NCBI RefSeq assembly: GCF_004917065.1
Contig: NZ_SSYA01000004.1
Coordinates: 6,127-70,126 of the forward strand
Direction: 5' to 3'
Length of the DNA: 64,000 bases
Source of the DNA: Geomonas ferrireducens
Lineage (GTDB): Bacteria > Desulfobacterota > Desulfuromonadia > Geobacterales > Geobacteraceae
This document shows positions 1 through 64,000 of the stretch, piece after piece (within the stretch, counting starts at the first letter, position 1; every line of letters starts with the position of its first letter). Position numbers and translations under genes: made by a program. Under the pieces are notes generated by a model. The model was given only the letters and a program-made list of their open reading frames with translations, had not been told where the DNA came from and made no database searches.

Positions 1-1190
1 GAGCTGTCGGCCTGGGAGAACTTCTCGAAGATGACGTCCAGGGCGTGCGGGGCGATGCCGATACCGGTATCGGCAACGGCGAACTTGAGCTGGACCTCGC
101 CGTCGTTCGTGCCCATGAGCAGGCACTTCACGGTGATCGACCCTTTGTGGGTGAACTTGAGCGCGTTACCTACCAGGTTGCCTAGCACCTGCCCTATCCT
201 CACCGAGTCGCCGGCCACGAACTGCGGCAGGTCGGGGCTCGCGTCGAGAAGCACCTGCACCCCCTTTTCCTGCCCGCGCAGCATGAACGGTTGGAGGCAG
301 CGGTCGAGGAAACGGTGCAGGTCGAAGACGATCGTCTCGAGGGTGATCATCCCTGCCTCCACCTTGGAGATGTCGAGGATTTCGTTGATGATGGTGAGAA
401 GGCTTTCGGCACAGTCGGAAAGCGACTCGAGATAGTTGCGCTGCACCTTGTCGAGCGGGGTTTCCATGAGGAGCCTCGCCAGACCGATGACACCGTTCAT
501 GGGCGTCCTGATCTCGTGGCTCATGTTGGCAAGAAAGACGCTCTTGGCGGCGGTGGCTGCCTCGGCGCGTACCAGGGCGTGCTCAAGCTCGGTGGTCCGC
601 TGCTGCACCTTGAGCTCCAGGTTCTGCATGTGCTCCTGGAGCATTTCGTAAAGCTCAGAGTTCTCCACCGCATAGGCGGTGTTGATCAGGATGCTGCTCA
701 GGGCGTTTAAGGTCGAGACCTCGGCGCTCAGGTGGCTTCCCCGCATGATGCCGGCGAACATCCCCCTGATGCGGCTGTTGGTGGCAAGTACGTGCAAGAC
801 GAGGGTGTCGGTCCCGGAGACGGTGGGGACCACCACCGGATGGTTCTGGTTCAGGGCCCACGCGAAGGTGCCGTCCTGGACACGTGCCTCGACTTCCTTC
901 CTTATCGCCGCTCCGGACCGTTCCGGTTCACAAACCGTGAGGTCGAAGGAGGAATCGTCGTCGATGCCGAACATGGAGAGGGTGGCGAAGGGAATCAGGC
1001 GCTTCAACTGCCCGAAGACGGCCCTGATCACGAAGGAAGACTCCTTCACCCGGTAGATGTCTGACTGCAGATCACTGCAGGCGGTGAGGACGTCGAGGGT
1101 GCGGACGTAGTTCAGGTTCGTCTCTTCGAGGAAGCTCACGCGCTCCTGGAGATTTCTGATCTGGAGATCCCTGGGGTCATCGGGCGCCAT
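1..1190 (-). CDS. Sensor histidine kinase, 3' part cut by window edge
   Basis: Membrane-free sensor kinase; about 396 codons are visible and the gene runs off the left edge. After a short N-terminal coiled segment comes a GAF-like region (about residues 40-185), a second coiled coil, then the H box [18 protein letters not shown] with the phospho-accepting His near residue 225, an N box [13 protein letters not shown] and a G1 box [20 protein letters not shown]. The H-box wording is typical of hybrid kinases, so a receiver domain may follow outside the window. No transmembrane segment is visible, so a cytoplasmic signal is likely. The ATG at 1190 overlaps the end of the HDOD gene by 14 bp, which suggests co-transcription and translational coupling. 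The input signal cannot be read from sequence. Confidence 0.9.
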
Positions 1191-2052
1191 CTTCACCCCC
1201 GAAAAGGACCGAGACCGTCTGCTCGTAGGTCGTGTCCACCTGCTTGATAAGCGTCGGGAGGAAATAGCAGGAGATCTGCAGCCGCTCCCAGACTGCGTGG
1301 TCCAACTGCGGCACGAAGATCTCGCCGCTGTTGCCGATCTGCATGGCGTGGGCGATGATGTCGGCAAAATGCAGTATGGAGGCCTCACGGGGGTACTGGT
1401 CCGCTTTGCTGCAGTTGTGATGCGTCCCCACCGGCTCGGCCACGCGCGGCGGGATCTTCCAGCGCTTCAAGAGGGCTCCGCCGACATCCGCGTGGTCGAA
1501 GCCGAAGCGCTCACGTTCGGCGCAGTGCAGGATCATGCCGCTACTCCGGCACTCCTCGAGGAGTTCGAGGCAGATCTCCGGGACCCTCACGTACATGACG
1601 AGCCTTCCCACGTCGTGCAGGATTCCCGCGACGAAGAAGCGCTCCAGGTTCGCCTCCCGCTGGCTGGTGGCGAGCGTCCTGGCTGCCAGGCCGGTAGCGA
1701 TGCTGTGCTTCCAGAACTGCTCCATGTTGACCAGGTCCTCCGGTATCCCCTTGAAGACGTCCATGACGGAAAGGGCGAGGGCCAGGTCGCGCACCTGCAG
1801 GACGCCTATGATGGTGACCGCCTGGGTGATGGTGTCGATCTTTGAGAAGTAGCCGAAGAGGGGGCTGTTGGCGAGTTTGAGTATCCTCGCGGTGAGCCCC
1901 TGGTCCTCCGAGATGATCTTGGCGATGTCCCCTATGGAGCTTCTGGGGTGGTCGATCGCCTCGGAAAGCTGAGAGTAGAAAAGCGGGAGCGAATGTATGG
2001 TGGAGACATCCTCAACCATGTGCTCGACGGAGAGTTGGGGTTTACGCAGCAC
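1177..2052 (-). CDS. HDOD domain signalling protein
   Basis: A 291-residue protein that is almost entirely one HDOD domain: an N-terminal [12 protein letters not shown] region, the segment [20 protein letters not shown] typical of the family, and the HD-like stretch [20 protein letters not shown] proteins are related to HD-GYP phosphodiesterases but usually lack catalysis and act as scaffolds or regulators in signalling. The gene lies between a small gene (11 bp overlap) and a histidine kinase (14 bp overlap), so the three look like one signalling operon. Family assignment is firm; the partner and output are unknown. Confidence 0.9.
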
Positions 2053-2383
2053 GAGTCGCCCTCCTCTCGGTGCAGATGCGCATCAGCTCCTTTATCGCGG
2101 GATGGTCGGGGTCGTTGTAGACGAAAAGCCGCTCCACCTCGGCACGCGCCTCGGCGAGGAGCTCCGGATCTATCTCCGTGCTGGGGGAGGGGGGGGCTTC
2201 CGGGTCCTCCGCGATGGTCTCCCCGACGATTTCGACTTCGAGGACGCCCCACATGCGGAAGATGGAGAAATGCTTGTCGGTGAGCTCGGCACCGGACGGC
2301 AAGAGGAGCCGTCCGCTGCGGTCACAGACGTTGCGGCTGAGGACCATGCCCGGTGCGAGGTTGTCGATGTGAACCACTGCCAA
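2042..2383 (-). CDS. Small conserved protein at head of the kinase-HDOD operon
   Basis: A 113-residue protein starting at a TTG (complement of 2381-2383) with a GGAGG seven bases upstream; the reading frame stays open further upstream, but without a ribosome binding site. The N-terminal half (AVVHIDNLAPGMVLSRNVCD, then RLLLPSGAELTDKHFSIFRMWGV) looks like a small beta-rich module that commonly precedes HDOD or HD-GYP domains. The C-terminal half is acidic, then helical. It overlaps the HDOD gene by 11 bp. Perhaps a detached regulatory module working with the HDOD protein; this is inference. No catalytic motif is recognised. Confidence 0.7.
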   Translation of the reverse strand: MAVVHIDNLAPGMVLSRNVCDRSGRLLLPSGAELTDKHFSIFRMWGVLEVEIVGETIAEDPEAPPSPSTEIDPELLAEARAEVERLFVYNDPDHPAIKELMRICTERRATRAA

Positions 2384-2532
2384 AATAGATCCTCCTCTGC
2401 GCAGGCACCAGTTCTTATGGTGTCTGCCCCACGTATCGGTCCAGCTCGAAAATTCTTTAGCACCGGGTGGGTTTAAAAGAGAGCCTCCAGTAAGAGCGTC
2501 ACGACGGGGTAGGAATTGTCTCACAACATCTG

Positions 2533-2562
2533 TTGACATATGGACCTGCCCCTGTCTTTAAT
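2533..2562 (+). promoter_or_regulatory. Sigma-70-type promoter abutting the DMT transporter start
   Basis: TTGACA at 2533-2538, an 18-bp spacer and TTTAAT at 2557-2562. The expected transcription start (about 2569) falls on the second ATG of the transporter gene, so the message would be leaderless. Prediction by eye. Confidence 0.5.
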
Positions 2563-2568
2563 ATGCGG

Positions 2569-3495
2569 ATGCATACGACGACACAAGATGACCCGCGCTC
2601 TGCCAGAGCGACCTTTTGGCTGATACTGACCACCGTGTTCTGGGGTGGCAGTTTCATCTTCAACAAGATCGGCTTTCGCGAGATTCCGCCGCTTGATTTC
2701 TTCTTCTACAGGTTCGCGCTGGCTACGCTCATCATGGCGGTGCTCTGCCTGCCGCGCCTGAAAAAGCTTAACCGTGGCACCTTGAAGACCGGGGTTCTGG
2801 TCGGTCTGCCGCTCGCGGCGACGAATCTCTCCTTTGTCCTCGGGGTGAGCGGCACCAGCGTGTCCCGGGCGGGGTTTCTGAACAACCTGTTCGTGCTGCT
2901 CATTCCGCTTCTGTGCTTCGTCTTCTGGCGTGAGCGCCTGGATCGCTGGAGCGCGGGTGGGCTCTTCCTCGCCCTGGCCGGTCTCTGGCTCCTCGCCAAG
3001 GGGGGCGTGGACGGTTTCAACCAGGGGGACCTCCTCTCCACCCTGTGCGCCCTCTTCATCGCGCTGCAGATCATCGCCGTTTCCAGGCTGGTCGGCGCGG
3101 AGGACGTCTACCTTTTGAGCCTGATCCAGTTCGCGACCGTGGCTGCGGTCGGGGGCGTGCTGAACGTCGTCCTCCCGTCCCCTCCCTTCACGGTGACCTG
3201 GGTCTCGGTGGGTGCGCTCGTGTACTGCGCCGTCTTCCCCACCGTGGTCTGCTTCACCCTGCAAAACGCCTATCAGCGTTACACGACCCCCACAAAGGCG
3301 GGGCTCATCTACACGATGGACCCGGTCTGGAGCATGCTGGGGGGGACGCTCCTTCTGGGGGAGAGGCTTACCGCCGAGGAATGGACAGGTTGCGCCCTCA
3401 TCTTCGCCGCGGTAGTGCTTCCCCTTGGGGTGAAGCGCCTGCGTGAGCGCTACTCCGGCATCGGTTGCGCGGCCGAAGGGGCTGCCGCCGATTAG
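2569..3495 (+). CDS. EamA/DMT family inner-membrane transporter
   Basis: About 308 residues with roughly ten hydrophobic helices in two EamA repeats. The first starts FWLILTTVFWGGSFIFNKIG and contains FYRFALATLIMAVL. The second covers about residues 155-300 and includes the family-typical AGLIYTMDPVWSMLGGTLLL followed by GERLTAEEWTGCALI. Members export amino acids, metabolites or drugs; the substrate cannot be inferred. The start is uncertain: ATGs at 2563 and 2569 lie in frame, neither has a Shine-Dalgarno, and a promoter ends at 2562, so 2569 is chosen as a leaderless start. It is transcribed away from the kinase-HDOD operon. Confidence 0.85.
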   Translation: MHTTTQDDPRSARATFWLILTTVFWGGSFIFNKIGFREIPPLDFFFYRFALATLIMAVLCLPRLKKLNRGTLKTGVLVGLPLAATNLSFVLGVSGTSVSRAGFLNNLFVLLIPLLCFVFWRERLDRWSAGGLFLALAGLWLLAKGGVDGFNQGDLLSTLCALFIALQIIAVSRLVGAEDVYLLSLIQFATVAAVGGVLNVVLPSPPFTVTWVSVGALVYCAVFPTVVCFTLQNAYQRYTTPTKAGLIYTMDPVWSMLGGTLLLGERLTAEEWTGCALIFAAVVLPLGVKRLRERYSGIGCAAEGAAAD

Positions 3496-3507
3496 CCACG
3501 CGTCGCT

Positions 3508-3536
3508 TTGACACCCGGGATATCATCGACTACGCT
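3508..3536 (+). promoter_or_regulatory. Possible promoter of the DNA glycosylase gene
   Basis: TTGACA at 3508-3513, a 17-bp spacer and a weak TACGCT at 3531-3536. It lies in the 82-bp gap before the Fpg/Nei-type gene. The same gap holds an 8-bp inverted repeat (CGCTTTGA at 3505, TCAAAGCG at 3546). Confidence 0.35.
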
Positions 3537-3577
3537 GCAAGCACATCAAAGCGCCGCCTGCGGCACGAGGAGGAGCC

Positions 3578-4363
3578 ATGCCTGAGCTTCCTGATCTTAC
3601 CGTCTATGCCGAAAACCTAGGGAAGGCCCTCGTGGGGAAGAGGATCGAGAAAGGCGAGTACCACGGGAGGGGACGCCTCAACGTCGCAGCCGAGGAGCTT
3701 GCCGCCGCCGTCGCGGGTGCCGAGGTGACCGCTGTGGAGCGCACCGGCAAACAGGTGACCTTTCGGCTTGGCAACGGCAACACGCTGAAAATCCACCTGA
3801 TGCTTACCGGCGGGTTCGCCCTTGCCGGTTCCTCCGCAGTGCAGGAGGTCCGCTACCCGGTGCTCACCCTGCTCTTTGCCGACAGTACTGCCCTCGCCGT
3901 GGCCGACGAGAAGGGATGGGCGAGCGTCACCCTGAACCCCGGCGCCGAGAAGGAAGCGCCTGACGCGCTGGAGCTCACCGAGGAGGAGTTGCAGCGGTTG
4001 TGCGCCAGGAAGCCCCGCACCATGATCAAGCCTTTGCTTCTCGACCAGGCGCTGATCGGGGGCATCGGTAACGCCTATGCCGACGAGATCCTCTGGGCCG
4101 CGCGCATCTCCCCGAAATCCCCCGCTGGCAAGCTTCCCCCGGAGGCAGTACGGGCCCTCGCCGGGGCGATTCCTGCGGTCTTGAACGACGCCATCGCGGA
4201 GTTGAGAAAGCGCCACCCGGACATGGTTTCCGGTGAATATCGCGAGTTTCTGAAGGTGCACCGCCCCGAGCTTAAGACCTCCCCCACCGGTGCCAGGATC
4301 ATCAAGGAGAACGTCCAGTCCAAGCGGACCTACTACACCGAGGAACAACTGCTGTACCAGTAG
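3578..4363 (+). CDS. Fpg/Nei family DNA glycosylase without zinc-finger cysteines
   Basis: A 261-residue base-excision repair enzyme that would remove oxidised bases and nick the strand. The N-terminus MPELPDLTVY gives the family's catalytic Pro (after Met removal) and Glu. The Lys of RTGKQVTFRL (about residue 59) and the H2TH segment LIGGIGNAYADEILWAARIS (about 160-180) are in place. The C-terminal segment after HRPELKTSPTG keeps a beta-hairpin-like shape (ARIIKENVQSKRTYYTEEQ) but has none of the four zinc-binding cysteines of classical Fpg, so it resembles zincless-finger members. A GAGGAGGAGCC ribosome binding site precedes the ATG. Whether it prefers 8-oxoguanine or oxidised pyrimidines cannot be decided. 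Confidence 0.88.
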   Translation: MPELPDLTVYAENLGKALVGKRIEKGEYHGRGRLNVAAEELAAAVAGAEVTAVERTGKQVTFRLGNGNTLKIHLMLTGGFALAGSSAVQEVRYPVLTLLFADSTALAVADEKGWASVTLNPGAEKEAPDALELTEEELQRLCARKPRTMIKPLLLDQALIGGIGNAYADEILWAARISPKSPAGKLPPEAVRALAGAIPAVLNDAIAELRKRHPDMVSGEYREFLKVHRPELKTSPTGARIIKENVQSKRTYYTEEQLLYQ

Positions 4364-4406
4364 CATCTTGCGTCCCCCGGACCCGCCGTTACCGAGTCAT
4401 CGCCTG

Positions 4407-4431
4407 AAGCGCCCCCATGGGGCGCTTTTTT
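4407..4431 (+). terminator. Rho-independent terminator after the glycosylase gene
   Basis: Stem AGCGCCCC (4408-4415) with GGGGCGCT (4419-4426), a three-base loop and a T-run to about 4431. Confidence 0.85.
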
Positions 4432-4468
4432 ATTGTCCTTCGCGAACCGGGCGAAGGTGCCGGACCGG

Positions 4469-4496
4469 TTGACAAGAAGCCAAAGCCGGATACCTT
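4469..4496 (+). promoter_or_regulatory. Possible promoter of the DUF4142 gene
   Basis: TTGACA at 4469-4474, a 16-bp spacer, TACCTT at 4491-4496. A small inverted repeat (AGATT...AATCT, about 4506-4520) sits in the leader. Confidence 0.4.
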
Positions 4497-4557
4497 TTCA
4501 CGGTTAGATTTTGCTAATCTGACGAACCCCATGGCTTCGGCCACAAAAGGAGGCAAC

Positions 4558-5085
4558 ATGAAAAGGAGATTGGTATGGATGGCGGTGGTTTCCCTGTTCG
4601 CATTCTGCAGCATGCTTCTTCCGGCACTGGCGGCTGACAAGCTGACCATGTCCGAGAAGTCCTTCGTCAAGAAGGCGGCGAGCGGCGGCATGATGGAGGT
4701 CGAACTGGGACAGTTGGCTAAGGAAAAGGCAAAGTCACAGGAAGTGAAGGATTTCGCCCAGCTCATGGTGACCGATCACGGCAAGGCGAACGACGAGCTG
4801 AAGACGGCGGTGGGCAACAAGTACAAAATTCCCGCGAAGATGGAGCTGAAGCACAAGGCGATGGTCGAGAAGTTTCAGAAAACCTCGGCCGACGAGTTCG
4901 ACAAGAAGTACGCGGAAGCGATGGTGAAGGACCACAAGAAGGACGTCGAGGACTTCAAAAAGGCGAGCAAGAAGGTGAAGGACCCCGAGATCAAGGCGTG
5001 GATCGACAAGACCCTGCCGACCCTGGAGCAGCACCTGCAGCACGCGAAGGATATGGCGCAGAAGGTGGGCGCCGCGAAGAAGTAG
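4558..5085 (+). CDS. DUF4142 (ferritin-like four-helix) exported protein
   Basis: A 175-residue protein with a Sec signal peptide (MKRRLVWMAVVSLFAFCSML, predicted cleavage after ALA-A near residue 24) and a Lys-rich helical body. The DUF4142 wording is clear: SEKSFVKKAASGGMMEVELG, AQLMVTDHGKANDEL and TLPTLEQHLQHAKDMA. It would sit in the periplasm. The function of the family is not established. The start is fixed by AAAGGAGG just upstream of 4558. It stands alone between two strong terminators. Confidence 0.88.
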   Translation: MKRRLVWMAVVSLFAFCSMLLPALAADKLTMSEKSFVKKAASGGMMEVELGQLAKEKAKSQEVKDFAQLMVTDHGKANDELKTAVGNKYKIPAKMELKHKAMVEKFQKTSADEFDKKYAEAMVKDHKKDVEDFKKASKKVKDPEIKAWIDKTLPTLEQHLQHAKDMAQKVGAAKK

Positions 5086-5112
5086 TCGGTGTTGCAAAAG
5101 GGGAAAAGGAGA

Positions 5113-5145
5113 GGGGCTCTGCCGCAAGGCGAAGCCCCTTTTTTT
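5113..5145 (+). terminator. Terminator between DUF4142 gene and malQ
   Basis: GGGGCT (5113-5118) pairs with AGCCCC (5133-5138), followed by a seven-base T-run. It separates two convergent genes; the opposite side is only mildly T-rich for minus-strand transcripts. Confidence 0.85.
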
Positions 5146-5147
5146 GT

Positions 5148-6638
5148 TCAGCGTGCCCTGTCGTAGCGCAGCGTCATCTCCGCCAGGCGGTGCGCCGCCC
5201 CGGTGAGATCGACCGATGGGGAAAGGCGCCACTGCCAGTTGCCTTCGCTTCCCCCCGGTGTGTTCATCCTGGTGTCGGCCCCGCCGCCGACGAGATCCTG
5301 CAGCTGGATCATCGCGGTGCGCGCGACCGACATCTGTGCGAGCCTGATCAGTTCCCAGCCCGCCTCGTCCACATGGTCGCGACCTAGGTAATCGGACAGG
5401 CGCTTTTTCTCATCCTCCCCTGCCTCCTCAAACCACCCCCGCGCCGTGTTGGTGTCGTGCGTCCCGGTGTAGGCGACGCTATTTTCCGGGTGGTTGTGGG
5501 GGAGGTAGATCTTGGCGTCATCCTGGAATGCGACAACGAGCACCTTCATCCCCGGTATGCCGAACTGCGCCATCTTCTCCCGCACCTCGGCGGTGATGAC
5601 GCCGAGATCCTCTGCGATGACCGGGAAGGTGGGGAAGTACCGCACCATGGTGTAGAGGAACTCGTCGGAGGGGACCGGCTGCCAGCTCCCCTTAAGTGCG
5701 TCCTCAGCACTCGCCGGGACTTCCCAGTACGATATGAGCCCGCGGAAGTGGTCGATGCGCACCACGTCGAAGCGTCTGAACAGGTGGTGAAAACGGGCAA
5801 CCCACCAGTAGAACCCGTTTTCCCGCAGGGCGTCCCAGTTATAGGCGGCGCAGTCGAAGAGCTGTCCCTTCTCGCTGAAGTTGTCGGGCGGGCTCCCCGC
5901 CTGTACGTACGGCCTCTTGTTCTCGTCCACCTTGAAAAACTCCGGGTGTACCCAGATATCGGCGGCGTCGTAGCTCATGAACATGGGGAAGTCGCCGATC
6001 ACGCTGATCCCCTTGTCGTTGCAGTGCTGCTTCAGGGCTTGCCACTGGCGGTTGACGACGTACTGCAGGAACTTCTCCCGCTCCACGGAGTCCGAGAGTT
6101 CGTCGCTCATCTGCCGCACCTCGTCGCTTGTGCGGCGCCTCAACGCCTCGGGCCACTCGGCGAGGGGAAGGCCGTTCAGGCGCGCGGTCATCGCGTTGTG
6201 CAGTGCGTGGTCGTCGAGCCATTGTGCATTGTCGCGGCAGAACGAGGCGTACTCCTGGTCTGCCGCCTGCTCCTCTTTGAAGCGGTGGTGCGCACGCAGG
6301 AAGAGGTGGTTCTTGAAGCGCGAGACCGCCTGGTAGTCGACGCGCAGCGCGTCGAAGGGGGGATGGTCTTCCACCTCCGCCTGGGTCAGGAGCCCGTCGG
6401 CGACCAGGAGTTGCGGACTGATGAGGGCCGTGTTGCCGGCGCAGGAAGAGACGCTGATGAAGGGCGAATCGAGGAACCTCTCGTTGGTCGGGTTGAGCGG
6501 CAGCACCTGCCAGTAACTCTGCTTTGCCTCGTGGAGAAATTCGGCGAAACGGTAGGCACCGGGACCGAAGTCGCCGATGCCGAAGGGGGAAGGGAGTGAG
6601 GTGACGTGACAGAGCACGCCGCTGGCGCGTCTTTTCAT
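5148..6638 (-). CDS. malQ: 4-alpha-glucanotransferase (amylomaltase)
   Basis: A 496-residue GH77 enzyme that disproportionates maltodextrins in glycogen/maltodextrin metabolism. It starts MKRRASGVLCHVTSLPSPFG, the usual amylomaltase N-terminus. The catalytic regions are visible: the nucleophile Asp in DVVRIDHFRGLISYW, the acid Glu in VIAEDLGVITAEV and the third Asp in TGTHDTNTARGWF. GGAGG lies four bases before the ATG. A long hairpin with a T-run ends only two bases from that ribosome binding site, which is unusual (see findings). glgX lies about 5 kb away on the other strand. Confidence 0.95.
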   Translation of the reverse strand: MKRRASGVLCHVTSLPSPFGIGDFGPGAYRFAEFLHEAKQSYWQVLPLNPTNERFLDSPFISVSSCAGNTALISPQLLVADGLLTQAEVEDHPPFDALRVDYQAVSRFKNHLFLRAHHRFKEEQAADQEYASFCRDNAQWLDDHALHNAMTARLNGLPLAEWPEALRRRTSDEVRQMSDELSDSVEREKFLQYVVNRQWQALKQHCNDKGISVIGDFPMFMSYDAADIWVHPEFFKVDENKRPYVQAGSPPDNFSEKGQLFDCAAYNWDALRENGFYWWVARFHHLFRRFDVVRIDHFRGLISYWEVPASAEDALKGSWQPVPSDEFLYTMVRYFPTFPVIAEDLGVITAEVREKMAQFGIPGMKVLVVAFQDDAKIYLPHNHPENSVAYTGTHDTNTARGWFEEAGEDEKKRLSDYLGRDHVDEAGWELIRLAQMSVARTAMIQLQDLVGGGADTRMNTPGGSEGNWQWRLSPSVDLTGAAHRLAEMTLRYDRAR

Positions 6639-6648
6639 GATGCCTCCG

Positions 6649-6712
6649 AAAAAGGCCCCACCTGTTTCAAGGGGGATCAGGTGCCTGTCCCCTTCAAGAC
6701 AAGTGGGGCCTT
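6649..6712 (-). terminator. Long hairpin with T-run directly upstream of malQ
   Basis: AAGGCCCCAC (6652-6661) pairs with GTGGGGCCTT (6703-6712), and the pairing continues inward to AAGGGG/CCCCTT, about 20 of 24 positions. On the minus strand TTTTT (6653-6649) follows, so it can end the cytochrome transcript. The minus-strand core GGGGACAGGCACC (complement of 6680-6692) resembles REP-like palindromes known from many proteobacteria; that link is from memory. Confidence 0.7.
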
Positions 6713-6749
6713 GGGTGTGATACTGGGAGCGGCCGTTCCTCTTTAAAGG

Positions 6750-8288
6750 CTAGAGCACCCTGAGGAAGGCAACTAAGTCGTTTTGCTCCTGCTGGGTGAG
6801 TCGCAAACCAAGCACCAGGTCGAAAAACTTCACCGTGTCCTCAAGGGTGAGGCAGCGGCCGTCGTGCATGTAGGGGGGGCTCTCCTTGATGCCTCGCAGG
6901 GTGAAGGTCTTGATGGGGCCGTCGCCGGGCTCCCTGGTGAAGCGATCAAGCTGCAGATCATGCATCATGTGATCGAGGTAGAACGGAGCGGGATGGCAGA
7001 CGCCGCACCTCCCCTTGCCGAAGAAGACCTGCTGGCCTGCCATTTCCGACTGGGTCGCTTGGGCTGGGTAGAGGAAGCCTGCTGGGTCGAGTTTCGGGGC
7101 GGGGGGGACGTCGAACATGTTCTGCATCTGTGCCATGTGCGACACCTGCACCCGGCTGATGATGTTCATCCCCTTCTTGGCGGCGTGGATCTCGTCACCG
7201 TTAAAGTAGGCGGTGCGCTGCTCGAACTCGGAGAAGTCTTCCACCGAACGGAGGCTGCGCTTGGAGGAGTGGACCTGCTGGTTGAAAAGCCCCCTGAGGC
7301 TCACCGTGTCGAGGCGGAAACGCCGCTCCTGAGGCCGGATGTCGGGGCTTAGGTGAAACTGTGCCGTGGTGTGGCCGTTCACGTGGCAGTCGAGGCAGGC
7401 GACCCCGAGGCTCGGCTGTGGCGACTTGCGGTCGTCGGTCGGGTTGAATTCCTCCTGGGGGAAGGGGGTGACCAGCATGCGAAGGCCGTCGAGCTGCACC
7501 GGGGTGAGGAGGTCCTTGAAGAGACGGTAGTAGTTGTTGATGGAGACCACCTCGCCGCGCGAGACGTCGCCCAGTTCCGGCCGGTTCTGCAGGAATATCG
7601 CGGGTGGAAACTCGGGAAGAAAGGCGTCGGGGAGATCGAAGTCGACGTCGAAGCGCTGCAGCCTCGGGAACATGTCGATCTGGATCTGCGGGAAGACCTG
7701 CCCGCCGTTAACCTGCTTGGGATGGGGCAGCGGCGGATAGGGGAAGAGGTTCTTCGACCTCATATCTGCCGGGTTCATCGCGGCCAAGCTCTCCCAGGTC
7801 GTTCCCTTTGCCAGCCGCGCCGTCGGCCCGACGGCGATCGGCTTGCCGCGCGACATCTTCACATCGGGCGCAAGCCGCGGCCGCAGGTCGTAGCGCGACT
7901 CCAGAAGCCGCCTCTGCGTCTCCATTACCTTGGGCTTTTCACCGGCATCCTTCTGATAAACCTCCTGGAAGGTCATCATCGGTTTTTTCGCGTCCAGCGG
8001 ATCGCGGTAGAAGTCGAACCCGAGGATCTTTCCTTCGTCCGGTTGGTTCTTGAACGCAGTGGAGGAAGGCTCCGCCTTGGTCGCATGGAAGACGTCGGAC
8101 TGGTCGTGGCTCCCTCTTTGCTGTTCAGGGCGAGTAGCCGGCACATCCCTCGGCATCTGGGCTTCCATCACCGCGTCCGGCGGCGCCTTGCGGGAAGGCT
8201 GCCCCTCCGCGGTCCAAGAGTTGACGGCGGGGAGGATGAGAGCGGCTGCAATAAACAGTGACGATACAACGGTGGCGTCTTTTCTCAT
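6750..8288 (-). CDS. Exported diheme c-type cytochrome, peroxidase/MauG-like
   Basis: A 512-residue periplasmic protein with a signal peptide (RKDATVVSSLFIAAALILPA) and two heme c sites, CLDCH in the middle and CGVCH in the C-terminal third. The C-terminus (TLRGIKESPPYMHDGRCLTL, then FFDLVLGLRL and DLVAFLRVL) matches the end of diheme cytochrome c peroxidase/MauG proteins, but the N-terminal 300 residues do not, so peroxidase activity is uncertain; an electron-transfer role is possible. The start at 8288 is set by AAAAAGGAGCC. A T9G9 homopolymer pair (plus strand 8299-8316) adjoins the ribosome binding site. Its terminator hairpin adjoins malQ. Confidence 0.8.
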   Translation of the reverse strand: MRKDATVVSSLFIAAALILPAVNSWTAEGQPSRKAPPDAVMEAQMPRDVPATRPEQQRGSHDQSDVFHATKAEPSSTAFKNQPDEGKILGFDFYRDPLDAKKPMMTFQEVYQKDAGEKPKVMETQRRLLESRYDLRPRLAPDVKMSRGKPIAVGPTARLAKGTTWESLAAMNPADMRSKNLFPYPPLPHPKQVNGGQVFPQIQIDMFPRLQRFDVDFDLPDAFLPEFPPAIFLQNRPELGDVSRGEVVSINNYYRLFKDLLTPVQLDGLRMLVTPFPQEEFNPTDDRKSPQPSLGVACLDCHVNGHTTAQFHLSPDIRPQERRFRLDTVSLRGLFNQQVHSSKRSLRSVEDFSEFEQRTAYFNGDEIHAAKKGMNIISRVQVSHMAQMQNMFDVPPAPKLDPAGFLYPAQATQSEMAGQQVFFGKGRCGVCHPAPFYLDHMMHDLQLDRFTREPGDGPIKTFTLRGIKESPPYMHDGRCLTLEDTVKFFDLVLGLRLTQQEQNDLVAFLRVL

Positions 8289-8476
8289 ACCAGGCTCCTT
8301 TTTTTTTGGGGGGGGGATGTTGGAACCCGCTAATTTTTCCACGGTCGCTGGGGAAGTCAAACCGTACTGAGGACTTAGGCGCCATCAGGGAAGACAGGCA
8401 GAGTGAAGGACGCGGTGCCTTTTCATGTCGCGCCGATAGGATCTGTTGCCGTGTGCCATGGTTCCTTTCTTAGTTT

Positions 8477-8505
8477 TTGCAGATATAGTGGCCGCGTTGT
8501 ACAAT
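8477..8505 (+). promoter_or_regulatory. Promoter of the Tyr-rich protein gene
   Basis: TTGCAG (8477-8482), a 17-bp spacer and TACAAT (8500-8505), 40 bp before the ATG at 8545. The 256-bp divergent spacer 8289-8544 also holds the T9G9 tract; no promoter for the cytochrome gene was seen there with confidence. Confidence 0.55.
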
Positions 8506-8544
8506 GAGTTGGTCATAAAAGCCCACGAAAAAGGAGGGCACGTC

Positions 8545-9054
8545 ATGAGGAACCACCGTATTTGCACCCTGCTTCTTCCACTGTTTCTTGTCGCAGCGTC
8601 AATAACTTCTACCGTCGTGACCAGTCATGCTGATTCCGGCGGACGAGGTGACAGGCCTGTCGCTCGCTCGGTAGGGCGCTCCGGCGGATCAGTTACCTAT
8701 GGCGGCCGTGGGAGCTATACGCGGTACGTGGGGCCGAGGCATGACTCTCACTTCTCGGGGAGTGTCTGGATAGGACCGGGTTGGGGATACTATGATCCCT
8801 TCTTCTACCCGTACTATTACAACTACCCAGCCTATCCGTACTATTACTCCCCACCGACCGTGGTCGTGCCGCAGGAGCCGCAGGAGTACATCTCCCCCGA
8901 CACCCAGCAGGAGCAAGAGGGCGGGCAGTACTGGTACTACTGCCGCAAACCGCAGGGGTACTATCCCTACGTGGAGCGCTGCCCCGGAGGGTGGTTGAAA
9001 GTGGTGCCGGACACGACGCCGCCCAGCCAGGAACAGGAAGACAAGGAGGAATGA
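8545..9054 (+). CDS. Exported Tyr/Pro-rich small protein
   Basis: A 169-residue protein with a signal peptide (LLLPLFLVAASITSTVVTSHA) and a mature part rich in Gly, Tyr and Pro (YDPFFYPYYYNYPAYPYYYS), ending in an acidic Gln/Glu tail. The segment WYYCRKPQGYYPYVERCPGG is a recurrent C-terminal module of small proteobacterial envelope proteins; its two cysteines could form a disulfide. The start is fixed by AAGGAGG before 8545. The next gene, a glycine-zipper lipoprotein, begins 3 bp after its stop, so the two are co-transcribed. Function unknown; periplasm or cell surface is inferred. Confidence 0.8.
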   Translation: MRNHRICTLLLPLFLVAASITSTVVTSHADSGGRGDRPVARSVGRSGGSVTYGGRGSYTRYVGPRHDSHFSGSVWIGPGWGYYDPFFYPYYYNYPAYPYYYSPPTVVVPQEPQEYISPDTQQEQEGGQYWYYCRKPQGYYPYVERCPGGWLKVVPDTTPPSQEQEDKEE

Positions 9055-9056
9055 TC

Positions 9057-9587
9057 ATGACAAGGACTTTGACCAACGTTTGCTCGCTGCTTGCCTTGCT
9101 GGTTCTGGGGGGGTGCGTCACCATGCCGACGGGACCGAGCGTCCGCGTGCTCCCCGCGCCCGGGAAGACCTTCGAGCAGTTCATGGCTGAGGATGCCGTC
9201 TGCCGCAGGTATGCCGAGCAGCAACTCGGCATGAGCCCGCAGGATACGGCGAACCAGAATACCGCAACGAGCGCCGTGGTGGGGACCGCCATCGGTGCCG
9301 GGGTCGGGGCGGCTCTTGGTGCGGCGAGCGGCAATGCTGGGGCGGGTGCGGCCATCGGCGGCGGCACCGGCCTTCTATTCGGCGCGGCAAGCGGCTCCGA
9401 GTCGGGGCGGGTCTACGGATACGAGGCGCAGCGGCGCTACGACAACACCTATGTGCAGTGCATGTACGCCAAGGGGAACCAGATTCCGGGGAGCGTGCGC
9501 AAGACGCGCCGCGTGAGGAGTTATGTTCCTCCGCCACCTCCGGGGGTGTACTCGGTGCCGCCGGATTACTATCCGGAACGTTACTGA
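9057..9587 (+). CDS. Glycine-zipper outer-membrane-type lipoprotein
   Basis: A 176-residue lipoprotein: signal peptide with lipobox LVLGGC (Cys near residue 20), then a Gly/Ala-rich stretch (VVGTAIGAGVGAALGAASG, then AGAGAAIGGGTGLLFGAASG) typical of glycine-zipper proteins that insert in or pack against membranes, then a Pro/Tyr tail (VPPPPPGVYSVPPDYYPERY). The ATG at 9057 is preferred over 9051 because AAGGAGGA ends at 9050. It probably belongs with the Tyr-rich gene upstream. Role unknown; similar proteins are often annotated as YMGG-like or OmpA-like glycine-zipper. Confidence 0.82.
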   Translation: MTRTLTNVCSLLALLVLGGCVTMPTGPSVRVLPAPGKTFEQFMAEDAVCRRYAEQQLGMSPQDTANQNTATSAVVGTAIGAGVGAALGAASGNAGAGAAIGGGTGLLFGAASGSESGRVYGYEAQRRYDNTYVQCMYAKGNQIPGSVRKTRRVRSYVPPPPPGVYSVPPDYYPERY

Positions 9588-9591
9588 GAAG

Positions 9592-9617
9592 AGGGCGCCT
9601 GTGAGGGCGCCCTTTTT
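9592..9617 (+). terminator. Rho-independent terminator after the lipoprotein gene
   Basis: AGGGCGCC (9592-9599) with GGCGCCCT (9606-9613), a six-base loop and a T-run. Confidence 0.85.
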
Positions 9618-9638
9618 CTTTTGGGTGACTTTGAAAAT

Positions 9639-9677
9639 CTGGGAATGATGGGAGGACTGGGAAGCCTGGGAGTAATG
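9639..9677. repeat. 9-bp periodic intergenic repeat
   Basis: Four imperfect 9-mers in a row (CTGGGAATG, ATGGGAGGA, CTGGGAAGC, CTGGGAGTA) between the terminator and lnt. The period matches the repeat at 21220-21264, with a different sequence. Confidence 0.6.
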
Positions 9678-9719
9678 AGACGGGGCTCTTGATAGGAGGT
9701 GCCGCACGGGCTTCCCGGA

Positions 9720-9748
9720 TTGTGGTTGTCATGCCGTTGTGGTATCGT
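9720..9748 (+). promoter_or_regulatory. Possible lnt promoter
   Basis: TTGTGG (9720-9725), a 17-bp spacer and TATCGT (9743-9748); a moderate match to sigma-70 consensus. Confidence 0.35.
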
Positions 9749-9791
9749 GCGGGGGCGCGCGAGGCGCCATCACCAAAAAACAGAGGTCGTT

Positions 9792-11357
9792 TTGACTACT
9801 TCCAGCAACTCCCACCCCCTTGCTCCCTGGGGCGCGGCCATACTTACTGGCGTCCTGATGTTCCTGGGCTACGCCGGCTTCGACCAATTCTACCTTGAGT
9901 GGATCTTTCTCCTCCCACTTCTCTGGGCCGTACGCGACGTGCAACCGCGACGCGCCTTCCTGCTTGGCTGGGTCGCAGGCATCGTGGGACACGGCGGCGG
10001 CTTCTACTGGATCATCCAGATGTTCCAGCAGTTCGCCGGTGCACCTTTGGCGGTCGGCGTCGCAGGACTCGTTCTTTTGGCGGCGGCCAACGGGGTCGTG
10101 CTGGCGGTCTGGGCCTGGGGGATGAGCCTGCTAACCCGCGGACGGGAGCGCAACCTGGTATGGATCGCCCCGGTACTCTGGACCGCCATCGAGAAGGTCT
10201 GGCCCGAGGTGTTCCCCAACTACCTGGGCGCGAGCCAGTACAAGGTCCCGCACCTGACCCAGATTGCCGACTTCACCGGTGTCCTCGGCGTCTCCTTCCT
10301 CGTGGTCTACATCAACGCGACGCTTTACCGTATCCTCGCCTGCCGGCTCGAAGGTAAAGAGGTGCCGTGGCGTGCGGCGGCGGTACTCGGGGGGATCCTG
10401 ATCCTTGTTGTCGGTTACGGCGAGTTCCGAATCCGCGAGGTGGAAGGCAAGGTCGCCGCGGCGCAGCACCTCACCGTCGGGCTCGTGCAGACCAACCGCG
10501 GCGCTGCCGACCTCCACCTCTCGGCCGGAGCGATACAGCAGGAGCACCGCGATATGTCGAAGGCGCTGCTCGCGGCAAAGAAGGCCGACCTCGTGGTCTG
10601 GCCGGAGGGGGTGCTGAGCTTGGGGCTTTCCTCCCGCGAGGGAACCATCCCGACCTGGGCCCTCGGCGACCTGAACGTACCGCTGCTCTTCGGGGCCTGC
10701 CTCCAGTTGAACGGGGAGGGGGAGACACGCTTCTACAACAGCGCCCTTCTCGCCGACGCCTCGGGCAAGATCCTCGGGACCTACGACAAGACCGTACTCG
10801 TTCCCTTTGGCGAGTACATACCCTTCGGGGACGCCTTCCCGGTCCTGTACTCCTGGTCCCCGTACAGCAGCAAGTTCTTCTCGGGGAAAAGCGTTGAGCC
10901 GCTCAAACTCGGACCGCATCTCTTGTCGGTGAGCATCTGTTACGAGGACATCTTCCCCACCCATATCAGGAAGCTGATGCACGGGGGGCGCGAGGGGCGG
11001 ACCCCGGCGGTCATGTTCAACCTGACCAACGACTCCTGGTACGGCAACTCCACCGAACCGATGGAGCACCTCGCCCTGGCGAGCTTCCGTTCCATCGAAA
11101 ACAGACGCTCCCTGGTGCGGGTCACCAACACGGGAATCTCCGCCTTCGTCGACCCGGCCGGGCGCATCACGAGCCGCACCGGCGTCTGGACCAGGGAGGT
11201 GCTTGTGGACCGGGTGCCGCTTCTGGAGGGGAAAACAGTCTACGGCGCTATCGGCGACTGGATCGGCTGGCTCTGCGCAGTCATCTCGCTCGTTGCCGTA
11301 GTCTTCGTGACTGTATCAAACAGGCGCGGTTTGACTGGGAAAAAGAATGCTTTATAG
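9792..11357 (+). CDS. lnt: Apolipoprotein N-acyltransferase
   Basis: A 521-residue inner-membrane enzyme that adds the third acyl chain to lipoproteins before Lol export. The N-terminal third has about six to seven transmembrane helices; the periplasmic nitrilase-fold domain follows. The catalytic triad is visible: Glu in VVWPEGVLSL (about 272), Lys in GTYDKTVLVPFGEYIP (about 333) and Cys in VSICYEDIFP (about 383). A final transmembrane helix (WLCAVISLVAVVFVTV) closes the protein. The start is a TTG with AGAGG upstream; no ATG is well placed. It fits the Lol and Bam genes further along. Confidence 0.93.
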   Translation: MTTSSNSHPLAPWGAAILTGVLMFLGYAGFDQFYLEWIFLLPLLWAVRDVQPRRAFLLGWVAGIVGHGGGFYWIIQMFQQFAGAPLAVGVAGLVLLAAANGVVLAVWAWGMSLLTRGRERNLVWIAPVLWTAIEKVWPEVFPNYLGASQYKVPHLTQIADFTGVLGVSFLVVYINATLYRILACRLEGKEVPWRAAAVLGGILILVVGYGEFRIREVEGKVAAAQHLTVGLVQTNRGAADLHLSAGAIQQEHRDMSKALLAAKKADLVVWPEGVLSLGLSSREGTIPTWALGDLNVPLLFGACLQLNGEGETRFYNSALLADASGKILGTYDKTVLVPFGEYIPFGDAFPVLYSWSPYSSKFFSGKSVEPLKLGPHLLSVSICYEDIFPTHIRKLMHGGREGRTPAVMFNLTNDSWYGNSTEPMEHLALASFRSIENRRSLVRVTNTGISAFVDPAGRITSRTGVWTREVLVDRVPLLEGKTVYGAIGDWIGWLCAVISLVAVVFVTVSNRRGLTGKKNAL

Positions 11358-11424
11358 TCTGACAGGGGAAAAGCGGGTCTCACAGCCTCCCAGCTAGAGC
11401 AGGTTCAACGAGGCGGAAGCTATC

Positions 11425-13539
11425 ATGGCGAATTCGAGCGGAAGATCGGTTAGGAAGAACGCGGAGCAGCTCAAGGGAAACACCTCGCCACTGGGCGCGA
11501 CTGTCACCCCCGGAGGGGTGAACTTCAGCGTCTTTGCCAGGGACTGCAGCGGCGTCGAACTGCTCCTCTTCGATCGCGTCGACGACCCAGTCCCTTCCCG
11601 TGTCATCACTCTCGATCCAAAGCGCAACCGCACCTACCACTACTGGCACGTCTTCGTCCCGGGCATCGGCGCGGGGCAGCTCTACGGTTACCGCGTCGCC
11701 GGTCCCTTCGAACCACAGCGCGGACGCCGCTTCGATCCCGGCAAGGTCCTCATCGACCCTTACGGCCGCGCCGTTGCCGTCCCGGACGGCTACTGCCGGG
11801 GGGACGCGTGCATCCCCGGCGACAACGCGGCGAGCGCCATGAAGAGCGTGGTGGCCGACCCCCGCGGCTACAACTGGGAGGGGGACCTGCCGCTCAAGCG
11901 CCCCTATTCCAGCACCGTCATCTACGAGATGCACGTGGCAGGGTTCACCAGGCACCCATCCTCGGGAGTCTCAGACGATAAGCGCGGCACCTACGCGGGG
12001 CTCATCGAGAAGATCCCCTACCTGAAGGAGCTGGGCATCACCGCGGTGGAGCTGCTCCCGGTGTTCCAGTTCGACCCGCTAGACGCTCCCCTTGGGCTTC
12101 GCAACTACTGGGGCTACAGCCCGGTCTCCTTCTTTGCGCCCCACGCCGCCTACAGCTCAAAGCAGGGACCGCTCGGTCCTCTGGACGAGTTCCGGGACAT
12201 GGTGAAGGCGCTGCACAAGGCGGGGATCGAGGTGATCCTCGACGTGGTCTACAACCACACCTCCGAAGGGGACCACAACGGCCCCACCTTCTGCTTCCGC
12301 GGCTTTGCCAACGACGTCTACTACTCCCTCGCCCCCGACGGCAGCTACCTGAACCACACCGGCTGCGGCAACACACTGAACGCGAACCACCACGTGGTGC
12401 GCCGGCTCATCATCGACTCCCTGCATTACTGGGTGAAAGAGATGCACGTCGACGGCTTCCGTTTCGACCTCGCCTCCATCCTCTCCCGCGACGGCCAGGG
12501 ACGTCCGCTGAAGGATCCCCCCATCCTCTGGGACATCGAGTCCGATCCGGCGCTAGCCGGCATAAAGCTCATCGCCGAGGCGTGGGACGCGGGTGGGCTC
12601 TACCAAGTGGGGAGCTTCATCGGGGACAGCTGGAAGGAGTGGAACGGCGAGTTCCGCGATGACGTGCGCCGCTTCCTGAAGGGGGACGAGGGGATGGTGT
12701 CCCGCTTTGCGGCACGTATCCTGGCGAGTCCGGATATTTATGGGCACCAGGAGCGCGAGCCGGAACAGAGCATCAACTTCGTCACCTGTCATGACGGCTT
12801 CACCCTGAACGACCTCGTCTCGTACAACAAAAAGCACAACGAGGCGAACGGGGAAGGGAACCGTGACGGCTCCGACGCGAACGAAAGCTGGAACTGCGGG
12901 ATGGAGGGGCCGACGGACAATCCGGCCATCGAGGCGCTGCGTAAGCGCCAGGTGAAGAACTTCGTCGCGGTCACCCTGCTCGCCCTCGGAACGCCGATGA
13001 TCCTGATGGGTGACGAGGCGCGGCGCACCCAGCTTGGAAACAACAACGCCTACTGCCAGGACAACGAAATCGGCTGGTTCGACTGGAACAAGGTCGAGGA
13101 GCATGCCGACATCCATCGCTTCACTAAGGAACTGATCCGGGCGCGCCTCAGGCAGAGCGAGGCGTCGGCGGATGTCCTGTCGCTCAGCCAGTTGCTGGGG
13201 CAAGCGCGCCTTGAGTGGCACGGCGTCCGCTTAGGGACGCCGGACTGGAGCCACGAGTCGCACAGCATCGCCCTCACCGTCCGCAGCAACACGAAGAGCC
13301 TCGTGTTCCATTACATGGTGAACGCCTACTGGGAGCCGCTCTCATTCATGCTCCCCTCGCCCAGGAAGCTTCCAGGAGGGAGATGGCACCGCTGGATCGA
13401 CACCTCGCTCGATTCCCCCGACGACATCGCCCCGTGGGAAGAGTTGCCGCTCGTCGAGGGGGAGAGTTACCGTCTTCCACCCCGCAGCCTCGTCGTGGTC
13501 GTGGCTAAGAACCGCACGGCGAGCCGGACAAGGAGCTGA
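11425..13539 (+). CDS. glgX: Glycogen debranching enzyme (isoamylase type)
   Basis: A 704-residue GH13 enzyme cleaving alpha-1,6 branches of glycogen. The N-terminal CBM48-like domain has [20 protein letters not shown]. The barrel carries [16 protein letters not shown], the nucleophile in [13 protein letters not shown] (about 349), the acid Glu in [10 protein letters not shown] (about 384) and [20 protein letters not shown] (about 456). Length and wording match GlgX/TreX. With MalQ it would allow full use of stored glycogen. It ends two bases before aroC, so the two are read together although their pathways differ. Confidence 0.95.
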
Positions 13540-13541
13540 AC

Positions 13542-14624
13542 ATGTCATCGGTATTCGGAACGATCTTCAAGGTTTCCACCTTCGGCGAGAGCCACTGCAA
13601 GGCGGTCGGCGCCGTCATCGACGGGGCACCGGCCGGAATGCGACTGTCCGAGGCGGATATCCAGCCGCAACTCGACCGCCGCCGTCCCGGGCAGAGCGAG
13701 CTCAGTACCCCCCGAGAGGAGGAGGACATCGTCACCATCCTCTCCGGCGTCGAGCTCGGCGTCACCCTCGGAACCCCCATAGGACTCATGGTGCATAACC
13801 GCGACCAGCGCCCGGGGGACTACGAGGAGATGGCGGAGGTGCCGCGCCCCTCCCATGCCGACTACACCTACCAGATGAAGTACGGCGTGCGTGCCTCGAG
13901 CGGCGGCGGACGCTCCTCCGCACGGGAAACCATCGGCCGGGTCGCGGCGGGTGCCATCGCCGAGAAGTACCTCTTCGAACGTTACGGGATCGAGATCGTC
14001 GCCTGGGTGGACGCCGTCGGGGCGATCGATGCCGGGCCGGTCGACTTGGTCTCGATCACCCGCAAAGAGGTGGACGCACACCCGGTGCGCTGCGGCAACC
14101 CCGCCATGGCGCAGGCGATGGCCGACCTGATCGCCCAGGTGCGCGACAAAAACGACTCGGTCGGGGGAATGGTCTCCTGCGTCTGCCGCAACATCCCCGC
14201 CGGGCTCGGCGAGCCGGTGTTCGACAAGCTGGACGCCCTTTTGGCCCACGCCATGCTCTCCATCCCCGCATCCAAGGGGTTCGAGATCGGCTCGGGCTTC
14301 AGCGGCAGCCGCATGCTGGGGAGCGCCCACAACGATCCATTCGTCAGCAAGGGGGGGAGGCTCGGGACCTCGAGCAACTACTCTGGCGGCGTGCAGGGAG
14401 GGATTTCCAACGGGGAGCCGGTCTACTTCCGGGTGGGCTTCAAGCCGCCGGCGACGGTGGCGCTGCCGCAGAAGACGGCGCGCTTCGACGGCAGTGAGGC
14501 CGTCCTCGAGGCGAAGGGGCGCCACGACCCGTGCATCGTGCCGCGCGCCGTCCCCGTCGTCGAGGCAATGGCCGCCCTGGTGCTCCTGGACCTCGTGCTC
14601 AGGCAGGAATACCGGAAGCTGTAA
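13542..14624 (+). CDS. aroC: Chorismate synthase
   Basis: A 360-residue FMN-dependent enzyme for the last shikimate pathway step. Signatures: [20 protein letters not shown] at the N-terminus (the usual Gly after GESH is Cys here, as in part of the family), [14 protein letters not shown], and [33 protein letters not shown] precedes the ATG. It converges with a minus-strand gene 3 bp after its stop, with no clear terminator between. Confidence 0.96.
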
Positions 14625-14627
14625 AGG

Positions 14628-15059
14628 CTAACGGGTGCAGGCCTGTCCGAGGACGAGCCCCATCCTGGTATCGGGGGGGAGGTACTCCCATTGGGTGACG
14701 GCGGAGAGGTCGGTGCTTCTCAGCGTGCCGCCCTTCTTGTCGAGATGGGTCGCAGCGAGGAGATGCCCCTCCCGCTCCGTGCAGTTGACCTCGTAGCTGT
14801 AGAGGGTCTCGTACAGCGGCGTGGAGTCCGGCAGTTCGGTGAGGACCTTGAGGGCGTCCTTTCTTCCTTGGTCACTGTACACCACCCGCGTCCTCACCTG
14901 GATGACCCCTTCCCGCAGCGGGGTCACGCCGCTTCGGTCGAAGAAGAAGCTCGAGTCCTCGTTTTCGTCCAGCTTGAACCAGTCAGGCGACGCCGCAAAG
15001 GCCGACGCAGCCAGCATCCCCACCGCAACCATGCTCAGCAGAAAAAGTTTTACCCGCAT
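14628..15059 (-). CDS. Small exported protein, surface-adhesin E-like
   Basis: A 143-residue protein with a cleavable signal peptide (VKLFLLSMVAVGMLAASAFA). The mature part (WFKLDENEDSSFFFDRSGVT, then VRTRVVYSDQGR and LYSYEVNCTEREGHLLA) resembles the surface-adhesin protein E family, which has a YDxxS-type strand, a Val-Arg-x-Arg strand and a paired-cysteine segment. The two mature cysteines (in EVNCTE and GQACTR) could form a disulfide. It follows the SRPBCC-type gene by 3 bp on the same strand. Function unknown. Confidence 0.7.
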   Translation of the reverse strand: MRVKLFLLSMVAVGMLAASAFAASPDWFKLDENEDSSFFFDRSGVTPLREGVIQVRTRVVYSDQGRKDALKVLTELPDSTPLYETLYSYEVNCTEREGHLLAATHLDKKGGTLRSTDLSAVTQWEYLPPDTRMGLVLGQACTR

Positions 15060-15062
15060 CTC

Positions 15063-15512
15063 TCACCCCCTTGCATCCAATTCCTCAGCCCGCGAACGTA
15101 TCTTCTGCATCTCCGTCTCCAGGTCGGTGATGATCTCCTCTTCCTCCCGCACCAGCCCGTGAACCTTGAGGGACTTGCGCAAGAGATCCAGGTCGTACTC
15201 AAGGTAGAGCGGCACCACCGGGCTCTGTCGAGCCGATTTCAGGATCTTGCGGACGATGAACCCGGTGAACTGCGGGTGTTCCAGCAGTTCATGGCGCATC
15301 TCCCCGTCGTAGGGGCGCAAAATCACCCGCTCCCGCACCGGATCGCCGTGCACCGTCATCTCGGATATGAAGGTATCCGGTGCTTCCTCGGAGAGCCGGA
15401 CGTCGGCGATCCCCAGTGCGTAGCGCTCCGGGTGGTGCAACCGGTCGACCAGCATGTCCCACAGCGTCTTGTGCTCGCAATGAACCACCACCTGAAGGGT
15501 GCGGATGAGCAT
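15063..15512 (-). CDS. SRPBCC/AtaL-like (DUF1857-type) protein
   Basis: A 149-residue cytoplasmic protein without a signal peptide. The start at 15512 is set by AAGGAGG five bases upstream. The core (LWDMLVDRLHHPERYALGIA, DTFISEMTVHGDPVRERVIL) fits the START-like AtaL/DUF1857 fold, in which a ligand pocket is formed by a helix-grip. The C-terminal third is charged and helical (LVREEEEIITDLETEMQKIR). No catalytic residues can be named. It has a good promoter and is followed by the adhesin-E-like gene. Confidence 0.6.
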   Translation of the reverse strand: MLIRTLQVVVHCEHKTLWDMLVDRLHHPERYALGIADVRLSEEAPDTFISEMTVHGDPVRERVILRPYDGEMRHELLEHPQFTGFIVRKILKSARQSPVVPLYLEYDLDLLRKSLKVHGLVREEEEIITDLETEMQKIRSRAEELDARG

Positions 15513-15562
15513 GGGAACCTCCTTGTGCGTGTCGTGCCTGCGGGGTCGTTTTGAACTAGCCA

Positions 15563-15590
15563 ATTATAAAACGCCCTCTCATGCGGTCAA
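15563..15590 (-). promoter_or_regulatory. Promoter of the AtaL-like gene
   Basis: Read on the minus strand: TTGACC (complement of 15585-15590), a 16-bp spacer, TATAAT (complement of 15563-15568). It is divergent from the promoter at 15640. Confidence 0.65.
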
Positions 15591-15639
15591 GCCGAAGGCG
15601 GTGTTGAAACCATGCGGCAAGAAAGGGGGGCGCCCAAAA

Positions 15640-15667
15640 TTGACAGCCGCTCCGGTGTGGTTACAAT
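15640..15667 (+). promoter_or_regulatory. Promoter of the DUF1440-like gene
   Basis: TTGACA (15640-15645), a 16-bp spacer and TACAAT (15662-15667), 57 bp before the start codon. Confidence 0.65.
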
Positions 15668-15724
15668 GGGCGTGCCCCTGCCGGGCGCTGGAAATAAAAC
15701 AGCGAGATCGCAAGGAGGTCTGTC

Positions 15725-16237
15725 ATGGCAACGGGAAATGCCGGCTCGATGACGCAGCGACATCCGGTCATCATCGCGATGGCCGCCGGCTTGATCGCCG
15801 GTGCGGCGGCGAGCGCCTCGGACAGGCTCCTGGACCGGCTGGTGAGCGAGAGGCAGAAAAGGCGCGACCGGCTTGTGCGCGAGGCACCGGCGCACCAGGC
15901 GGCCGGGCCGCACTTCGCCGCGAAGATTGCGGGTCGCAAGCTGAACAGGAAGGAGAAGGAGTGCGCCAGGGCAGCCTTCGGTGTGCTCTACGGGCTGGGG
16001 TGGGGAGCGATCCATGGCGGGCTGCGGAGGAGGTTCCCGGTGCTTTCCCGCTGGGGCGGTCTCCCCTTCGCGCTCCCCTTCTTCTTCGCCTGCGACGGCG
16101 TGATTGCGCCGGCGCTCGGCGTGTCGCCGGGGCTGAACCGCGTTCCGTGGCAGCCCAGCGTGAAGGAAATGGGAAATCACATCGCATGGACGTTGGTCGC
16201 TGAACTGGTGCATCGTGTGGTGGGCAAAGAGCGTTGA
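15725..16237 (+). CDS. DUF1440-like small membrane protein
   Basis: A 170-residue basic protein with three or so hydrophobic segments (VIIAMAAGLIAGAAASASDR, AAFGVLYGLGWGAIHGGL, LPFALPFFFACDGVIAPALG) and a C-terminal NHIAWTLVAELVHRVV. This is the layout of the DUF1440/YagU-like inner-membrane family. GCAAGGAGGTC gives the ribosome binding site. It is followed 25 bp later by a sterol-desaturase-family gene and shares its promoter and terminator. Function unknown. Confidence 0.65.
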   Translation: MATGNAGSMTQRHPVIIAMAAGLIAGAAASASDRLLDRLVSERQKRRDRLVREAPAHQAAGPHFAAKIAGRKLNRKEKECARAAFGVLYGLGWGAIHGGLRRRFPVLSRWGGLPFALPFFFACDGVIAPALGVSPGLNRVPWQPSVKEMGNHIAWTLVAELVHRVVGKER

Positions 16238-16262
16238 AAGAGGTTGCGGAGGAGGGGCGTGT

Positions 16263-17132
16263 ATGGCAAGGACCGTTGATCCGATGAGACGGGAGCTTCC
16301 CAGATGGCTGAACGCGGTGCTGATCGTCGGCACCGTGGCAACCGTCGCCGTCATGGAGCTCAGGCGTCCGCTCAGGAAGGAGCGGGAAGGCAAACTGAGG
16401 AGAAACGGGCGCAACGCCGCCTTCGCCCTCATCGCGGCGGCCACGGTCGCCCTCGCCGAGAAGCCGGCGGTGGTTCCCCTCGCACACCATGTGCAGAAAA
16501 AGGGCTTGGGCGCGGTCAAGCTTCTCGGTCTCCCCCCATGGGCCGAGGTGGCGCTGTCGGTGCTCCTGCTCGACTACATGCTGTTCATCTGGCATGTGCT
16601 GACCCACAAGATCCCGCTCCTTTGGCGCTTCCACAAGCCGCACCACGTCGATCTCGATCTTGACGCGAGCACGGCGCTTCGCTTCCACTTCGGCGAGCTG
16701 CTCCTGTCCGTACCGTGGCGGGCGGCCCAGGTCCGCCTGATCGGCGTCTCCCCCTTCGCCCTTGCCATGTGGCAGACCCTTACCCTCATGGCGATTCTGT
16801 TCCATCACTCGAACGTGAGACTCCCGCACCGGGTCGAGCGGCGCCTGTGCCACTTGATCGTTACCCCGAGGATGCACGGCATCCACCATTCCGTCGTGAG
16901 GGGGGAGACCGACTCCAACTGGAGCACCATCTTTTCCTGGCCGGATCACCTGCATCGCACGCTGAAGCTGAACGTCCTTCAGGACTCGGTGACCATCGGC
17001 GTTGCCGGCTTCCAGGACCCGGCACAGCTCACCCTCGGGAAGACCCTTGGCATGCCCTTTGTCAGACAGGTGGAGGTGGAGGGACCGAAAAGGGAGGTGC
17101 TGCCGGTACCGCCGACGGTGCTGGCAGTCTAG
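16263..17132 (+). CDS. Fatty acid hydroxylase/sterol desaturase family protein
   Basis: A 289-residue integral membrane oxygenase. The di-iron histidine motifs are present in order: HVLTH, HKPHH, FHHSN and HGIHHS, between hydrophobic helices, as in PF04116. The start at 16263 follows GAGGAGGGG. The substrate is unknown; relatives act on sterols, carotenoids, fatty acids or alkylglycerols. It ends just before a strong terminator. Confidence 0.85.
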   Translation: MARTVDPMRRELPRWLNAVLIVGTVATVAVMELRRPLRKEREGKLRRNGRNAAFALIAAATVALAEKPAVVPLAHHVQKKGLGAVKLLGLPPWAEVALSVLLLDYMLFIWHVLTHKIPLLWRFHKPHHVDLDLDASTALRFHFGELLLSVPWRAAQVRLIGVSPFALAMWQTLTLMAILFHHSNVRLPHRVERRLCHLIVTPRMHGIHHSVVRGETDSNWSTIFSWPDHLHRTLKLNVLQDSVTIGVAGFQDPAQLTLGKTLGMPFVRQVEVEGPKREVLPVPPTVLAV

Positions 17133-17155
17133 GAGGCTGCTGGATCCGGAAACGC

Positions 17156-17192
17156 AAAGAGACCCGTCGGGTACCCGGCGGGTCTCTTTTTT
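17156..17192 (+). terminator. Strong terminator after the hydroxylase gene
   Basis: A near-perfect palindrome: AAAGAGACCCG...CGGGTCTCTTTT with an inner CGGGTACCCG. The A-run on the left makes it suitable for the convergent minus-strand gene as well. Confidence 0.85.
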
Positions 17193-17213
17193 GCGGCACG
17201 AGGACGCATCCGA

Positions 17214-17399
17214 TCAGGCAAGCGGTCCTCGCGGCGGGTCCTTCGGACGGGTGTGCACCACGCCGGTCAGGATGCCGATGCCAAGGAGTATGATGCAGAC
17301 GATGGCGATCTTGAAGACGGCGATGCCGGCGGTCACCAGGGCCCAGGCGACCCCGGAAATGATGAGGATGAAGCCGATGATGTAGAGCGCAAATGACAT
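17214..17399 (-). CDS. Very small two-helix membrane protein
   Basis: A 61-residue protein made of two hydrophobic helices (ALYIIGFILIISGVAWALV and IAVFKIAIVCIILLGIGILT) and a charged Pro-rich tail. The ATG at 17399 is chosen for the GGAGGTAGCC upstream. Its look is that of small inner-membrane stress or scaffold peptides; no family name can be given safely. Confidence 0.65.
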   Translation of the reverse strand: MSFALYIIGFILIISGVAWALVTAGIAVFKIAIVCIILLGIGILTGVVHTRPKDPPRGPLA

Positions 17400-17525
17400 G
17401 GCTACCTCCGTGGACAATCGTGTTGGAAATTTCCAATCTTGCGACAGCTCAATGCTAGCGGGAGGGCTTCCGTTGTCAATGCGCGGGAGGAAGTCAGGAA
17501 GAGGGCGGCGGGGGGTACGCGGGGG

Positions 17526-18047
17526 CTATGCGGGGGAAGTTTCCTTGTAGAGCGCCCCGGCTGTTTCCAGGTGGGTCAGGTACAGCCTGGTGTCGAACTC
17601 GAGCTGGTGGTAGTCGGGTTCCATGTACTCGCAGAGCTGGTAGAAGGCCTTGTTGTGCTCCTTCTCCTTCAGGTGGGCGAGCTCGTGCACGACGATCATC
17701 CTCAGGAACTCAACCGGGGCGACCCGGAACATGCTCGCCACCCTGATCTCGTTTTTCGCCGTGAGCTTCGCGCCCTGCACCCGTGAAACGAAGCTGTGGA
17801 GCCCGAGGGCGTGGTTGATCACGCTGATCTTCGGGTCATAGACGACCTTGCTGAGCGGCTGCGACTTGCGAAGGTACTCGTTCTTGATGCCCATGGTGAA
17901 GTCGTAGAGCGACCGGTCCGTGGTGAAGCCGTGCGGGGCGGGGTACTTGGAAAGGAGCACGCCGCCGAGTTCGTTCGCATCGAGGAGCCGCTGCACCTTT
18001 GAGGTCACCTGCTCGGAATAGCCCGCTAGATATTTGAGTCCACGCAT
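17526..18047 (-). CDS. YgjP-like (WLM/DUF45) metallopeptidase
   Basis: A 173-residue zinc metallopeptidase-like protein. The zinc motif HELAH lies in VVHELAHLKEKEHNKAFYQL near residue 120, with the third ligand probably the His in KEHNKAF, as in the YgjP/M48-like family. No signal peptide, so cytoplasmic. It starts at the ATG at 18047 with a weak GGGAAG upstream. Monocistronic and divergent from bioF. Substrates of the family are not well known. Confidence 0.8.
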   Translation of the reverse strand: MRGLKYLAGYSEQVTSKVQRLLDANELGGVLLSKYPAPHGFTTDRSLYDFTMGIKNEYLRKSQPLSKVVYDPKISVINHALGLHSFVSRVQGAKLTAKNEIRVASMFRVAPVEFLRMIVVHELAHLKEKEHNKAFYQLCEYMEPDYHQLEFDTRLYLTHLETAGALYKETSPA

Positions 18048-18177
18048 CACTTCTTCCCTTTCACATTTACCTATCGCTTGCCCGACGGCGAAGGTAGCAC
18101 ATCGTCATGCCGAGTGCAAACGTCCCGGCGTGCGAGTCCCGCCGGGTGCGTCAAAATTTTTGGATAATCGCATGCAG

Positions 18178-18209
18178 TTGTCAACCTGTGCAGGTTGTCA
18201 GGTTGACGT
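18178..18209 (+). promoter_or_regulatory. BirA operator upstream of bioF
   Basis: TTGTCAACC (18178-18186), 14 bases, GGTTGACGT (18201-18209). This is a close match to the known BirA box TTGTAAACC-N14/15-GGTTTACAA. It overlaps the -35 element of the bioF promoter, the right place for biotin-dependent repression. Confidence 0.75.
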
Positions 18210-18231
18210 GTTCCGGCCGCTGTGCTAATAA
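18203..18231 (+). promoter_or_regulatory. bioF promoter
   Basis: TTGACG (18203-18208), a 17-bp spacer and TAATAA (18226-18231). The -35 lies inside the right half of the BirA box. Confidence 0.6.
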
Positions 18232-18270
18232 CAGAGGCTCGACTCTGACCCTGAGTGGAAAGGAGAGGCC

Positions 18271-19440
18271 GTGCCGACATTCGCAGAAGAACTGGAAAAA
18301 TTGCGTGAAGAGGGGCTGTACCGCAGCATGAGGGTGATCAGCGGCGCGCAGGGAAGCCACGTGGAGCTGGAAGGGAGGCGGGTGCTCATGCTCTGCTCCA
18401 ACAACTACCTGGGGCTTGCCGACCACCCGGCGCTGCGCAGAGCGGCGGTGATGGGGGTGGCGTTCGGGGTAGGCAGCGGCGCATCGCGCCTGGTCTCCGG
18501 CACCATGGAGCTGCACGCGCGTCTCGAGGAGCGGATCGCCCGGTTCAAAGGGACTGAGCGGGCTCTCGTCTTCAACTCCGGTTATGCGGCCAACACCGGT
18601 ATCATCTCGGCCCTGGTCGGCCGCGGCGACGCCATCTTCTCCGACAAACTGAACCACGCGAGCATCGTGGACGGCGCACTCCTTTCCCGTGCCAACTTCC
18701 ATCGCTTCGGTCACCGCGACGTCGCCGCTCTGGAGCGGCTGCTTAAGGAGAAGGGAGGAAGCGGCCGGCGCCTCATCGTGACCGACGGCGTCTTCAGCAT
18801 GGACGGCGATATCGCTCCGCTCAGGGAGATGGCACGGCTCGCCAAGCGCTACGACGCGCTCCTCATGGTCGACGACGCCCACGGCACCGGCGTCCTTGGC
18901 GCCACCGGTCGCGGCACCGCCGAACTCTTGGGCGTTATGGACGATGTCGACATCCACATGGGGACGCTGGGAAAGGGGCTGGGGAGCTTCGGCGCCTATG
19001 CCGCGGCGTCGGGAACGATCTGCGACTACCTCGTCAACAAGGCGAGGAGCTTCATCTTCTCCACCTCGATGCCCCCAGCGGTGCTCGCCCCGTCCATCGC
19101 GGCGCTCGACCTGGTCGACTCCGCGGAAGGTAAGAGGCTGCGAGACCGGCTGGCGGCAAACGTCGCCCTGTTCAAGGAGCGGCTGACGGGAGCCGGCTTC
19201 GACACCATGGGGAGCGAGACCCAGATCGTCCCGATCTTCGTCGGTCCGGCCGAAACCACCATGCGCTTCAGCCAGGAACTCCTCGAGGAGGGGATCTTCC
19301 TGCAGGGGATCCGCCCCCCGACCGTTCCGGCAGGAAGCTGTCGCCTGCGCTGCACGATCATGGCAACCCATGAGGCCGCGGATCTCGAGGCTGCCGCCGA
19401 CACCATAGCCCGCGTGGGCAAGAAGTTGAGCGTGATTTAA
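18271..19440 (+). CDS. bioF: 8-amino-7-oxononanoate synthase
   Basis: A 389-residue PLP enzyme condensing pimeloyl-ACP with L-alanine in biotin synthesis. The start is GTG with AAGGAG upstream. Visible signatures: [46 protein letters not shown]-type [10 protein letters not shown], and the PLP lysine in [16 protein letters not shown] (about 235). It heads a cluster with a bioH-like and a bioC gene and sits behind a BirA box, which separates it from the closely related KBL (2-amino-3-ketobutyrate CoA ligase) enzymes. Confidence 0.93.
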
Positions 19441-19445
19441 ATCAG

Positions 19446-19577
19446 AAAAGCTCGAGCACAGAGGTCACAGAGGAAGAGCCAGAGCGGAGCACAGAGGAGA
19501 GCTCATTCTTTGCAGTAACCAAAGCATGCTTTTCTCCGTGTCCTCTGTGGACCTCGGTGTCCTCTGTGTTGAGCTTT
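19446..19577. repeat. CACAGAGG inverted intergenic repeat
   Basis: Three copies of CACAGAGG on the left and two of CCTCTGTG on the right, framed by AAAGCTC at 19448 and GAGCTTT at 19571, with a perfect 12-bp palindrome AAAGCATGCTTT (19521-19532) inside. It fills the gap between bioF and the hydrolase gene. No open frame of note. Confidence 0.7.
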
Positions 19578-19590
19578 AGAGGTTTTTGTG

Positions 19591-20367
19591 ATGATGCATT
19601 TTCAGGAAATAGGTACCGGAAGACCGGTGGTATTTGTGCACGGCTGGGCCATGTCCGGAAAGGCCTGGAGTTTTCAGCGTGAGCTTGCCGACGCGGGGCG
19701 CCTCATCTTCGTGGACCTGCGCGGGCACGGCCAGTCGGCTCCGGCCGACTCTTACACCCTGGACGACTACGCCTCCGATCTCGTCTCCTTTTTCGAGGGG
19801 CACGCGCTCACAGATGCGGTCCTCGTCGGCTGGTCCATGGGGACGCAGGTGGCGCTGCATGCCTTCCCCGCGCTCAGGGAACGCCTTGCCGGGATGGTGC
19901 TGGTCGGCGGTAACCCGAGGTACGCAAGTACCGATGACTACCCGCACGGCAAGCCCCCGGTTGAGGTGAAGGGGATGGGGCTCAGGCTGCGGCGCGATCG
20001 CCAGAAGACCATGGGGGACTTCTTCAAGGGGATGTTCGCCGAGGGGGAGCTGGACCACGCGCTGTACCAACGCATCGTCCACGAGATCGTTATGGGGGGA
20101 CGTGCGCCGGACCCCGAGGCGGCGCTACGTTCGTTGGACATCCTGTCGAGCGCAGACCTGCGGGAACAACTTCCCGAGGTGGACCGCCCCGTCCTCCTCG
20201 TGCACGGCGAACTCGACACCGTTTGTCCCGCCTCGGCATCGAGCTACATGGGGGAGCGGCTCCCGTCGGCGCGGGTGGAGATCTACCCGGGGTGCGGCCA
20301 CGCCCCCTTTATGAGCAGGCCGGAGCGCTTCAATGAGCAGCTCAGGGAGTTCATCGCGGGGCTGTAG
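19591..20367 (+). CDS. bioH: Alpha/beta hydrolase, BioH-like pimeloyl-ACP methyl esterase
   Basis: About 258 residues with an alpha/beta-hydrolase fold. The oxyanion region is VVFVHGWAMSGKAW, the nucleophile Ser lies in VLVGWSMGTQ (about 82), the Asp in VHGELDTVCP and the His in GCGHAPFMSRPE. Position between bioF and bioC points to removal of the pimeloyl methyl ester, the step after BioC. The fold alone would not prove this. GTG 19588 and ATGs 19591/19594 are alternative starts; TAGAGG upstream fits 19591. Confidence 0.8.
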   Translation: MMHFQEIGTGRPVVFVHGWAMSGKAWSFQRELADAGRLIFVDLRGHGQSAPADSYTLDDYASDLVSFFEGHALTDAVLVGWSMGTQVALHAFPALRERLAGMVLVGGNPRYASTDDYPHGKPPVEVKGMGLRLRRDRQKTMGDFFKGMFAEGELDHALYQRIVHEIVMGGRAPDPEAALRSLDILSSADLREQLPEVDRPVLLVHGELDTVCPASASSYMGERLPSARVEIYPGCGHAPFMSRPERFNEQLREFIAGL

Positions 20368-20395
20368 TTAGTTCGATTTATTCGGAAAGGTGTTT

Positions 20396-21199
20396 ATGGC
20401 GGCAGAGATAGATAGAGAGAGGGTGCGGGATTCGTTTCACCGGCAGGCCGCCGATTACGACAGTCACGCCGTGGTGCAGGGGCGTGTGATCGAGAAGGTC
20501 GTGGGGCTTTTGCAGGCGGAGCGGGTTGCGCCGGTGCGGCTTTTGGATATCGGCGCCGGGACCGGGCGGCTGCTTGCGCGGCTGACCGAGCTCTACCCGG
20601 AGATGGACGCGGTTGGGGTCGATCTTGCGCCCGGGATGTGTGCCACGGCGGCGAGTAATCTCGCCGGGCGGCGGGTGCAGGTGATGCCCGCCGACGCCGA
20701 GGCGCTTCCCTTTGAGGCTGAGTCCTTCGACGTCGTCGTTTCCACCTCGACGTACCAGTGGCTTCCCTGTCTCGACCGGGCCTTCGCCGAGGCGCGCCGC
20801 GTGCTGGCGCCCGGAGGTGTCTTCTGTTTCGCACTCTTCGGCGAGAGGACCCTTTTCGAGCTGCGCGACTCCTACCGGAGCGTGCTGCAGGGGGCGTCAG
20901 ACCGCACGCACAGTTTCTTTTCCTGCACGGAGGTGCTGGAGGCGCTCGAACGCGCCGGGTTCAGCGGCGCGCGCGTGAGCTCCGAGTTGGAGGTGGAGCT
21001 GCATCCCGACGTGCCGGAGCTTCTGCGCTCGCTCAAGAAGATAGGCGCCGGGAGCACCGCGCCGGCAAGCGGGAAGGGGCTTGCCGAACGGCGGGTCATG
21101 CTGGACATGATGCGGAGCTACCGCGAGCACTTCGGCGGCGAAGAGGGAATACCCGCCACCTACGACGTGGTGTACGGCGTGGTGCGCAAGAGCGGGTAG
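20396..21199 (+). CDS. bioC: Malonyl-ACP O-methyltransferase
   Basis: A 267-residue SAM-dependent methyltransferase that starts pimelate synthesis by methylating malonyl-ACP. It has the BioC N-terminus (RDSFHRQAADYDSHAVVQ), SAM motif I LLDIGAGTGRLLARL (about 51), the acidic GVDLAPGM and SFDVVVSTSTYQWLPCLDRA, which is BioC wording. It lies 28 bp after the bioH-like gene. bioA, bioD and bioB are not in the window. Confidence 0.9.
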   Translation: MAAEIDRERVRDSFHRQAADYDSHAVVQGRVIEKVVGLLQAERVAPVRLLDIGAGTGRLLARLTELYPEMDAVGVDLAPGMCATAASNLAGRRVQVMPADAEALPFEAESFDVVVSTSTYQWLPCLDRAFAEARRVLAPGGVFCFALFGERTLFELRDSYRSVLQGASDRTHSFFSCTEVLEALERAGFSGARVSSELEVELHPDVPELLRSLKKIGAGSTAPASGKGLAERRVMLDMMRSYREHFGGEEGIPATYDVVYGVVRKSG

Positions 21200-21219
21200 C
21201 CGCGGCTAGCTCGGCGGTT

Positions 21220-21264
21220 CGGACCAGTCGGACCAGTCAGACAGGTCAGACAGGTCAGACAAAA
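21220..21264. repeat. 9-bp tandem repeat
   Basis: Five 9-mers in register: CGGACCAGT twice, CAGACAGGT twice, then CAGACAAAA. It lies between the bioC stop and the bidirectional terminator. Confidence 0.75.
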
Positions 21265-21300
21265 AAAGAGAGGGGCGGCCAATCATGGCCGCCCCTCTTT
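21261..21300. terminator. Bidirectional terminator between bioC and ettA
   Basis: AGAGGGGCGGCC (21269-21280) with GGCCGCCCCTCT (21287-21298), a six-base loop, an A-run on the left (21261-21267) and T on the right. It serves both convergent genes. Confidence 0.88.
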
Positions 21301-21323
21301 GCTTTGCACCGGCTCTTCCCGCT

Positions 21324-23009
<1,686 letters not shown>

Positions 23010-23066
23010 TTTTATCGTCACCTCCGTATGGATTTGTCAGCATTTGTAGCTTTTGTTAAGCGGCCA

Positions 23067-23096
23067 TTATTACATGCAACGACCGCGGCGTGTCAA
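23067..23096 (-). promoter_or_regulatory. ettA promoter
   Basis: On the minus strand: TTGACA (complement of 23091-23096), an 18-bp spacer, TAATAA (complement of 23067-23072), about 58 bp before the start codon. Confidence 0.6.
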
Positions 23097-23120
23097 CCGC
23101 GATCGGCCGGGAGTCCGTCC

Positions 23121-23149
23121 TTGACATTCTAGTTTATGTATAGTTAAAT
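23121..23149 (+). promoter_or_regulatory. Promoter of the RCC1-repeat lipoprotein gene
   Basis: TTGACA (23121-23126), a 17-bp spacer, TTAAAT (23144-23149). Divergent from the ettA promoter. Confidence 0.6.
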
Positions 23150-23184
23150 CCGCCGGATTGTACTAACTCTCAAGGGGTCCCCTC

Positions 23185-24486
23185 ATGCAAATCAGCAGGC
23201 GTTTCGGGTTCTTTATCTGCGCCGGGCTTCTCTCTGTCGCCATCTACGGCTGCGGCGGCTCATCCACCAAAGACACCATCCCTTCCACGGTCTCCATCTT
23301 CTACGAGCACAGCCTCATATTCAGAAACCACACCACCTTCACCATGGGGTACAACGGTTTCGGGCAAATTGGGGACGGTACCCTGGATCGGCGCGAGAGC
23401 GCCACGCCGGTGCCGGGGATGACCGGCATGATCAAAGGTGGCGTGGGTGCCGAGCACACCATGGTCATGAACGGTAGCAACGAGATCCATACCTGGGGGT
23501 ACAACCTCTACGGCCAGTTGGGCAGCTCCACCGTTTCGACGAGCTACCCCGACGCGTACAGCAGTTCCCCGGTGACGGTCACCTTCTCCGACGCGGTGAC
23601 CGACATCGCCGCGGGCGGGTACCACTCCCTCGCCATCGCCGGAGGGAAGCTTTACGGTTGGGGTTCCAACGGCTATCGTCAGGTCGGCAACGACTCAAGC
23701 AGCGAGGCGAAGACCCCGGCCCAGCTCTCCACCGGGCACGACGGGGAGGACCTGACCCAGCTGACTGCCAGCAACGTGATAGCGGGGTGGCTCCACTCCA
23801 TGGCCCTTTTCTCCAACGGTGACGTGTATGCCTGGGGGAGCAACGCGAAGGGACAGCTCGCCTTCAGCACCTATTCGAGCACCAGTTCGCGCCCCAGAAA
23901 GGTGACCATCCCGGAGGCGACCGGCAAGATCGAGCAGATCGCCGCGCTCTCCAGGGGGAGCCTCGCCCTCGAGGTGCAGCGGGACGCTCAGAACAACATC
24001 ACCAGCCAGACCCTGTGGGGATGGGGCTACAACGACTCCGGTGAGCTCGGCTCGCGGATCCCGCTGCGCGCCTTCAGCGCCGAGCCGGTCACGGTCATCC
24101 CGACCATCGCCGTCACGGACGGGCAGACCTTCGTCATAAAGAAGATCGTCACCGGTATCAACCACGTGCTGCTCCTCATGGGGCCGCGTGACACCCTCGT
24201 CAACGACGGCTCCTGGTTCGTGCAGGGGCTGGGCCTGAACTTCTACGGCCAGCTCGGTAACAACACGACCACCGACACCAGCAGCCTGGTCGCGGTGTAC
24301 ACCGCTCTCAACCCCGAGTGGAGCGCCGGCGTTTCCGACATCGCCGCGTTCGGCACCGCTTCCTTCGCCCTCGTGAACGGCGTCTGGTACGGCTGGGGCA
24401 ACAACGATCTCGGACAGCTCGGCAACCCCGTGGTGAAGGATACCGTGGCGTTTTTCGAGAGACCGGTAACGGTGAAGTTCAAGTAG
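23185..24486 (+). CDS. RCC1-repeat (beta-propeller) lipoprotein
   Basis: A 433-residue lipoprotein: signal peptide with lipobox AIYGCG (Cys near residue 15-17), then RCC1-type repeats, recognisable by recurring GYNGFGQIGDGT, WGYNLYGQLGSST, GWGSNGYRQVGN, AWGSNAKGQL, GWGYNDSGELG, GLNFYGQLGNNT and GWGNNDLGQLGN. Seven such blades would make a complete propeller. It would be anchored in the outer membrane or on the surface. The partner is unknown. It has its own promoter and no operon partner. Confidence 0.88.
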   Translation: MQISRRFGFFICAGLLSVAIYGCGGSSTKDTIPSTVSIFYEHSLIFRNHTTFTMGYNGFGQIGDGTLDRRESATPVPGMTGMIKGGVGAEHTMVMNGSNEIHTWGYNLYGQLGSSTVSTSYPDAYSSSPVTVTFSDAVTDIAAGGYHSLAIAGGKLYGWGSNGYRQVGNDSSSEAKTPAQLSTGHDGEDLTQLTASNVIAGWLHSMALFSNGDVYAWGSNAKGQLAFSTYSSTSSRPRKVTIPEATGKIEQIAALSRGSLALEVQRDAQNNITSQTLWGWGYNDSGELGSRIPLRAFSAEPVTVIPTIAVTDGQTFVIKKIVTGINHVLLLMGPRDTLVNDGSWFVQGLGLNFYGQLGNNTTTDTSSLVAVYTALNPEWSAGVSDIAAFGTASFALVNGVWYGWGNNDLGQLGNPVVKDTVAFFERPVTVKFK

Positions 24487-24519
24487 GGGTAATCGCCCGC
24501 GCGCGTGGGGTTTTAAGCC

Positions 24520-24548
24520 TTGACTTGATTGACGCAAATAGTTTAGTT
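24520..24548 (+). promoter_or_regulatory. Possible lysS promoter
   Basis: TTGACT (24520-24525), a 17-bp spacer and a weak TTAGTT (24543-24548) in the 111-bp gap before lysS. Confidence 0.3.
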
Positions 24549-24597
24549 TGACGGATTGTTTCACAGCCCAAAGCGGTAAAGAAAGGTTGCAGATAAC

Positions 24598-26076
24598 ATG
24601 GAAGAGTTGAGCGAACTGCTGCTGCAGAGAAGACGTAAGGTAGATGCATTGTGGGAGGCGGGGATCAACCCGTACCCGAACGATTACAAGCCTCAGCATA
24701 CCTCGGCCGACGTGCGCGCCGCCTACGGTGACAAGGAGGTCATCGAGGAGGAGCCGCAGACCTTCGTGGTCGCCGGCCGCATCATCATGCGACGTTCCTT
24801 CGGCAAGGCGGCCTTCGTGCAGGTGCAGGACCGCAAGGGACGCATGCAGCTTTACATGAAGAAGGACACCCTGGGCGAGGAGCTCTTCGCCGAGTTCGAG
24901 AATTACGACATAGGCGACATCATCGGCGCCACCGGGACCCCGTTCCGCACCAAGACCGGCGAGCTCTCCCTGGCCGTCTCCACGGTGCGTCTGCTCACCA
25001 AGTCGCTGCTGCCGCTTCCCGAGAAGTTCCACGGCCTGACCGACGTGGAAACCCGTTACCGCCAGCGCTACGTCGACCTGATCGTCTCCCCCGAGGTGCG
25101 TGAGGTGTTTTACAAGCGCTCCCGCATCGTGCATCTCATCCGCGAGTTCATGACGAAGAACGACTTCCTCGAAGTCGAGACCCCGATGATGCAGCCGATC
25201 CCCGGCGGCGCCACCGCGAAGCCGTTCGTCACGCACCATAACGCGCTCGACATGGAGCTCTTCCTGCGCATCGCCCCCGAGCTCTACCTGAAGCGCCTGG
25301 TGGTCGGCGGCTTCGATCGCGTCTTCGAGATCAACCGCAACTTCAGAAACGAGGGGATCTCGGTGCGTCACAACCCCGAGTTCACCATGATGGAGTTCTA
25401 CCAGGCCTACGCCACCTTCGAGGACCTGATGAACTTCACCGAAGAACTTTTGTGCCACGTGACCCAGGAACTCCTAGGTACCCTGGACTTCACCTACGGC
25501 GGCGAGCCGATCAGCTTCCAGCGCCCCTGGAAGCGCTTCACCGTGAAGGAAGCCATCCTCGAGTACGGCGACATCGACGCGAAGAGCCTCGAGGACCGCG
25601 ATCTTGCCTACGCCTACGCCCAGAAGATCGGCCTGGAACTCCCCGAGGACGTCGGGTACGGCAAGCTCATCACCGAGATCTTCGAGGAAGTCGCCGAGAC
25701 CAAGCTGATCCAGCCGACCTTCATCACCAACTACCCGACCGAGGTCTCCCCCCTCTCCAGAAAGAACGACCACGACCCCGACTACGTCGACCGCTTCGAG
25801 TTCTTCTGCGCCGGGCGCGAGATGGCCAACGCCTTCTCCGAGCTGAACGACCCGCGCGACCAGAAGGAGCGCTTCCTGGCCCAGGTCGCCGCCAAGGACA
25901 AAGGCGACGAGGAGGCGCACTACATGGACGAGGACTACATCCGCGCCCTGGAGTACGGTCTGCCTCCGACCGCGGGGGAGGGGATCGGCATCGACCGCCT
26001 GGTCATGCTGCTCACCGATTCCCCGTCGATCCGCGACGTCATCCTCTTCCCGCAACTGCGTAAAGAGGGCAAGTAA
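24598..26076 (+). CDS. lysS: Lysyl-tRNA synthetase, class II
   Basis: A 492-residue class IIb aminoacyl-tRNA synthetase charging tRNA-Lys. The N-terminal OB fold (FVVAGRIIMRRSFGKAAFVQ), motif 1 region FLEVETPMMQPIPGGATAKP, motif 2 FRNEGISVRHNPEFTMMEFY and motif 3 GEGIGIDRLVML are present, and length is normal. It heads an apparent lysS-lolC-lolD operon; its stop shares one base with the lolC start. Confidence 0.96.
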   Translation: MEELSELLLQRRRKVDALWEAGINPYPNDYKPQHTSADVRAAYGDKEVIEEEPQTFVVAGRIIMRRSFGKAAFVQVQDRKGRMQLYMKKDTLGEELFAEFENYDIGDIIGATGTPFRTKTGELSLAVSTVRLLTKSLLPLPEKFHGLTDVETRYRQRYVDLIVSPEVREVFYKRSRIVHLIREFMTKNDFLEVETPMMQPIPGGATAKPFVTHHNALDMELFLRIAPELYLKRLVVGGFDRVFEINRNFRNEGISVRHNPEFTMMEFYQAYATFEDLMNFTEELLCHVTQELLGTLDFTYGGEPISFQRPWKRFTVKEAILEYGDIDAKSLEDRDLAYAYAQKIGLELPEDVGYGKLITEIFEEVAETKLIQPTFITNYPTEVSPLSRKNDHDPDYVDRFEFFCAGREMANAFSELNDPRDQKERFLAQVAAKDKGDEEAHYMDEDYIRALEYGLPPTAGEGIGIDRLVMLLTDSPSIRDVILFPQLRKEGK

Positions 26077-27326
26077 TGCCCTTCGAGCTCCTCATAGGGC
26101 TGCGCTACCTGAAGGCGAAGCGCAAGTCGACCTTCATCTCGCTGATCACCCTGATCTCCGTCGCCGGTGTGGCGCTCGGCGTCATGGCCCTCATCATCGT
26201 GCTGGCGGTAATGACCGGCTTCGAGGAGGACTTAAAGGACAAGATCCTCGGGACCAACGCGCACATCGTGGTCTTAAACGGCCTCGGCGCGGTGCAGGAC
26301 TACCCGCAGGTCGTGAAGAAGCTCGAGGGGATGGACGGCGTGGTCGCCGCCACCCCGTTCATCTACAACCAGGTGATGCTCTCCACCGGCAGGACCGTCT
26401 CCGGGGTGGTGCTGCGCGGCATCGAGGTGCAGACCGACGCCAAGGTTACCAACCTGCACAAGTCCATGGTGGAGGGGAGCCTAGACTCGCTCGACTCGGA
26501 GGTCGGCAAGACGCCGGGGGTGGTGATCGGCAAGGAGCTCGCCAAGAACCTGGGGCTCATCCTCGGCGACACGGTGGACGTCATCTCTCCGATGGGCAAC
26601 ATCACCCCGCTCGGCATGATGCCCAAGCTGAACCGCTTCCGCATCACCGGCATCTTCAACACCGGCATGTTCGAGTACGACTCGACGCTCGCCTACGTTT
26701 CGCTGAAAGAGGCCCAGCAGTTCCTGGGGCTTGGCGACGTGGTGACCGGGATCCAGCTCAAGGTGCGCGACGTGTACAAGACGGGCGAGCTCGCCCAGGC
26801 GATCGACAAGGAACTCGGTCCCCCGTACCACGCCCGCGACTGGATGCAGATGAACAAGAACATCCTCTTCGCGCTGAAGACTGAGAAAAGCGTCATGTTC
26901 ATCATCCTGACCCTGATCGTGCTCGTGGCCGCCTTCGGCATCGCCTCGACGCTCTTCATGGTGGTCATGGAGAAGACGCGCGACATCGCCATCCTTAAGT
27001 CGATGGGGGCGACCAGCCGGAGCATCATGCGCATCTTCGTCTTCGAAGGGGTCATCATCGGGGTCTTGGGCACCATCATCGGCGTGCTGGGGGGGCTTTT
27101 GGTCGCGCTCAACCTGGAGCCGATCGTCGGCGCGATCCAGAAGGTGACCGGCTTCGAGCTCTTCAGCAAGGACATCTACTACCTGGACCATTTCCCGTCC
27201 CAGGTGATCCCGTCCGACGTCGTGCTGATCAGCGTGACCGCCGTGATCATCTCCTTCGCCGCGACGCTCTACCCTTCCTGGGCTGCCTCGCGCATGGCCC
27301 CCGCGGAGGCGCTGCGCTATGAGTAA
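26076..27326 (+). CDS. lolC: Lipoprotein-releasing ABC transporter permease LolC/E
   Basis: A 416-residue inner-membrane permease that releases mature lipoproteins toward the outer membrane. It has the N-terminal [20 protein letters not shown], a first helix [20 protein letters not shown], a large periplasmic domain and three C-terminal helices, the FtsX-type layout. Only one permease is present next to lolD, as in bacteria with a single LolC/E-type (LolF-like) subunit forming a homodimer; a second copy elsewhere cannot be excluded. It overlaps lysS by 1 bp and lolD by 8 bp. Confidence 0.92.
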
Positions 27327-27999
27327 CCTCCTCGAGGTAAGGGGACTCTTCAAGTCCTACGGCGGCAACGGCGCCACGGTCGAGGTGCTGAAGGGGATCG
27401 ACCTCGACGTCGCGGCGGGCGACACCATCGCGCTCGTCGGCCCCTCGGGCGCCGGCAAGAGCACGCTTTTGCACGTGATGGGGACCATCGACCGTCCCAC
27501 CTCCGGGGAAGTGCTCTTCGAAGGGGAGAGGATCTTCAACCTCTCGGACCAGCCGCTTGCCGCCTTCCGCAACCGCTCCATAGGTTTCGTCTTCCAGTTT
27601 CATCACCTCCTGCCGGAGTTCTCGGCGCTGGAGAACGTGATGATGCCGCTTCTCATCGGAGGCGAGAGACGCTCCCGCGCCGAAGGGCGTGCCCTTGAGC
27701 TTTTAAAGGGCGTCGGGCTCTCGCACCGGGTGACGCACCGGCCGGGGGAACTCTCCGGGGGGGAACAGCAGCGGGTGGCCATCGCGCGGGCGCTGGTGCG
27801 CGAGCCGAAGCTGCTCCTCGCCGACGAGCCGACCGGCAACCTGGACATGAAGACCAGCGAAGAGGTGCACGCGCTTTTGTACGAGATCCAGCGGCAGACA
27901 GGCATCGCCCTGGTCATCGTGACGCACAACGAACAGTTGGCCGCGGGGATGGCCCGCACCATCAGGATGGTGGACGGCAAGGTCGTCGAGTCGGCGTAA
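27319..27999 (+). CDS. lolD: Lipoprotein-releasing system ATPase LolD
   Basis: A 226-residue ABC ATPase powering LolC. Walker [17 protein letters not shown]-loop [18 protein letters not shown], signature [16 protein letters not shown], Walker [17 protein letters not shown] and H-loop VTHNEQLA, all as in LolD. It overlaps the permease gene by 8 bp. Confidence 0.94.
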
Positions 28000-28013
28000 G
28001 GCCCTTTTGGCGA

Positions 28014-28043
28014 CGGCTCTTTTGTAGCCGCATATTTTCTTTT
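28014..28043 (+). terminator. Weak stem-loop between lolD and bamA
   Basis: CGGCT (28014-28018) with AGCCG (28026-28030), followed by a T-rich stretch CATATTTTCTTTT. Could be a leaky terminator; bamA starts 21 bp further on, so readthrough is likely. Confidence 0.4.
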
Positions 28044-28063
28044 GGCTTTTTCGGGGGGACCCT

Positions 28064-30469
28064 TTGCTGCGTAAATCGTTATCAGCTCTGCTTGTCGTTC
28101 AGCTTTTCGGGGCATCCTACGCCCTGGCCGAACAGCCCGTTGCCGGAAAGGCCGCACCGGACGCCACCTCCACGGGGAAGAGCGCGGCTGAGAAGGCCGC
28201 AGCAAAACCCGTCGAGGAGAAACCGGCAAGCGACAAGATAGCCGCGGTCAGGATAAGCGGCAACCACCGCATCGAGAGTGCCGCCGTCATGCAGGCGGTC
28301 CGGATCAAGGCAGGCGACGTCCTCGATCCCGAGAAGGTGGATGCCGACATCCGCGCCATCTTCAAGCTAGGGCACTTCACCGACGTGAAGGCGCAGACCG
28401 ACGTGAAGGACGGGGCGCTCGTCCTCGAATACGTCGTGACCGAGAAGCCGATCGTCCGTGAGATAAAGATCGAGGGGGCCAAGGAGATAAGCGCGGACAA
28501 GGTGCGCGAGGCCGTCGAGATCAAGCCGAATTCGGTCTTTTCCGCCAAGGCGCTGCAAAAGAGCGTCAAGAAGGTGAAGAAGCTGTACGCGGACGAGGGT
28601 TATTACCTGGCCGAGGTCTCCGGCGACATCAGCGTGCGCTCCGATACCGATATCCACGTCATCTTCCGCATCAAGGAAGGGGACAAGGTCCTGATCCAGA
28701 AGATCGAGTTCGACGGCAACCACGCCTTCACCGACAAAAAGCTGAAAAAGTCGATGGAGACCGACGAGAAGTGGTTCCTCTCCTGGCTCACCGGGGCCGG
28801 TACTTACAAGGAGGAGGTGCTCAAAAACGACGTCAACCTCCTTACCGAGCTCTACATGAACAACGGCTACGTCAACGTGAAGGTCGGCGAGCCTAAGGTT
28901 GAACTCCTGACTGATCGCACCGGCCTCAAGGTCCGCATCGGCATCACCGAGGGGGAGCAGTACCGCCTCGGCAAGCTCGCCTTCAAGGGGGAACTCCTCG
29001 AGAACGAGAGCGTGCTCGCCGGAAAGCTCAAGGAGAAGAGCGGCCAGCTCTTCAGCCGCGCCGACCTGCGCACCGACGTCTTCGCCCTCACCGACCTCTA
29101 CGCCGACAAGGGGTACGCCTTCGCCAACGCGTCGCCGCTCACCAAGCTGAACGCGGATACCCACACCATCGACATCACCTTCGATATGGAGAAGGGGCAG
29201 AAGGTGACCATCGACCGGATCAACATCTCCGGCAACACGAAGACGCGCGACAAGGTCGTGCGCCGTGAACTGAGGCTCGACGAGGGAGACCAGTACAGCT
29301 CCACGGGGCTCAAGCGCAGCAAGCAGAACCTGATGAACACCGGCTTCTTCGAGGAGGCGAACATCGCCACGGTGAAGGGAAGCGCCCCGGACAAGCTCGA
29401 CATGAACGTCGAGGTGAAGGAGAAACCGACCGGCACCTTCAGCATCGGCGCAGGCTACAGCTCACTCGACGGCATCATAGGGCAGGGCTCGATCCAGCAG
29501 GCGAACTTCCTGGGGCTCGGGCTCAAGATGACCGCGGCCGCCAGCCTCGGCAGCAAGTCGCAGACCTATAACCTGGGTCTCACCGACCCGTACTTCATGG
29601 ACACCAAGTGGACCGTCGGGGGCGACATCTACCGCACCGACCGTAAGTACCTCGACTATACCCGCAGGGCGACCGGCGGTGACATCAAGGCGGGATACTC
29701 CCTCTCCGATACGCTCGGGACCTTCTGGCTTTACAAGTACGAGCAGAAGGAGATCTACGACGAGTCCGAGGACCTCCTGCAGAACATCCACAACGGGTCG
29801 GTGATCGCACCCGAGGCCACTTCCACGACGAGCGCCATCGTCGCGAGCCTCACCAGCAACACCACCGATTACCGTCCCGACCCCACGACCGGCATGATCA
29901 ACACGCTCTCCATAGAGTTCGCCGGTCTTGGCGGCAGCAACAGGTACATCAAGTACCTGACCGAGCACACCCTGTTCCACCCGGTGCTGTGGGGGGTGGG
30001 GTCGCTGCGCGGCACCTTGGGGTACGTGCAGTCCTACGGCGGCAAGGATGTCCCGATCGACGAGAAGTTCTACCTGGGCGGCATCAGCTCGCTGCGCGGC
30101 TTCTCCTCGAGAACGGTGAGCCCCTACAAGACGAGCCAGGTACCGAGGATCGGTGTCGGCGGTGCCGACGGCAAAAGCGACAACCGTGTCTACTTAGGTG
30201 GCGCGGTCGAGGCGGTGGCCAACGCCGAGTACACCTTCCCTCTGTTGAAGGAGGCGGGGCTCAAGGCGGTACTCTTCTTCGACGCGGGCAACTGTGAAAA
30301 CAACGTCAAGTCCACCTTCTCCAACGTACTGAGCAGTTACGGCGGCGGCATCAGGTGGTTCTCCCCGATCGGGCCGCTGAGGCTTGAGTACGGCATTCCG
30401 ATCAACCCGAGGGAAGGGATAGACAGCAAAGGCGGCAAGTTGGAGTTCTCCATAGGGAGCATTTTCTAA
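28064..30469 (+). CDS. bamA: Outer membrane protein assembly factor BamA
   Basis: An 801-residue Omp85 protein that inserts beta-barrels in the outer membrane. It has a signal peptide (ALLVVQLFGASYALA), an Ala/Lys-rich linker, then five POTRA-like repeats between about residues 60 and 420 (KIAAVRISGNHRI, REIKIEGAKEI, VLIQKIEFDGNHAF, YRLGKLAFKGELL, VTIDRINISGNTKT), then a barrel. GGISSLRGFSSRTVSP holds the loop-6 RGF motif, and the protein ends in an aromatic residue (FSIGSIF). The start is TTG behind GGGGGGA. Confidence 0.94.
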   Translation: MLRKSLSALLVVQLFGASYALAEQPVAGKAAPDATSTGKSAAEKAAAKPVEEKPASDKIAAVRISGNHRIESAAVMQAVRIKAGDVLDPEKVDADIRAIFKLGHFTDVKAQTDVKDGALVLEYVVTEKPIVREIKIEGAKEISADKVREAVEIKPNSVFSAKALQKSVKKVKKLYADEGYYLAEVSGDISVRSDTDIHVIFRIKEGDKVLIQKIEFDGNHAFTDKKLKKSMETDEKWFLSWLTGAGTYKEEVLKNDVNLLTELYMNNGYVNVKVGEPKVELLTDRTGLKVRIGITEGEQYRLGKLAFKGELLENESVLAGKLKEKSGQLFSRADLRTDVFALTDLYADKGYAFANASPLTKLNADTHTIDITFDMEKGQKVTIDRINISGNTKTRDKVVRRELRLDEGDQYSSTGLKRSKQNLMNTGFFEEANIATVKGSAPDKLDMNVEVKEKPTGTFSIGAGYSSLDGIIGQGSIQQANFLGLGLKMTAAASLGSKSQTYNLGLTDPYFMDTKWTVGGDIYRTDRKYLDYTRRATGGDIKAGYSLSDTLGTFWLYKYEQKEIYDESEDLLQNIHNGSVIAPEATSTTSAIVASLTSNTTDYRPDPTTGMINTLSIEFAGLGGSNRYIKYLTEHTLFHPVLWGVGSLRGTLGYVQSYGGKDVPIDEKFYLGGISSLRGFSSRTVSPYKTSQVPRIGVGGADGKSDNRVYLGGAVEAVANAEYTFPLLKEAGLKAVLFFDAGNCENNVKSTFSNVLSSYGGGIRWFSPIGPLRLEYGIPINPREGIDSKGGKLEFSIGSIF

Positions 30470-30495
30470 AATCGATGCACTGCAAGGAGCAAGTC

Positions 30496-31011
30496 ATGAA
30501 ACGTTTCATCATCGCATTATCGCTGGTTCTGGCACTTCCGCTGTCCGTGATGGCCGCCGATGGTTCAAAGATCGGTTCGGTCGATGTGCAGAAGGTGCTG
30601 CTGACCTCCGACGCAGGGAAGGAAGCGAAGGAGCAACTGGCTCAGAAGGCCAGCAAGTACGAGGCGGAAAAGGCGAGCAAGGAAGGTGAGCTGAAGAAGC
30701 TCAAAGGCGAGCTGGAGAGCCAGGGGGCGCTGCTGAACGATTCCGCCCGTGGAGCGAAGGAGCGTGACTACCAGCAGCGCTTGAAAGAGTACCAGCGCTT
30801 CCTCAAGGACGCCCAGGACGACCTGCAGGCGAAGAACGACGAGTTCACCGGCAAGATCGTGGATGAGATCGTGAAGGTGGCCCAGGTCTTCGGGAAGAAG
30901 AACGGCTTCACCGCCATCTTCGTCAAGAACGAGACCATGATCTTCCTCGACCCCTCCGCCGATGTCACCGAAGCGGTGCTGAAGGCGTTCAACGAGAACA
31001 GGAAGAAGTAA
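30496..31011 (+). CDS. skp: Periplasmic chaperone Skp/OmpH
   Basis: A 171-residue chaperone that carries unfolded outer-membrane proteins to BamA. Signal peptide KRFIIALSLVLALPLSVMAA, then the family start GSKIGSVDVQKVLLTSDAGK, a long coiled-coil arm (about residues 45-110), and the C-terminal FTAIFVKNETMIFLDPSADV. The start at 30496 is set by AAGGAGC. It lies 26 bp after bamA and is followed by a heptamer-bounded spacer. Confidence 0.92.
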   Translation: MKRFIIALSLVLALPLSVMAADGSKIGSVDVQKVLLTSDAGKEAKEQLAQKASKYEAEKASKEGELKKLKGELESQGALLNDSARGAKERDYQQRLKEYQRFLKDAQDDLQAKNDEFTGKIVDEIVKVAQVFGKKNGFTAIFVKNETMIFLDPSADVTEAVLKAFNENRKK

Positions 31012-31016
31012 ACCCC

Positions 31017-31234
31017 GTTCAGCGTTCAACGTTCAACGTTACGACCACTCCCCCCTCCTGCCCGAGGGGGCAGACCGGGGCCGACACCGTAGTGACTGCG
31101 GGCGGAGGTTCCCTGGCTGCTCCTGAAAGGTCGGGGGGGAATTGTCGTTTTTGAGAGGCGACAAGTCGGTGTTACGCGTCCTTAATGGCGCGCACCGTTT
31201 ACGAACGTTGAACGCAGAACGTTGAACATTTTTT
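31017..31234. repeat. Heptamer-bounded intergenic element 1 (no gene)
   Basis: Left arm GTTCAGC-GTTCAAC-GTTCAAC-GTT (31017-31040), right arm AACGTTG-AACGCAG-AACGTTG-AAC (31204-31227) ending in T6 (31229-31234). The arms are inverted copies of one another. The 163 bp inside is GC-rich, with CGACACCG and CGGTGTT as a small inner inverted pair, and has no convincing gene. It starts 6 bp after the skp stop and ends 9 bp before lpxD. Confidence 0.8.
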
Positions 31235-31243
31235 GAGGTTCAT

Positions 31244-32284
31244 ATGAAAAAGACGCTTCGAGAAATAGCCGAGTATCTCGGGGGGACGGTTTCGGGCGAC
31301 GGCGACGTGCTGATCGGCGGACTGGGAACCCTCGACGACGCGGGGGAAGGGCAGCTCACCTTCCTCGCGAACCCGAAGTACGCAAGCAAGGTGGCCACCA
31401 CGGGCGCCTCGGCGGTGCTCATGGGGACGGGGGGGAACACACACGGCAAAAACGCCATCTTCCACGCGAACCCCTACCTCGCCTTCGCCAAGCTTTTGAC
31501 CCTGTTCTACACCCAGCCGGCACCCCGCCTGGGCGTGCTCCCGGGCGCCTTCGTAGCGCCGGGTGCGAAGATAGGCCAGGAAGTCACCATCTACCCGGGT
31601 GCGACCGTCGGCCCCGGCGTCACCGTCGGCGACCGCGTGACCCTCTACCCCGGCGTGGTACTCTACCCCGGCTCCAGCGTCGGGGACGACGTCACCCTCT
31701 ACGCCAACGTGAGCGTCCGCGAGCGCTGCCGCATCGGCAACCGCGTCATCATCCACGACGGCACGGTGATCGGCTCGGACGGTTTCGGCTACGCGCCGGA
31801 CGGCAGCTCCTGGTACAAGATCCCGCAGATCGGCATCGTGGTGGTCGAAGACGACGTGGAGATCGGCTCCAACGCGGTCATCGACCGCGCGGCACTCGAG
31901 GTCACCCGCATCAGGCGCGGCACCAAGATCGACAACCTCGTGCAGATCGGCCACAACTGCGTGATCGGCGAGGACTGCATGATCGTCTCGCAGGTAGGTA
32001 TCTCCGGCAGCACCCAGCTCGGCAACCACGTCATCCTGGGAGGCCAAGTCGGCGTCGCCGGACACATAAAGATCGGCGACAACGTCATGGTGGGAGCCAA
32101 GTCCGGCGTGGCGGGGAACCTGGAGCCGAACCAGGTCCTTTCCGGGATACCGGTCATGCCGCACCGCGAGTGGCTCAAATCCTCCAATCTGCTCCCGAAG
32201 CTCCCGGAATTCAGGAAGACCCTGAACACCCTCGAGAAGCGCGTGGCCGAGCTGGAGGCGAAGCTCGCCGAAAAAGGGGAATAG
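31244..32284 (+). CDS. lpxD: UDP-3-O-acylglucosamine N-acyltransferase
   Basis: A 346-residue cytoplasmic acyltransferase, third step of lipid A synthesis. The N-terminal uridine-binding domain ([20 protein letters not shown]) precedes a left-handed beta-helix of hexapeptide repeats, with the catalytic His in [12 protein letters not shown] (about 240) and the C-terminal helical [20 protein letters not shown]. It is the first of the lpx genes, right after heptamer element 1. Confidence 0.95.
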
Positions 32285-32359
32285 CCCCCCGTAACACTGA
32301 AATGAATACCTCGGCTCAAGCCCGACGGGCTGTCGGCCGATGCAAGGAGAGGACAGGCA

Positions 32360-32794
32360 ATGCTTGATATCGTCCAGATAATGGAAATTCTGCCGCACCG
32401 TTACCCGTTTCTGCTCATCGACAAGGTCACCGACCTGGAGCCCGGGAAGCGGATCGTGGCCATCAAGAACGTGACCATGAACGAGCCCTTCTTCCAGGGG
32501 CACTTCCCCGGTTTCCCGGTGATGCCGGGGGTCCTGATCATCGAGGCGATGGCCCAGGCCGCCGCCACCATGGCATACCTCAGCATGGGGGGGGACGCGA
32601 AGGACAAGGTGAGCTACTTCATGGCCATCGACAACGCGCGTTTCAGGAAGCCGGTAAAGCCCGGCGACACCCTGAGAATCGAGGTGGAGACCCTCTTCAA
32701 CAAGCGCGGCATCTGGAGCTGCGCCGCCAAGGCTTACGTCGGCGAGACGCTGATGACCGAAGCGGAACTGAAGGCAACGCTCGCCGACAAGTAG
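32360..32794 (+). CDS. fabZ: 3-hydroxyacyl-ACP dehydratase
   Basis: A 144-residue hot-dog enzyme of fatty acid synthesis. The catalytic pair lies in MEILPHRYPFLLIDKV (His) and HFPGFPVMPGVLIIEAMAQ (Glu). Placement between lpxD and lpxA is the standard order and links fatty acid and lipid A precursor use. AAGGAGAGG precedes the ATG. The 75-bp gap before it has only a small AGCCC/GGGCT hairpin. Confidence 0.95.
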   Translation: MLDIVQIMEILPHRYPFLLIDKVTDLEPGKRIVAIKNVTMNEPFFQGHFPGFPVMPGVLIIEAMAQAAATMAYLSMGGDAKDKVSYFMAIDNARFRKPVKPGDTLRIEVETLFNKRGIWSCAAKAYVGETLMTEAELKATLADK

Positions 32795-32809
32795 GCACGG
32801 AGAACATCT

Positions 32810-33586
32810 ATGATCCACAGCACCGCAATCATCCATCCCGGAGCCAAGATCGCCGAAGGGGTTGAGATCGGCCCGTACGCCGTGATCGGCGAGAACGTGA
32901 GCATCGGCAAGGGGACCAAGGTGGGGCCGCACGCCGTCATCGACGGCTGGACCGAGATCGGCGAAAACAACACCATTTTCCATATGGCGTCGGTCGGGGC
33001 GATCCCGCAGGACCTCAAGTACCGCGGCGAGAAAACCTGGCTCAGGATCGGCAACGGGAACACCATCCGCGAGTTCGCGAGCCTGCACCTCGGGACCGTG
33101 ACCGGCGACGGCGAGACCACCGTCGGCGACAACAACCTCTTCATGGCGTACTCCCACGTAGCGCACGACTGCCACATCGGCAACAACGTCATCATGGCGA
33201 ATTCGGCCACCCTCGCGGGGCACGTCACCGTCGAGGACTACGCGATCCTCGGGGGGCTCTGCGCGGTGCTGCAGTTCATGCGCATCGGCGCCCACGTCAT
33301 GGTGGGGGGGATGACCTCGGTTCCGCTCGACGTCCCGCCGTACACGATCATCACCGGTGACCGTTCCGAAAGCCGCCTGCGCGGCCTGAACCTGGTAGGG
33401 CTTAAGCGGCGCGGTTTCTCCGACGAGACCATCTCCAGCCTGAAGAAGGCCTACAAGCTTCTCTCCATGTCGGGACTGAAGCTTGCCGAGGCGGTCGAGA
33501 AGATGAAGACCGAGGTGCCGAAGTGCCCCGAGGTGGACCACTTCATCGAGTTCATCGAGACTGCCAAACGGGGCGTCACAAGGTAA
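32810..33586 (+). CDS. lpxA: UDP-N-acetylglucosamine acyltransferase
   Basis: A 258-residue hexapeptide-repeat enzyme, first step of lipid A synthesis. Wording such as IHSTAIIHPGAKIAEGVEIG, the catalytic His in YSHVAHDCHIGNN (about 122) and the C-terminal LNLVGLKRRGFSDETI is diagnostic. It follows fabZ by 15 bp. Confidence 0.95.
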   Translation: MIHSTAIIHPGAKIAEGVEIGPYAVIGENVSIGKGTKVGPHAVIDGWTEIGENNTIFHMASVGAIPQDLKYRGEKTWLRIGNGNTIREFASLHLGTVTGDGETTVGDNNLFMAYSHVAHDCHIGNNVIMANSATLAGHVTVEDYAILGGLCAVLQFMRIGAHVMVGGMTSVPLDVPPYTIITGDRSESRLRGLNLVGLKRRGFSDETISSLKKAYKLLSMSGLKLAEAVEKMKTEVPKCPEVDHFIEFIETAKRGVTR

Positions 33587-33594
33587 AAAAGGAG

Positions 33595-33643
33595 GGTCGA
33601 GGTCGGGGTGCAGGACGGACTTTCCCCGACCTGTGTCTCGACC
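33595..33643 (+). other. Stem-loop between lpxA and lpxB
   Basis: GGTCGAGGTCGGGG (33595-33608) pairs with CCCCGACC (33624-33631) and, after an interruption, TCGACC (33638-33643). The T-run is weak, so it may be a processing site, an attenuator or the scar of a lost gene. Confidence 0.55.
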
Positions 33644-33666
33644 TTGATCTCTTTTAGAGGTTCTAT

Positions 33667-34809
33667 TTGCAAGAAAAGCAACAGTCAGTGATGATCGTCG
33701 CCGGGGAGGCTTCCGGCGAGATGTACGGCGCGCAGATCGCCTCCGCGATACGCACCCTCTCCCCCGACACCCGCTTCTTCGGGATGGGTGGGAACTGCAT
33801 GCGCGAGGCCGGGGTGGAAACCCTGGTCGACGCCAACGTGATGGCGGTGATGGGGCTCGTGGAAGTTGTGGCGCACCTGCCGACCATCATAAACGGCTTC
33901 AACACGCTGAAAAACAAACTCCACACCGATCCTCCCGACCTCCTGATCCTGATCGATTACCCGGATTTCAACCTGAGGCTCGCCAAGGTGGCGAAGAAGG
34001 CGGGCATCAAGGTGCTCTACTTCATCTCCCCGCAGGTCTGGGCCTGGAGAAGCCACCGCGTGCACGGCATCGGCCGCGTCGTCGACATGATGGCGGTGCT
34101 CTTCCCCTTCGAGGTCCCCTTCTACCGGAAGGCCGGGGTTCCGGTCACCTTCGTCGGACACCCGCTGCTCGACCTGGTAAAGCCGACCATGCGGCGTGAC
34201 GAGGCGCTCGCCTCGCTGGGACTCGACCCGCAAAGGCGCTGCGTGGGGCTTTTCCCCGGCAGCCGCCACGCGGAGGTGAAAAAGCTCTTTCCCGTCATCC
34301 TCGACGCGGCGCGCATCCTGAAAGAGCGCATGCCGGACCTGCAGTTCGTGCTGCCGCGCGCCTCCTCGCTAAAGGATGAGGACCTCGCCCACTACCTTTC
34401 CGGGGCGGGGCTCGATGTCGCCGTGATCGCCGGGAGAAACCACGACGTGATGACCGCCTGCGACGCGGTGATCGCGGCGTCCGGTACCGTGGTCATGGAG
34501 CTCGCCCTGGTCGGCGTTCCCCACGTGATCATCTACAAGATGTCCAAGTTCACCTACGAGGTGGGGAAACGGGTCATCAACGTGCCGCACATAGGGATCA
34601 GCAACATCGTCGCTGAAAAGCGGATGGTGAAGGAATTGTTGCAAGACGAAGCGGAGCCGCTGCCGATCGCGAACGAGATCGACGCGCTCCTGAACAACCC
34701 CGGTTACGCGGCGGCCATGCGGGAAGATTTCGCCGCGATGAGAGTTAAGCTGGGGAGCGGCGGCGCTTTGGGCCGCGTGGCCCGGCTCGCCATGGAGATG
34801 ATGAAATGA
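33667..34809 (+). CDS. lpxB: Lipid-A-disaccharide synthase
   Basis: A 380-residue GT19 enzyme joining UDP-diacylglucosamine and lipid X. N-terminal VMIVAGEASGEMYGAQIASA, FFGMGGNCMREAGVE, ISPQVWAWRSHRVHGI, VGHPLLD and FPGSRHAEVKKLFPVILDAA are typical. The start is TTG with TAGAGG upstream. It overlaps msbA by 4 bp (ATGA). No lpxH or lpxI gene for making lipid X lies between lpxA and lpxB. Confidence 0.95.
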   Translation: MQEKQQSVMIVAGEASGEMYGAQIASAIRTLSPDTRFFGMGGNCMREAGVETLVDANVMAVMGLVEVVAHLPTIINGFNTLKNKLHTDPPDLLILIDYPDFNLRLAKVAKKAGIKVLYFISPQVWAWRSHRVHGIGRVVDMMAVLFPFEVPFYRKAGVPVTFVGHPLLDLVKPTMRRDEALASLGLDPQRRCVGLFPGSRHAEVKKLFPVILDAARILKERMPDLQFVLPRASSLKDEDLAHYLSGAGLDVAVIAGRNHDVMTACDAVIAASGTVVMELALVGVPHVIIYKMSKFTYEVGKRVINVPHIGISNIVAEKRMVKELLQDEAEPLPIANEIDALLNNPGYAAAMREDFAAMRVKLGSGGALGRVARLAMEMMK

Positions 34810-36569
34810 GTGCAACACCCCCGAAGAAAGTGAACGTTTTCATGCGGCTGGTCGGCTACAGCCGTCCTCACTGGTGGCGCATCGCGCTTGCCGCCGTGGG
34901 CTCGCTCGGGGTGGGCGGGATGGACGGCGCCATGGCCTACCTCGTCGAGCCGGTCTTAAGGAAGATCTTTTCCGGCAAGGACACCGCCATCTTCATGCTG
35001 CTGCCGATCGGTATCGTGCTGCTTTACGCCCTGCGCGGCGTCTGCCGCTACACGAACGACTACTTCATCAAGAGCGCCGGGCAGCTGGCGGTCCAGGACG
35101 TGAGAAACGATCTGTACGAGAAGAACATGCGCCTGAGTGTCGGGTACTTCAACCGCAACGAGACCGGCACGCTCATGTCGCGCGTGCTGGCCGACGTCGG
35201 GATGATGCAGGAAGGGGTGGCGAACGTCATCAGCGGCCTGTTCCGCGACGGGATCTCGGCCGTCGCCCTGCTGGGCGTCATCTTCTACCGCGACTGGCAG
35301 CTCGCCCTGATCTCCTTCGTGGTCATTCCGCTCACCGTGATCCCGGCGACGAAGATCGGCAAGCGGATCAAGCGGGTGGCGCGCCAGGGGCAGGAGAAGA
35401 TGGGGGACCTGGCCAGCATCCTCCAGGAGACCTACTCCGGCATCAAGGTGGTGAAGGCCTTCGGCCTCGAGGGGCGCGAGATCGAGCGCTTCCGGGCGCG
35501 CAACAGCGACTTCTACCACTTCACCAGGAAGAACATCAAGTACGACGGCCTCTCGACTCCGATCATGGAGTTCATCACCTCCTTCGGCATCGCAGCCGTC
35601 ATCTGGGTGGGGGGCAGCAACGTCATGCACGGCACGAAGAGCGCCTCGGAGTTCTTCTCCTTCATCACCGGCATGGTGCTCGTCTTCAACCCGATCAAGC
35701 GGCTGCTCTCCTCTTACAACAGCCTGCAGCGCTCCATAGGTGCCGCGGAACGGGTCTTCGAGGTGATGGACGAGAAACCCGAGATCGTGGATGCGCCGGA
35801 TGCCCGGGACCTCGGCAAGGTGAACGGCGAGGTGGAGTTCCGCGACGTCCGCTTCAAGTACGAGGACGACTACGTGCTGCAGGGGGTGGACCTCAAGGCG
35901 AAAAAAGGCGAGGTCATCGCCCTGGTCGGACCCTCCGGCGGCGGCAAGACCACCCTCGTCTCTCTCATCACCCGCTTCTACGATCCGACCGGCGGCGCGG
36001 TGCTCATGGACGGCGTCGACATCCGCAAGCGGACCATGCAGAACCTTTTGCAGCAGATCGCCCTGGTCGACCAGGAGACGATACTGTTCAACGACACCAT
36101 CGCCAACAACATCCGCTACGGACGCTCGCAGGCGACCGATGCGGAGGTCGAGGCCGCGGCGCGGGCCGCCTTCGCTCACGAGTTCATCCTGGAGCTCCCG
36201 GAGGGGTACCAGACCAACATCGGCGACCGCGGGGTGCGCCTCTCCGGCGGACAGCGCCAGAGGCTGTGCATCGCCCGGGCCATCCTAAAGGACGCCCCCA
36301 TCCTCATCCTCGACGAGGCGACCAGCGCGCTCGACACCGAGAGCGAGCAGATGGTGCAAAAGGCGCTCAATAACCTCATGAAGAACCGGACCACCTTCGT
36401 CATCGCGCATCGCCTCTCCACCATCACCCATGCCGACCGCATCGTGGTGCTGGAGAAGGGTGTTGTCGCGGAGATGGGGACCCACGAAGAGCTGCTGCAG
36501 AAGGAAGGGGTCTACAGCCGCCTGCACGGCATGCAGTTCAAGGAGACAAAATCGTGCCCCGCAGGGTAA
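34806..36569 (+). CDS. msbA: Lipid A export ABC transporter MsbA
   Basis: A 587-residue half-transporter that flips lipid A-core across the inner membrane. The N-terminal six-helix domain (about 20-320) is followed by an ATPase with Walker A LVGPSGGGKTTLVSLI, signature LSGGQRQRLCIARAIL, Walker B ILILDEATSALD and H-loop VIAHRLSTI. Position after lpxB supports the specific call over other exporters. Overlaps: 4 bp with lpxB, 16 bp with the next gene. Confidence 0.94.
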   Translation: MSATPPKKVNVFMRLVGYSRPHWWRIALAAVGSLGVGGMDGAMAYLVEPVLRKIFSGKDTAIFMLLPIGIVLLYALRGVCRYTNDYFIKSAGQLAVQDVRNDLYEKNMRLSVGYFNRNETGTLMSRVLADVGMMQEGVANVISGLFRDGISAVALLGVIFYRDWQLALISFVVIPLTVIPATKIGKRIKRVARQGQEKMGDLASILQETYSGIKVVKAFGLEGREIERFRARNSDFYHFTRKNIKYDGLSTPIMEFITSFGIAAVIWVGGSNVMHGTKSASEFFSFITGMVLVFNPIKRLLSSYNSLQRSIGAAERVFEVMDEKPEIVDAPDARDLGKVNGEVEFRDVRFKYEDDYVLQGVDLKAKKGEVIALVGPSGGGKTTLVSLITRFYDPTGGAVLMDGVDIRKRTMQNLLQQIALVDQETILFNDTIANNIRYGRSQATDAEVEAAARAAFAHEFILELPEGYQTNIGDRGVRLSGGQRQRLCIARAILKDAPILILDEATSALDTESEQMVQKALNNLMKNRTTFVIAHRLSTITHADRIVVLEKGVVAEMGTHEELLQKEGVYSRLHGMQFKETKSCPAG

Positions 36570-37501
36570 CTGCGACGAGGAAGTTGCGCTGGAGACTGGA
36601 GTCGCTGCTGTTCATGGCCGTCTCCAATCTGGTGGCGCGCCTTCCCCTTAGTGCCGCCAACGCCGTTGGGCCGGCACTGGGCAGGCTTTTGTTCCGTCTG
36701 TTGAAGCGGCGTCGCGAGATCGCGGTGCAAAACATCGAGCGCTCGCTTCCCTTCCTGGAAGCCCAGCCGGGGTGGGAGCGGCGCAGTGCCGTCGAGCTTG
36801 CCCGCGCGACCTTCGAGAACCTCGGTCGGACCGCGGTGGAGGTCTGCCGCCTCTACCACGACAAGGGGCAGGCGATGATCGATGCCGTCGAGTTCCGGGG
36901 ACTGGAGCACTTCCAGAAGGCGCGCGAGCGGGGGCGTGGCGTGGCGCTCCTCACCGGCCACTGCGGCAACTGGGAGCTCATGGCGCTCTCCTTCGGCAGC
37001 CGGGTGCAAAACATCAGCGTGGTGGCCAAACGCCAGGACAACCAGTCCCTGAACGCCGTGCTGGAGAAGGTGCGCGGGCGTCACGGGAACTCGGTCATCT
37101 ACGCCGACGGGGCCCTGCGCAACATGCTCGTCCAGTTCCGCCGCAACGGGGTCGTAGGGCTCCTGATCGATCAGGCCACCTGGACCCGCAACGGGGTGCT
37201 GGTCGATTTTCTCGGCCGACCGGCCTGGACCACCAACATGCTTGCCCTTTTGGCGCGCAAGAACCAGGTGCCGCTCGTGCCCGCCTTCATCCACCGTGAA
37301 GGGGAGCGTCAGGTGGTGGAGTTCCACCCGGAACTGGAACTGGGAGAGGCGCTCGAGGATATCGAGGTGCAGGACACGGTTCAGATGACCCGCTGCCTCG
37401 AGGATTACGTGGTGCGGCACCCGACCGAGTGGTATTGGGTTCATCAGCGCTGGAAGCGCGCCCCGCAACCGGCGGGTCCGGCGGACGGGGCGAAGCAGTA
37501 A
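36554..37501 (+). CDS. lpxL: LpxL/HtrB-type lipid A late acyltransferase
   Basis: A 315-residue membrane-anchored acyltransferase. N-terminal RLESLLFMAVSNLVARLPLS is the membrane segment. The HX4E catalytic motif is HCGNWE in LLTGHCGNWELMALSFG (about 134), followed by LLIDQATWTRNGVLVDFLGR and a C-terminal HPTEWYWVHQRWKR, all LpxL/HtrB-like. The start is GTG with AAGGAGA upstream, inside msbA. Which acyl position it fills cannot be told. Confidence 0.9.
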   Translation: MPRRVTATRKLRWRLESLLFMAVSNLVARLPLSAANAVGPALGRLLFRLLKRRREIAVQNIERSLPFLEAQPGWERRSAVELARATFENLGRTAVEVCRLYHDKGQAMIDAVEFRGLEHFQKARERGRGVALLTGHCGNWELMALSFGSRVQNISVVAKRQDNQSLNAVLEKVRGRHGNSVIYADGALRNMLVQFRRNGVVGLLIDQATWTRNGVLVDFLGRPAWTTNMLALLARKNQVPLVPAFIHREGERQVVEFHPELELGEALEDIEVQDTVQMTRCLEDYVVRHPTEWYWVHQRWKRAPQPAGPADGAKQ

Positions 37502-37597
37502 CCCCTCCACTTTCCGCCTGCCGCCGAACCTAGCGTTTGATCGCCTCGGTGCAGGCGGCTTCCCCGCTAATGGTTCCCGGATTATTTTGGAGGCCGG

Positions 37598-38368
37598 ATG
37601 ACGGCAGACCCCGCTGCAACCCGTATCGTCAACCCCGATTCGTACCTTGAATTTGTCGTCGCCGGCAGGCGGGTGGTGGCGCGCGCCTGGGCCGCAGACG
37701 CCGTCCGCGAGGCGTTGGCCGCGCCGACTCTGCACGACTGGGCGGCAGCCCGGACGGAGCGCGACGTGATGCACGGCCGCGGCGCCTGCTACGGCGTCAC
37801 CCTCCCCGGGGCCGAGCCGGTGCCCGTCGTGGTGCGCCGCAACCGGCACGGCGGCCTGCTGCGCTACTTGACCGGGGAGCGCTTCCTCCCCCCGACCCGC
37901 GCGCCGCTGGAGCTCGCCAACGCGGTCCGGCTTGCCGAAGCCGGGGTCCCGACCCCCGAGGTGGTCGCTTACGCGCTCTACCCCGCGGCGTTCCCCTTCG
38001 TCCGCTGCGACGTGATGACCCGGCGCCTCCCTGCCGGGGGGGACCTGCCGGAGCGCTGGCAGGAAAGCGATGCCGCCGGGCGCGAGGCGCTCCTTCAGGC
38101 GGTGGCGCTGCTTTTGCGCCGGCTGGAAGGGTGCGGTGCCTGGCACCCCGATCTCAACATGAAAAACATCTACGTGACGCACGCCCCGGTCCCCACAGCC
38201 TATCTGCTCGACGTGGACCGGGTGCTGTTTCCCCCGGAAGGGAAGGTCGCTCGGCGCAACTATGAGCGACTCGCCCGCTCGGCGCGCAAGTGGCGCGACC
38301 GGTGGGGATTGCAAATCGACGAGGAGGCGCTGGCGCGGCTGGCATCCCTCGCTATGGAGAAAGATTGA
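37598..38368 (+). CDS. WaaP/KdkA-type lipopolysaccharide sugar kinase
   Basis: A 256-residue protein of the Kdo/WaaP kinase family, which phosphorylates Kdo or heptose of the inner core. Features: GACYGVTLPGAEPVPVVVRR (nucleotide-binding strand), MTRRLPAGGDLPERW, the catalytic loop WHPDLNMKNIYVT (about 185-197) and the metal-binding LLDVDRVLF. GGAGG precedes the ATG. Next to waaA and lacking an obvious heptose link, KdkA (Kdo 4-kinase) is the more likely reading. It overlaps the next gene by one base. Confidence 0.82.
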   Translation: MTADPAATRIVNPDSYLEFVVAGRRVVARAWAADAVREALAAPTLHDWAAARTERDVMHGRGACYGVTLPGAEPVPVVVRRNRHGGLLRYLTGERFLPPTRAPLELANAVRLAEAGVPTPEVVAYALYPAAFPFVRCDVMTRRLPAGGDLPERWQESDAAGREALLQAVALLLRRLEGCGAWHPDLNMKNIYVTHAPVPTAYLLDVDRVLFPPEGKVARRNYERLARSARKWRDRWGLQIDEEALARLASLAMEKD

Positions 38369-39414
38369 TGCGTTTTGCCACAGATAGGGTCTGTATCGTC
38401 ATGATGAGTGCAGTAGGGGACACCGTGCACGTGCTGCCGGTGCTTCACGCGCTAAAGCGCGCCAACCCGGCCATGAAGGTGACCTGGATCCTGCAGCCCG
38501 GGCCGGCGATGCTGGTGCGCGGACACGCGCTGGTTGACGAGATCATCCTGTTCGACCGCAGCAAGGGGTGGCGCGGCTACCTCGAGGTACGGGAGCAGCT
38601 GAAGTCGCGCCGCTTCGACCTCGTCCTTGACCTGCAGGTGTACTTCAAGGCCAACATAATCTGCTCTTTCGTGAACGCGCCGGTGAAACTCGGCTTCGAT
38701 TTCGCCCGTGCCCGGGACCTCAACTGGCTCTTCACCACGCACCGCATTCCGCCGCATGCCATGCAGCACGTCCAGGACCAGTACCTGGAATTCTGCGAGT
38801 ACCTCGGTGCGCCGACCTCCCCGGTGGAATGGAACCTGGGGCCCTGGAACGACCAGGAACGCGCCTGGCAGCGCGATTTCTACGCGCAGTTCGACCGTCC
38901 GGTGGTCCCCATCGTGGTCGCCACCAGCAAGGCACAAAAAGACTGGGTCCCCGAGCGCTGGGCGGAGGTGTGCGATGCGCTGCACGGCGACTTCGGCCTG
39001 CAGCCGGTCCTGGTGGGGGGACGCTCCCCGCGCGAGGAGAACGCGGAACGGATCATCATGGAGAAGGCGCGCATCAAGCCCTTCAGCAACCTTGGGAACG
39101 GCGGCCTGCGGGGGCTCGTGGGGGTGCTCGACAAGGCGGCACTCGTGCTGTCGCTCGACACCGGCCCGCTGCATATCACGGTCGCCCTGGATCGTCCCGT
39201 GATCGCCCTCATGGGGTACTCGAACCCGAAGCGCGTCGGCCCGTACCGCAAGTTCGGCGACCTGGCCATCGACGCCTACGGCGAACCGGGCGAGGATTAC
39301 CCGATCACCATGGAGAACCATCCCGACCGGATGGCGCGCATCACGGTGCAGGACGTTCTCGACAAGGTCGAGGTGTGGCGCAGCCGTTACCGCCAAAGCG
39401 AGGCGGGCGCCTAG
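38368..39414 (+). CDS. GT9 family glycosyltransferase (heptosyltransferase-like)
   Basis: A 348-residue GT-B enzyme. N-terminal VCIVMMSAVGDTVHVLPVLH and FDLVLDLQVYFKANII are GT9 wording; C-terminal VLSLDTGPLHITVALDRPVI holds the ADP-sugar site. VVATSKAQKDWVPERWAEVC is typical of the family. It starts in the stop codon of the kinase gene. One of three GT9 genes here; donor and acceptor cannot be fixed. Confidence 0.87.
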   Translation: MRFATDRVCIVMMSAVGDTVHVLPVLHALKRANPAMKVTWILQPGPAMLVRGHALVDEIILFDRSKGWRGYLEVREQLKSRRFDLVLDLQVYFKANIICSFVNAPVKLGFDFARARDLNWLFTTHRIPPHAMQHVQDQYLEFCEYLGAPTSPVEWNLGPWNDQERAWQRDFYAQFDRPVVPIVVATSKAQKDWVPERWAEVCDALHGDFGLQPVLVGGRSPREENAERIIMEKARIKPFSNLGNGGLRGLVGVLDKAALVLSLDTGPLHITVALDRPVIALMGYSNPKRVGPYRKFGDLAIDAYGEPGEDYPITMENHPDRMARITVQDVLDKVEVWRSRYRQSEAGA

Positions 39415-39499
39415 CTCAAGGCGCCGACCGACCATGGTCCCGCCGTCAGGCGCGACCCCCCGTCCCCCGCTTGACACCAGGGACGGGAGAGAGAGCTGC

Positions 39500-40798
39500 A
39501 TGTTCCTTCTTTTCTACAACCTGGCCGCCCTGATCCTTTTCCCTGCGCTGCTGGCGTTTCATCTTTTCCAGCTCTTGGCCGGCAAGAACCCGCCGGCTCT
39601 TGCCGAGCGCCTCGGTGCGATCTCGGCGGAGCAGATGCAAAAGATCCGGGGGCGCAAGGTGATCTGGGTCCACGCGGTCTCGGTCGGCGAGACCCTGGCG
39701 GCGCGTCCCCTCCTGAAGGCCCTGAAGGAGCGCCGCCCCGACTGGGCCCTCGTGGTTTCCAACACCACCGCCACCGGCCGGGCCGTCTCCGCCGGGATCC
39801 CCGAAATAGACGCCATCATTTGCTTCCCCTTCGATTTTCTCCCATCCGTGCGGCGCGCCTTAGGCGTCGTTGCGCCCGAGCTCGTGGTGATCATGGAAAC
39901 GGAGATCTGGCCCAACTTCACCCGCGAGGCGGCGCGCCGCGGCATCCCGGTGGTCCTCGCCAACGGCAGGATCTCGGAGCGCTCCTTCCCGCGTTACCGC
40001 AAATTCGACTGGTTCTTCCGCCCGACCTTACGCCTCTTTTCCCTGCTTTGCATGCAGGCCGAGGGGGACCTGGAGCGGGTGCTGGCGATCGGCGCACCGC
40101 CGGAGCGGAGCGTGGTGACCGGGAACCTGAAATACGATGTCCCGTACCGCGAGGTACCCGCCGCTGAGCGGGCGCAACTGCGGGAAGCGTACCGGATCCC
40201 CGCCTCCGCCACCGTCATCTGCGCGGGGAGCACCAGGCCGGGGGAGGAGGCGTACCTGCTCGCCTCCTACCAGGAACTCAAGCGGGAGCGCGACGACCTC
40301 TTCCTGGTCCTCGCGCCGCGCCACCCCGAGCGCACCGCGGAGATCGCGTCGCTTTTGGAGCGGGACGGCTTTACCTACCGGCGCTGCAGCGCGCTCGACG
40401 GGTGGAGCGGTTCCTTCGCGCCGGGCGAGGTGCTCCTGGTGGACGGGGTGGGACAGTTGATGAGACTCTACGCCCTCTCCGACCTCTGTTTCGTGGGGGG
40501 GAGCCTCGTGGAGCTTGGCGGGCACAACCTGCTGGAGCCCGCCTCGTGCGGCATCCCTTCCACCTTCGGGCCATACATGAACAACTTCCGCGACATCGCG
40601 GCGCTCGTGCAGCGCTACCGCGGCGGGGTGCAGGTGCCGTCGCCGGGGGAGTTGACTGAAGTCTGGCGCGAGCTCCTCGCCGATACGGACCGGCGCCGCG
40701 AACTCGGGCGCAACGCCCTTCTCATGATGCGGGAGAGCGGCGGGGCGACCGCGAAACACATGGCGCTCATGGACCGGTTCCTGGACAAACTCCCTTAA
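39500..40798 (+). CDS. waaA: Kdo transferase (3-deoxy-D-manno-octulosonic acid transferase)
   Basis: A 432-residue inner-membrane GT30 enzyme attaching Kdo to lipid IVA. It has an N-terminal membrane anchor (LLFYNLAALILFPALLAFHL), then IWVHAVSVGETLAARPLLKA, VVIMETEIWPNFTREAARRG, ERSVVTGNLKYDV and the C-terminal GGSLVELGGHNLLEPASCGI. All are WaaA signatures. The ATG at 39500 follows GGGAGAG. The number of Kdo units added cannot be told. Confidence 0.94.
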   Translation: MFLLFYNLAALILFPALLAFHLFQLLAGKNPPALAERLGAISAEQMQKIRGRKVIWVHAVSVGETLAARPLLKALKERRPDWALVVSNTTATGRAVSAGIPEIDAIICFPFDFLPSVRRALGVVAPELVVIMETEIWPNFTREAARRGIPVVLANGRISERSFPRYRKFDWFFRPTLRLFSLLCMQAEGDLERVLAIGAPPERSVVTGNLKYDVPYREVPAAERAQLREAYRIPASATVICAGSTRPGEEAYLLASYQELKRERDDLFLVLAPRHPERTAEIASLLERDGFTYRRCSALDGWSGSFAPGEVLLVDGVGQLMRLYALSDLCFVGGSLVELGGHNLLEPASCGIPSTFGPYMNNFRDIAALVQRYRGGVQVPSPGELTEVWRELLADTDRRRELGRNALLMMRESGGATAKHMALMDRFLDKLP

Positions 40799-40914
40799 TT
40801 TACTTCCCATATCGGCGTGGTTATGGCATCATTGCCCGATTTGAACGCCGAGAAAGCCATAATGCAATCAGTTCCACGTTTTGATAAGTCCGCTCGTCCC
40901 GCCGGTCCGTCCTG

Positions 40915-40934
40915 CGCTGGGGGCAGCCCCAGCG
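40915..40934 (+). other. Small hairpin before waaF
   Basis: CGCTGGGG (40915-40922) with CCCCAGCG (40927-40934), a four-base loop, 16 bp before the waaF start. The rest of the 152-bp gap 40799-40950 shows no gene. No T-run, so not a standard terminator; it may affect initiation. Confidence 0.5.
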
Positions 40935-40950
40935 GCGCTACGGGTGCCCG

Positions 40951-42018
40951 ATGAAGCCAATAGACCGCAGCCGCGTCCGCAAAATCCTCATCCGTGCCGT
41001 CAACTGGATCGGCGATGCCGTGATGACCACCCCGGCCGTCGACACCGTTCGCGCCAACTTCCCCGAAGCCGAAATCACCGTGCTTGCCAACGAGGCCGTC
41101 TCAGAGGTCTTTCGCGTCTATGACGGCGTGGACCGGGTGATCACCTTCCACCGTAACGGCCGTCACAAGGGTGCCCTCGGGCGTCTGCGGCTTGCCGCCG
41201 AACTGCGCCGCAGCCGCTTCGACCTGGCCGTCATGCTCCCCAACTCCTTCGATGCCGCCCTCGTCCCCTGGCTTGCCGGGATCCCGCAGCGCGTCGGCAA
41301 AGACAGCGACGCCCGCAGCATAATACTGACGCACCGCTTTCCCCGCGTACTGCTCAAGCCGGACACGCATCAGGTGCTGAACTACCTGACCATGCTGGAG
41401 TACTTCGGCCTCAAACCCTCGCCGGCGCACCTTAGGCTGCAGACCTCGGCCGAGGAAGACGCCGGGATGGAGGCGCTCCTCGCGGCGCGAGGGATCGCCC
41501 CCGGGGACTTCGTGATCGGCGTGAACCCCGGCGCCACCTACGGCTCCGCCAAGCGCTGGTACCCCGAGCGCTTTGCCGAGGCCGCGCGCGAACTGGCCGA
41601 GCGCTGGGGCGCCCGGGTCATCATCACCGGCGGTCCGGGCGAAACCGAGATGGCGGGGAAAATTGCCGAGTTGCTGGAAGGGGACTGCGCCGATTTCGCC
41701 GGAAAGACCTCGGTGAGGCAGCTCATGGCGCTCATCAAGCGTTGCAACTTCTTCATCACCAACGATTCCGGGCCGATGCACATCGCAGCGGCCTTCGACG
41801 TCCCGCTTGTCGCCATCTTCGGTCCGACCGACCACCGCACCACGAGCGCCTTCTTCGAGCGCGGCGCCATCGTGCGCCGGGGGGCCGACTGCGCTCCCTG
41901 CATGAAGCGGGAGTGCCCCATCGACCACCGCTGCATGACCGCGGTAACCGCGGGCGATGTGATCGAGGCGGCGGACGGCCTCTACCAACGGCTCGGCATC
42001 GGCAAGGGGGGGCGGTGA
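40951..42018 (+). CDS. waaF: ADP-heptose:LPS heptosyltransferase II
   Basis: A 355-residue GT9 enzyme of inner-core assembly. N-terminal [20 protein letters not shown] is a WaaF hallmark, with [13 protein letters not shown]-type [40 protein letters not shown] and [15 protein letters not shown]. The C-terminal cysteine cluster [16 protein letters not shown] is common in WaaF of related bacteria and may bind metal. It overlaps lpxK by 4 bp. Confidence 0.93.
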
Positions 42019-43091
42019 AGCTTCCCTCGGAGCACTACTACCGCGATCTCGTGGAAGGGAGGCGAGAGGCGGTGAGCGACCGGCTCCTCCTCGCGCTGCT
42101 GCGGGCACTAGCCGTTCCCTACGCGGCGGTGCTGAGGCTCCGGGCGGCTGCCTACCGTATCGGCCTCTTGCCGTCGCACCGCCTGCCGGTCCCGGTCATC
42201 TCGGTCGGGAACATCGCTCTCGGCGGCACAGGGAAGACGCCGGTGGTCGCCTGGCTTTCGCAGTACCTCATAAAGCGCGGCAAGCGGGTCGCCGTTCTTT
42301 CCCGCGGGTACGGCGGTTCTGCAGAAGGTGAGCTCCGCATCGTCTGCGACGGCAAGAGCATGCTCCTTCCCCCCGAAGCATCCGGGGATGAGCCGTACCT
42401 GCTGGCGCAGAAGGTCCCGGGACTCATGACCGTCATCGGGGCGAACCGTTACCGCGCCGGGCTCTTCGCTCTCAAAGAGTTGCAGCCGGACGTCTTCATC
42501 CTGGACGACGGGTTCCAGCACCTGCGCTTGAAGCGCGATCTCGACATCCTGCTTCTTGACGCAAAGCGTCCGCTGGCCGGCGGCCGGACCCTTCCCGCGG
42601 GCTTTCTGAGGGAGCCTGCAGCTGCAGTGCAGCGTGCCGATCTCATCGTCTATACCCGCTGCGTCCCGGGGCTCGCCCCCGAACCGGTCGCCCAGAAACC
42701 CGCCTGCCGCAGCGCCCACCGGCTCACCGGCCTCATGCCGCTCGCCGGGGGTGCCCGCGTCGGTCTTGATAGCGCAGCCGGGGCGCGGGTGACCGCCTTT
42801 TCCGGCATCGCCGACCCCGCCGGTTTCTTCGATCTGTTGGAGGCGGACGGGGTGAAGCTCACCGCGACCCTCGCCTTTCCGGACCACGCAAGCTACGGTG
42901 AGGAGGAGATCGCCGCCATCTGCCGGTTGCGGGACGCCTCGCGCAGCACCGTTCTCATCACCACCGAGAAGGATGCCGTTAAGCTCGCGCCGTACCGGGA
43001 GAGGCTTGGCAACTGTTTCGTGACGCTGCTCGAGATCGAATTCGAGGAGAGCGGCGTGCTGCTGGATAAGCTCGATGAGCTGTTTCGATAA
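42015..43091 (+). CDS. lpxK: Tetraacyldisaccharide 4'-kinase
   Basis: A 358-residue membrane-associated kinase making lipid IVA. Start GTG in the overlapping GTGA. The N-terminal hydrophobic segment ([20 protein letters not shown]) precedes the family's unusual P-loop [50 protein letters not shown] and LPAGFLREP. Set inside the core-sugar genes rather than next to msbA, a common alternative order. Confidence 0.94.
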
Positions 43092-43112
43092 CCCTTGCTC
43101 GCAGAAGGCTCT

Positions 43113-44162
43113 ATGCGCGTACTAATCATCAAGACCTCGCCTCTGGGCGAGCTGGCCATCGCACTCTCCGTGCTCGACTACCTGAAACAGGCGTCGCCCG
43201 GCATCGAGATCGACTGGGTCGTCGAAGAGTCGCTGCGGCAGGTGCTGGAAGGGCATCCGGACGTAAGCCTGCTGCACACGGTCCGCCCCGACGCCTGGCG
43301 CCGGCAGCCGTTCGCCGCCTCGACCCGAAACGAGGTGACGGCGCTCAGGAGTGCGCTTAACGAGCGCGAGTACGACCTCGTCTTCGATCTGCAGGGGGAT
43401 CTGAAAAGCGGCCTCATCTGCAAGCTGACCGGCTGCCCGAACCGCATCGGTTTCGAGAAGGAGGATCTGAAGGAGGGGGTGAACGCCTTTTTCACCACGC
43501 GGCGGATCCCGATGCGGCGCCAGGACCAGCACCTGGCCGACAAATACCTGCGCCTGGTGAGCATCCCCTTCGGTAAGGACTTCAGGCAGATGCCCCTTTG
43601 CGTCACGGTCGGCGTCTCTGCCGACGACGACGCCGATGCGGCGGCGCTCTACGCGACCCTTTCCGACGGCCTCGTGTTCCTCTTCCAGTGCGGCAGCTCG
43701 CTGCCGACCAAGCTCTGGAGCGAAGCGGGGTGGATCGCGCTGGGGATCGCGCTTTTGGAGCGTTTTCCGGACGCGACCATGCTGCTTCCCTGGGGGGACG
43801 ACGGTGAGAAAGGGGCGGTGGTCCGCATCGCCGCCGGTATCGGGCGTGGTGCACGCGTGCTCGAGGCGTACCACCTGAAGGGGCTCGCGGCGGTGATGAA
43901 AAAGGCGGACCTCGTGGTGGGGGTGGACTCCGGACCGCTCCACCTGGCGGCCGCGCTCGGCACTCCCACGGTCTCCCTCTACCGCTCAACCGATGCCCGC
44001 AGCGTCGGGCCGCGCGGAGAGCAGCACGCCGTCTTGCAGTCCCCCATGCACTGCGCCCGCTGCCTGCGCAAGCAATGCGACAAAGACCTCGCCTGCCGCG
44101 ACACCATCAAGGTGGAGGCGGTGCTGGCCTGCGTCGAGAAACTGTTGACGGATCATTCATGA
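43113..44162 (+). CDS. waaC: GT9 heptosyltransferase I-like protein
   Basis: A 349-residue GT9 enzyme. N-terminal MRVLIIKTSPLGELAIALSV, WVVEESLRQVLEGHPDVSLL and FDLQGDLKSGLICKLTGCPN resemble WaaC; C-terminal VVGVDSGPLHLAAALGTPTV is the sugar-nucleotide site. It has a cysteine cluster (CARCLRKQCDKDLAC) like that in WaaF. Heptosyltransferase I is the best guess because WaaF is adjacent, but one of the other GT9 proteins could hold that role. It overlaps the GT2 gene by 4 bp. Confidence 0.8.
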   Translation: MRVLIIKTSPLGELAIALSVLDYLKQASPGIEIDWVVEESLRQVLEGHPDVSLLHTVRPDAWRRQPFAASTRNEVTALRSALNEREYDLVFDLQGDLKSGLICKLTGCPNRIGFEKEDLKEGVNAFFTTRRIPMRRQDQHLADKYLRLVSIPFGKDFRQMPLCVTVGVSADDDADAAALYATLSDGLVFLFQCGSSLPTKLWSEAGWIALGIALLERFPDATMLLPWGDDGEKGAVVRIAAGIGRGARVLEAYHLKGLAAVMKKADLVVGVDSGPLHLAAALGTPTVSLYRSTDARSVGPRGEQHAVLQSPMHCARCLRKQCDKDLACRDTIKVEAVLACVEKLLTDHS

Positions 44163-44935
44163 AGATAACCGCTACCATCATCACCCTGAACGAAGAGAAG
44201 TTCATCGGCGACTGTTTGAAGAGCCTCGACTTTGCCGATGAGATCGTGGTCGTCGACTCGGGGAGCACCGACCGTACCGAGGAGATCTGCCGCGAAAACC
44301 CGAAGGTCCGCTTCGTGTACCGGGCATGGCCCGGCTTCGGCAAGCAGAAAAACGCCGCGGCGGAGCTTGCGCAAAACGACTGGATCTTCAACATCGACGC
44401 CGACGAGCGGGTCTCGCCGCGGCTCAAGGAGTCGATCCTGAAGGTGACCGAGGGGGAGGCACCCTGTTACCGGGTGGCGCGGGAGAACTACTTCGGCGAT
44501 CGCTGGATCAGGCGTTGCGGCTGGTACCCCGATTTCAACAAGCGGCTCTACGACCGCAGGGAATGCGCCTTCAGCGAGAAAGAGGTCCACGAGGCGCTGG
44601 AGTGCCGGGGGAGGGTGGGGGAGCTCGATGGGAATCTGGTGCACAAAACCTATTCCGGCCTCTCCGACTACGTCACCCGGATGGAGCGCTATTCCACCCT
44701 GGCGGCCCGGGAACTGGTCAAAAAGGGGAAGCGGCCCGGGCTCGCCCATCTTCTTTTCAAACCCCTCTTCACTTTCTTCAAGATGTACGTCCTGAAGCTC
44801 GGTTTCCTGGAAGGGGGGATGGGGTTCGTGCTGAGCACCATTTACGCCCATTACACCTTCTACAAGTACGGCAAGGCGATCGAGCTGAACCGGAACATCG
44901 AGGCTTCATGCCCCCCACAAACTCCAAGATATTGA
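44159..44935 (+). CDS. GT2 glycosyltransferase (WaaE/KdtX type)
   Basis: A 258-residue GT-A enzyme: ITATIITLNEEKFIGDCLKS, ADEIVVVDSGSTDRTEEICR, WPGFGKQKNAAAELAQNDW and FNIDADERVSP (DXD-like). FKMYVLKLGFLEGGMGFVLS near the C-terminus is a membrane-associated stretch. This is the WaaE-type family, which adds glucose to inner-core heptose in other bacteria. The specific sugar here is unknown. It overlaps the next gene by 28 bp. Confidence 0.87.
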   Translation: MKITATIITLNEEKFIGDCLKSLDFADEIVVVDSGSTDRTEEICRENPKVRFVYRAWPGFGKQKNAAAELAQNDWIFNIDADERVSPRLKESILKVTEGEAPCYRVARENYFGDRWIRRCGWYPDFNKRLYDRRECAFSEKEVHEALECRGRVGELDGNLVHKTYSGLSDYVTRMERYSTLAARELVKKGKRPGLAHLLFKPLFTFFKMYVLKLGFLEGGMGFVLSTIYAHYTFYKYGKAIELNRNIEASCPPQTPRY

Positions 44936-45930
44936 TGCTGTACCAGGACGAGCGGTTGCCGTCGAGCCGCGTACGGGTGTTGAACCTGCTCCCGGAACTC
45001 GAAACCCTCGGGCTTTGTTGCACGGCCCGCCGTTATCCAAGGAAGGCGTTGGAAAAACTGCGCCTTTACGGGACCTTGGGGCAGTACGACATGGTGTTGC
45101 TGCAGAAAAAGCTGGTGTCGCTCCCTGAGCTGTTTATGCTGCGCCGCTGTTGCCGCAGGCTCGCCTTCGACTTCGACGACGTCATCCACATCAGGGACGA
45201 TAGCTCGTCCGGTGGTTTCAGCAGGACTAGAGAGCGCCGCTTCGCCAACACCATAAAGAGCAGCGACCTGGTCGTTGCCGGGAACGAGGTCCTTGCCGGC
45301 TACGCCGGGCGGTTCAACCCGCGTGTCGCGGTCGTCCCCTCGGCCGTCCCCTTTGCAGGGCTCCCGTTGAAGGACTGGCGCCTGCAGAACGAGACGCTCG
45401 TCATTGGGTGGGTCGGCGGCGGTGGCAACTTGCATCACCTTTCCATCATAGGCGACGCGCTTAGGGAGTTGGCGCGGCGGACGGACCTGGAACTGCGCGT
45501 GATCGCCGACCAGGAGTTCAAGCTGGACGGGGTGCGGGTCCGGAACATACCGTGGCGCCTGGAAACGCAGGAGGCCGAGATCGCGCGCTTCGATGTCGGC
45601 ATCATGCCCCTTCCCAAGAACATGTGGACCGAGGGGAAGTGCAGCTACAAGTTGCTTCAGTACATGGCGGCGGGTGTGCCGGTGGTGGCAACGGACTGGG
45701 GTTTTAATCGTACCGTGGTCCGGCATGGCGAGAACGGGTTCTTGGCCGACGGCCCGGAAGAGTTCTGCCGTTATCTCGATATCATCGGAGGCGACCGGCG
45801 CCTTGCGCGGGATATGGGCACGGCGGCGCGGGAAGTGGTCGGCAGGGAATACTCCCTCGCCGCGGTGTCCGCAAAGTTGGCGGCGGCGCTGAAGGCCGCC
45901 GTAGGTCAGAGAGGAAGCGTAACGACATGA
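44908..45930 (+). CDS. Glycosyltransferase, GT-B/GT1-like
   Basis: A 340-residue protein that starts at an ATG (GAGG upstream) inside the previous gene. N-terminal ILMLYQDERLPSSRVRVLNL and LAFDFDDVIHIRDDSSSGGF, then IGWVGGGGNLHHLSIIGDAL and the donor-binding C-terminal KLLQYMAAGVPVVATDWGFN. This is a glycosyltransferase family 1/4 layout with an unusual N-terminal half. Sugar and acceptor are unknown; context says LPS core. It overlaps the next gene by 4 bp. Confidence 0.82.
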   Translation: MPPTNSKILMLYQDERLPSSRVRVLNLLPELETLGLCCTARRYPRKALEKLRLYGTLGQYDMVLLQKKLVSLPELFMLRRCCRRLAFDFDDVIHIRDDSSSGGFSRTRERRFANTIKSSDLVVAGNEVLAGYAGRFNPRVAVVPSAVPFAGLPLKDWRLQNETLVIGWVGGGGNLHHLSIIGDALRELARRTDLELRVIADQEFKLDGVRVRNIPWRLETQEAEIARFDVGIMPLPKNMWTEGKCSYKLLQYMAAGVPVVATDWGFNRTVVRHGENGFLADGPEEFCRYLDIIGGDRRLARDMGTAAREVVGREYSLAAVSAKLAAALKAAVGQRGSVTT

Positions 45931-47072
45931 GAAAAAATGGTGGCGAGGCATGTCGCCTTAAGTTCAACATACTCCACACCGAGTGGTCCCCGGACGGCTG
46001 GGGCGGGCAGGAACGGCGCATAATCCAGGAGTGCCTCAGGGTGCGCGAGATGGGTCACAACGTGGTGATCGCCTGCCAGCCGGGGAGTGCGGTGCTTGAG
46101 AATGCGAAGCGCGTTGGTATCCCGGTGGAAGAGGTCAGGATGCGTAGGATTTTCGATCCCACTGCGATCTGGAAGCTCTACCGTGCCATCAAAAAGCACC
46201 GCATCAACGTTGTGAGCACGCACAGCAGCAAGGACAGTTGGTCCGGCGGGTTGGCGGCCAAGCTGGCCGGGGTCAAGCTGTTGATCAGGACCCGCCACAT
46301 GGCGAATCCGATCTCGCAGAGCCCCTTCAATTTCGTCTACCGCATGCCCGACGGCATCGTCACTACGGGCGAAGCGGTCCGGGAGGCGATGATCAAGGAC
46401 AACGGCATGGCGCCGGAGCGGATAGTCTCCATCGCCACCGGCGTTTCCCTGGAGCGCTTCGACCCGACCCGTCCGGTCGACCCCGGGCTCAGGGCGGAAC
46501 TCGGGATCCCGGAGGGGGCCCCGGTGATCACCATGATCGCCATGCTGAGAAGGGGGAAGCGCTACGACGTCATGGTGGCTGCGGCGCAACTGCTGCAGGA
46601 TGAGTTCCCGCAGGCGCGCTACCTGTTCGTCGGCGACGGTGCGGGGCGTGCCACGATCGAGGGACTGGTCCGTGAGGCAGGCCTCGAGCACCAGGTGATC
46701 CTGACCGGCTACCGCAGCGACATCCCTGAGCTTCTCGCCATTTCGGACGTAGCGGTGCTCACCTCGGAGCTGGAAGGGGTGCCGCAGGGGATCACGCAGT
46801 CGATGGCCATGGGACTCCCCGTAGTGGCGGCCCCGGTGGGGGGACTCGCCGAACTGGTCCTGGACGGCAAGACCGGCTTTCGCGCGCAAAGCGGCGACCC
46901 GGCGTCCTACGCCACGGCCATCGCGACCTTGCTGCGCGATGAGGCGCTGCGCAAAAGGCTCGGCGCTGCGGCACGCAACCATGTGCTCCAGGGGTACACC
47001 GAAGAGATGATGGCAAAAAGGACGCTGGAGTTCTACCACCGGGTCCTGGACGCGGGGAAAAAGGGGCGTTGA
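45927..47072 (+). CDS. Glycosyltransferase family 4 protein
   Basis: A 381-residue GT-B enzyme: FNILHTEWSPDGWGGQERRI at the N-terminus (GGxE-type acceptor loop), VSTHSSKDSWSGGLAAKLAG, IVSIATGVSLERFDP, then YLFVGDGAGRATIEGLVREA and the EX7E region SELEGVPQGITQSMAMGLPV. Typical of GT4 enzymes of LPS core or polysaccharide. Overlaps of 4 bp on the left; an 88-bp gap follows. Confidence 0.87.
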   Translation: MRKNGGEACRLKFNILHTEWSPDGWGGQERRIIQECLRVREMGHNVVIACQPGSAVLENAKRVGIPVEEVRMRRIFDPTAIWKLYRAIKKHRINVVSTHSSKDSWSGGLAAKLAGVKLLIRTRHMANPISQSPFNFVYRMPDGIVTTGEAVREAMIKDNGMAPERIVSIATGVSLERFDPTRPVDPGLRAELGIPEGAPVITMIAMLRRGKRYDVMVAAAQLLQDEFPQARYLFVGDGAGRATIEGLVREAGLEHQVILTGYRSDIPELLAISDVAVLTSELEGVPQGITQSMAMGLPVVAAPVGGLAELVLDGKTGFRAQSGDPASYATAIATLLRDEALRKRLGAAARNHVLQGYTEEMMAKRTLEFYHRVLDAGKKGR

Positions 47073-47160
47073 ACGCCCGCCGGGCACGGCAGGCCGGGCC
47101 CGGCGCCGTCACGACAGGCGGACACGGGCGGCCGGTGTCGCGGCAAAGGAGTGGTTCCAG

Positions 47161-49023
47161 TTGATCAACAAGACGGTTACCTTTAAAAGGACCGGTCCCC
47201 GCATCACCCTATTGCGCTGGGCGGGGTGGTTCACCGCGGCCAACGCTGTGGTGCTCATGCTGATATCCGTGAAATACCTGAAGCTTATGCCCCCGCCGGA
47301 AACGGCGCTGGCGACCGCTTCTCTGGGCATCTCCTACCTCGGGCATTTCTTCTCCCTCGCCTTCTACCTCTTCCCGGCAAGCGCGCTGATGATCGCCTGC
47401 TACCCGCGCCGTCGGGCGGTCCTGGGGCTCTCCATCGCGCTGCAGCTTGCCCTGGTGCTGGGCATCGTCATCGACACCCTGGTGTTCGCCCAGTACCGTT
47501 TTCACCTGAACGGGATGGTGTTGAACCTGCTCGCCAGCGGCGCCGCCGGTGAGGTGCTCCCCGTGACGGGGAAACTCTGGTTCCTGCTGGCGCTCGCCGT
47601 GCTGGTCGTCGCGCTCGCCGAGTGCGCCATTGCCTGGGCCTGCTGGCGCTGGGTCGAGAAAAGAAGGCGCAGCGTAGGGGGAGGGGTGGCCCTCGCCGTG
47701 ACGCTGCTTATCCTCTGCACCCACGCCGTGTACGCCTGGGCCGACGCCAACAACGTCACTTCCGTCACGAGCCAGGCGCGTTACCTCCCCGCCTTCAAGC
47801 CCCTTACCGCGAAGCGTCTGCTCGCAAAGCTTGGGCTAGCCGGCAAGCGGGAGGCGGGGGGGCTTGCCATGCCAGGCCGGCACAGCGGCCTGCGCTACCC
47901 CCTGGAGCAGCTCTCCTTCCAGGAGCCGCCGCAACGGCTAAACCTCCTGGTCATCGCCATCGACAGCTGGCGCTTCGACAACCTGACCCCCGAGGAGACC
48001 CCCAACATCTGGCGCTTGTCGCAAAACTCGTGGCGCTTCGACAACCACCTAAGCTCCGGCAACGCGACGCGCTTCGGGATCTTCGGCCTGTTTTACGGCC
48101 TCTACGGCACCTACTGGCACGCGGTGCTGGCCGAGGAGCGTAGCCCCGTGCTGATGCGGGAGCTTTTGCGCCGCGACTACCGGATGGGGATCTACGCCAG
48201 CGCCCCGCTGGTGAGCCCGGAATTCGACCGCACCGTCTTCGCCGATATCCGCGGCAAGATCGACCTGCACACCGAGGGGGACTCCCCGGCCACGAAGGAC
48301 CGGGCCATCACGGACAAGATGCTCAAGTTCATCGGCGCCCAGTCCGCGCAGGCGCCGTTCTTCGGCTTCATGTTTTACGATGCGCCGCACACCGAAGGAC
48401 ACCCTCCCGGGGTCGCACCGTTTCAGCCGGAGCTCACGGAGGTCAACTACCTCAAGCTCAACAACGAGTACGACCCGCGCCCCTTCTACAACAGGTACCG
48501 CAACTCGGTGTACTACGTGGACGCCATGGTGGGAGAGGTGATCGCGGCCCTGGAGAAAAAGGGACTCATGGAGCAGACCGTGGTGGTGATCACAGGGGAC
48601 CACGGCCAGGAGTTCAACGACCTGAAGCTCAACTACTGGGGGCATGGCGGCAACTTCTCGAAGTACCAGACCCAGACCCCGATGGTGATCCGTTGGCCGG
48701 GCAAGAAGCCGCACGTCTACAGCCACGCCACCACTCACCTCGACCTGGTCCCCACGCTGATGAAGGAGCTGCTCGGCTGCCGCAACGAGCCTGGAGCCTT
48801 CAGTAACGGCCGCTCGCTGCTGGAAACCGGGGCACGCCCTTTCACCGTGATCAGCTCCTGGGACACCTTCAGCGTCAACGAGCCCGACCGCATCACGGTG
48901 ACCCACCCCTCAGGGGACCTGGAGGTCTTGGATGCCTCCTACCGTCCGATCAAGGGGGCGACGATGCGTCCCAAGATATCCGTGGATGCCATGCAGGGGA
49001 TGGGGAAGTTCTTCGCCCGATAG
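47161..49023 (+). CDS. YejM/PbgA-like inner-membrane sulfatase-fold protein
   Basis: A 620-residue protein with five N-terminal transmembrane helices (within residues 15-190, e.g. LSIALQLALVLGIVIDTLVF) and a large periplasmic sulfatase/alkaline-phosphatase-fold domain: LLVIAIDSWRFDNLTPEETP, SSGNATRFGIFGLFYGLYGT, FFGFMFYDAPHTEG, VVVITGDHGQEFND, THLDLVPTLMKELLG. Five helices plus this domain is the PbgA/YejM layout; in enterobacteria that protein senses LPS and controls LpxC turnover through LapB. Start TTG with AAGGAG upstream. Its place inside the LPS genes fits. Phosphoethanolamine transferase is the alternative; those usually have a different helix layout. Confidence 0.8.
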   Translation: MINKTVTFKRTGPRITLLRWAGWFTAANAVVLMLISVKYLKLMPPPETALATASLGISYLGHFFSLAFYLFPASALMIACYPRRRAVLGLSIALQLALVLGIVIDTLVFAQYRFHLNGMVLNLLASGAAGEVLPVTGKLWFLLALAVLVVALAECAIAWACWRWVEKRRRSVGGGVALAVTLLILCTHAVYAWADANNVTSVTSQARYLPAFKPLTAKRLLAKLGLAGKREAGGLAMPGRHSGLRYPLEQLSFQEPPQRLNLLVIAIDSWRFDNLTPEETPNIWRLSQNSWRFDNHLSSGNATRFGIFGLFYGLYGTYWHAVLAEERSPVLMRELLRRDYRMGIYASAPLVSPEFDRTVFADIRGKIDLHTEGDSPATKDRAITDKMLKFIGAQSAQAPFFGFMFYDAPHTEGHPPGVAPFQPELTEVNYLKLNNEYDPRPFYNRYRNSVYYVDAMVGEVIAALEKKGLMEQTVVVITGDHGQEFNDLKLNYWGHGGNFSKYQTQTPMVIRWPGKKPHVYSHATTHLDLVPTLMKELLGCRNEPGAFSNGRSLLETGARPFTVISSWDTFSVNEPDRITVTHPSGDLEVLDASYRPIKGATMRPKISVDAMQGMGKFFAR

Positions 49024-49039
49024 GGCCTCAGGAGGAGTT

Positions 49040-49132
49040 ATGACACAGACGCTGGTCTCGGTCTGCGTACCCGCATACGACAGCGCGGCAGAGCGCTTCC
49101 TGCAGCTCGCCTTCCGGCCGGGATTGCCATGA
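49040..49132 (+). pseudogene. Remnant of a GT2 glycosyltransferase gene
   Basis: A 30-codon frame behind GGAGGAG: its first half, MTQTLVSVCVPAYDSA, is the N-terminus of a GT2 transferase (VSVCVPAYN-type). It then jumps to RFLQLAFRPGLP and stops within the next gene's start (ATGA), just as an intact overlapping upstream gene would. This looks like an in-frame internal deletion that kept both ends and the translational coupling. Confidence 0.65.
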
Positions 49133-50259
49133 AAGTCGCCCTGATCCGCCAGAAATACACCCCCTTCGGGGGGGCTGAGCGCTACATGGTGCGCCTGATC
49201 GAGGAGCTTGTCGCCCTGGGGCATGAGGTGCACGTCCTGGCGTCGAGCTGGGACGCGGAAGGGGGCGAGAAGATCCGGTTGCACCCGGTCTCCGCGGCCC
49301 GAAAGCCCGGTTGGCTCAAATCACTAACCTTCTCGCTTGGATGCAAGCGCATCATCGAAAGCGAGCGCTTCGACGTGGTCTTCAGCCTGGAGCGGACGCT
49401 CAGGCAGGACATCTACCGTGCCGGCGACGGCTGCCACCGGATCTGGCTTCAGCGCAAGAACCTGGGGCGGGGGTGGCTCGCGCGCCTTGCCACCTACCTG
49501 AGCCCCTTCCAGCTCGCCTACATGGCGCTGGAGCGGCGCCTCTACACCGACCCCGCCCTTTCCGCGGTGATCGCAAACTCCGAGATGGGCAAGCGCGAGA
49601 TCGTGGAGCTCTACGGGGTGCCCGAGGAGAAGATCCGGGTGGTGTACAACGGGGTGGACGCGGCCGGCTTCCCGCTGCAAAAGCGCGAGGAGTACCGGGC
49701 GCAGCTCGCCGAAGCGTACGGTCTGGGTGAAGAGCTGCGCATCCTCTACGTGGGGAGCGGCTTCAAGCGCAAGGGGGTCCCCGCCCTGATCGAGGCCGCG
49801 GCAAAGATCACCGTTCCCTTCAAGCTCTTCATCGTGGGGAAGGGGCGGACCGGGGCCCTCATGCGCCGGGCGCAGCGCCTGGGGGTGGCGGAGCAGGTGG
49901 TTTTCACCGGGCCGGTGCGCGACGTGGAGCGCTTCTACCTGGGGTGCGACATCTTCGCCTTCCCGACCCTCTATGACCCCTTCAGCAACGCCACGCTCGA
50001 GGCGATGGCCTGCGGGCTTCCCGTGGTGACCTCGCGCTACAACGGGGTGGCGGAGCTGATACGAGACGGGGAGCAGGGGATCGTGTTGCGCGATCCGCTC
50101 GATGCCGGGGAGATCGCGGCGGCCGTGGCACAGCTCGCCGATCCGCAGCGGCGCTCGAGGATGGGTGCGGCGGCCGCCGAAGCGGCGGCACCTCTTACCA
50201 TGCAGCGCAACAGCCGGGAAACCCTGGAGGTGATCGGGGAGGTTCTGGAGAAAAGGTAA
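49129..50259 (+). CDS. WaaG-like GT4 glycosyltransferase
   Basis: A 376-residue GT-B enzyme close to WaaG (UDP-glucose:heptose transferase): KVALIRQKYTPFGGAERYMV at the N-terminus, VFSLERTLRQDIYRAGDGCH and WLQRKNLGRGW, which are WaaG wording, then ILYVGSGFKRKGVPALIEAA and PTLYDPFSNATLEAMACGLP (EX7E). It is translationally coupled to the GT2 remnant by ATGA. A core glucosyl- or similar transferase is likely. Confidence 0.88.
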   Translation: MKVALIRQKYTPFGGAERYMVRLIEELVALGHEVHVLASSWDAEGGEKIRLHPVSAARKPGWLKSLTFSLGCKRIIESERFDVVFSLERTLRQDIYRAGDGCHRIWLQRKNLGRGWLARLATYLSPFQLAYMALERRLYTDPALSAVIANSEMGKREIVELYGVPEEKIRVVYNGVDAAGFPLQKREEYRAQLAEAYGLGEELRILYVGSGFKRKGVPALIEAAAKITVPFKLFIVGKGRTGALMRRAQRLGVAEQVVFTGPVRDVERFYLGCDIFAFPTLYDPFSNATLEAMACGLPVVTSRYNGVAELIRDGEQGIVLRDPLDAGEIAAAVAQLADPQRRSRMGAAAAEAAAPLTMQRNSRETLEVIGEVLEKR

Positions 50260-50316
50260 GGGACGGTGTTGCGGAAAACGTAAAAAAAGATTTACTTGTG
50301 CTCCGCGAAGGTGGCA

Positions 50317-50322
50317 TATAAT
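50317..50322 (+). promoter_or_regulatory. -10 element upstream of the epimerase gene
   Basis: A perfect TATAAT at 50317-50322, about 80 bp before the ATG. The -35 is poor (TTTACT at 50291 is 20 bp away). The 143-bp gap suggests that a new transcript begins here. Confidence 0.4.
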
Positions 50323-50402
50323 CCGTTTCCGTATCGGTGCGGCCGGGGCTTTCCGCGGCAGCGGCACCCCGCCGGCCGTACCAGGTCCATTGGGAGGTGT
50401 AC

Positions 50403-51413
50403 ATGAAGAAGATACTGGTTACCGGCGCCGCCGGTTTCATCGGCTTTCACCTGACGCAGCGGCTTTTGGCACGCGGCGACCAGGTGGTAGGGATCGACAA
50501 CTTAAACGACTATTACGACGTCAACCTGAAGTTCGGCAGGCTCGACCTGCTCAAGGAGCGCGACGGCTTCCGGTTTATCAAGATGGGGCTCGAGGATCGG
50601 GAACCGCTGCAGCGCCTGTTCGAGGAGGAGCGTTTCGACGTCGTGGTGAACCTCGCGGCGCAGGCGGGGGTGCGCTACTCGATCGTTAACCCCTACGCCT
50701 ACATCGACAGCAACATCCAGGGCTTCATCAACATCCTCGAAGGGTGCCGGCACCACGGCGTGAAGCACCTGGTCTACGCCTCCTCCAGCTCGGTCTACGG
50801 CGCCAACACCACCATGCCGTTCTCCGTGCATCACAACGTCGACCACCCGGTCTCCCTCTACGCCGCCACCAAGAAGGCCAACGAGCTGATGGCCCACACC
50901 TATTCGAGCCTCTACGGCATCCCCACCACGGGGTTGCGCTTCTTCACCGTCTACGGACCGTGGGGGCGGCCGGACATGGCGCTCTTCCTGTTCACCAAGG
51001 CGATCCTCGAAGGGCGCCCCATCGACATCTTCAACTACGGGAAGATGCGCCGCGACTTCACCTTCGTCGACGACATCGTCGAGGGGGTGATCCGGGTGAG
51101 CGACAAGGTGCCGCAGGGGAACCCCGCCTGGAGCGGCGACGCCCCGGATCCGGGCACGAGCTACGCCCCGTACAAGATCTACAACATCGGCAACAACTCC
51201 CCGGTTGAGCTGCTCCGGTTCATCGAGGTGCTGGAGGATGCGCTGGGTCAAAAGGCCGAGAAGAACCTCCTCCCCATCCAGCCCGGCGACGTGCCGGCGA
51301 CCTACGCCGACGTCGACGACCTGATGGCCGACGTCGGGTTCAGGCCCGCCACCTCCATCGAGGAGGGAATCGGGCGCTTCGTCCAGTGGTACCGGGAGTT
51401 TTACCGGGTCTAA
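50403..51413 (+). CDS. NAD-dependent epimerase, UDP-glucuronate 4-epimerase type
   Basis: A 336-residue SDR enzyme: [20 protein letters not shown] (NAD site), [40 protein letters not shown], the catalytic SSSSVYG and YAATKK, and [20 protein letters not shown]. The NDYYDVNLK stretch and the RPDMA segment are typical of UDP-glucuronate 4-epimerases (CapI/LpsL type), giving galacturonate for LPS or capsule. GGGAGGTGTAC precedes the ATG. Confidence 0.87.
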
Positions 51414-51438
51414 ACATCTATCGGCAGAAAGGAAAGAT

Positions 51439-52386
51439 ATGAAACACACACCTCTGGATTTCTCAGGTGTCACCACCTATCCCATCGCTACCCGCAAGAA
51501 CAAGATGAACGTCAAGGACGACTTCGCCCAGCCGGTGCGTTCCGGCATGACCGTGTCCGATCTCCTTGCCGCCATGCCGAACCAGTTGGGGGCGCAGGCC
51601 CTGAACCGGATCATCGATGCCGTGGTGGCGGCCAGGGCGAAGGGGAAGCCGGTCGTCATGGCCATGGGTGGGCACGTGATCAAGTGCGGGCTGCAGCCCG
51701 TATTGAAGTCGCTCATCGAGGCCGACGTGATCACCGCCGTTGCGCTTAACGGGGCCGGTTCCATCCACGATTTCGAGATCGCGCTCATCGGCGCGACCAG
51801 CGAGGATGTGGGCGTCGTGCTGCACGCAGGCAACTTCGGCATGGCCGAGGAGACCGGGGCTCAGATCAACGCAGCACTCAAGGAAGGAGTCGCCAAGGGG
51901 CTCGGGCACGGCGAGTCGCTCGGGCGGATGATACTGGAGCGCGAGCTCCCCTATCGCGAGCAGAGCCTTCTTGCCACCTGCGCCAAGAAGGGGATTCCGA
52001 TCACCGTCCATGTGGCGGTCGGTACCGACATCACCCATCAGCACCCCTCCGCCGACGGTGCGGTCATCGGCGCGGCGAGCTACACGGATTTCCAGATTTT
52101 CACCTCCGTGGTCTCGCAGTTGGGCGACGGCGGCGTCTACCTGAACATCGGGAGCGCCGTGCTTCTTCCCGAGGTGTTCTTGAAGGCCCTCTCCATCGCG
52201 CAGAACCTAGGTCACCACGTCGATCACTTCACCACGGCGAACTTCGACATGCAGCAGCACTACCGTCCGCTCACCAACGTCGTGAAGCGTCCGACTTCCG
52301 GCAAGAGCCACGGCTACACCGTAACCGGGCACCACGAGATCATGATCCCGCTCTTAGCGGCGGGGATACTGGACAGGATCGCCTAA
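51439..52386 (+). CDS. Conserved protein of unknown function, possibly deoxyhypusine-synthase-like
   Basis: A 315-residue cytoplasmic protein with no signal or membrane segment. KPVVMAMGGHVIKCGLQPVL and ITAVALNGAGSIHDFEIALI look like Rossmann-type strand-loop-helix turns, and VHVAVGTDITHQHPSADGAV, DGGVYLNIGSAVLLPEVFLK and TTANFDMQQHYRP are highly conserved in appearance. The gene order before hldE suggests a role in sugar or nucleotide metabolism. The deoxyhypusine-synthase-like fold is a guess from the glycine pattern and the late GSAV segment. Confidence 0.55.
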   Translation: MKHTPLDFSGVTTYPIATRKNKMNVKDDFAQPVRSGMTVSDLLAAMPNQLGAQALNRIIDAVVAARAKGKPVVMAMGGHVIKCGLQPVLKSLIEADVITAVALNGAGSIHDFEIALIGATSEDVGVVLHAGNFGMAEETGAQINAALKEGVAKGLGHGESLGRMILERELPYREQSLLATCAKKGIPITVHVAVGTDITHQHPSADGAVIGAASYTDFQIFTSVVSQLGDGGVYLNIGSAVLLPEVFLKALSIAQNLGHHVDHFTTANFDMQQHYRPLTNVVKRPTSGKSHGYTVTGHHEIMIPLLAAGILDRIA

Positions 52387-52390
52387 CCCA

Positions 52391-52874
52391 GTTCAACGTT
52401 CAACGTTCGACGTTCAAGAAATCTTGCCTATTAGCCGAATAGGAGGTGACGTCTTGAGAATAGAGCGCTTTGAAGATGTTGATTCGTGGAAACAAGCTCG
52501 TTTACCTGTGACGGATATCTATAAACTCCTTGGCGAATGCAAGGATTATGGGTTCAAGGATCAGATACAACGAGCAGCCGTCTCGGTTATGTCCAATATT
52601 GCGGAAGGCTTTGACAGAGGCAGCAACCGGGAACTTATTCAGTATCTCATCGTTTCCCGTGGGTCCGTTTCGGAGGTCAAGAGTCTTGCGTATGCCGGCT
52701 TGGATATCGGTTATTTCAGCCATGAATCGTTTGAGGAAGTGATCATGCGCTGTAACCGGATCAGCAACACACTAAATGGATTCATCAGGTTCTTGAAGAC
52801 GTCCCAACGCAAGGCATAGCCGGCCTGGAAGAAGTTGCCGGCGAACGTTGAACGTTGAACGCTGAACGTTTTTT
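52391..52874. repeat. Heptamer-bounded element 2 carrying a four-helix-bundle gene
   Basis: Left arm GTTCAAC-GTTCAAC-GTTCGAC-GTTCAAG (52391-52418), right arm AACGTTG-AACGTTG-AACGCTG-AACG (52844-52868) ending in T6 (52869-52874). The cargo is one gene (52454-52819), clearly less GC-rich than its neighbours. It starts 4 bp after the preceding stop and ends 10 bp before hldE. Confidence 0.85.
52454..52819 (+). CDS. Four-helix-bundle (S23/IVS) family protein
   Basis: A 121-residue helical protein of the family first found in 23S rRNA intervening sequences and related to the Avd protein of diversity-generating retroelements. Diagnostic features: an N-terminal RFEDVDSWKQARLPVTDIYK, the conserved core QIQRAAVSVMSNIAEGFDRG and ELIQYLIVSRGSVSEVKSLA, then SNTLNGFIRFLKT. 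The start is a TTG behind AGGAGGTG. GC content is near 46%, against above 60% around. It lies in sense with hldE inside a heptamer-bounded element; no 23S gene or reverse transcriptase is nearby. The biochemical function of stand-alone members is unknown. Confidence 0.88.
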   Translation: MRIERFEDVDSWKQARLPVTDIYKLLGECKDYGFKDQIQRAAVSVMSNIAEGFDRGSNRELIQYLIVSRGSVSEVKSLAYAGLDIGYFSHESFEEVIMRCNRISNTLNGFIRFLKTSQRKA

Positions 52875-52884
52875 GGGAGAAGTT

Positions 52885-54348
52885 ATGGATAGACGAGAAA
52901 TAGAATCACTTTTCGAGCGCGCCGGATCGATTCGGGTGCTGGTCATCGGCGATCTCATGCTGGACGAGTATCTCTGGGGCAAGGCGGAGCGCATCTCGCC
53001 GGAGGCACCGGTACAGGTGGTCGAGGTGTCCCATGAGGACCTGCGTCTTGGCGGCGCGGGCAACGTTGTCAACAACCTGATCGCCCTCGGGTGCCAGGTG
53101 GCGGTCTGCTCGGTGATCGGCGACGACGAGGACGGAGAGCTGCTGTGCCGCGCCATGGAGGGAAAAGGCGTGGACCTCGCGGGGCTCTTCCAGGACCCCG
53201 AGAGAAAAACGAGCAAGAAGACCCGCGTGCTTGCCGCGCACCAGCAGATCGTGCGCATCGACCGGGAAACGAAGTCGGTGCTGGGCCTTGCGAGCGAGCG
53301 GGTGCTCCTCGACTACGTGGACGCCCACCTGGAGAGCTTCGACGTCGTCGTCGTCTCGGATTACATGAAAGGGGTGCTCACCCCGGCGGTCCTCACCGCC
53401 ATCTGCAAAAAGGGACGCAAACTCGGCGTGCCGGTCGTCGTCGACCCGAAGGGGAACGACTTCGGCAAGTACCGCGGCGCCACCCTCCTTACCCCGAACC
53501 GCAAGGAGGCGGAGATCGCCTCGGGTGTCGCCATCACCGACATGACGTCGCTGGAAAAGGCGGCCGACACGATTCTCTCCGACCTCGAGCTCGATGCGCT
53601 CCTCATCACCCGCAGCGAAGCGGGGATGTCGCTCTTCCCGGCCCGCGGAGAGGCGGTGCACATCCCCACCGTGGCCCGCGAGGTGTTCGACGTGACCGGC
53701 GCGGGGGACACGGTGATCTCGGTCCTCTCCCTGGGGATCGCCTGCGGCCTCACCCTAGCCGACGCCGCCTGGGTGGCCAACGTCGCCGCCGGCATCGCGG
53801 TGGGCAAGCTCGGCACCTCCACGGTCTCCCCCGAGGAGATCGTGGTCGAGGCGGCGCACGGCCTGAGCGACAGCGACGCGAAGATCAAGAACCTCGACGT
53901 CCTTACCCACCTGATCGCCAAGGCGCGCGAGCGCGGCAAGAAGGTGGTCTTCACGAACGGCTGCTTCGACCTTTTGCACGTGGGGCACGTGAAGTACCTG
54001 CAGAAGGCGCGCGAGCTCGGGGACCTGCTGGTCGTGGGGGTCAACACGGACGCGTCGGTGCGCCGCCTTAAAGGGGAGGGGCGGCCGCTCATCCAGGAAT
54101 CGGAGCGGGCGCACATCCTCGCGGCGCTTGGCTGCATCGATTACGTGGTGCTCTTTGACGAGGACACCCCGCTTGCCGTGATCGAGGCGCTGCGCCCGGC
54201 CGTGCTGGTCAAGGGGGGAGACTACAGCATCGAGAACGTGGTCGGACGCGAGGTGGTCGAGGCCAACGGTGGCAGGGTCGCCCTCATCGAGTTCGTCGAC
54301 GGCCGCTCCACTACCAGGATCATTGAAAAGATACTCGCTTCGGGGTGA
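52885..54348 (+). CDS. hldE: Bifunctional heptose 7-phosphate kinase/adenylyltransferase
   Basis: A 487-residue two-domain enzyme for ADP-heptose synthesis. The N-terminal PfkB-type kinase has VLVIGDLMLDEYLWGKAERI, RLGGAGNVVNNLIALG and the catalytic DVTGAGDTVISVLSL (about 275). The C-terminal nucleotidyltransferase starts near residue 345 with VFTNGCFDLLHVGHVKYLQK (HXGH) and ends GRSTTRIIEKIL. It supplies the GT9 heptosyltransferases upstream. GGGAGAAG precedes the ATG at 52885, just downstream of element 2. Confidence 0.95.
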   Translation: MDRREIESLFERAGSIRVLVIGDLMLDEYLWGKAERISPEAPVQVVEVSHEDLRLGGAGNVVNNLIALGCQVAVCSVIGDDEDGELLCRAMEGKGVDLAGLFQDPERKTSKKTRVLAAHQQIVRIDRETKSVLGLASERVLLDYVDAHLESFDVVVVSDYMKGVLTPAVLTAICKKGRKLGVPVVVDPKGNDFGKYRGATLLTPNRKEAEIASGVAITDMTSLEKAADTILSDLELDALLITRSEAGMSLFPARGEAVHIPTVAREVFDVTGAGDTVISVLSLGIACGLTLADAAWVANVAAGIAVGKLGTSTVSPEEIVVEAAHGLSDSDAKIKNLDVLTHLIAKARERGKKVVFTNGCFDLLHVGHVKYLQKARELGDLLVVGVNTDASVRRLKGEGRPLIQESERAHILAALGCIDYVVLFDEDTPLAVIEALRPAVLVKGGDYSIENVVGREVVEANGGRVALIEFVDGRSTTRIIEKILASG

Positions 54349-54423
54349 AAGTGCGCCGGCAGGACTTGAGGTGTGCCGCTTCTATGCTATTCATTTTGAG
54401 TTCTTAATTTTTCCGGAGGGGCC

Positions 54424-55476
54424 ATGAAAAAAGCTTTTATCACGGGGATCACCGGGCAGGACGGCTCGTATCTGGCGGAACTTCTGCTCTCCAAGGGGTA
54501 CGAGGTGCACGGCATGATCCGCCGCTCCTCCTCCTTCAACACCGGCAGGATCGATCACATCTACCGTGACCCGCACGAGGAGGATACCCGCCTCTTTCTC
54601 CATTACGGCGACCTGAACGACGCAAGTTCGATCAACCGCCTGCTGCGTGAGATCCACCCCGACGAAATCTACAATCTGGGCGCCCAAAGCCATGTCCGCG
54701 TCTCCTTCGACGTCCCCGAGTACACCGGCGAGGTCGACGCGCTCGGCGCGGTGCGCATCCTTGAGGGGATCCGCGAGGCGGGGCTCAACACCCGCTTCTA
54801 CCAGGCCTCCTCCTCGGAACTCTACGGCAAGGTGGTCGAGACGCCGCAACGCGAGACGACCCCCTTCTACCCCCGCTCCCCGTATGCCTGCGCCAAGGCG
54901 TACGCCTTCTACATCACCATGAACTACCGCGAGAGCTACGGCATGTTCGCCTGCAACGGTATCCTCTTCAACCACGAGTCGCCGCGCCGCGGCGAGACCT
55001 TCGTCACGAGGAAGATCACCCGCGCCGCCGCGCGCATAAAACTCGGGCTGCAGGAGCGCCTCTATCTGGGGAACCTCGAGGCGAAGAGGGACTGGGGCTT
55101 TGCCGGTGATTACGTGGAGGCGATGTGGCGCATGCTGCAGGCTGATAAGCCCGCCGACTACGTGGTGGCGACCGGGGAGACCCACAGCGTGCGCGAGTTC
55201 GCCGAGATCGTCTTCGGCAGCCTCGACATGCCGCTTTCCTGGGAGGGAGAGGGGGGAAAGGAAGTCGGCATCAACCGGGCCACCGGCAAGGTGGTCATCG
55301 AGATCGACCCGCGCTACTTCCGCCCCGCGGAGGTGGATCTGCTCCTTGGTGACGCGGGCAAGGCAAAACGTGAGCTCGGGTGGGAGCCGAAGACCTCTTT
55401 CTCCGAGCTGGTGCGGATGATGACGCAGGCCGACCTGGCCTACGCCGAAAGGGAGCAACGGGCGGATGGAAAATAA
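54424..55476 (+). CDS. gmd: GDP-mannose 4,6-dehydratase
   Basis: A 350-residue SDR enzyme, first step from GDP-mannose to GDP-fucose. [37 protein letters not shown], the YXXXK pair in [34 protein letters not shown] and the C-terminal ETHSVREF are diagnostic. It overlaps fcl by 11 bp. Confidence 0.95.
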
Positions 55477-56395
55477 CGCGAAGATCTTCGTCGCCGGCCA
55501 TCGCGGCCTGGTCGGGTCCGCCCTGGTGCGGGAACTGGAGCGTCGCGGCTTTTCAAACCTCGTGCTGCGTAAAAGCTCCGAAGTCGACCTGCGCGACCAG
55601 GCGGCGGCGCGCGCCTTCTTCGAGGCGGAACGCCCCGATTACGTCCTCCTGGCCGCCGCCAAGGTGGGGGGGATCGTCGCCAACAACAGCTTTCCGGCCG
55701 ACTTCATCTACGACAACCTGATGATCCAGAACAACGTGATCCACTCGAGCTACTTAGTCGGCGTGAAAAAGCTCCTCATGCTCGGCTCCACCTGCATCTA
55801 CCCGAAGCTCGCGCCGCAGCCGATCCGGGAGGAGTCCCTGCTCACCGGGCCGCTCGAACCGACTAACGAGCCGTACGCCATCGCGAAGATCGCCGGCATC
55901 AAGATGTGCCAGTCCTACAACCGCCAGTACGGCACCAGGTTCATCTGCGCCATGCCGACCAACCTCTACGGCCCGAACGACAACTTCGACCTGACCACCT
56001 CCCACGTGCTCCCCGCCCTCATCCGCAGGTTCCACGAGGCGAAGGCGGCGGGTGCCGCTGATGTCACCATCTGGGGGACCGGCACCCCGTACCGCGAGTT
56101 CGTGCACGTGGACGACGTGGCCCGCGCCTCGCTCTTTCTCATGGAGCGCTACGAGGGGTGGGACCCGGTGAACGTGGGGAGCGGGCAGGAACTCACCATA
56201 GGGGATCTGGCGAAGAAGATCGCCGCCGTCGTAGGCTTCACCGGAAAGATCCTCTTCGACAGCTCCAAGCCCGACGGCACCCCCCGAAAACTCTGCGACG
56301 TGAGCCGGATTCACGAACTCGGCTGGCGCCACGAGATCGAACTCGACGAGGGGCTCGCGAGCACCTACCGTTGGTACCTGGAAAACCACGCCTGA
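55466..56395 (+). CDS. fcl: GDP-L-fucose synthase
   Basis: A 309-residue epimerase/reductase completing GDP-L-fucose. [20 protein letters not shown], the [20 protein letters not shown] stretch, [20 protein letters not shown] (YXXXK) and [20 protein letters not shown] are family signatures. With gmd it suggests fucose in the surface polysaccharide. The 206-bp gap after it holds a GC-rich hairpin (about 56426-56455) without a clear T-run and the lptC promoter. Confidence 0.94.
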
Positions 56396-56559
56396 CCTGT
56401 TAATTTTTCCGACATCCTGCCGTGTCGCCCGCCCCGGTTTGATCGGGTCGGGCGCCCCTCACCCGTAACGCCGCCCCCGCATCTCCCGCGCCGTGAACCG
56501 TCGTTTTTTTGCCTTTTTCAATCTTTGTGCCAAAACTTTCAATGCGCAACAAAATGCGC

Positions 56560-56588
56560 TTTACAGTGAATTTCTTAGATGCTATACT
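56560..56588 (+). promoter_or_regulatory. lptC promoter
   Basis: TTTACA (56560-56565), a 17-bp spacer, TATACT (56583-56588). The -10 ends 13 bp before the ATG at 56602, so the leader would be only about 5-8 bases. Confidence 0.65.
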
Positions 56589-56601
56589 TTGCCTCGAAAT
56601 C

Positions 56602-57174
56602 ATGCATAACTTCAATAATTTCAAGCGATTCCTCGGCGTCCTGGCAGTAGTTGCCTCCCTGTTGGTGATAGCCACCATAGTTTTCCGAATGCAGCAGGAA
56701 GTTGCGCCCAAGCTCGCGGTGCGCAAGCTTCCCGTGCAGGTGGATGTCTCCCTGCAGAAGTTCCATTACACGGAAACCAAACAGGGGGCTAAACGGTGGG
56801 AGCTCACCGCGGACCGGGCCGAGTATAACAAGAAAGCCGACATCTCCTACCTGACCGGGGTGCGGATGCTGGTGCACGGCGCGGGCGGCGTGGGCGATCT
56901 CGAGATCACCGCGCAGCACGCCGAGTACCATAACGGCACCAGGGATATCGCCCTCATCGGAGACGTGAGGGGGAAGAGCGACAAGGGGTACGGCTTCTTT
57001 GCCCCCCGCGTCAACTACATCGCGGCACGCACCCTCTTGACGACTGCGGAGCGGGTCAGGCTCACCGATGTCGGGAGCCAGTTGGAAGGAACGGGAATGG
57101 AGTATCAGGCGCAGACGAGGAAGTTCAGGCTGATGAAAGATGTAACCGCACTGTACCGGCAGGAGGGGAAATGA
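56602..57174 (+). CDS. lptC: LPS export protein LptC
   Basis: A 190-residue bitopic inner-membrane protein passing LPS from LptBFG to LptA. One N-terminal transmembrane helix (FLGVLAVVASLLVIATIVF), then a periplasmic beta-jellyroll with QKFHYTETKQGAKRWELTAD, LTGVRMLVHG and YIAARTLLTTAERVRL. No Shine-Dalgarno precedes the ATG, and a promoter sits right upstream, so near-leaderless initiation is likely. It overlaps lptA by 4 bp. Confidence 0.9.
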   Translation: MHNFNNFKRFLGVLAVVASLLVIATIVFRMQQEVAPKLAVRKLPVQVDVSLQKFHYTETKQGAKRWELTADRAEYNKKADISYLTGVRMLVHGAGGVGDLEITAQHAEYHNGTRDIALIGDVRGKSDKGYGFFAPRVNYIAARTLLTTAERVRLTDVGSQLEGTGMEYQAQTRKFRLMKDVTALYRQEGK

Positions 57175-57671
57175 TGCGACGTATCCTCTTCGGTTCGGTT
57201 CTCGCTCTCTCGCTCTTCGCGGCGGCGGCCTTCGGCGCCCAGGCGACGGGGAGCAGCAAAGAGCCTTTAAAAGTAAAGTCCGACACGCTTACCACCGATA
57301 ATGAGAAAAAGACCGCCACCTTCGAGGGGAAAGTGGTCGCCCGCCAGGGGGACATGACGCTCTACGCGGACCGTCTCGTCGTCTCCTACAGCGGCCCCGG
57401 CAACGAGGTGAGCCAGGTCGAGGCCTTCGGCAACGTTCGCATCGTACAGCAGGAGCGGCAGGCGACCGGCGCCCACGGCGTGTACGACCCGAAGACGGCA
57501 CGTATCACCCTGGACGGCAACCCGAGGGTGGTATCCGGTGAAGACGTCGTCACCGGAAAGGTCATCGTATATTACGTGAACGAGCAGAAAAGCGTTGTCA
57601 CCAGCGGTCCGAAGGAGCGGGTGGAAGCGGTCATCCATCCGGGGGGTAAAGATGCCGGGCAGAAGCGGTAG
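57171..57671 (+). CDS. lptA: Periplasmic LPS bridge protein LptA
   Basis: A 166-residue OstA-domain protein: signal peptide [20 protein letters not shown], then [59 protein letters not shown] and [19 protein letters not shown], the repeated beta-strand pattern of LptA. AGGAGGGG precedes two ATGs (57171, 57174). It overlaps lptC by 4 bp and lptB by 20 bp. Confidence 0.93.
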
Positions 57672-58389
57672 CACCCTCTACACCAAGGGGCTCGCCAAGG
57701 GTTTCAACAAGCGGATGGTGGTGAAGGGGGTCGACCTCGAGCTCCACTCCGGAGAGGTGGTGGGGCTTTTGGGGCCCAACGGCGCCGGCAAGACCACCAC
57801 TTTCTACATGGTGGTGGGGCTCACCAGGCCGGACGAGGGGGAGGTCTTCCTCGACGGCGACCCGATCACCGGGCTCCCCATGTACCAGCGGGCGCGGCGC
57901 GGCATCAGCTACCTGCCGCAGGAGCCGTCCGTGTTCCGGCGCCTGACGGTGAGGGACAACCTCCTGGCCGTTTTGGAGACCATGGATCTCACCCCGGTAA
58001 GGCGCCGCGAGCGCGTCGAGGAGCTTCTCGCCGAGTTTCGCATCGGCCACATCGCTGGGAGCCGCGGCTACGCCCTCTCCGGCGGGGAGAGGCGCCGCGT
58101 CGAGATCGCCCGGGCGCTTGCCACCGATCCCGCCTTCATCCTTTTGGATGAGCCGTTTGCGGGGATCGATCCGATCGCGGTGATCGACATCCAGAGCATC
58201 ATCACCGCGTTGAAGGAGAAGGGGCTCGGGGTTCTCATTTCCGACCACAACGTCCGCGAGACCCTCGGTGTATGCGACAAGGCCTACATCATGAACGCGG
58301 GCGAGGTGCTCGAAGTAGGCGATCCGGTGCAGATTTCCCAGAGCAAGAAGGCGCGCGAGATCTATCTCGGGGACAAGTTCAGGCTGTAA
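57652..58389 (+). CDS. lptB: LPS export ATPase LptB
   Basis: A 245-residue ABC ATPase driving LPS extraction. Walker [40 protein letters not shown], signature [19 protein letters not shown], Walker [17 protein letters not shown] and H-loop [11 protein letters not shown], all LptB-specific wording. Start at 57652 behind GGGGGG. lptF and lptG are not in the window. Confidence 0.95.
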
Positions 58390-58400
58390 ACCGAAAGAAC

Positions 58401-58604
58401 GTTCAACGTTCAGCGTTCAATGTTCTAGTAAGAAAAGACGAATGACGGTTTCTATTGCAGCGGAGTGCGCTATAATGAGATCAAAGCTTGGCGTTCTTCA
58501 TGAACTCCAAGCTAAGATCTGCGGCGGCAAGCGTTAAGGAAACGAAGAACTTGCAACAAACGTTGAACGTTGAACGTTGAACGTTGAACGTTGAACGTTG
58601 AACG
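58401..58604. repeat. Heptamer-bounded element 3 (no gene, promoter-like cargo)
   Basis: Left arm GTTCAAC-GTTCAGC-GTTCAAT-GTTC (58401-58425), right arm six perfect AACGTTG copies (58559-58600). The cargo has a TATAAT at 58471-58476 and a hairpin AGCTTGG...CCAAGCT (about 58486-58514) with an inner GTTC/GAAC pair. It lies 11 bp after the lptB stop and 25 bp before rpoN. Confidence 0.82.
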
Positions 58605-58629
58605 GGTTTCAAGACGTCAGTGAGGATTT

Positions 58630-60177
58630 ATGGCAATTGAGATGCGCCAGCAGATGAAGATGAGTCAGCAACTGGTGATGACCCCCCAGTTGCAGCAGGC
58701 CATCAAGCTGCTCCAGCTCTCCCGGCTGGAACTCCAGGACGTGGTGCGGCAGGAGCTGGAAGAGAACCCGATCCTTGACGAGGTGATCGAACAGGAGGAG
58801 GTGCGCGAGCCCGAGCAGCTCGAACTGCGCGAGAAGGAGTCCGAACCGGAGGCTGCCGCAAGCGACTTCCAGGAGGTGCGCGCCGGCGAGGAAACCCGCG
58901 AGGCCGACTGGGACTCCTACATCGACGGCTACAACTACAGCTCCGGCGAGCAGTACTACGACGACGAGGACCGTCCCTCTTTCGAGAATCTCCTCACCAA
59001 AAAATCGACCCTTTTCGACCACCTTATCTGGCAGTTAAGCCTCACCCGCCTCACCGACCGTGAGATGGCGATAGGGGCCGAGATCATAGGGAACATCGAC
59101 GAGGACGGCTACCTGCGCGCCGGGCTCGACGACGTGGCGCAGGCCTGCGTGCAGGCTACCCCCTTCCGCGAGGAGGCGCTCGAGTGGGGCGGTGTCGCCG
59201 GCAACGCACCGGATGAGCAGGTGAACGACGCGCTGGACGGCTACGCCGGGAGCGTCCTCGTGCCGCTCGTCGATGCCGTGCTCAAAAGGGTTCAGGAGTT
59301 CGACCCGGTCGGCGTCGGTGCCCGCGACCTGCGCGAGTGCCTGCTTTTGCAGGTGGCGAACCTCGGTATGGGGGGAAGCCTCGTCGAGGCGCTTCTGCGC
59401 GACCACCTGAAGGACCTGGAAAGCCACAAGTACAAGCAGGCCGCCAAGGTGCTCGGGGTGGATGTGAACGACATCCTCGCCGCCACGCGCATCATCGCCG
59501 AGCTCGACCCGAAGCCGGGGCGCGTCTTCGGCAGCGACGACGTACAGTACATCTCGGCCGACATCTTCGTGCACAAGGTCGGCGACGAGTACGTGGTGAT
59601 GCTTAACGACGAGGGGATGCCGAACCTGAGGATCAACCCGCTCTACGCCCCGGACGCCAAGGCGAGCCGACCGGTGGACAAGGTGGCCGAGGACTACATC
59701 GGCGAGAAGATGCGCTCCGCCATCTGGCTCATCAAGAGCATCCAGCAGCGCCAGCGCACCATCTTCAAGGTGGCCAAAAGCATCGTGAAGTTCCAGCGCG
59801 ACTTCCTGGACCGCGGCATCGAGCACCTGCGCCCGCTGGTTTTGCGCGACATCGCCGAGGACATCGGCATGCACGAGTCCACCATCAGCCGCGTCACCAC
59901 CAACAAGTACATGCAGACCCCCCAGGGGCTCTTCGAACTTAAGTACTTCTTCAACTCGGGGATCTCCACCGGCGAGGGGGATTTCATCGCCTCGGAGAGC
60001 GTGAAGAGCAAGATCAAGGATCTCGTCGACAACGAGGACCCCAAGCGCCCCTATTCGGACCAGCGCCTGGCCGAGCTCCTCTCCGACCACAACATCGTCA
60101 TCGCGCGGCGCACCGTCACCAAGTACCGCGAGATGCTCCGTATCGGCTCCTCCTCGGAGCGCAAGAAGCATTTCTAA
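58630..60177 (+). CDS. rpoN: RNA polymerase sigma-54 factor
   Basis: A 515-residue alternative sigma factor. Region I: MRQQMKMSQQLVMTPQLQQA and LLQLSRLELQDVVRQELEEN. An acidic region II follows, then the core-binding domain (FDPVGVGARDLRECLLLQ). The C-terminal part has the helix-turn-helix HESTISRVTTNKYMQTPQG and the RpoN box ARRTVTKYREML. Its place after lptB and before hpf is widely conserved. It sits just downstream of heptamer element 3. Confidence 0.96.
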   Translation: MAIEMRQQMKMSQQLVMTPQLQQAIKLLQLSRLELQDVVRQELEENPILDEVIEQEEVREPEQLELREKESEPEAAASDFQEVRAGEETREADWDSYIDGYNYSSGEQYYDDEDRPSFENLLTKKSTLFDHLIWQLSLTRLTDREMAIGAEIIGNIDEDGYLRAGLDDVAQACVQATPFREEALEWGGVAGNAPDEQVNDALDGYAGSVLVPLVDAVLKRVQEFDPVGVGARDLRECLLLQVANLGMGGSLVEALLRDHLKDLESHKYKQAAKVLGVDVNDILAATRIIAELDPKPGRVFGSDDVQYISADIFVHKVGDEYVVMLNDEGMPNLRINPLYAPDAKASRPVDKVAEDYIGEKMRSAIWLIKSIQQRQRTIFKVAKSIVKFQRDFLDRGIEHLRPLVLRDIAEDIGMHESTISRVTTNKYMQTPQGLFELKYFFNSGISTGEGDFIASESVKSKIKDLVDNEDPKRPYSDQRLAELLSDHNIVIARRTVTKYREMLRIGSSSERKKHF

Positions 60178-60243
60178 CGCGGACACCGCCGTCGGCGGCG
60201 GCGGGCGAGTCGCGTGTATTGACAATAAAGGGAGGTACTTCGT

Positions 60244-60792
60244 ATGCAGATAACCACGACATTCAGGCACATGGAACCGAGCGAAGCCCTGAAAAGCTAC
60301 GCTGAGGAGAAGCTGGAGAGGGTTAAGAAATATATCGACGACCCGATCGTCGTCCAGGTCTTTTTGACCGTGGAAAAGATCCGCCACATGGCCGAGGTGA
60401 CCATTACCGCCAAAGGGATCACCATCAAGGCCGCGGAAGAGACCAACGACATGTACGCCTCCATCGACGCGGTATCCGACAAGATCGAGCGTCAGCTGCG
60501 CCGCTTCAAGGAGCGCATCAAGGCGCACAAGCCGGCCCCCGACGCCCGCGAGCGCCAGGTGCAGAAGGCGATCGTTCAGGCCCAGGGGATCGAGGAAGGG
60601 ACCCAGGCTCCGGTCATCATCAAGACCAAGAGTTTCACCATGAAGCCCATGTCCGTCGAGGAGGCGGTGATGCAGATGGAACTTCTGCACAAGGACTTCC
60701 TGGTTTATACCGAGTCTTCCACCGAAACCATCAACGTGGTTTACCGCAGAAAGGACGGCAACTACGGCCTCATCTCTCCGGAGAACCCGTAG
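60244..60792 (+). CDS. hpf: Ribosome hibernation promoting factor, long form
   Basis: A 182-residue protein. The N-terminal HPF/RaiA domain (QITTTFRHMEPSEALKSYAE, MAEVTITAKGITIKAAEETN, MYASIDAVSDKIERQLRRFK) is followed by a linker and a C-terminal dimerisation domain (IKTKSFTMKPMSVEEAVMQM, then YRRKDGNYGLISP). The long form makes 100S ribosomes alone. GGGAGG precedes the ATG. Confidence 0.94.
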   Translation: MQITTTFRHMEPSEALKSYAEEKLERVKKYIDDPIVVQVFLTVEKIRHMAEVTITAKGITIKAAEETNDMYASIDAVSDKIERQLRRFKERIKAHKPAPDARERQVQKAIVQAQGIEEGTQAPVIIKTKSFTMKPMSVEEAVMQMELLHKDFLVYTESSTETINVVYRRKDGNYGLISPENP

Positions 60793-60849
60793 TAACTTCC
60801 TGACATCTCGATAGCTCCCCGGGGATTTCCTCGGGGACAAGGAAGCGAG

Positions 60850-60904
60850 GGGAGGCGTCCCCGTGGCGCCTCCCGTTGCGATAACGGCCCCTTGCGGGGC
60901 TTTT
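60850..60904 (+). terminator. Stem-loops between hpf and hprK
   Basis: GGGAGGCG (60850-60857) with CGCCTCCC (60867-60874), then GCCCC (60887-60891) with GGGGC (60896-60900) and TTTT. The second is a weak terminator; hprK starts 28 bp later, so partial readthrough is plausible. Confidence 0.5.
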
Positions 60905-60931
60905 CGCTTGCACGGGGGAAGGGTCGCAGCA

Positions 60932-61891
60932 TTGACAAGCATGAGCCTCAGCATCAAGGACCTCCTGGAAGATAAGGCGTACGGCCTCGACCTGCAGCTT
61001 TTGTGCGGCGACGCGGGGCTCGTCAACCGGCTTTACAGCTCGCGTATCCAGAAGCCCGGCTTAGCCCTCACCGGCTATACCGAACACCTGCATCCGGATC
61101 GGGTCCAGGTGCTCGGCAACACCGAGATCTCGTACCTGAGCCAGATCCCCGAGGAGGTCGGCTCGCGCCACATCGAGAAGCTCTGCACCTACCCCATCGC
61201 CTGCTTCATCGTCACCAAGGGGCTTGATCCCCCGGAATTCCTGAAGAGTTCGGCGCAAGGGGCGGGAATCCCGCTTCTGGTCACCCATCACCAGTCCTCC
61301 ACCTTCATAAGCCTCATCACCAAATTCCTGGAGGAGAGCCTGCTCCCTTCGACCCACATCCACGGCGTCCTCGTGGACGTTTTGGGCGTGGGGGTGCTGC
61401 TGCTCGGGAAAAGCGGCATCGGCAAGAGCGAGTGCGCCCTGGACCTCGTGATCCGAGGCCACCGGCTGGTCGCCGACGACGTGATCCACATCAAGAAGAA
61501 GATGCCGGCGGCACTGGTAGGCCAGGCAGGTGAGACCATCCAGTACCACATGGAGATCCGCGGCCTTGGCATCATCAACATCAAGGACCTCTACGGGGTC
61601 TCCTCGATCCGCGAGAAGAAGATCATCGACATGGTGCTGGAGCTGGTGGAGTGGGACGCGAACCAGGAGTACGAGCGGCTCGGCATCGACGAACCGATGA
61701 AGACCATCTTAGGCGTGGACCTGCCGCACGTGAAGATCCCGGTCCGACCGGGGCGCAACCTGACCTCGATCATCGAGGTCGCCGCCAGGAACTTCCTCCT
61801 GAAGGGGATGGGGTACCACTCGGCCCGGGAGTTCCACGAGAAGCTCCTGGCACGCCTGGAGTTCCGCCCCTTGGGCAACGAGGTGGAGTAG
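60932..61891 (+). CDS. hprK: HPr kinase/phosphorylase
   Basis: About 319 residues; phosphorylates and dephosphorylates the regulatory Ser of HPr. N-terminal domain with RIQKPGLALTGYTEHLHPDR, Walker A LLGKSGIGKSECALDLV, ADDVIHI and the family signature LPHVKIPVRPGRNLTSIIEV. Starts: TTG 60932 has AAGGG eight bases upstream; ATG 60941 is the alternative. It abuts rapZ. Its substrate HPr is encoded 1.5 kb downstream. Confidence 0.93.
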   Translation: MTSMSLSIKDLLEDKAYGLDLQLLCGDAGLVNRLYSSRIQKPGLALTGYTEHLHPDRVQVLGNTEISYLSQIPEEVGSRHIEKLCTYPIACFIVTKGLDPPEFLKSSAQGAGIPLLVTHHQSSTFISLITKFLEESLLPSTHIHGVLVDVLGVGVLLLGKSGIGKSECALDLVIRGHRLVADDVIHIKKKMPAALVGQAGETIQYHMEIRGLGIINIKDLYGVSSIREKKIIDMVLELVEWDANQEYERLGIDEPMKTILGVDLPHVKIPVRPGRNLTSIIEVAARNFLLKGMGYHSAREFHEKLLARLEFRPLGNEVE

Positions 61892-62755
61892 ATGCGCATC
61901 GTCATCATAACCGGCCTCTCCGGGTCGGGAAAATCGACGGCAGTGAAGGCGCTCGAGGACGAAGGGTTCTTCTGTCTGGACAACCTCCCGGTTTCGCTCG
62001 TTGCCACCTTCATAGAGCTCGTCGAGCATTCCCGTGAGGACATCAAGGACGTCGCCCTGGTGATGGACATCAGGAGCCGCGACTTCATAAAGGGGTACGA
62101 CCAGGTCTTCCAGGCCATCGCCACGGCGGGGCACAGCGTCAAGATCCTCTACTTCGATGCCACCGACCAGGTGCTCATCCGCCGCTTCTCCGAGACCCGG
62201 CGCCGCCACCCGGCGCTGGAGGGGGCGAGCGTTCCCGAGGGGATACGCTTCGAGCGCGACCAGCTCGCGGGGCTTAGGCGCATCGCCACGGCCATCATCG
62301 ACACCTCGGAGATGAACGTGCACCGCCTGCGCGAGGTGGTGATCGGCCTCGTGAAGGGGAGCGAGGGGGCGCTCGAGATGCAGGTCAACCTGCAGTCTTT
62401 CGGCTTTCGCTACGGGCTGCCGCTGGAGAGCGACCTGGTCATGGACGTCCGTTTCCTCCCGAACCCCTATTTCGTGGCGGCGCTGCGCCCCTACTCGGGT
62501 CTCGAGCCTGCGGTGCGCGACTACGTCCTGGGGCAGAAAGAGACCGAGGTTTTCCTGGAGCGCTTCCGGGACATGCTTGAGTTTCTGCTGCCGGGGTACC
62601 GGCGCGAGGGAAAATCGTACCTTTCAGTCTCCATAGGCTGCACCGGCGGCAGGCACCGTTCGGTGGCCATAGCAGAAGAGTTGTACCACTACTTCCGGCA
62701 ACGGAACGTGAACATCAAGGTATCCCACCGGGATATAGAGAAGGGACAGGGATGA
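61892..62755 (+). CDS. rapZ: RNase adapter RapZ (YvcJ-like GTPase/ATPase)
   Basis: A 287-residue nucleotide-binding protein: Walker A IITGLSGSGKSTAVKALEDE, GFFCLDNLPVSLV, SETRRRHPAL and the C-terminal SIGCTGGRHRSVAIAEEL. In enterobacteria RapZ directs RNase E to the small RNA GlmZ and senses glucosamine-6-phosphate; whether the same holds here is unknown. It begins one base after hprK and overlaps the EIIA gene by 4 bp. Confidence 0.94.
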   Translation: MRIVIITGLSGSGKSTAVKALEDEGFFCLDNLPVSLVATFIELVEHSREDIKDVALVMDIRSRDFIKGYDQVFQAIATAGHSVKILYFDATDQVLIRRFSETRRRHPALEGASVPEGIRFERDQLAGLRRIATAIIDTSEMNVHRLREVVIGLVKGSEGALEMQVNLQSFGFRYGLPLESDLVMDVRFLPNPYFVAALRPYSGLEPAVRDYVLGQKETEVFLERFRDMLEFLLPGYRREGKSYLSVSIGCTGGRHRSVAIAEELYHYFRQRNVNIKVSHRDIEKGQG

Positions 62756-63147
62756 TAGGACTGCTTTTGGTAGCACACGCCGGCGTGGCAGGGGAGCTCC
62801 TTGCCGCGGCGGAGATGATAGTAGGAAAGCTGGAACTCGCCGAGGCGGTGGGGATCGCACCTGACGCGTCGGCCACCGACGTCATGGCCTCGATAAAGGA
62901 GGCGGTGGGGCGTGTTTCCGGCGACGGGGCGATCATCATGACCGACATGTTCGGCGGCACCCCTTCCAACATGAGCATCTCCTTCCTGCAGGAGGGGAAG
63001 GTCGAGGTATTGACCGGGGTGAACCTCCCCATGCTGATCCGCTTCACCCAGGAGCGTGCGCGCTGTGGCGTCGCCGAGCTCGCGCTGAAGCTGAAGGAAA
63101 GCGCCCAGGAAGGGATCACCGTAGCCGGCGATTTCCTGAAGAAGTAA
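62752..63147 (+). CDS. PTS EIIA component, mannose/fructose family
   Basis: A 131-residue EIIA domain. The phospho-accepting His is in GLLLVAHAGVAGELL (residue 9), and IIMTDMFGGTPSNMSISFL is the family's second signature. No EIIB, EIIC or EIID gene follows, so a regulatory rather than transport role is likely. It overlaps rapZ by 4 bp; its stop falls in the first 52-bp repeat. Confidence 0.92.
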   Translation: MIGLLLVAHAGVAGELLAAAEMIVGKLELAEAVGIAPDASATDVMASIKEAVGRVSGDGAIIMTDMFGGTPSNMSISFLQEGKVEVLTGVNLPMLIRFTQERARCGVAELALKLKESAQEGITVAGDFLKK

Positions 63148-63338
63148 CAATAAGGAGGGTTTACCCGCCGTAGCCTTGGCGTAGACCATGTGGACGTAAT
63201 AATAAGGAGGGTTTACCCACCGTAGCCTTGGCGTAGACCTTGTGGACGTAACAATAAGGAGGGTTTACCCGCCGTAGCCTTGGCGTAGACCTTGTGGACG
63301 TAACAATAGGGAGGGTTTACCCGCCGTAGCCTTGGCGA
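63146..63338. repeat. 52-bp tandem repeat between EIIA and HPr genes
   Basis: Copies start at 63146, 63198, 63250 and 63302; the first three are full (period exactly 52), the fourth keeps about 37 bp and runs into the HPr ribosome binding site. Each has the core AAGGAGGGTTTACCC (the last AGGGAGGG) and CGCCGTAGCCTTGGCG-like ends. Differences are single bases. 52 is not a multiple of three and stops occur, so not coding. Confidence 0.9.
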
Positions 63339-63347
63339 AGGTGGGTG

Positions 63348-63623
63348 ATGGCAGATATGATAGAAGGCGAATACGTCATACCCAACAAGCTGGGGCTGCA
63401 TGCGCGAGCCTCGGCGCTTTTGGTGAAAACCGCCAGCGGTTTCTCCTCCGAGATCAGGATCGAACGGGAGGGAATCGAGGTGAACGGCAAGAGCATCATG
63501 GGGATCATGATGCTCGCGGCGGCAAAGGGGAGCACCGTCACGCTCAAGTGCGAAGGAGCGGACGAGGTGGAGGCCTACGCCGCACTGGGGGAACTGATCC
63601 GCAATGGATTCGGAGAGGAGTGA
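63348..63623 (+). CDS. ptsH: HPr phosphocarrier protein
   Basis: A 91-residue HPr. The His phosphorylation site lies in NKLGLHARASALLVKTA (about residue 18) and the HprK-regulated Ser in GKSIMGIMMLAAAKGS (about 49), so both controls are possible. ATG 63348 lies behind AAGGTGGG provided by the last 52-bp repeat; GTG 63345 is also in frame. It overlaps the EI gene by 20 bp. Confidence 0.93.
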   Translation: MADMIEGEYVIPNKLGLHARASALLVKTASGFSSEIRIEREGIEVNGKSIMGIMMLAAAKGSTVTLKCEGADEVEAYAALGELIRNGFGEE

Positions 63624-64000
63624 GTCGAGACAACTGAAGGGAATCGGTGCCTCCGCAGGCATCGCCATCGGCGAGGTGCGCATCACCGACCGCCGCCGCG
63701 TTGCGGTGACCGAGGTGGTGGTGGCCCGGGAAGAGATCCCCTGCGAGGTGGAGCGCTTCACGAGCGCCCTCGAGCGGGCGAAGGGGGAGCTCTATGCCCT
63801 CAAGGACCAGCTTGCCAGCACCCACGGCCCCGAGCACCTCTGCGTCATCGACGCGCACCTCATGCTCCTCGACGACACCATGCTGGTCGGGGAGACCACC
63901 CAGTACATCGAGCGGCTCGGCATCAACGCGGAAGGGGCGCTGAAACGCACCCTCGGACGCTTCAAGACCTTCTTCGAGGGGGTCGAGGACGACTACCTGC
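63604..64000 (+). CDS. ptsI: PTS enzyme I (PEP-protein phosphotransferase), 5' part
   Basis: The first 132 codons of EI, cut by the right edge. LKGIGASAGIAIGEVRITD is the standard EI start, and TSALERAKGELYALKDQL and IDAHLMLLDDTMLV are the HPr-binding helical region. The phospho-His domain lies beyond the window. No Shine-Dalgarno is seen before ATG 63604, so translation may depend on coupling to ptsH. Confidence 0.92.
   Translation, partial: MDSERSESRQLKGIGASAGIAIGEVRITDRRRVAVTEVVVAREEIPCEVERFTSALERAKGELYALKDQLASTHGPEHLCVIDAHLMLLDDTMLVGETTQYIERLGINAEGALKRTLGRFKTFFEGVEDDYL

Follow-up and report, generated by a model that had tools for sequence, protein, structure and literature searches.

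The stretch of DNA analysed here, referred to below as the window, comprises 64 kb of the 4.8-Mb genome of Geomonas ferrireducens (genome G000; G000:C4:6127-70126) and contains, in the spacer ahead of an hldE-type gene, a small unit that we call the S23 element. The gene upstream of this unit (51439-52386) has a weak deoxyhypusine-synthase match that falls below cut-off (21.3 bits), and the hldE-type gene downstream (52885-54348) encodes PfkB and cytidylyltransferase domains. The left arm of the element (52391-52417, plus strand; GTTCAAC GTTCAAC GTTCGAC GTTCAA) starts 4 nt past the upstream stop codon; the right arm (52843-52870, minus strand), in which the left arm is inverted, comprises 28 nt of heptamers, ends 14 nt ahead of the hldE start and runs into T6, which extends to 52874. 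Between the arms lies a gene of the PF05635/TIGR02436 four-helix-bundle type (S23, 23S rRNA IVP; 52454-52819, plus strand, 121 aa), which likely starts at the TTG at 52454, with a Shine-Dalgarno-like AGGAGG ahead of it (52441-52446, plus strand). The preliminary description of this locus counted four heptamers on the left and three AACGTTG-type heptamers plus T6 on the right: the tandem GTTCAAC type and the T6 hold, but the fourth unit of the left arm has only 6 nt, and the right arm has three heptamers and 6 nt when read in the phase chosen there (four heptamers in the opposite phase).

The arms themselves are not a product of chance, as indicated by the score of their inverted match (20, whereas none of 2000 mononucleotide shuffles exceeded 10.5) and by the exclusivity of the seven-base period: all five period-7 runs in the window (at least 18/21) fall within three inverted pairs, namely the S23 locus and two gene-less pairs, whereas periods 5, 6, 8, 10 and 11 yielded no run and period 9 a single one at the same threshold. 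Both gene-less pairs, to which no strand was assigned, have the same GTTCAAC-type arms as the S23 locus; one (31017-31227) is situated after a stop codon and ahead of the following start, and the other (58401-58603) lies upstream of a gene named rpoN-like by resemblance. The S23 gene is low in GC, as had been noted before (47%, vs 63% and 66% in the neighbouring genes), but the two gene-less pairs have interiors of 63% and 45% GC, and sequences between heptamer arms are thus not low in GC as a rule.

The long stem envisaged in the preliminary description can form, the two arms constituting an inverted repeat of 25 nt with 92% complementarity, and the predicted RNA fold of the unit is stable (z = -4.85; 0/100 shuffles equally stable). 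Such a stem would suit an element that resembles 23S rRNA intervening sequences (IVS) and acts at the RNA level, with the arms pairing in the polycistronic mRNA, RNase III cutting there, and the gene being removed or separated such that the insertion is harmless to the operon. The protein family is that of the rRNA IVS, whose stems are cut by RNase III according to the available text of PMC4990558. We regard this reading as unlikely, however, in that excision alone leaves the element-specific heptamers documented below unexplained.

The S23 protein matches PF05635 at 97.4 bits (cut-off 33.8) and TIGR02436 at 91.7 bits, which bears out its earlier placement in the 23S rRNA IVS protein family. 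PF05635 was its sole match in Pfam, two PRK12275-type models accompanied TIGR02436 in NCBIfam, and neither collection returned a catalytic or transposase domain. Among named genome contigs (best 80 of 527 listed), the best protein match is that of Geomonas oryzae, at 94% identity. The predicted structure (pLDDT 88.5) finds its best PDB match in 2gsc, five chains of which align with a query TM of 0.81-0.85 and a best E of 1.8e-6, pointing to a four-helix bundle of the Xcc0516 type; the nearest folds, in order, are 2gsc (Xcc0516) and 2rld (BT_0352), followed by Avd (4dwl) and the DGR ribonucleoprotein 8ub7. Estimates of dN/dS (0.09 for G000-G010, 0.18 for G006-G014 and 0.05 for G011-G005) indicate that the protein is under purifying selection, as gauged from three of 21 pairs, the remaining 18 having a saturated dS. 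Genomes G001 and G003 have a disrupted reading frame, and in G002 the match is limited to residues 13-121.

Across 19 genomes of the genus, our own included, 11 have an S23 element at the hldE site and eight do not, so that relatives lacking the element, for which the preliminary description proposed to look, exist. When heptamers are typed by their fifth base, the arms of the carriers are, on both sides and by the majority of their units, of the A-type in nine genomes and of the T-type in two. Five of the spacers without the element hold no substitute (G004, G008, G009, G016 and G017; 69-259 nt), and that of G004 may preserve a remnant of the right arm. The spacer of G016 (L154) is filled by a GACCAGTCG repeat, similar to a nine-base tandem repeat, TCGGACCAG, at 21219-21233 of the window. 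In the remaining three genomes (G007, G012 and G013; L149, L155 and L157), a RAYT and its REPs (GAATAATCATTCGCCC) occupy the place of the S23 element; the G007 RAYT (L149), the only copy scanned, matches REP_Tyr_transpos at 61.2 bits, below the cut-off of 80. The spacer upstream of hldE thus appears as a hot spot common to two unrelated repeat systems, the S23 element and RAYT/REP.

Heptamer arms also accompany PF05635 genes elsewhere, a point that the preliminary description proposed to check. We assembled 167 PF05635 loci, of which 80 come from named genome contigs that span many phyla (the 80 best of 527) and 87 are places in our own genome and its relatives (58 genomes), some places being duplicated between the two collections. 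Excluded were nine places above cut-off, comprising six partial matches (profile ~8-73 or 8-82) in long frames of G002, G003, G005, G007, G012 and G023 and three fragments in G022:C179, G030:C31 and G044:C319, as well as nearly all matches below cut-off (L247 was kept). Clustering at 75% protein identity yielded 113 clusters, and flanks were counted for one locus per cluster. Of 109 upstream flanks, 38% contain a period-7 run (at least 17/21) no more than 200 bp from the gene, and of 110 downstream flanks 50% do, compared to 0-6% over the next 1200 bp on either side (200-1400 bp), and periods 5, 6, 8, 9 and 10 beside the gene likewise reach only 0-6%. When upstream regions are compared to their own reverse-complemented downstream regions, the median score is 17, vs 8 for swapped regions; inverted arm matches of at least 16 are present in 62 of 111 own pairs, in 10 of 888 swapped pairs, and in 13.5% when the orientation is direct. 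Arrays scoring at least 12 have median lengths of 4.4 units upstream (n = 39) and 4.6 units downstream (n = 53), and 22 of the 111 clusters have neither period-7 arrays nor matched arms.

The heptamer word itself varies (GTTCAAC, GTTCTAG, AGGGGCT, CAATTGA, GGGGACC, ACTCGGA and others), with several words within one genome, but it is mostly identical on the two arms of an element. Within single genomes, arm matches of at least 16 characterize 41 of 54 own pairs (orthologous copies from several species included) and only two of 128 pairs drawn from different elements. Slippage can lengthen tandem arrays, and T-runs follow some of the right arms, so that heptamer pairs might be viewed as ordinary bidirectional terminators or mRNA-stability hairpins grown by slippage, in spacers that PF05635 genes happen to tolerate. 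This we consider improbable: the arrays cluster in the 200 bp next to PF05635 genes, with no such concentration at 200-1400 bp, and their words match within an element but hardly between elements of one genome. The PF05635 genes with their period-7 arms seem to constitute small genetic elements of a kind that is widespread but has received little recognition.

Two further counts over these loci bear on the RNA-level, IVS-like reading. Where the neighbours (taken as the longest ORFs) agree in strand, the PF05635 gene is co-directional with them at 59 loci out of 68, which is what a unit carried on mRNA would need; on the other hand, seven exact 23S rRNA words are absent from all 167 loci, so that no locus was recognised as an rRNA IVS. 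A search by protein sequence alone led to distant relatives on plasmids (25-35% identity; eight of 18 matching records inspected by eye for runs), and five of these eight have inverted arms, near the gene in L331, L332, L333 and L335 and further away in L334; of the others, L336 has partial arms, L337 lacks the right arm and L338 has direct arrays. No plasmid DNA resembling the whole S23 element was found. In the plasmids of Anabaena sp. 90 (L334) and Pseudanabaena galeata (L338), the PF05635 gene sits between cas6 and cas4 in CRISPR loci, and in L338 it has long direct heptamer arrays to either side; cas loci are known to contain IVP genes (available text of PMC3936711).

Within Geomonas, most heptamer pairs enclose no gene. 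The pattern GTTCAACGTTCAACG (at most one mismatch) has 145 matches in our own genome, vs none for a reversed-pattern control, and when arrays lie at most 500 bp apart, 27 converge, two diverge and one is tandem (1.59 Mb of three close species, orthologous stretches included). Typed by the fifth base, 39 pairs in Geomonas-like genomes are A/A in 29 cases, T/T in nine, A/T in one and T/A in none; three enclose an S23 gene, and the other 36 enclose 22-181 nt, which again argues against an IVS-like RNA unit. In 522 kb of our own genome there are eight pairs, of which one holds the S23 gene and seven enclose 77-168 nt, a ratio that also speaks against heptamer arms as mere terminator hairpins around a tolerated gene. 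By blastn (E <= 1e-3), a cargo of these 39 pairs resembles no other cargo than its orthologues in the other two species; no two cargos from one genome match, such that recent copying is not seen, and a MITE family with a common interior is accordingly not supported.

Comparisons at orthologous sites show that the two arms change together, whether or not the interior changes too. At one site (G000:C1:275104), arms are of the A-type in G000 and G001 and of the T-type in G010, where the interior does not align; at another (C1:331111), arms are A-type in G000 and T-type in the other two species. Flanks of such orthologous sites are 88-96% identical while the whole module can differ. In the pair upstream of the rpoN-like gene (58401-58603), both arms have switched type between G001 and G000/G010, GTTCTA-type arms being present in G001 and several other species, and a TATAAT-like core is conserved inside. 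Elsewhere, spacers turn over as whole modules: a lone right-hand array, outside the window at L263 ~3868-3892 (G000:C4:73868), is present in G000 and G001 and replaced in G010 by a GC-rich inverted repeat (CCCTCCCCTGGAGGGGG). A T-type and an A-type pair flank an apparent RNase P RNA gene, identified as such by eye, at L010:787-1522 (G000:C1, ~599.7-600.4 kb).

In Geomonas-like genomes, the numbers of arrays are linked to the presence of a gene with the corresponding arms. Genomes with a GTTC-armed gene at the hldE site contain 85-261 GTTC array matches (n = 11), vs 16-125 in the others (n = 8; Mann-Whitney p = 0.0003, uncorrected for relatedness, and with G009, among the others, having another GTTC-armed gene, L207). 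Similarly, AGGG array matches number 30-64 in the five genomes with an AGGG-armed gene vs 0-125 in the 14 others (p = 0.02). The upper extreme, G008, has 125 AGGGRCT array matches and no PF05635 match at E <= 0.001, indicating that, in the absence of the gene, arrays persist or spread. Three arm words were followed across ten distant genomes. One, ACTCGGR, hardly occurs outside its own genome, where 14 matches out of 19 lie inside the element itself; the other two are commoner in other genomes than in their own, such that specificity of arm words for their own genome was supported for one word and not for two.

These patterns can also be set against the possibility that S23 is an RNA- or DNA-binding regulator, that arrays near stops and ribosome-binding sites are its operators, and that the arms of its own gene provide autoregulation. 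The purifying selection on the protein, the location of arrays, in the three cases of the window, in gaps that separate a stop codon from the following start, and the TATAAT-like core retained despite a change of arms are all compatible with a regulon, and tandem heptanucleotide repeats of Geobacter metallireducens were taken as regulatory by that genome's authors (available text of PMC2700814). We think it quite unlikely, because genomes contain several PF05635 genes, each with its own arm word, because some relatives keep many arrays while the gene is absent or broken, and because orthologous sites show replacement of both cargo and arms.

Among known systems, 23S rRNA IVS share with the S23 element the protein family, a single short ORF, terminal inverted repeats that yield a long stem, low GC and a patchy distribution, as far as the available text of PMC4990558 describes them. 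They differ in location, the S23 element lying between two protein genes and not inside a 23S rRNA gene, and in that the S23 element has element-specific tandem-heptamer arms and gene-less pairs, the period having been examined on the S23-element side. IVP genes have also been described in 16S and 23S insertions of CPR bacteria (available text of PMC11270868). The preliminary description's view of an IVS-like element was apt as to protein type, terminal inverted repeats, GC and patchy presence, but it overlooked the genome-wide gene-less family and the element-specific heptamers. REPIN/RAYT systems resemble the S23 element in their intergenic, inverted and mostly gene-less pairs of short repeats and in a single-copy gene flanked by the same repeats (available text of PMC3116915), and a spread of this type, of spacer pairs sharing the gene's flank repeat, is found in the Geomonas-like genomes and is mixed in the three distant cases. 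However, their repeats are single palindromic REPs, where the S23 element has tandem heptamers and mutually dissimilar cargos, and their protein (RAYT) is a transposase with a Y1/HUH domain, which the S23 protein, a four-helix bundle, lacks. Lying outside rRNA and lacking a RAYT, the S23 element belongs to neither system. As to insertion sequences and MITEs, the S23 protein returned no transposase domain, and no empty site was resolvable for a duplication. Finally, DGR Avd has the same fold (4dwl, 8ub7; within an RNA-protein complex, according to the title of 8ub7), a resemblance also noted in the available text of PMC10053308, but it has only 6-7% sequence identity to the S23 protein, and our own genome has no RVT_1.

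Several orphan heptamers resemble the S23 arms in being tandem and largely confined to spacers: GGGACCG of Geobacter, GGGAATC of Xanthomonas, GGGGA(C/T)T of Nostoc and TAACTGA of Beggiatoaceae (the last in PMC4679880), and the portions of their published descriptions at hand draw no link to S23 genes. GGGACCG, the Geobacter word, also makes up the arms of a G030 PF05635 gene (L041); in the G. metallireducens genome, four-heptanucleotide GGGACCG elements and other tandem-repeat pairs were described, and G. bemidjiensis has multicopy spacer repeats (available text of PMC2700814 and PMC2996986). Converging GGGAATC pairs number 70 and 75 in two Xanthomonas genomes according to the corresponding part of PMC4692102.

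We find it somewhat probable that the S23 unit represents a small element of intergenic spacers, selfish or mobile, whose protein recognises the heptamer arms of its own element. The S23 four-helix bundle would bind the tandem heptamers on both inverted arms, a folded single strand (a DNA hairpin or an RNA stem) being their probable form, and would enable the arm-bounded unit to pass by copying or exchange from one intergenic spacer to another, the chemistry being left to host enzymes; gene-less heptamer pairs would be its non-autonomous partners, served in trans. A Xanthomonas relative of the protein is a homopentamer (available text of PMC4990558), and this, together with arrays of 4.4 and 4.6 units, makes one subunit per heptamer an attractive idea, offered as a suggestion. 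Movement through a dedicated reverse transcriptase was considered and appears unlikely, RVT_1 not being common to the genomes with the gene: it exceeds cut-off in seven of the 19 genomes of the genus (G001, G002, G005, G007, G011, G012 and G016) and is absent from our own and eight other genus genomes that have an over-cut-off PF05635 match. No clean target duplication was seen at any compared site, the compared spacers differing as a whole. Further points that weigh against a mobile element are the lack of recent copies among the cargos, the arrays of G008 in a genome devoid of the gene, the two arm words that are commoner outside their own genomes, the 22 clusters showing neither sign, the missing catalytic domain of the protein, and the disrupted or incomplete frames of G001, G003 and G002. 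For a second PF05635 element (G001:C10:430031), the G000 stretch placed by extrapolated synteny gave no alignment; at a lone array in G010 (G010:C13:61757), the whole spacer differs from those of G000 and G001; and at G010:C13:111509 no clean boundary was readable.

A broader proposition, which we put forward tentatively and as possible rather than probable, is that S23/PF05635 proteins are the signature of a class of mobile elements that is spread throughout bacteria, does without a transposase and is defined by the seven-base period. Each such element has its own word, rewritten jointly on both arms, and spawns gene-less copies. The orphan heptamers of Geobacter, Xanthomonas and cyanobacteria would then be traces of such elements, and rRNA IVS would be members that landed in rRNA genes. 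Among the matches listed from a full-text collection with few subscription papers and no bioRxiv preprints, we found no report tying heptamer arrays to S23/PF05635. An S23 structure has been solved since 2006 (2gsc), and we found no established function for the protein. If S23 acts on the flanking heptamer arms, these would provide S23 proteins with a substrate that is immediately open to binding assays, several unexplained families of heptamer repeats would be joined to one protein family, and an origin would be offered for rRNA intervening sequences.
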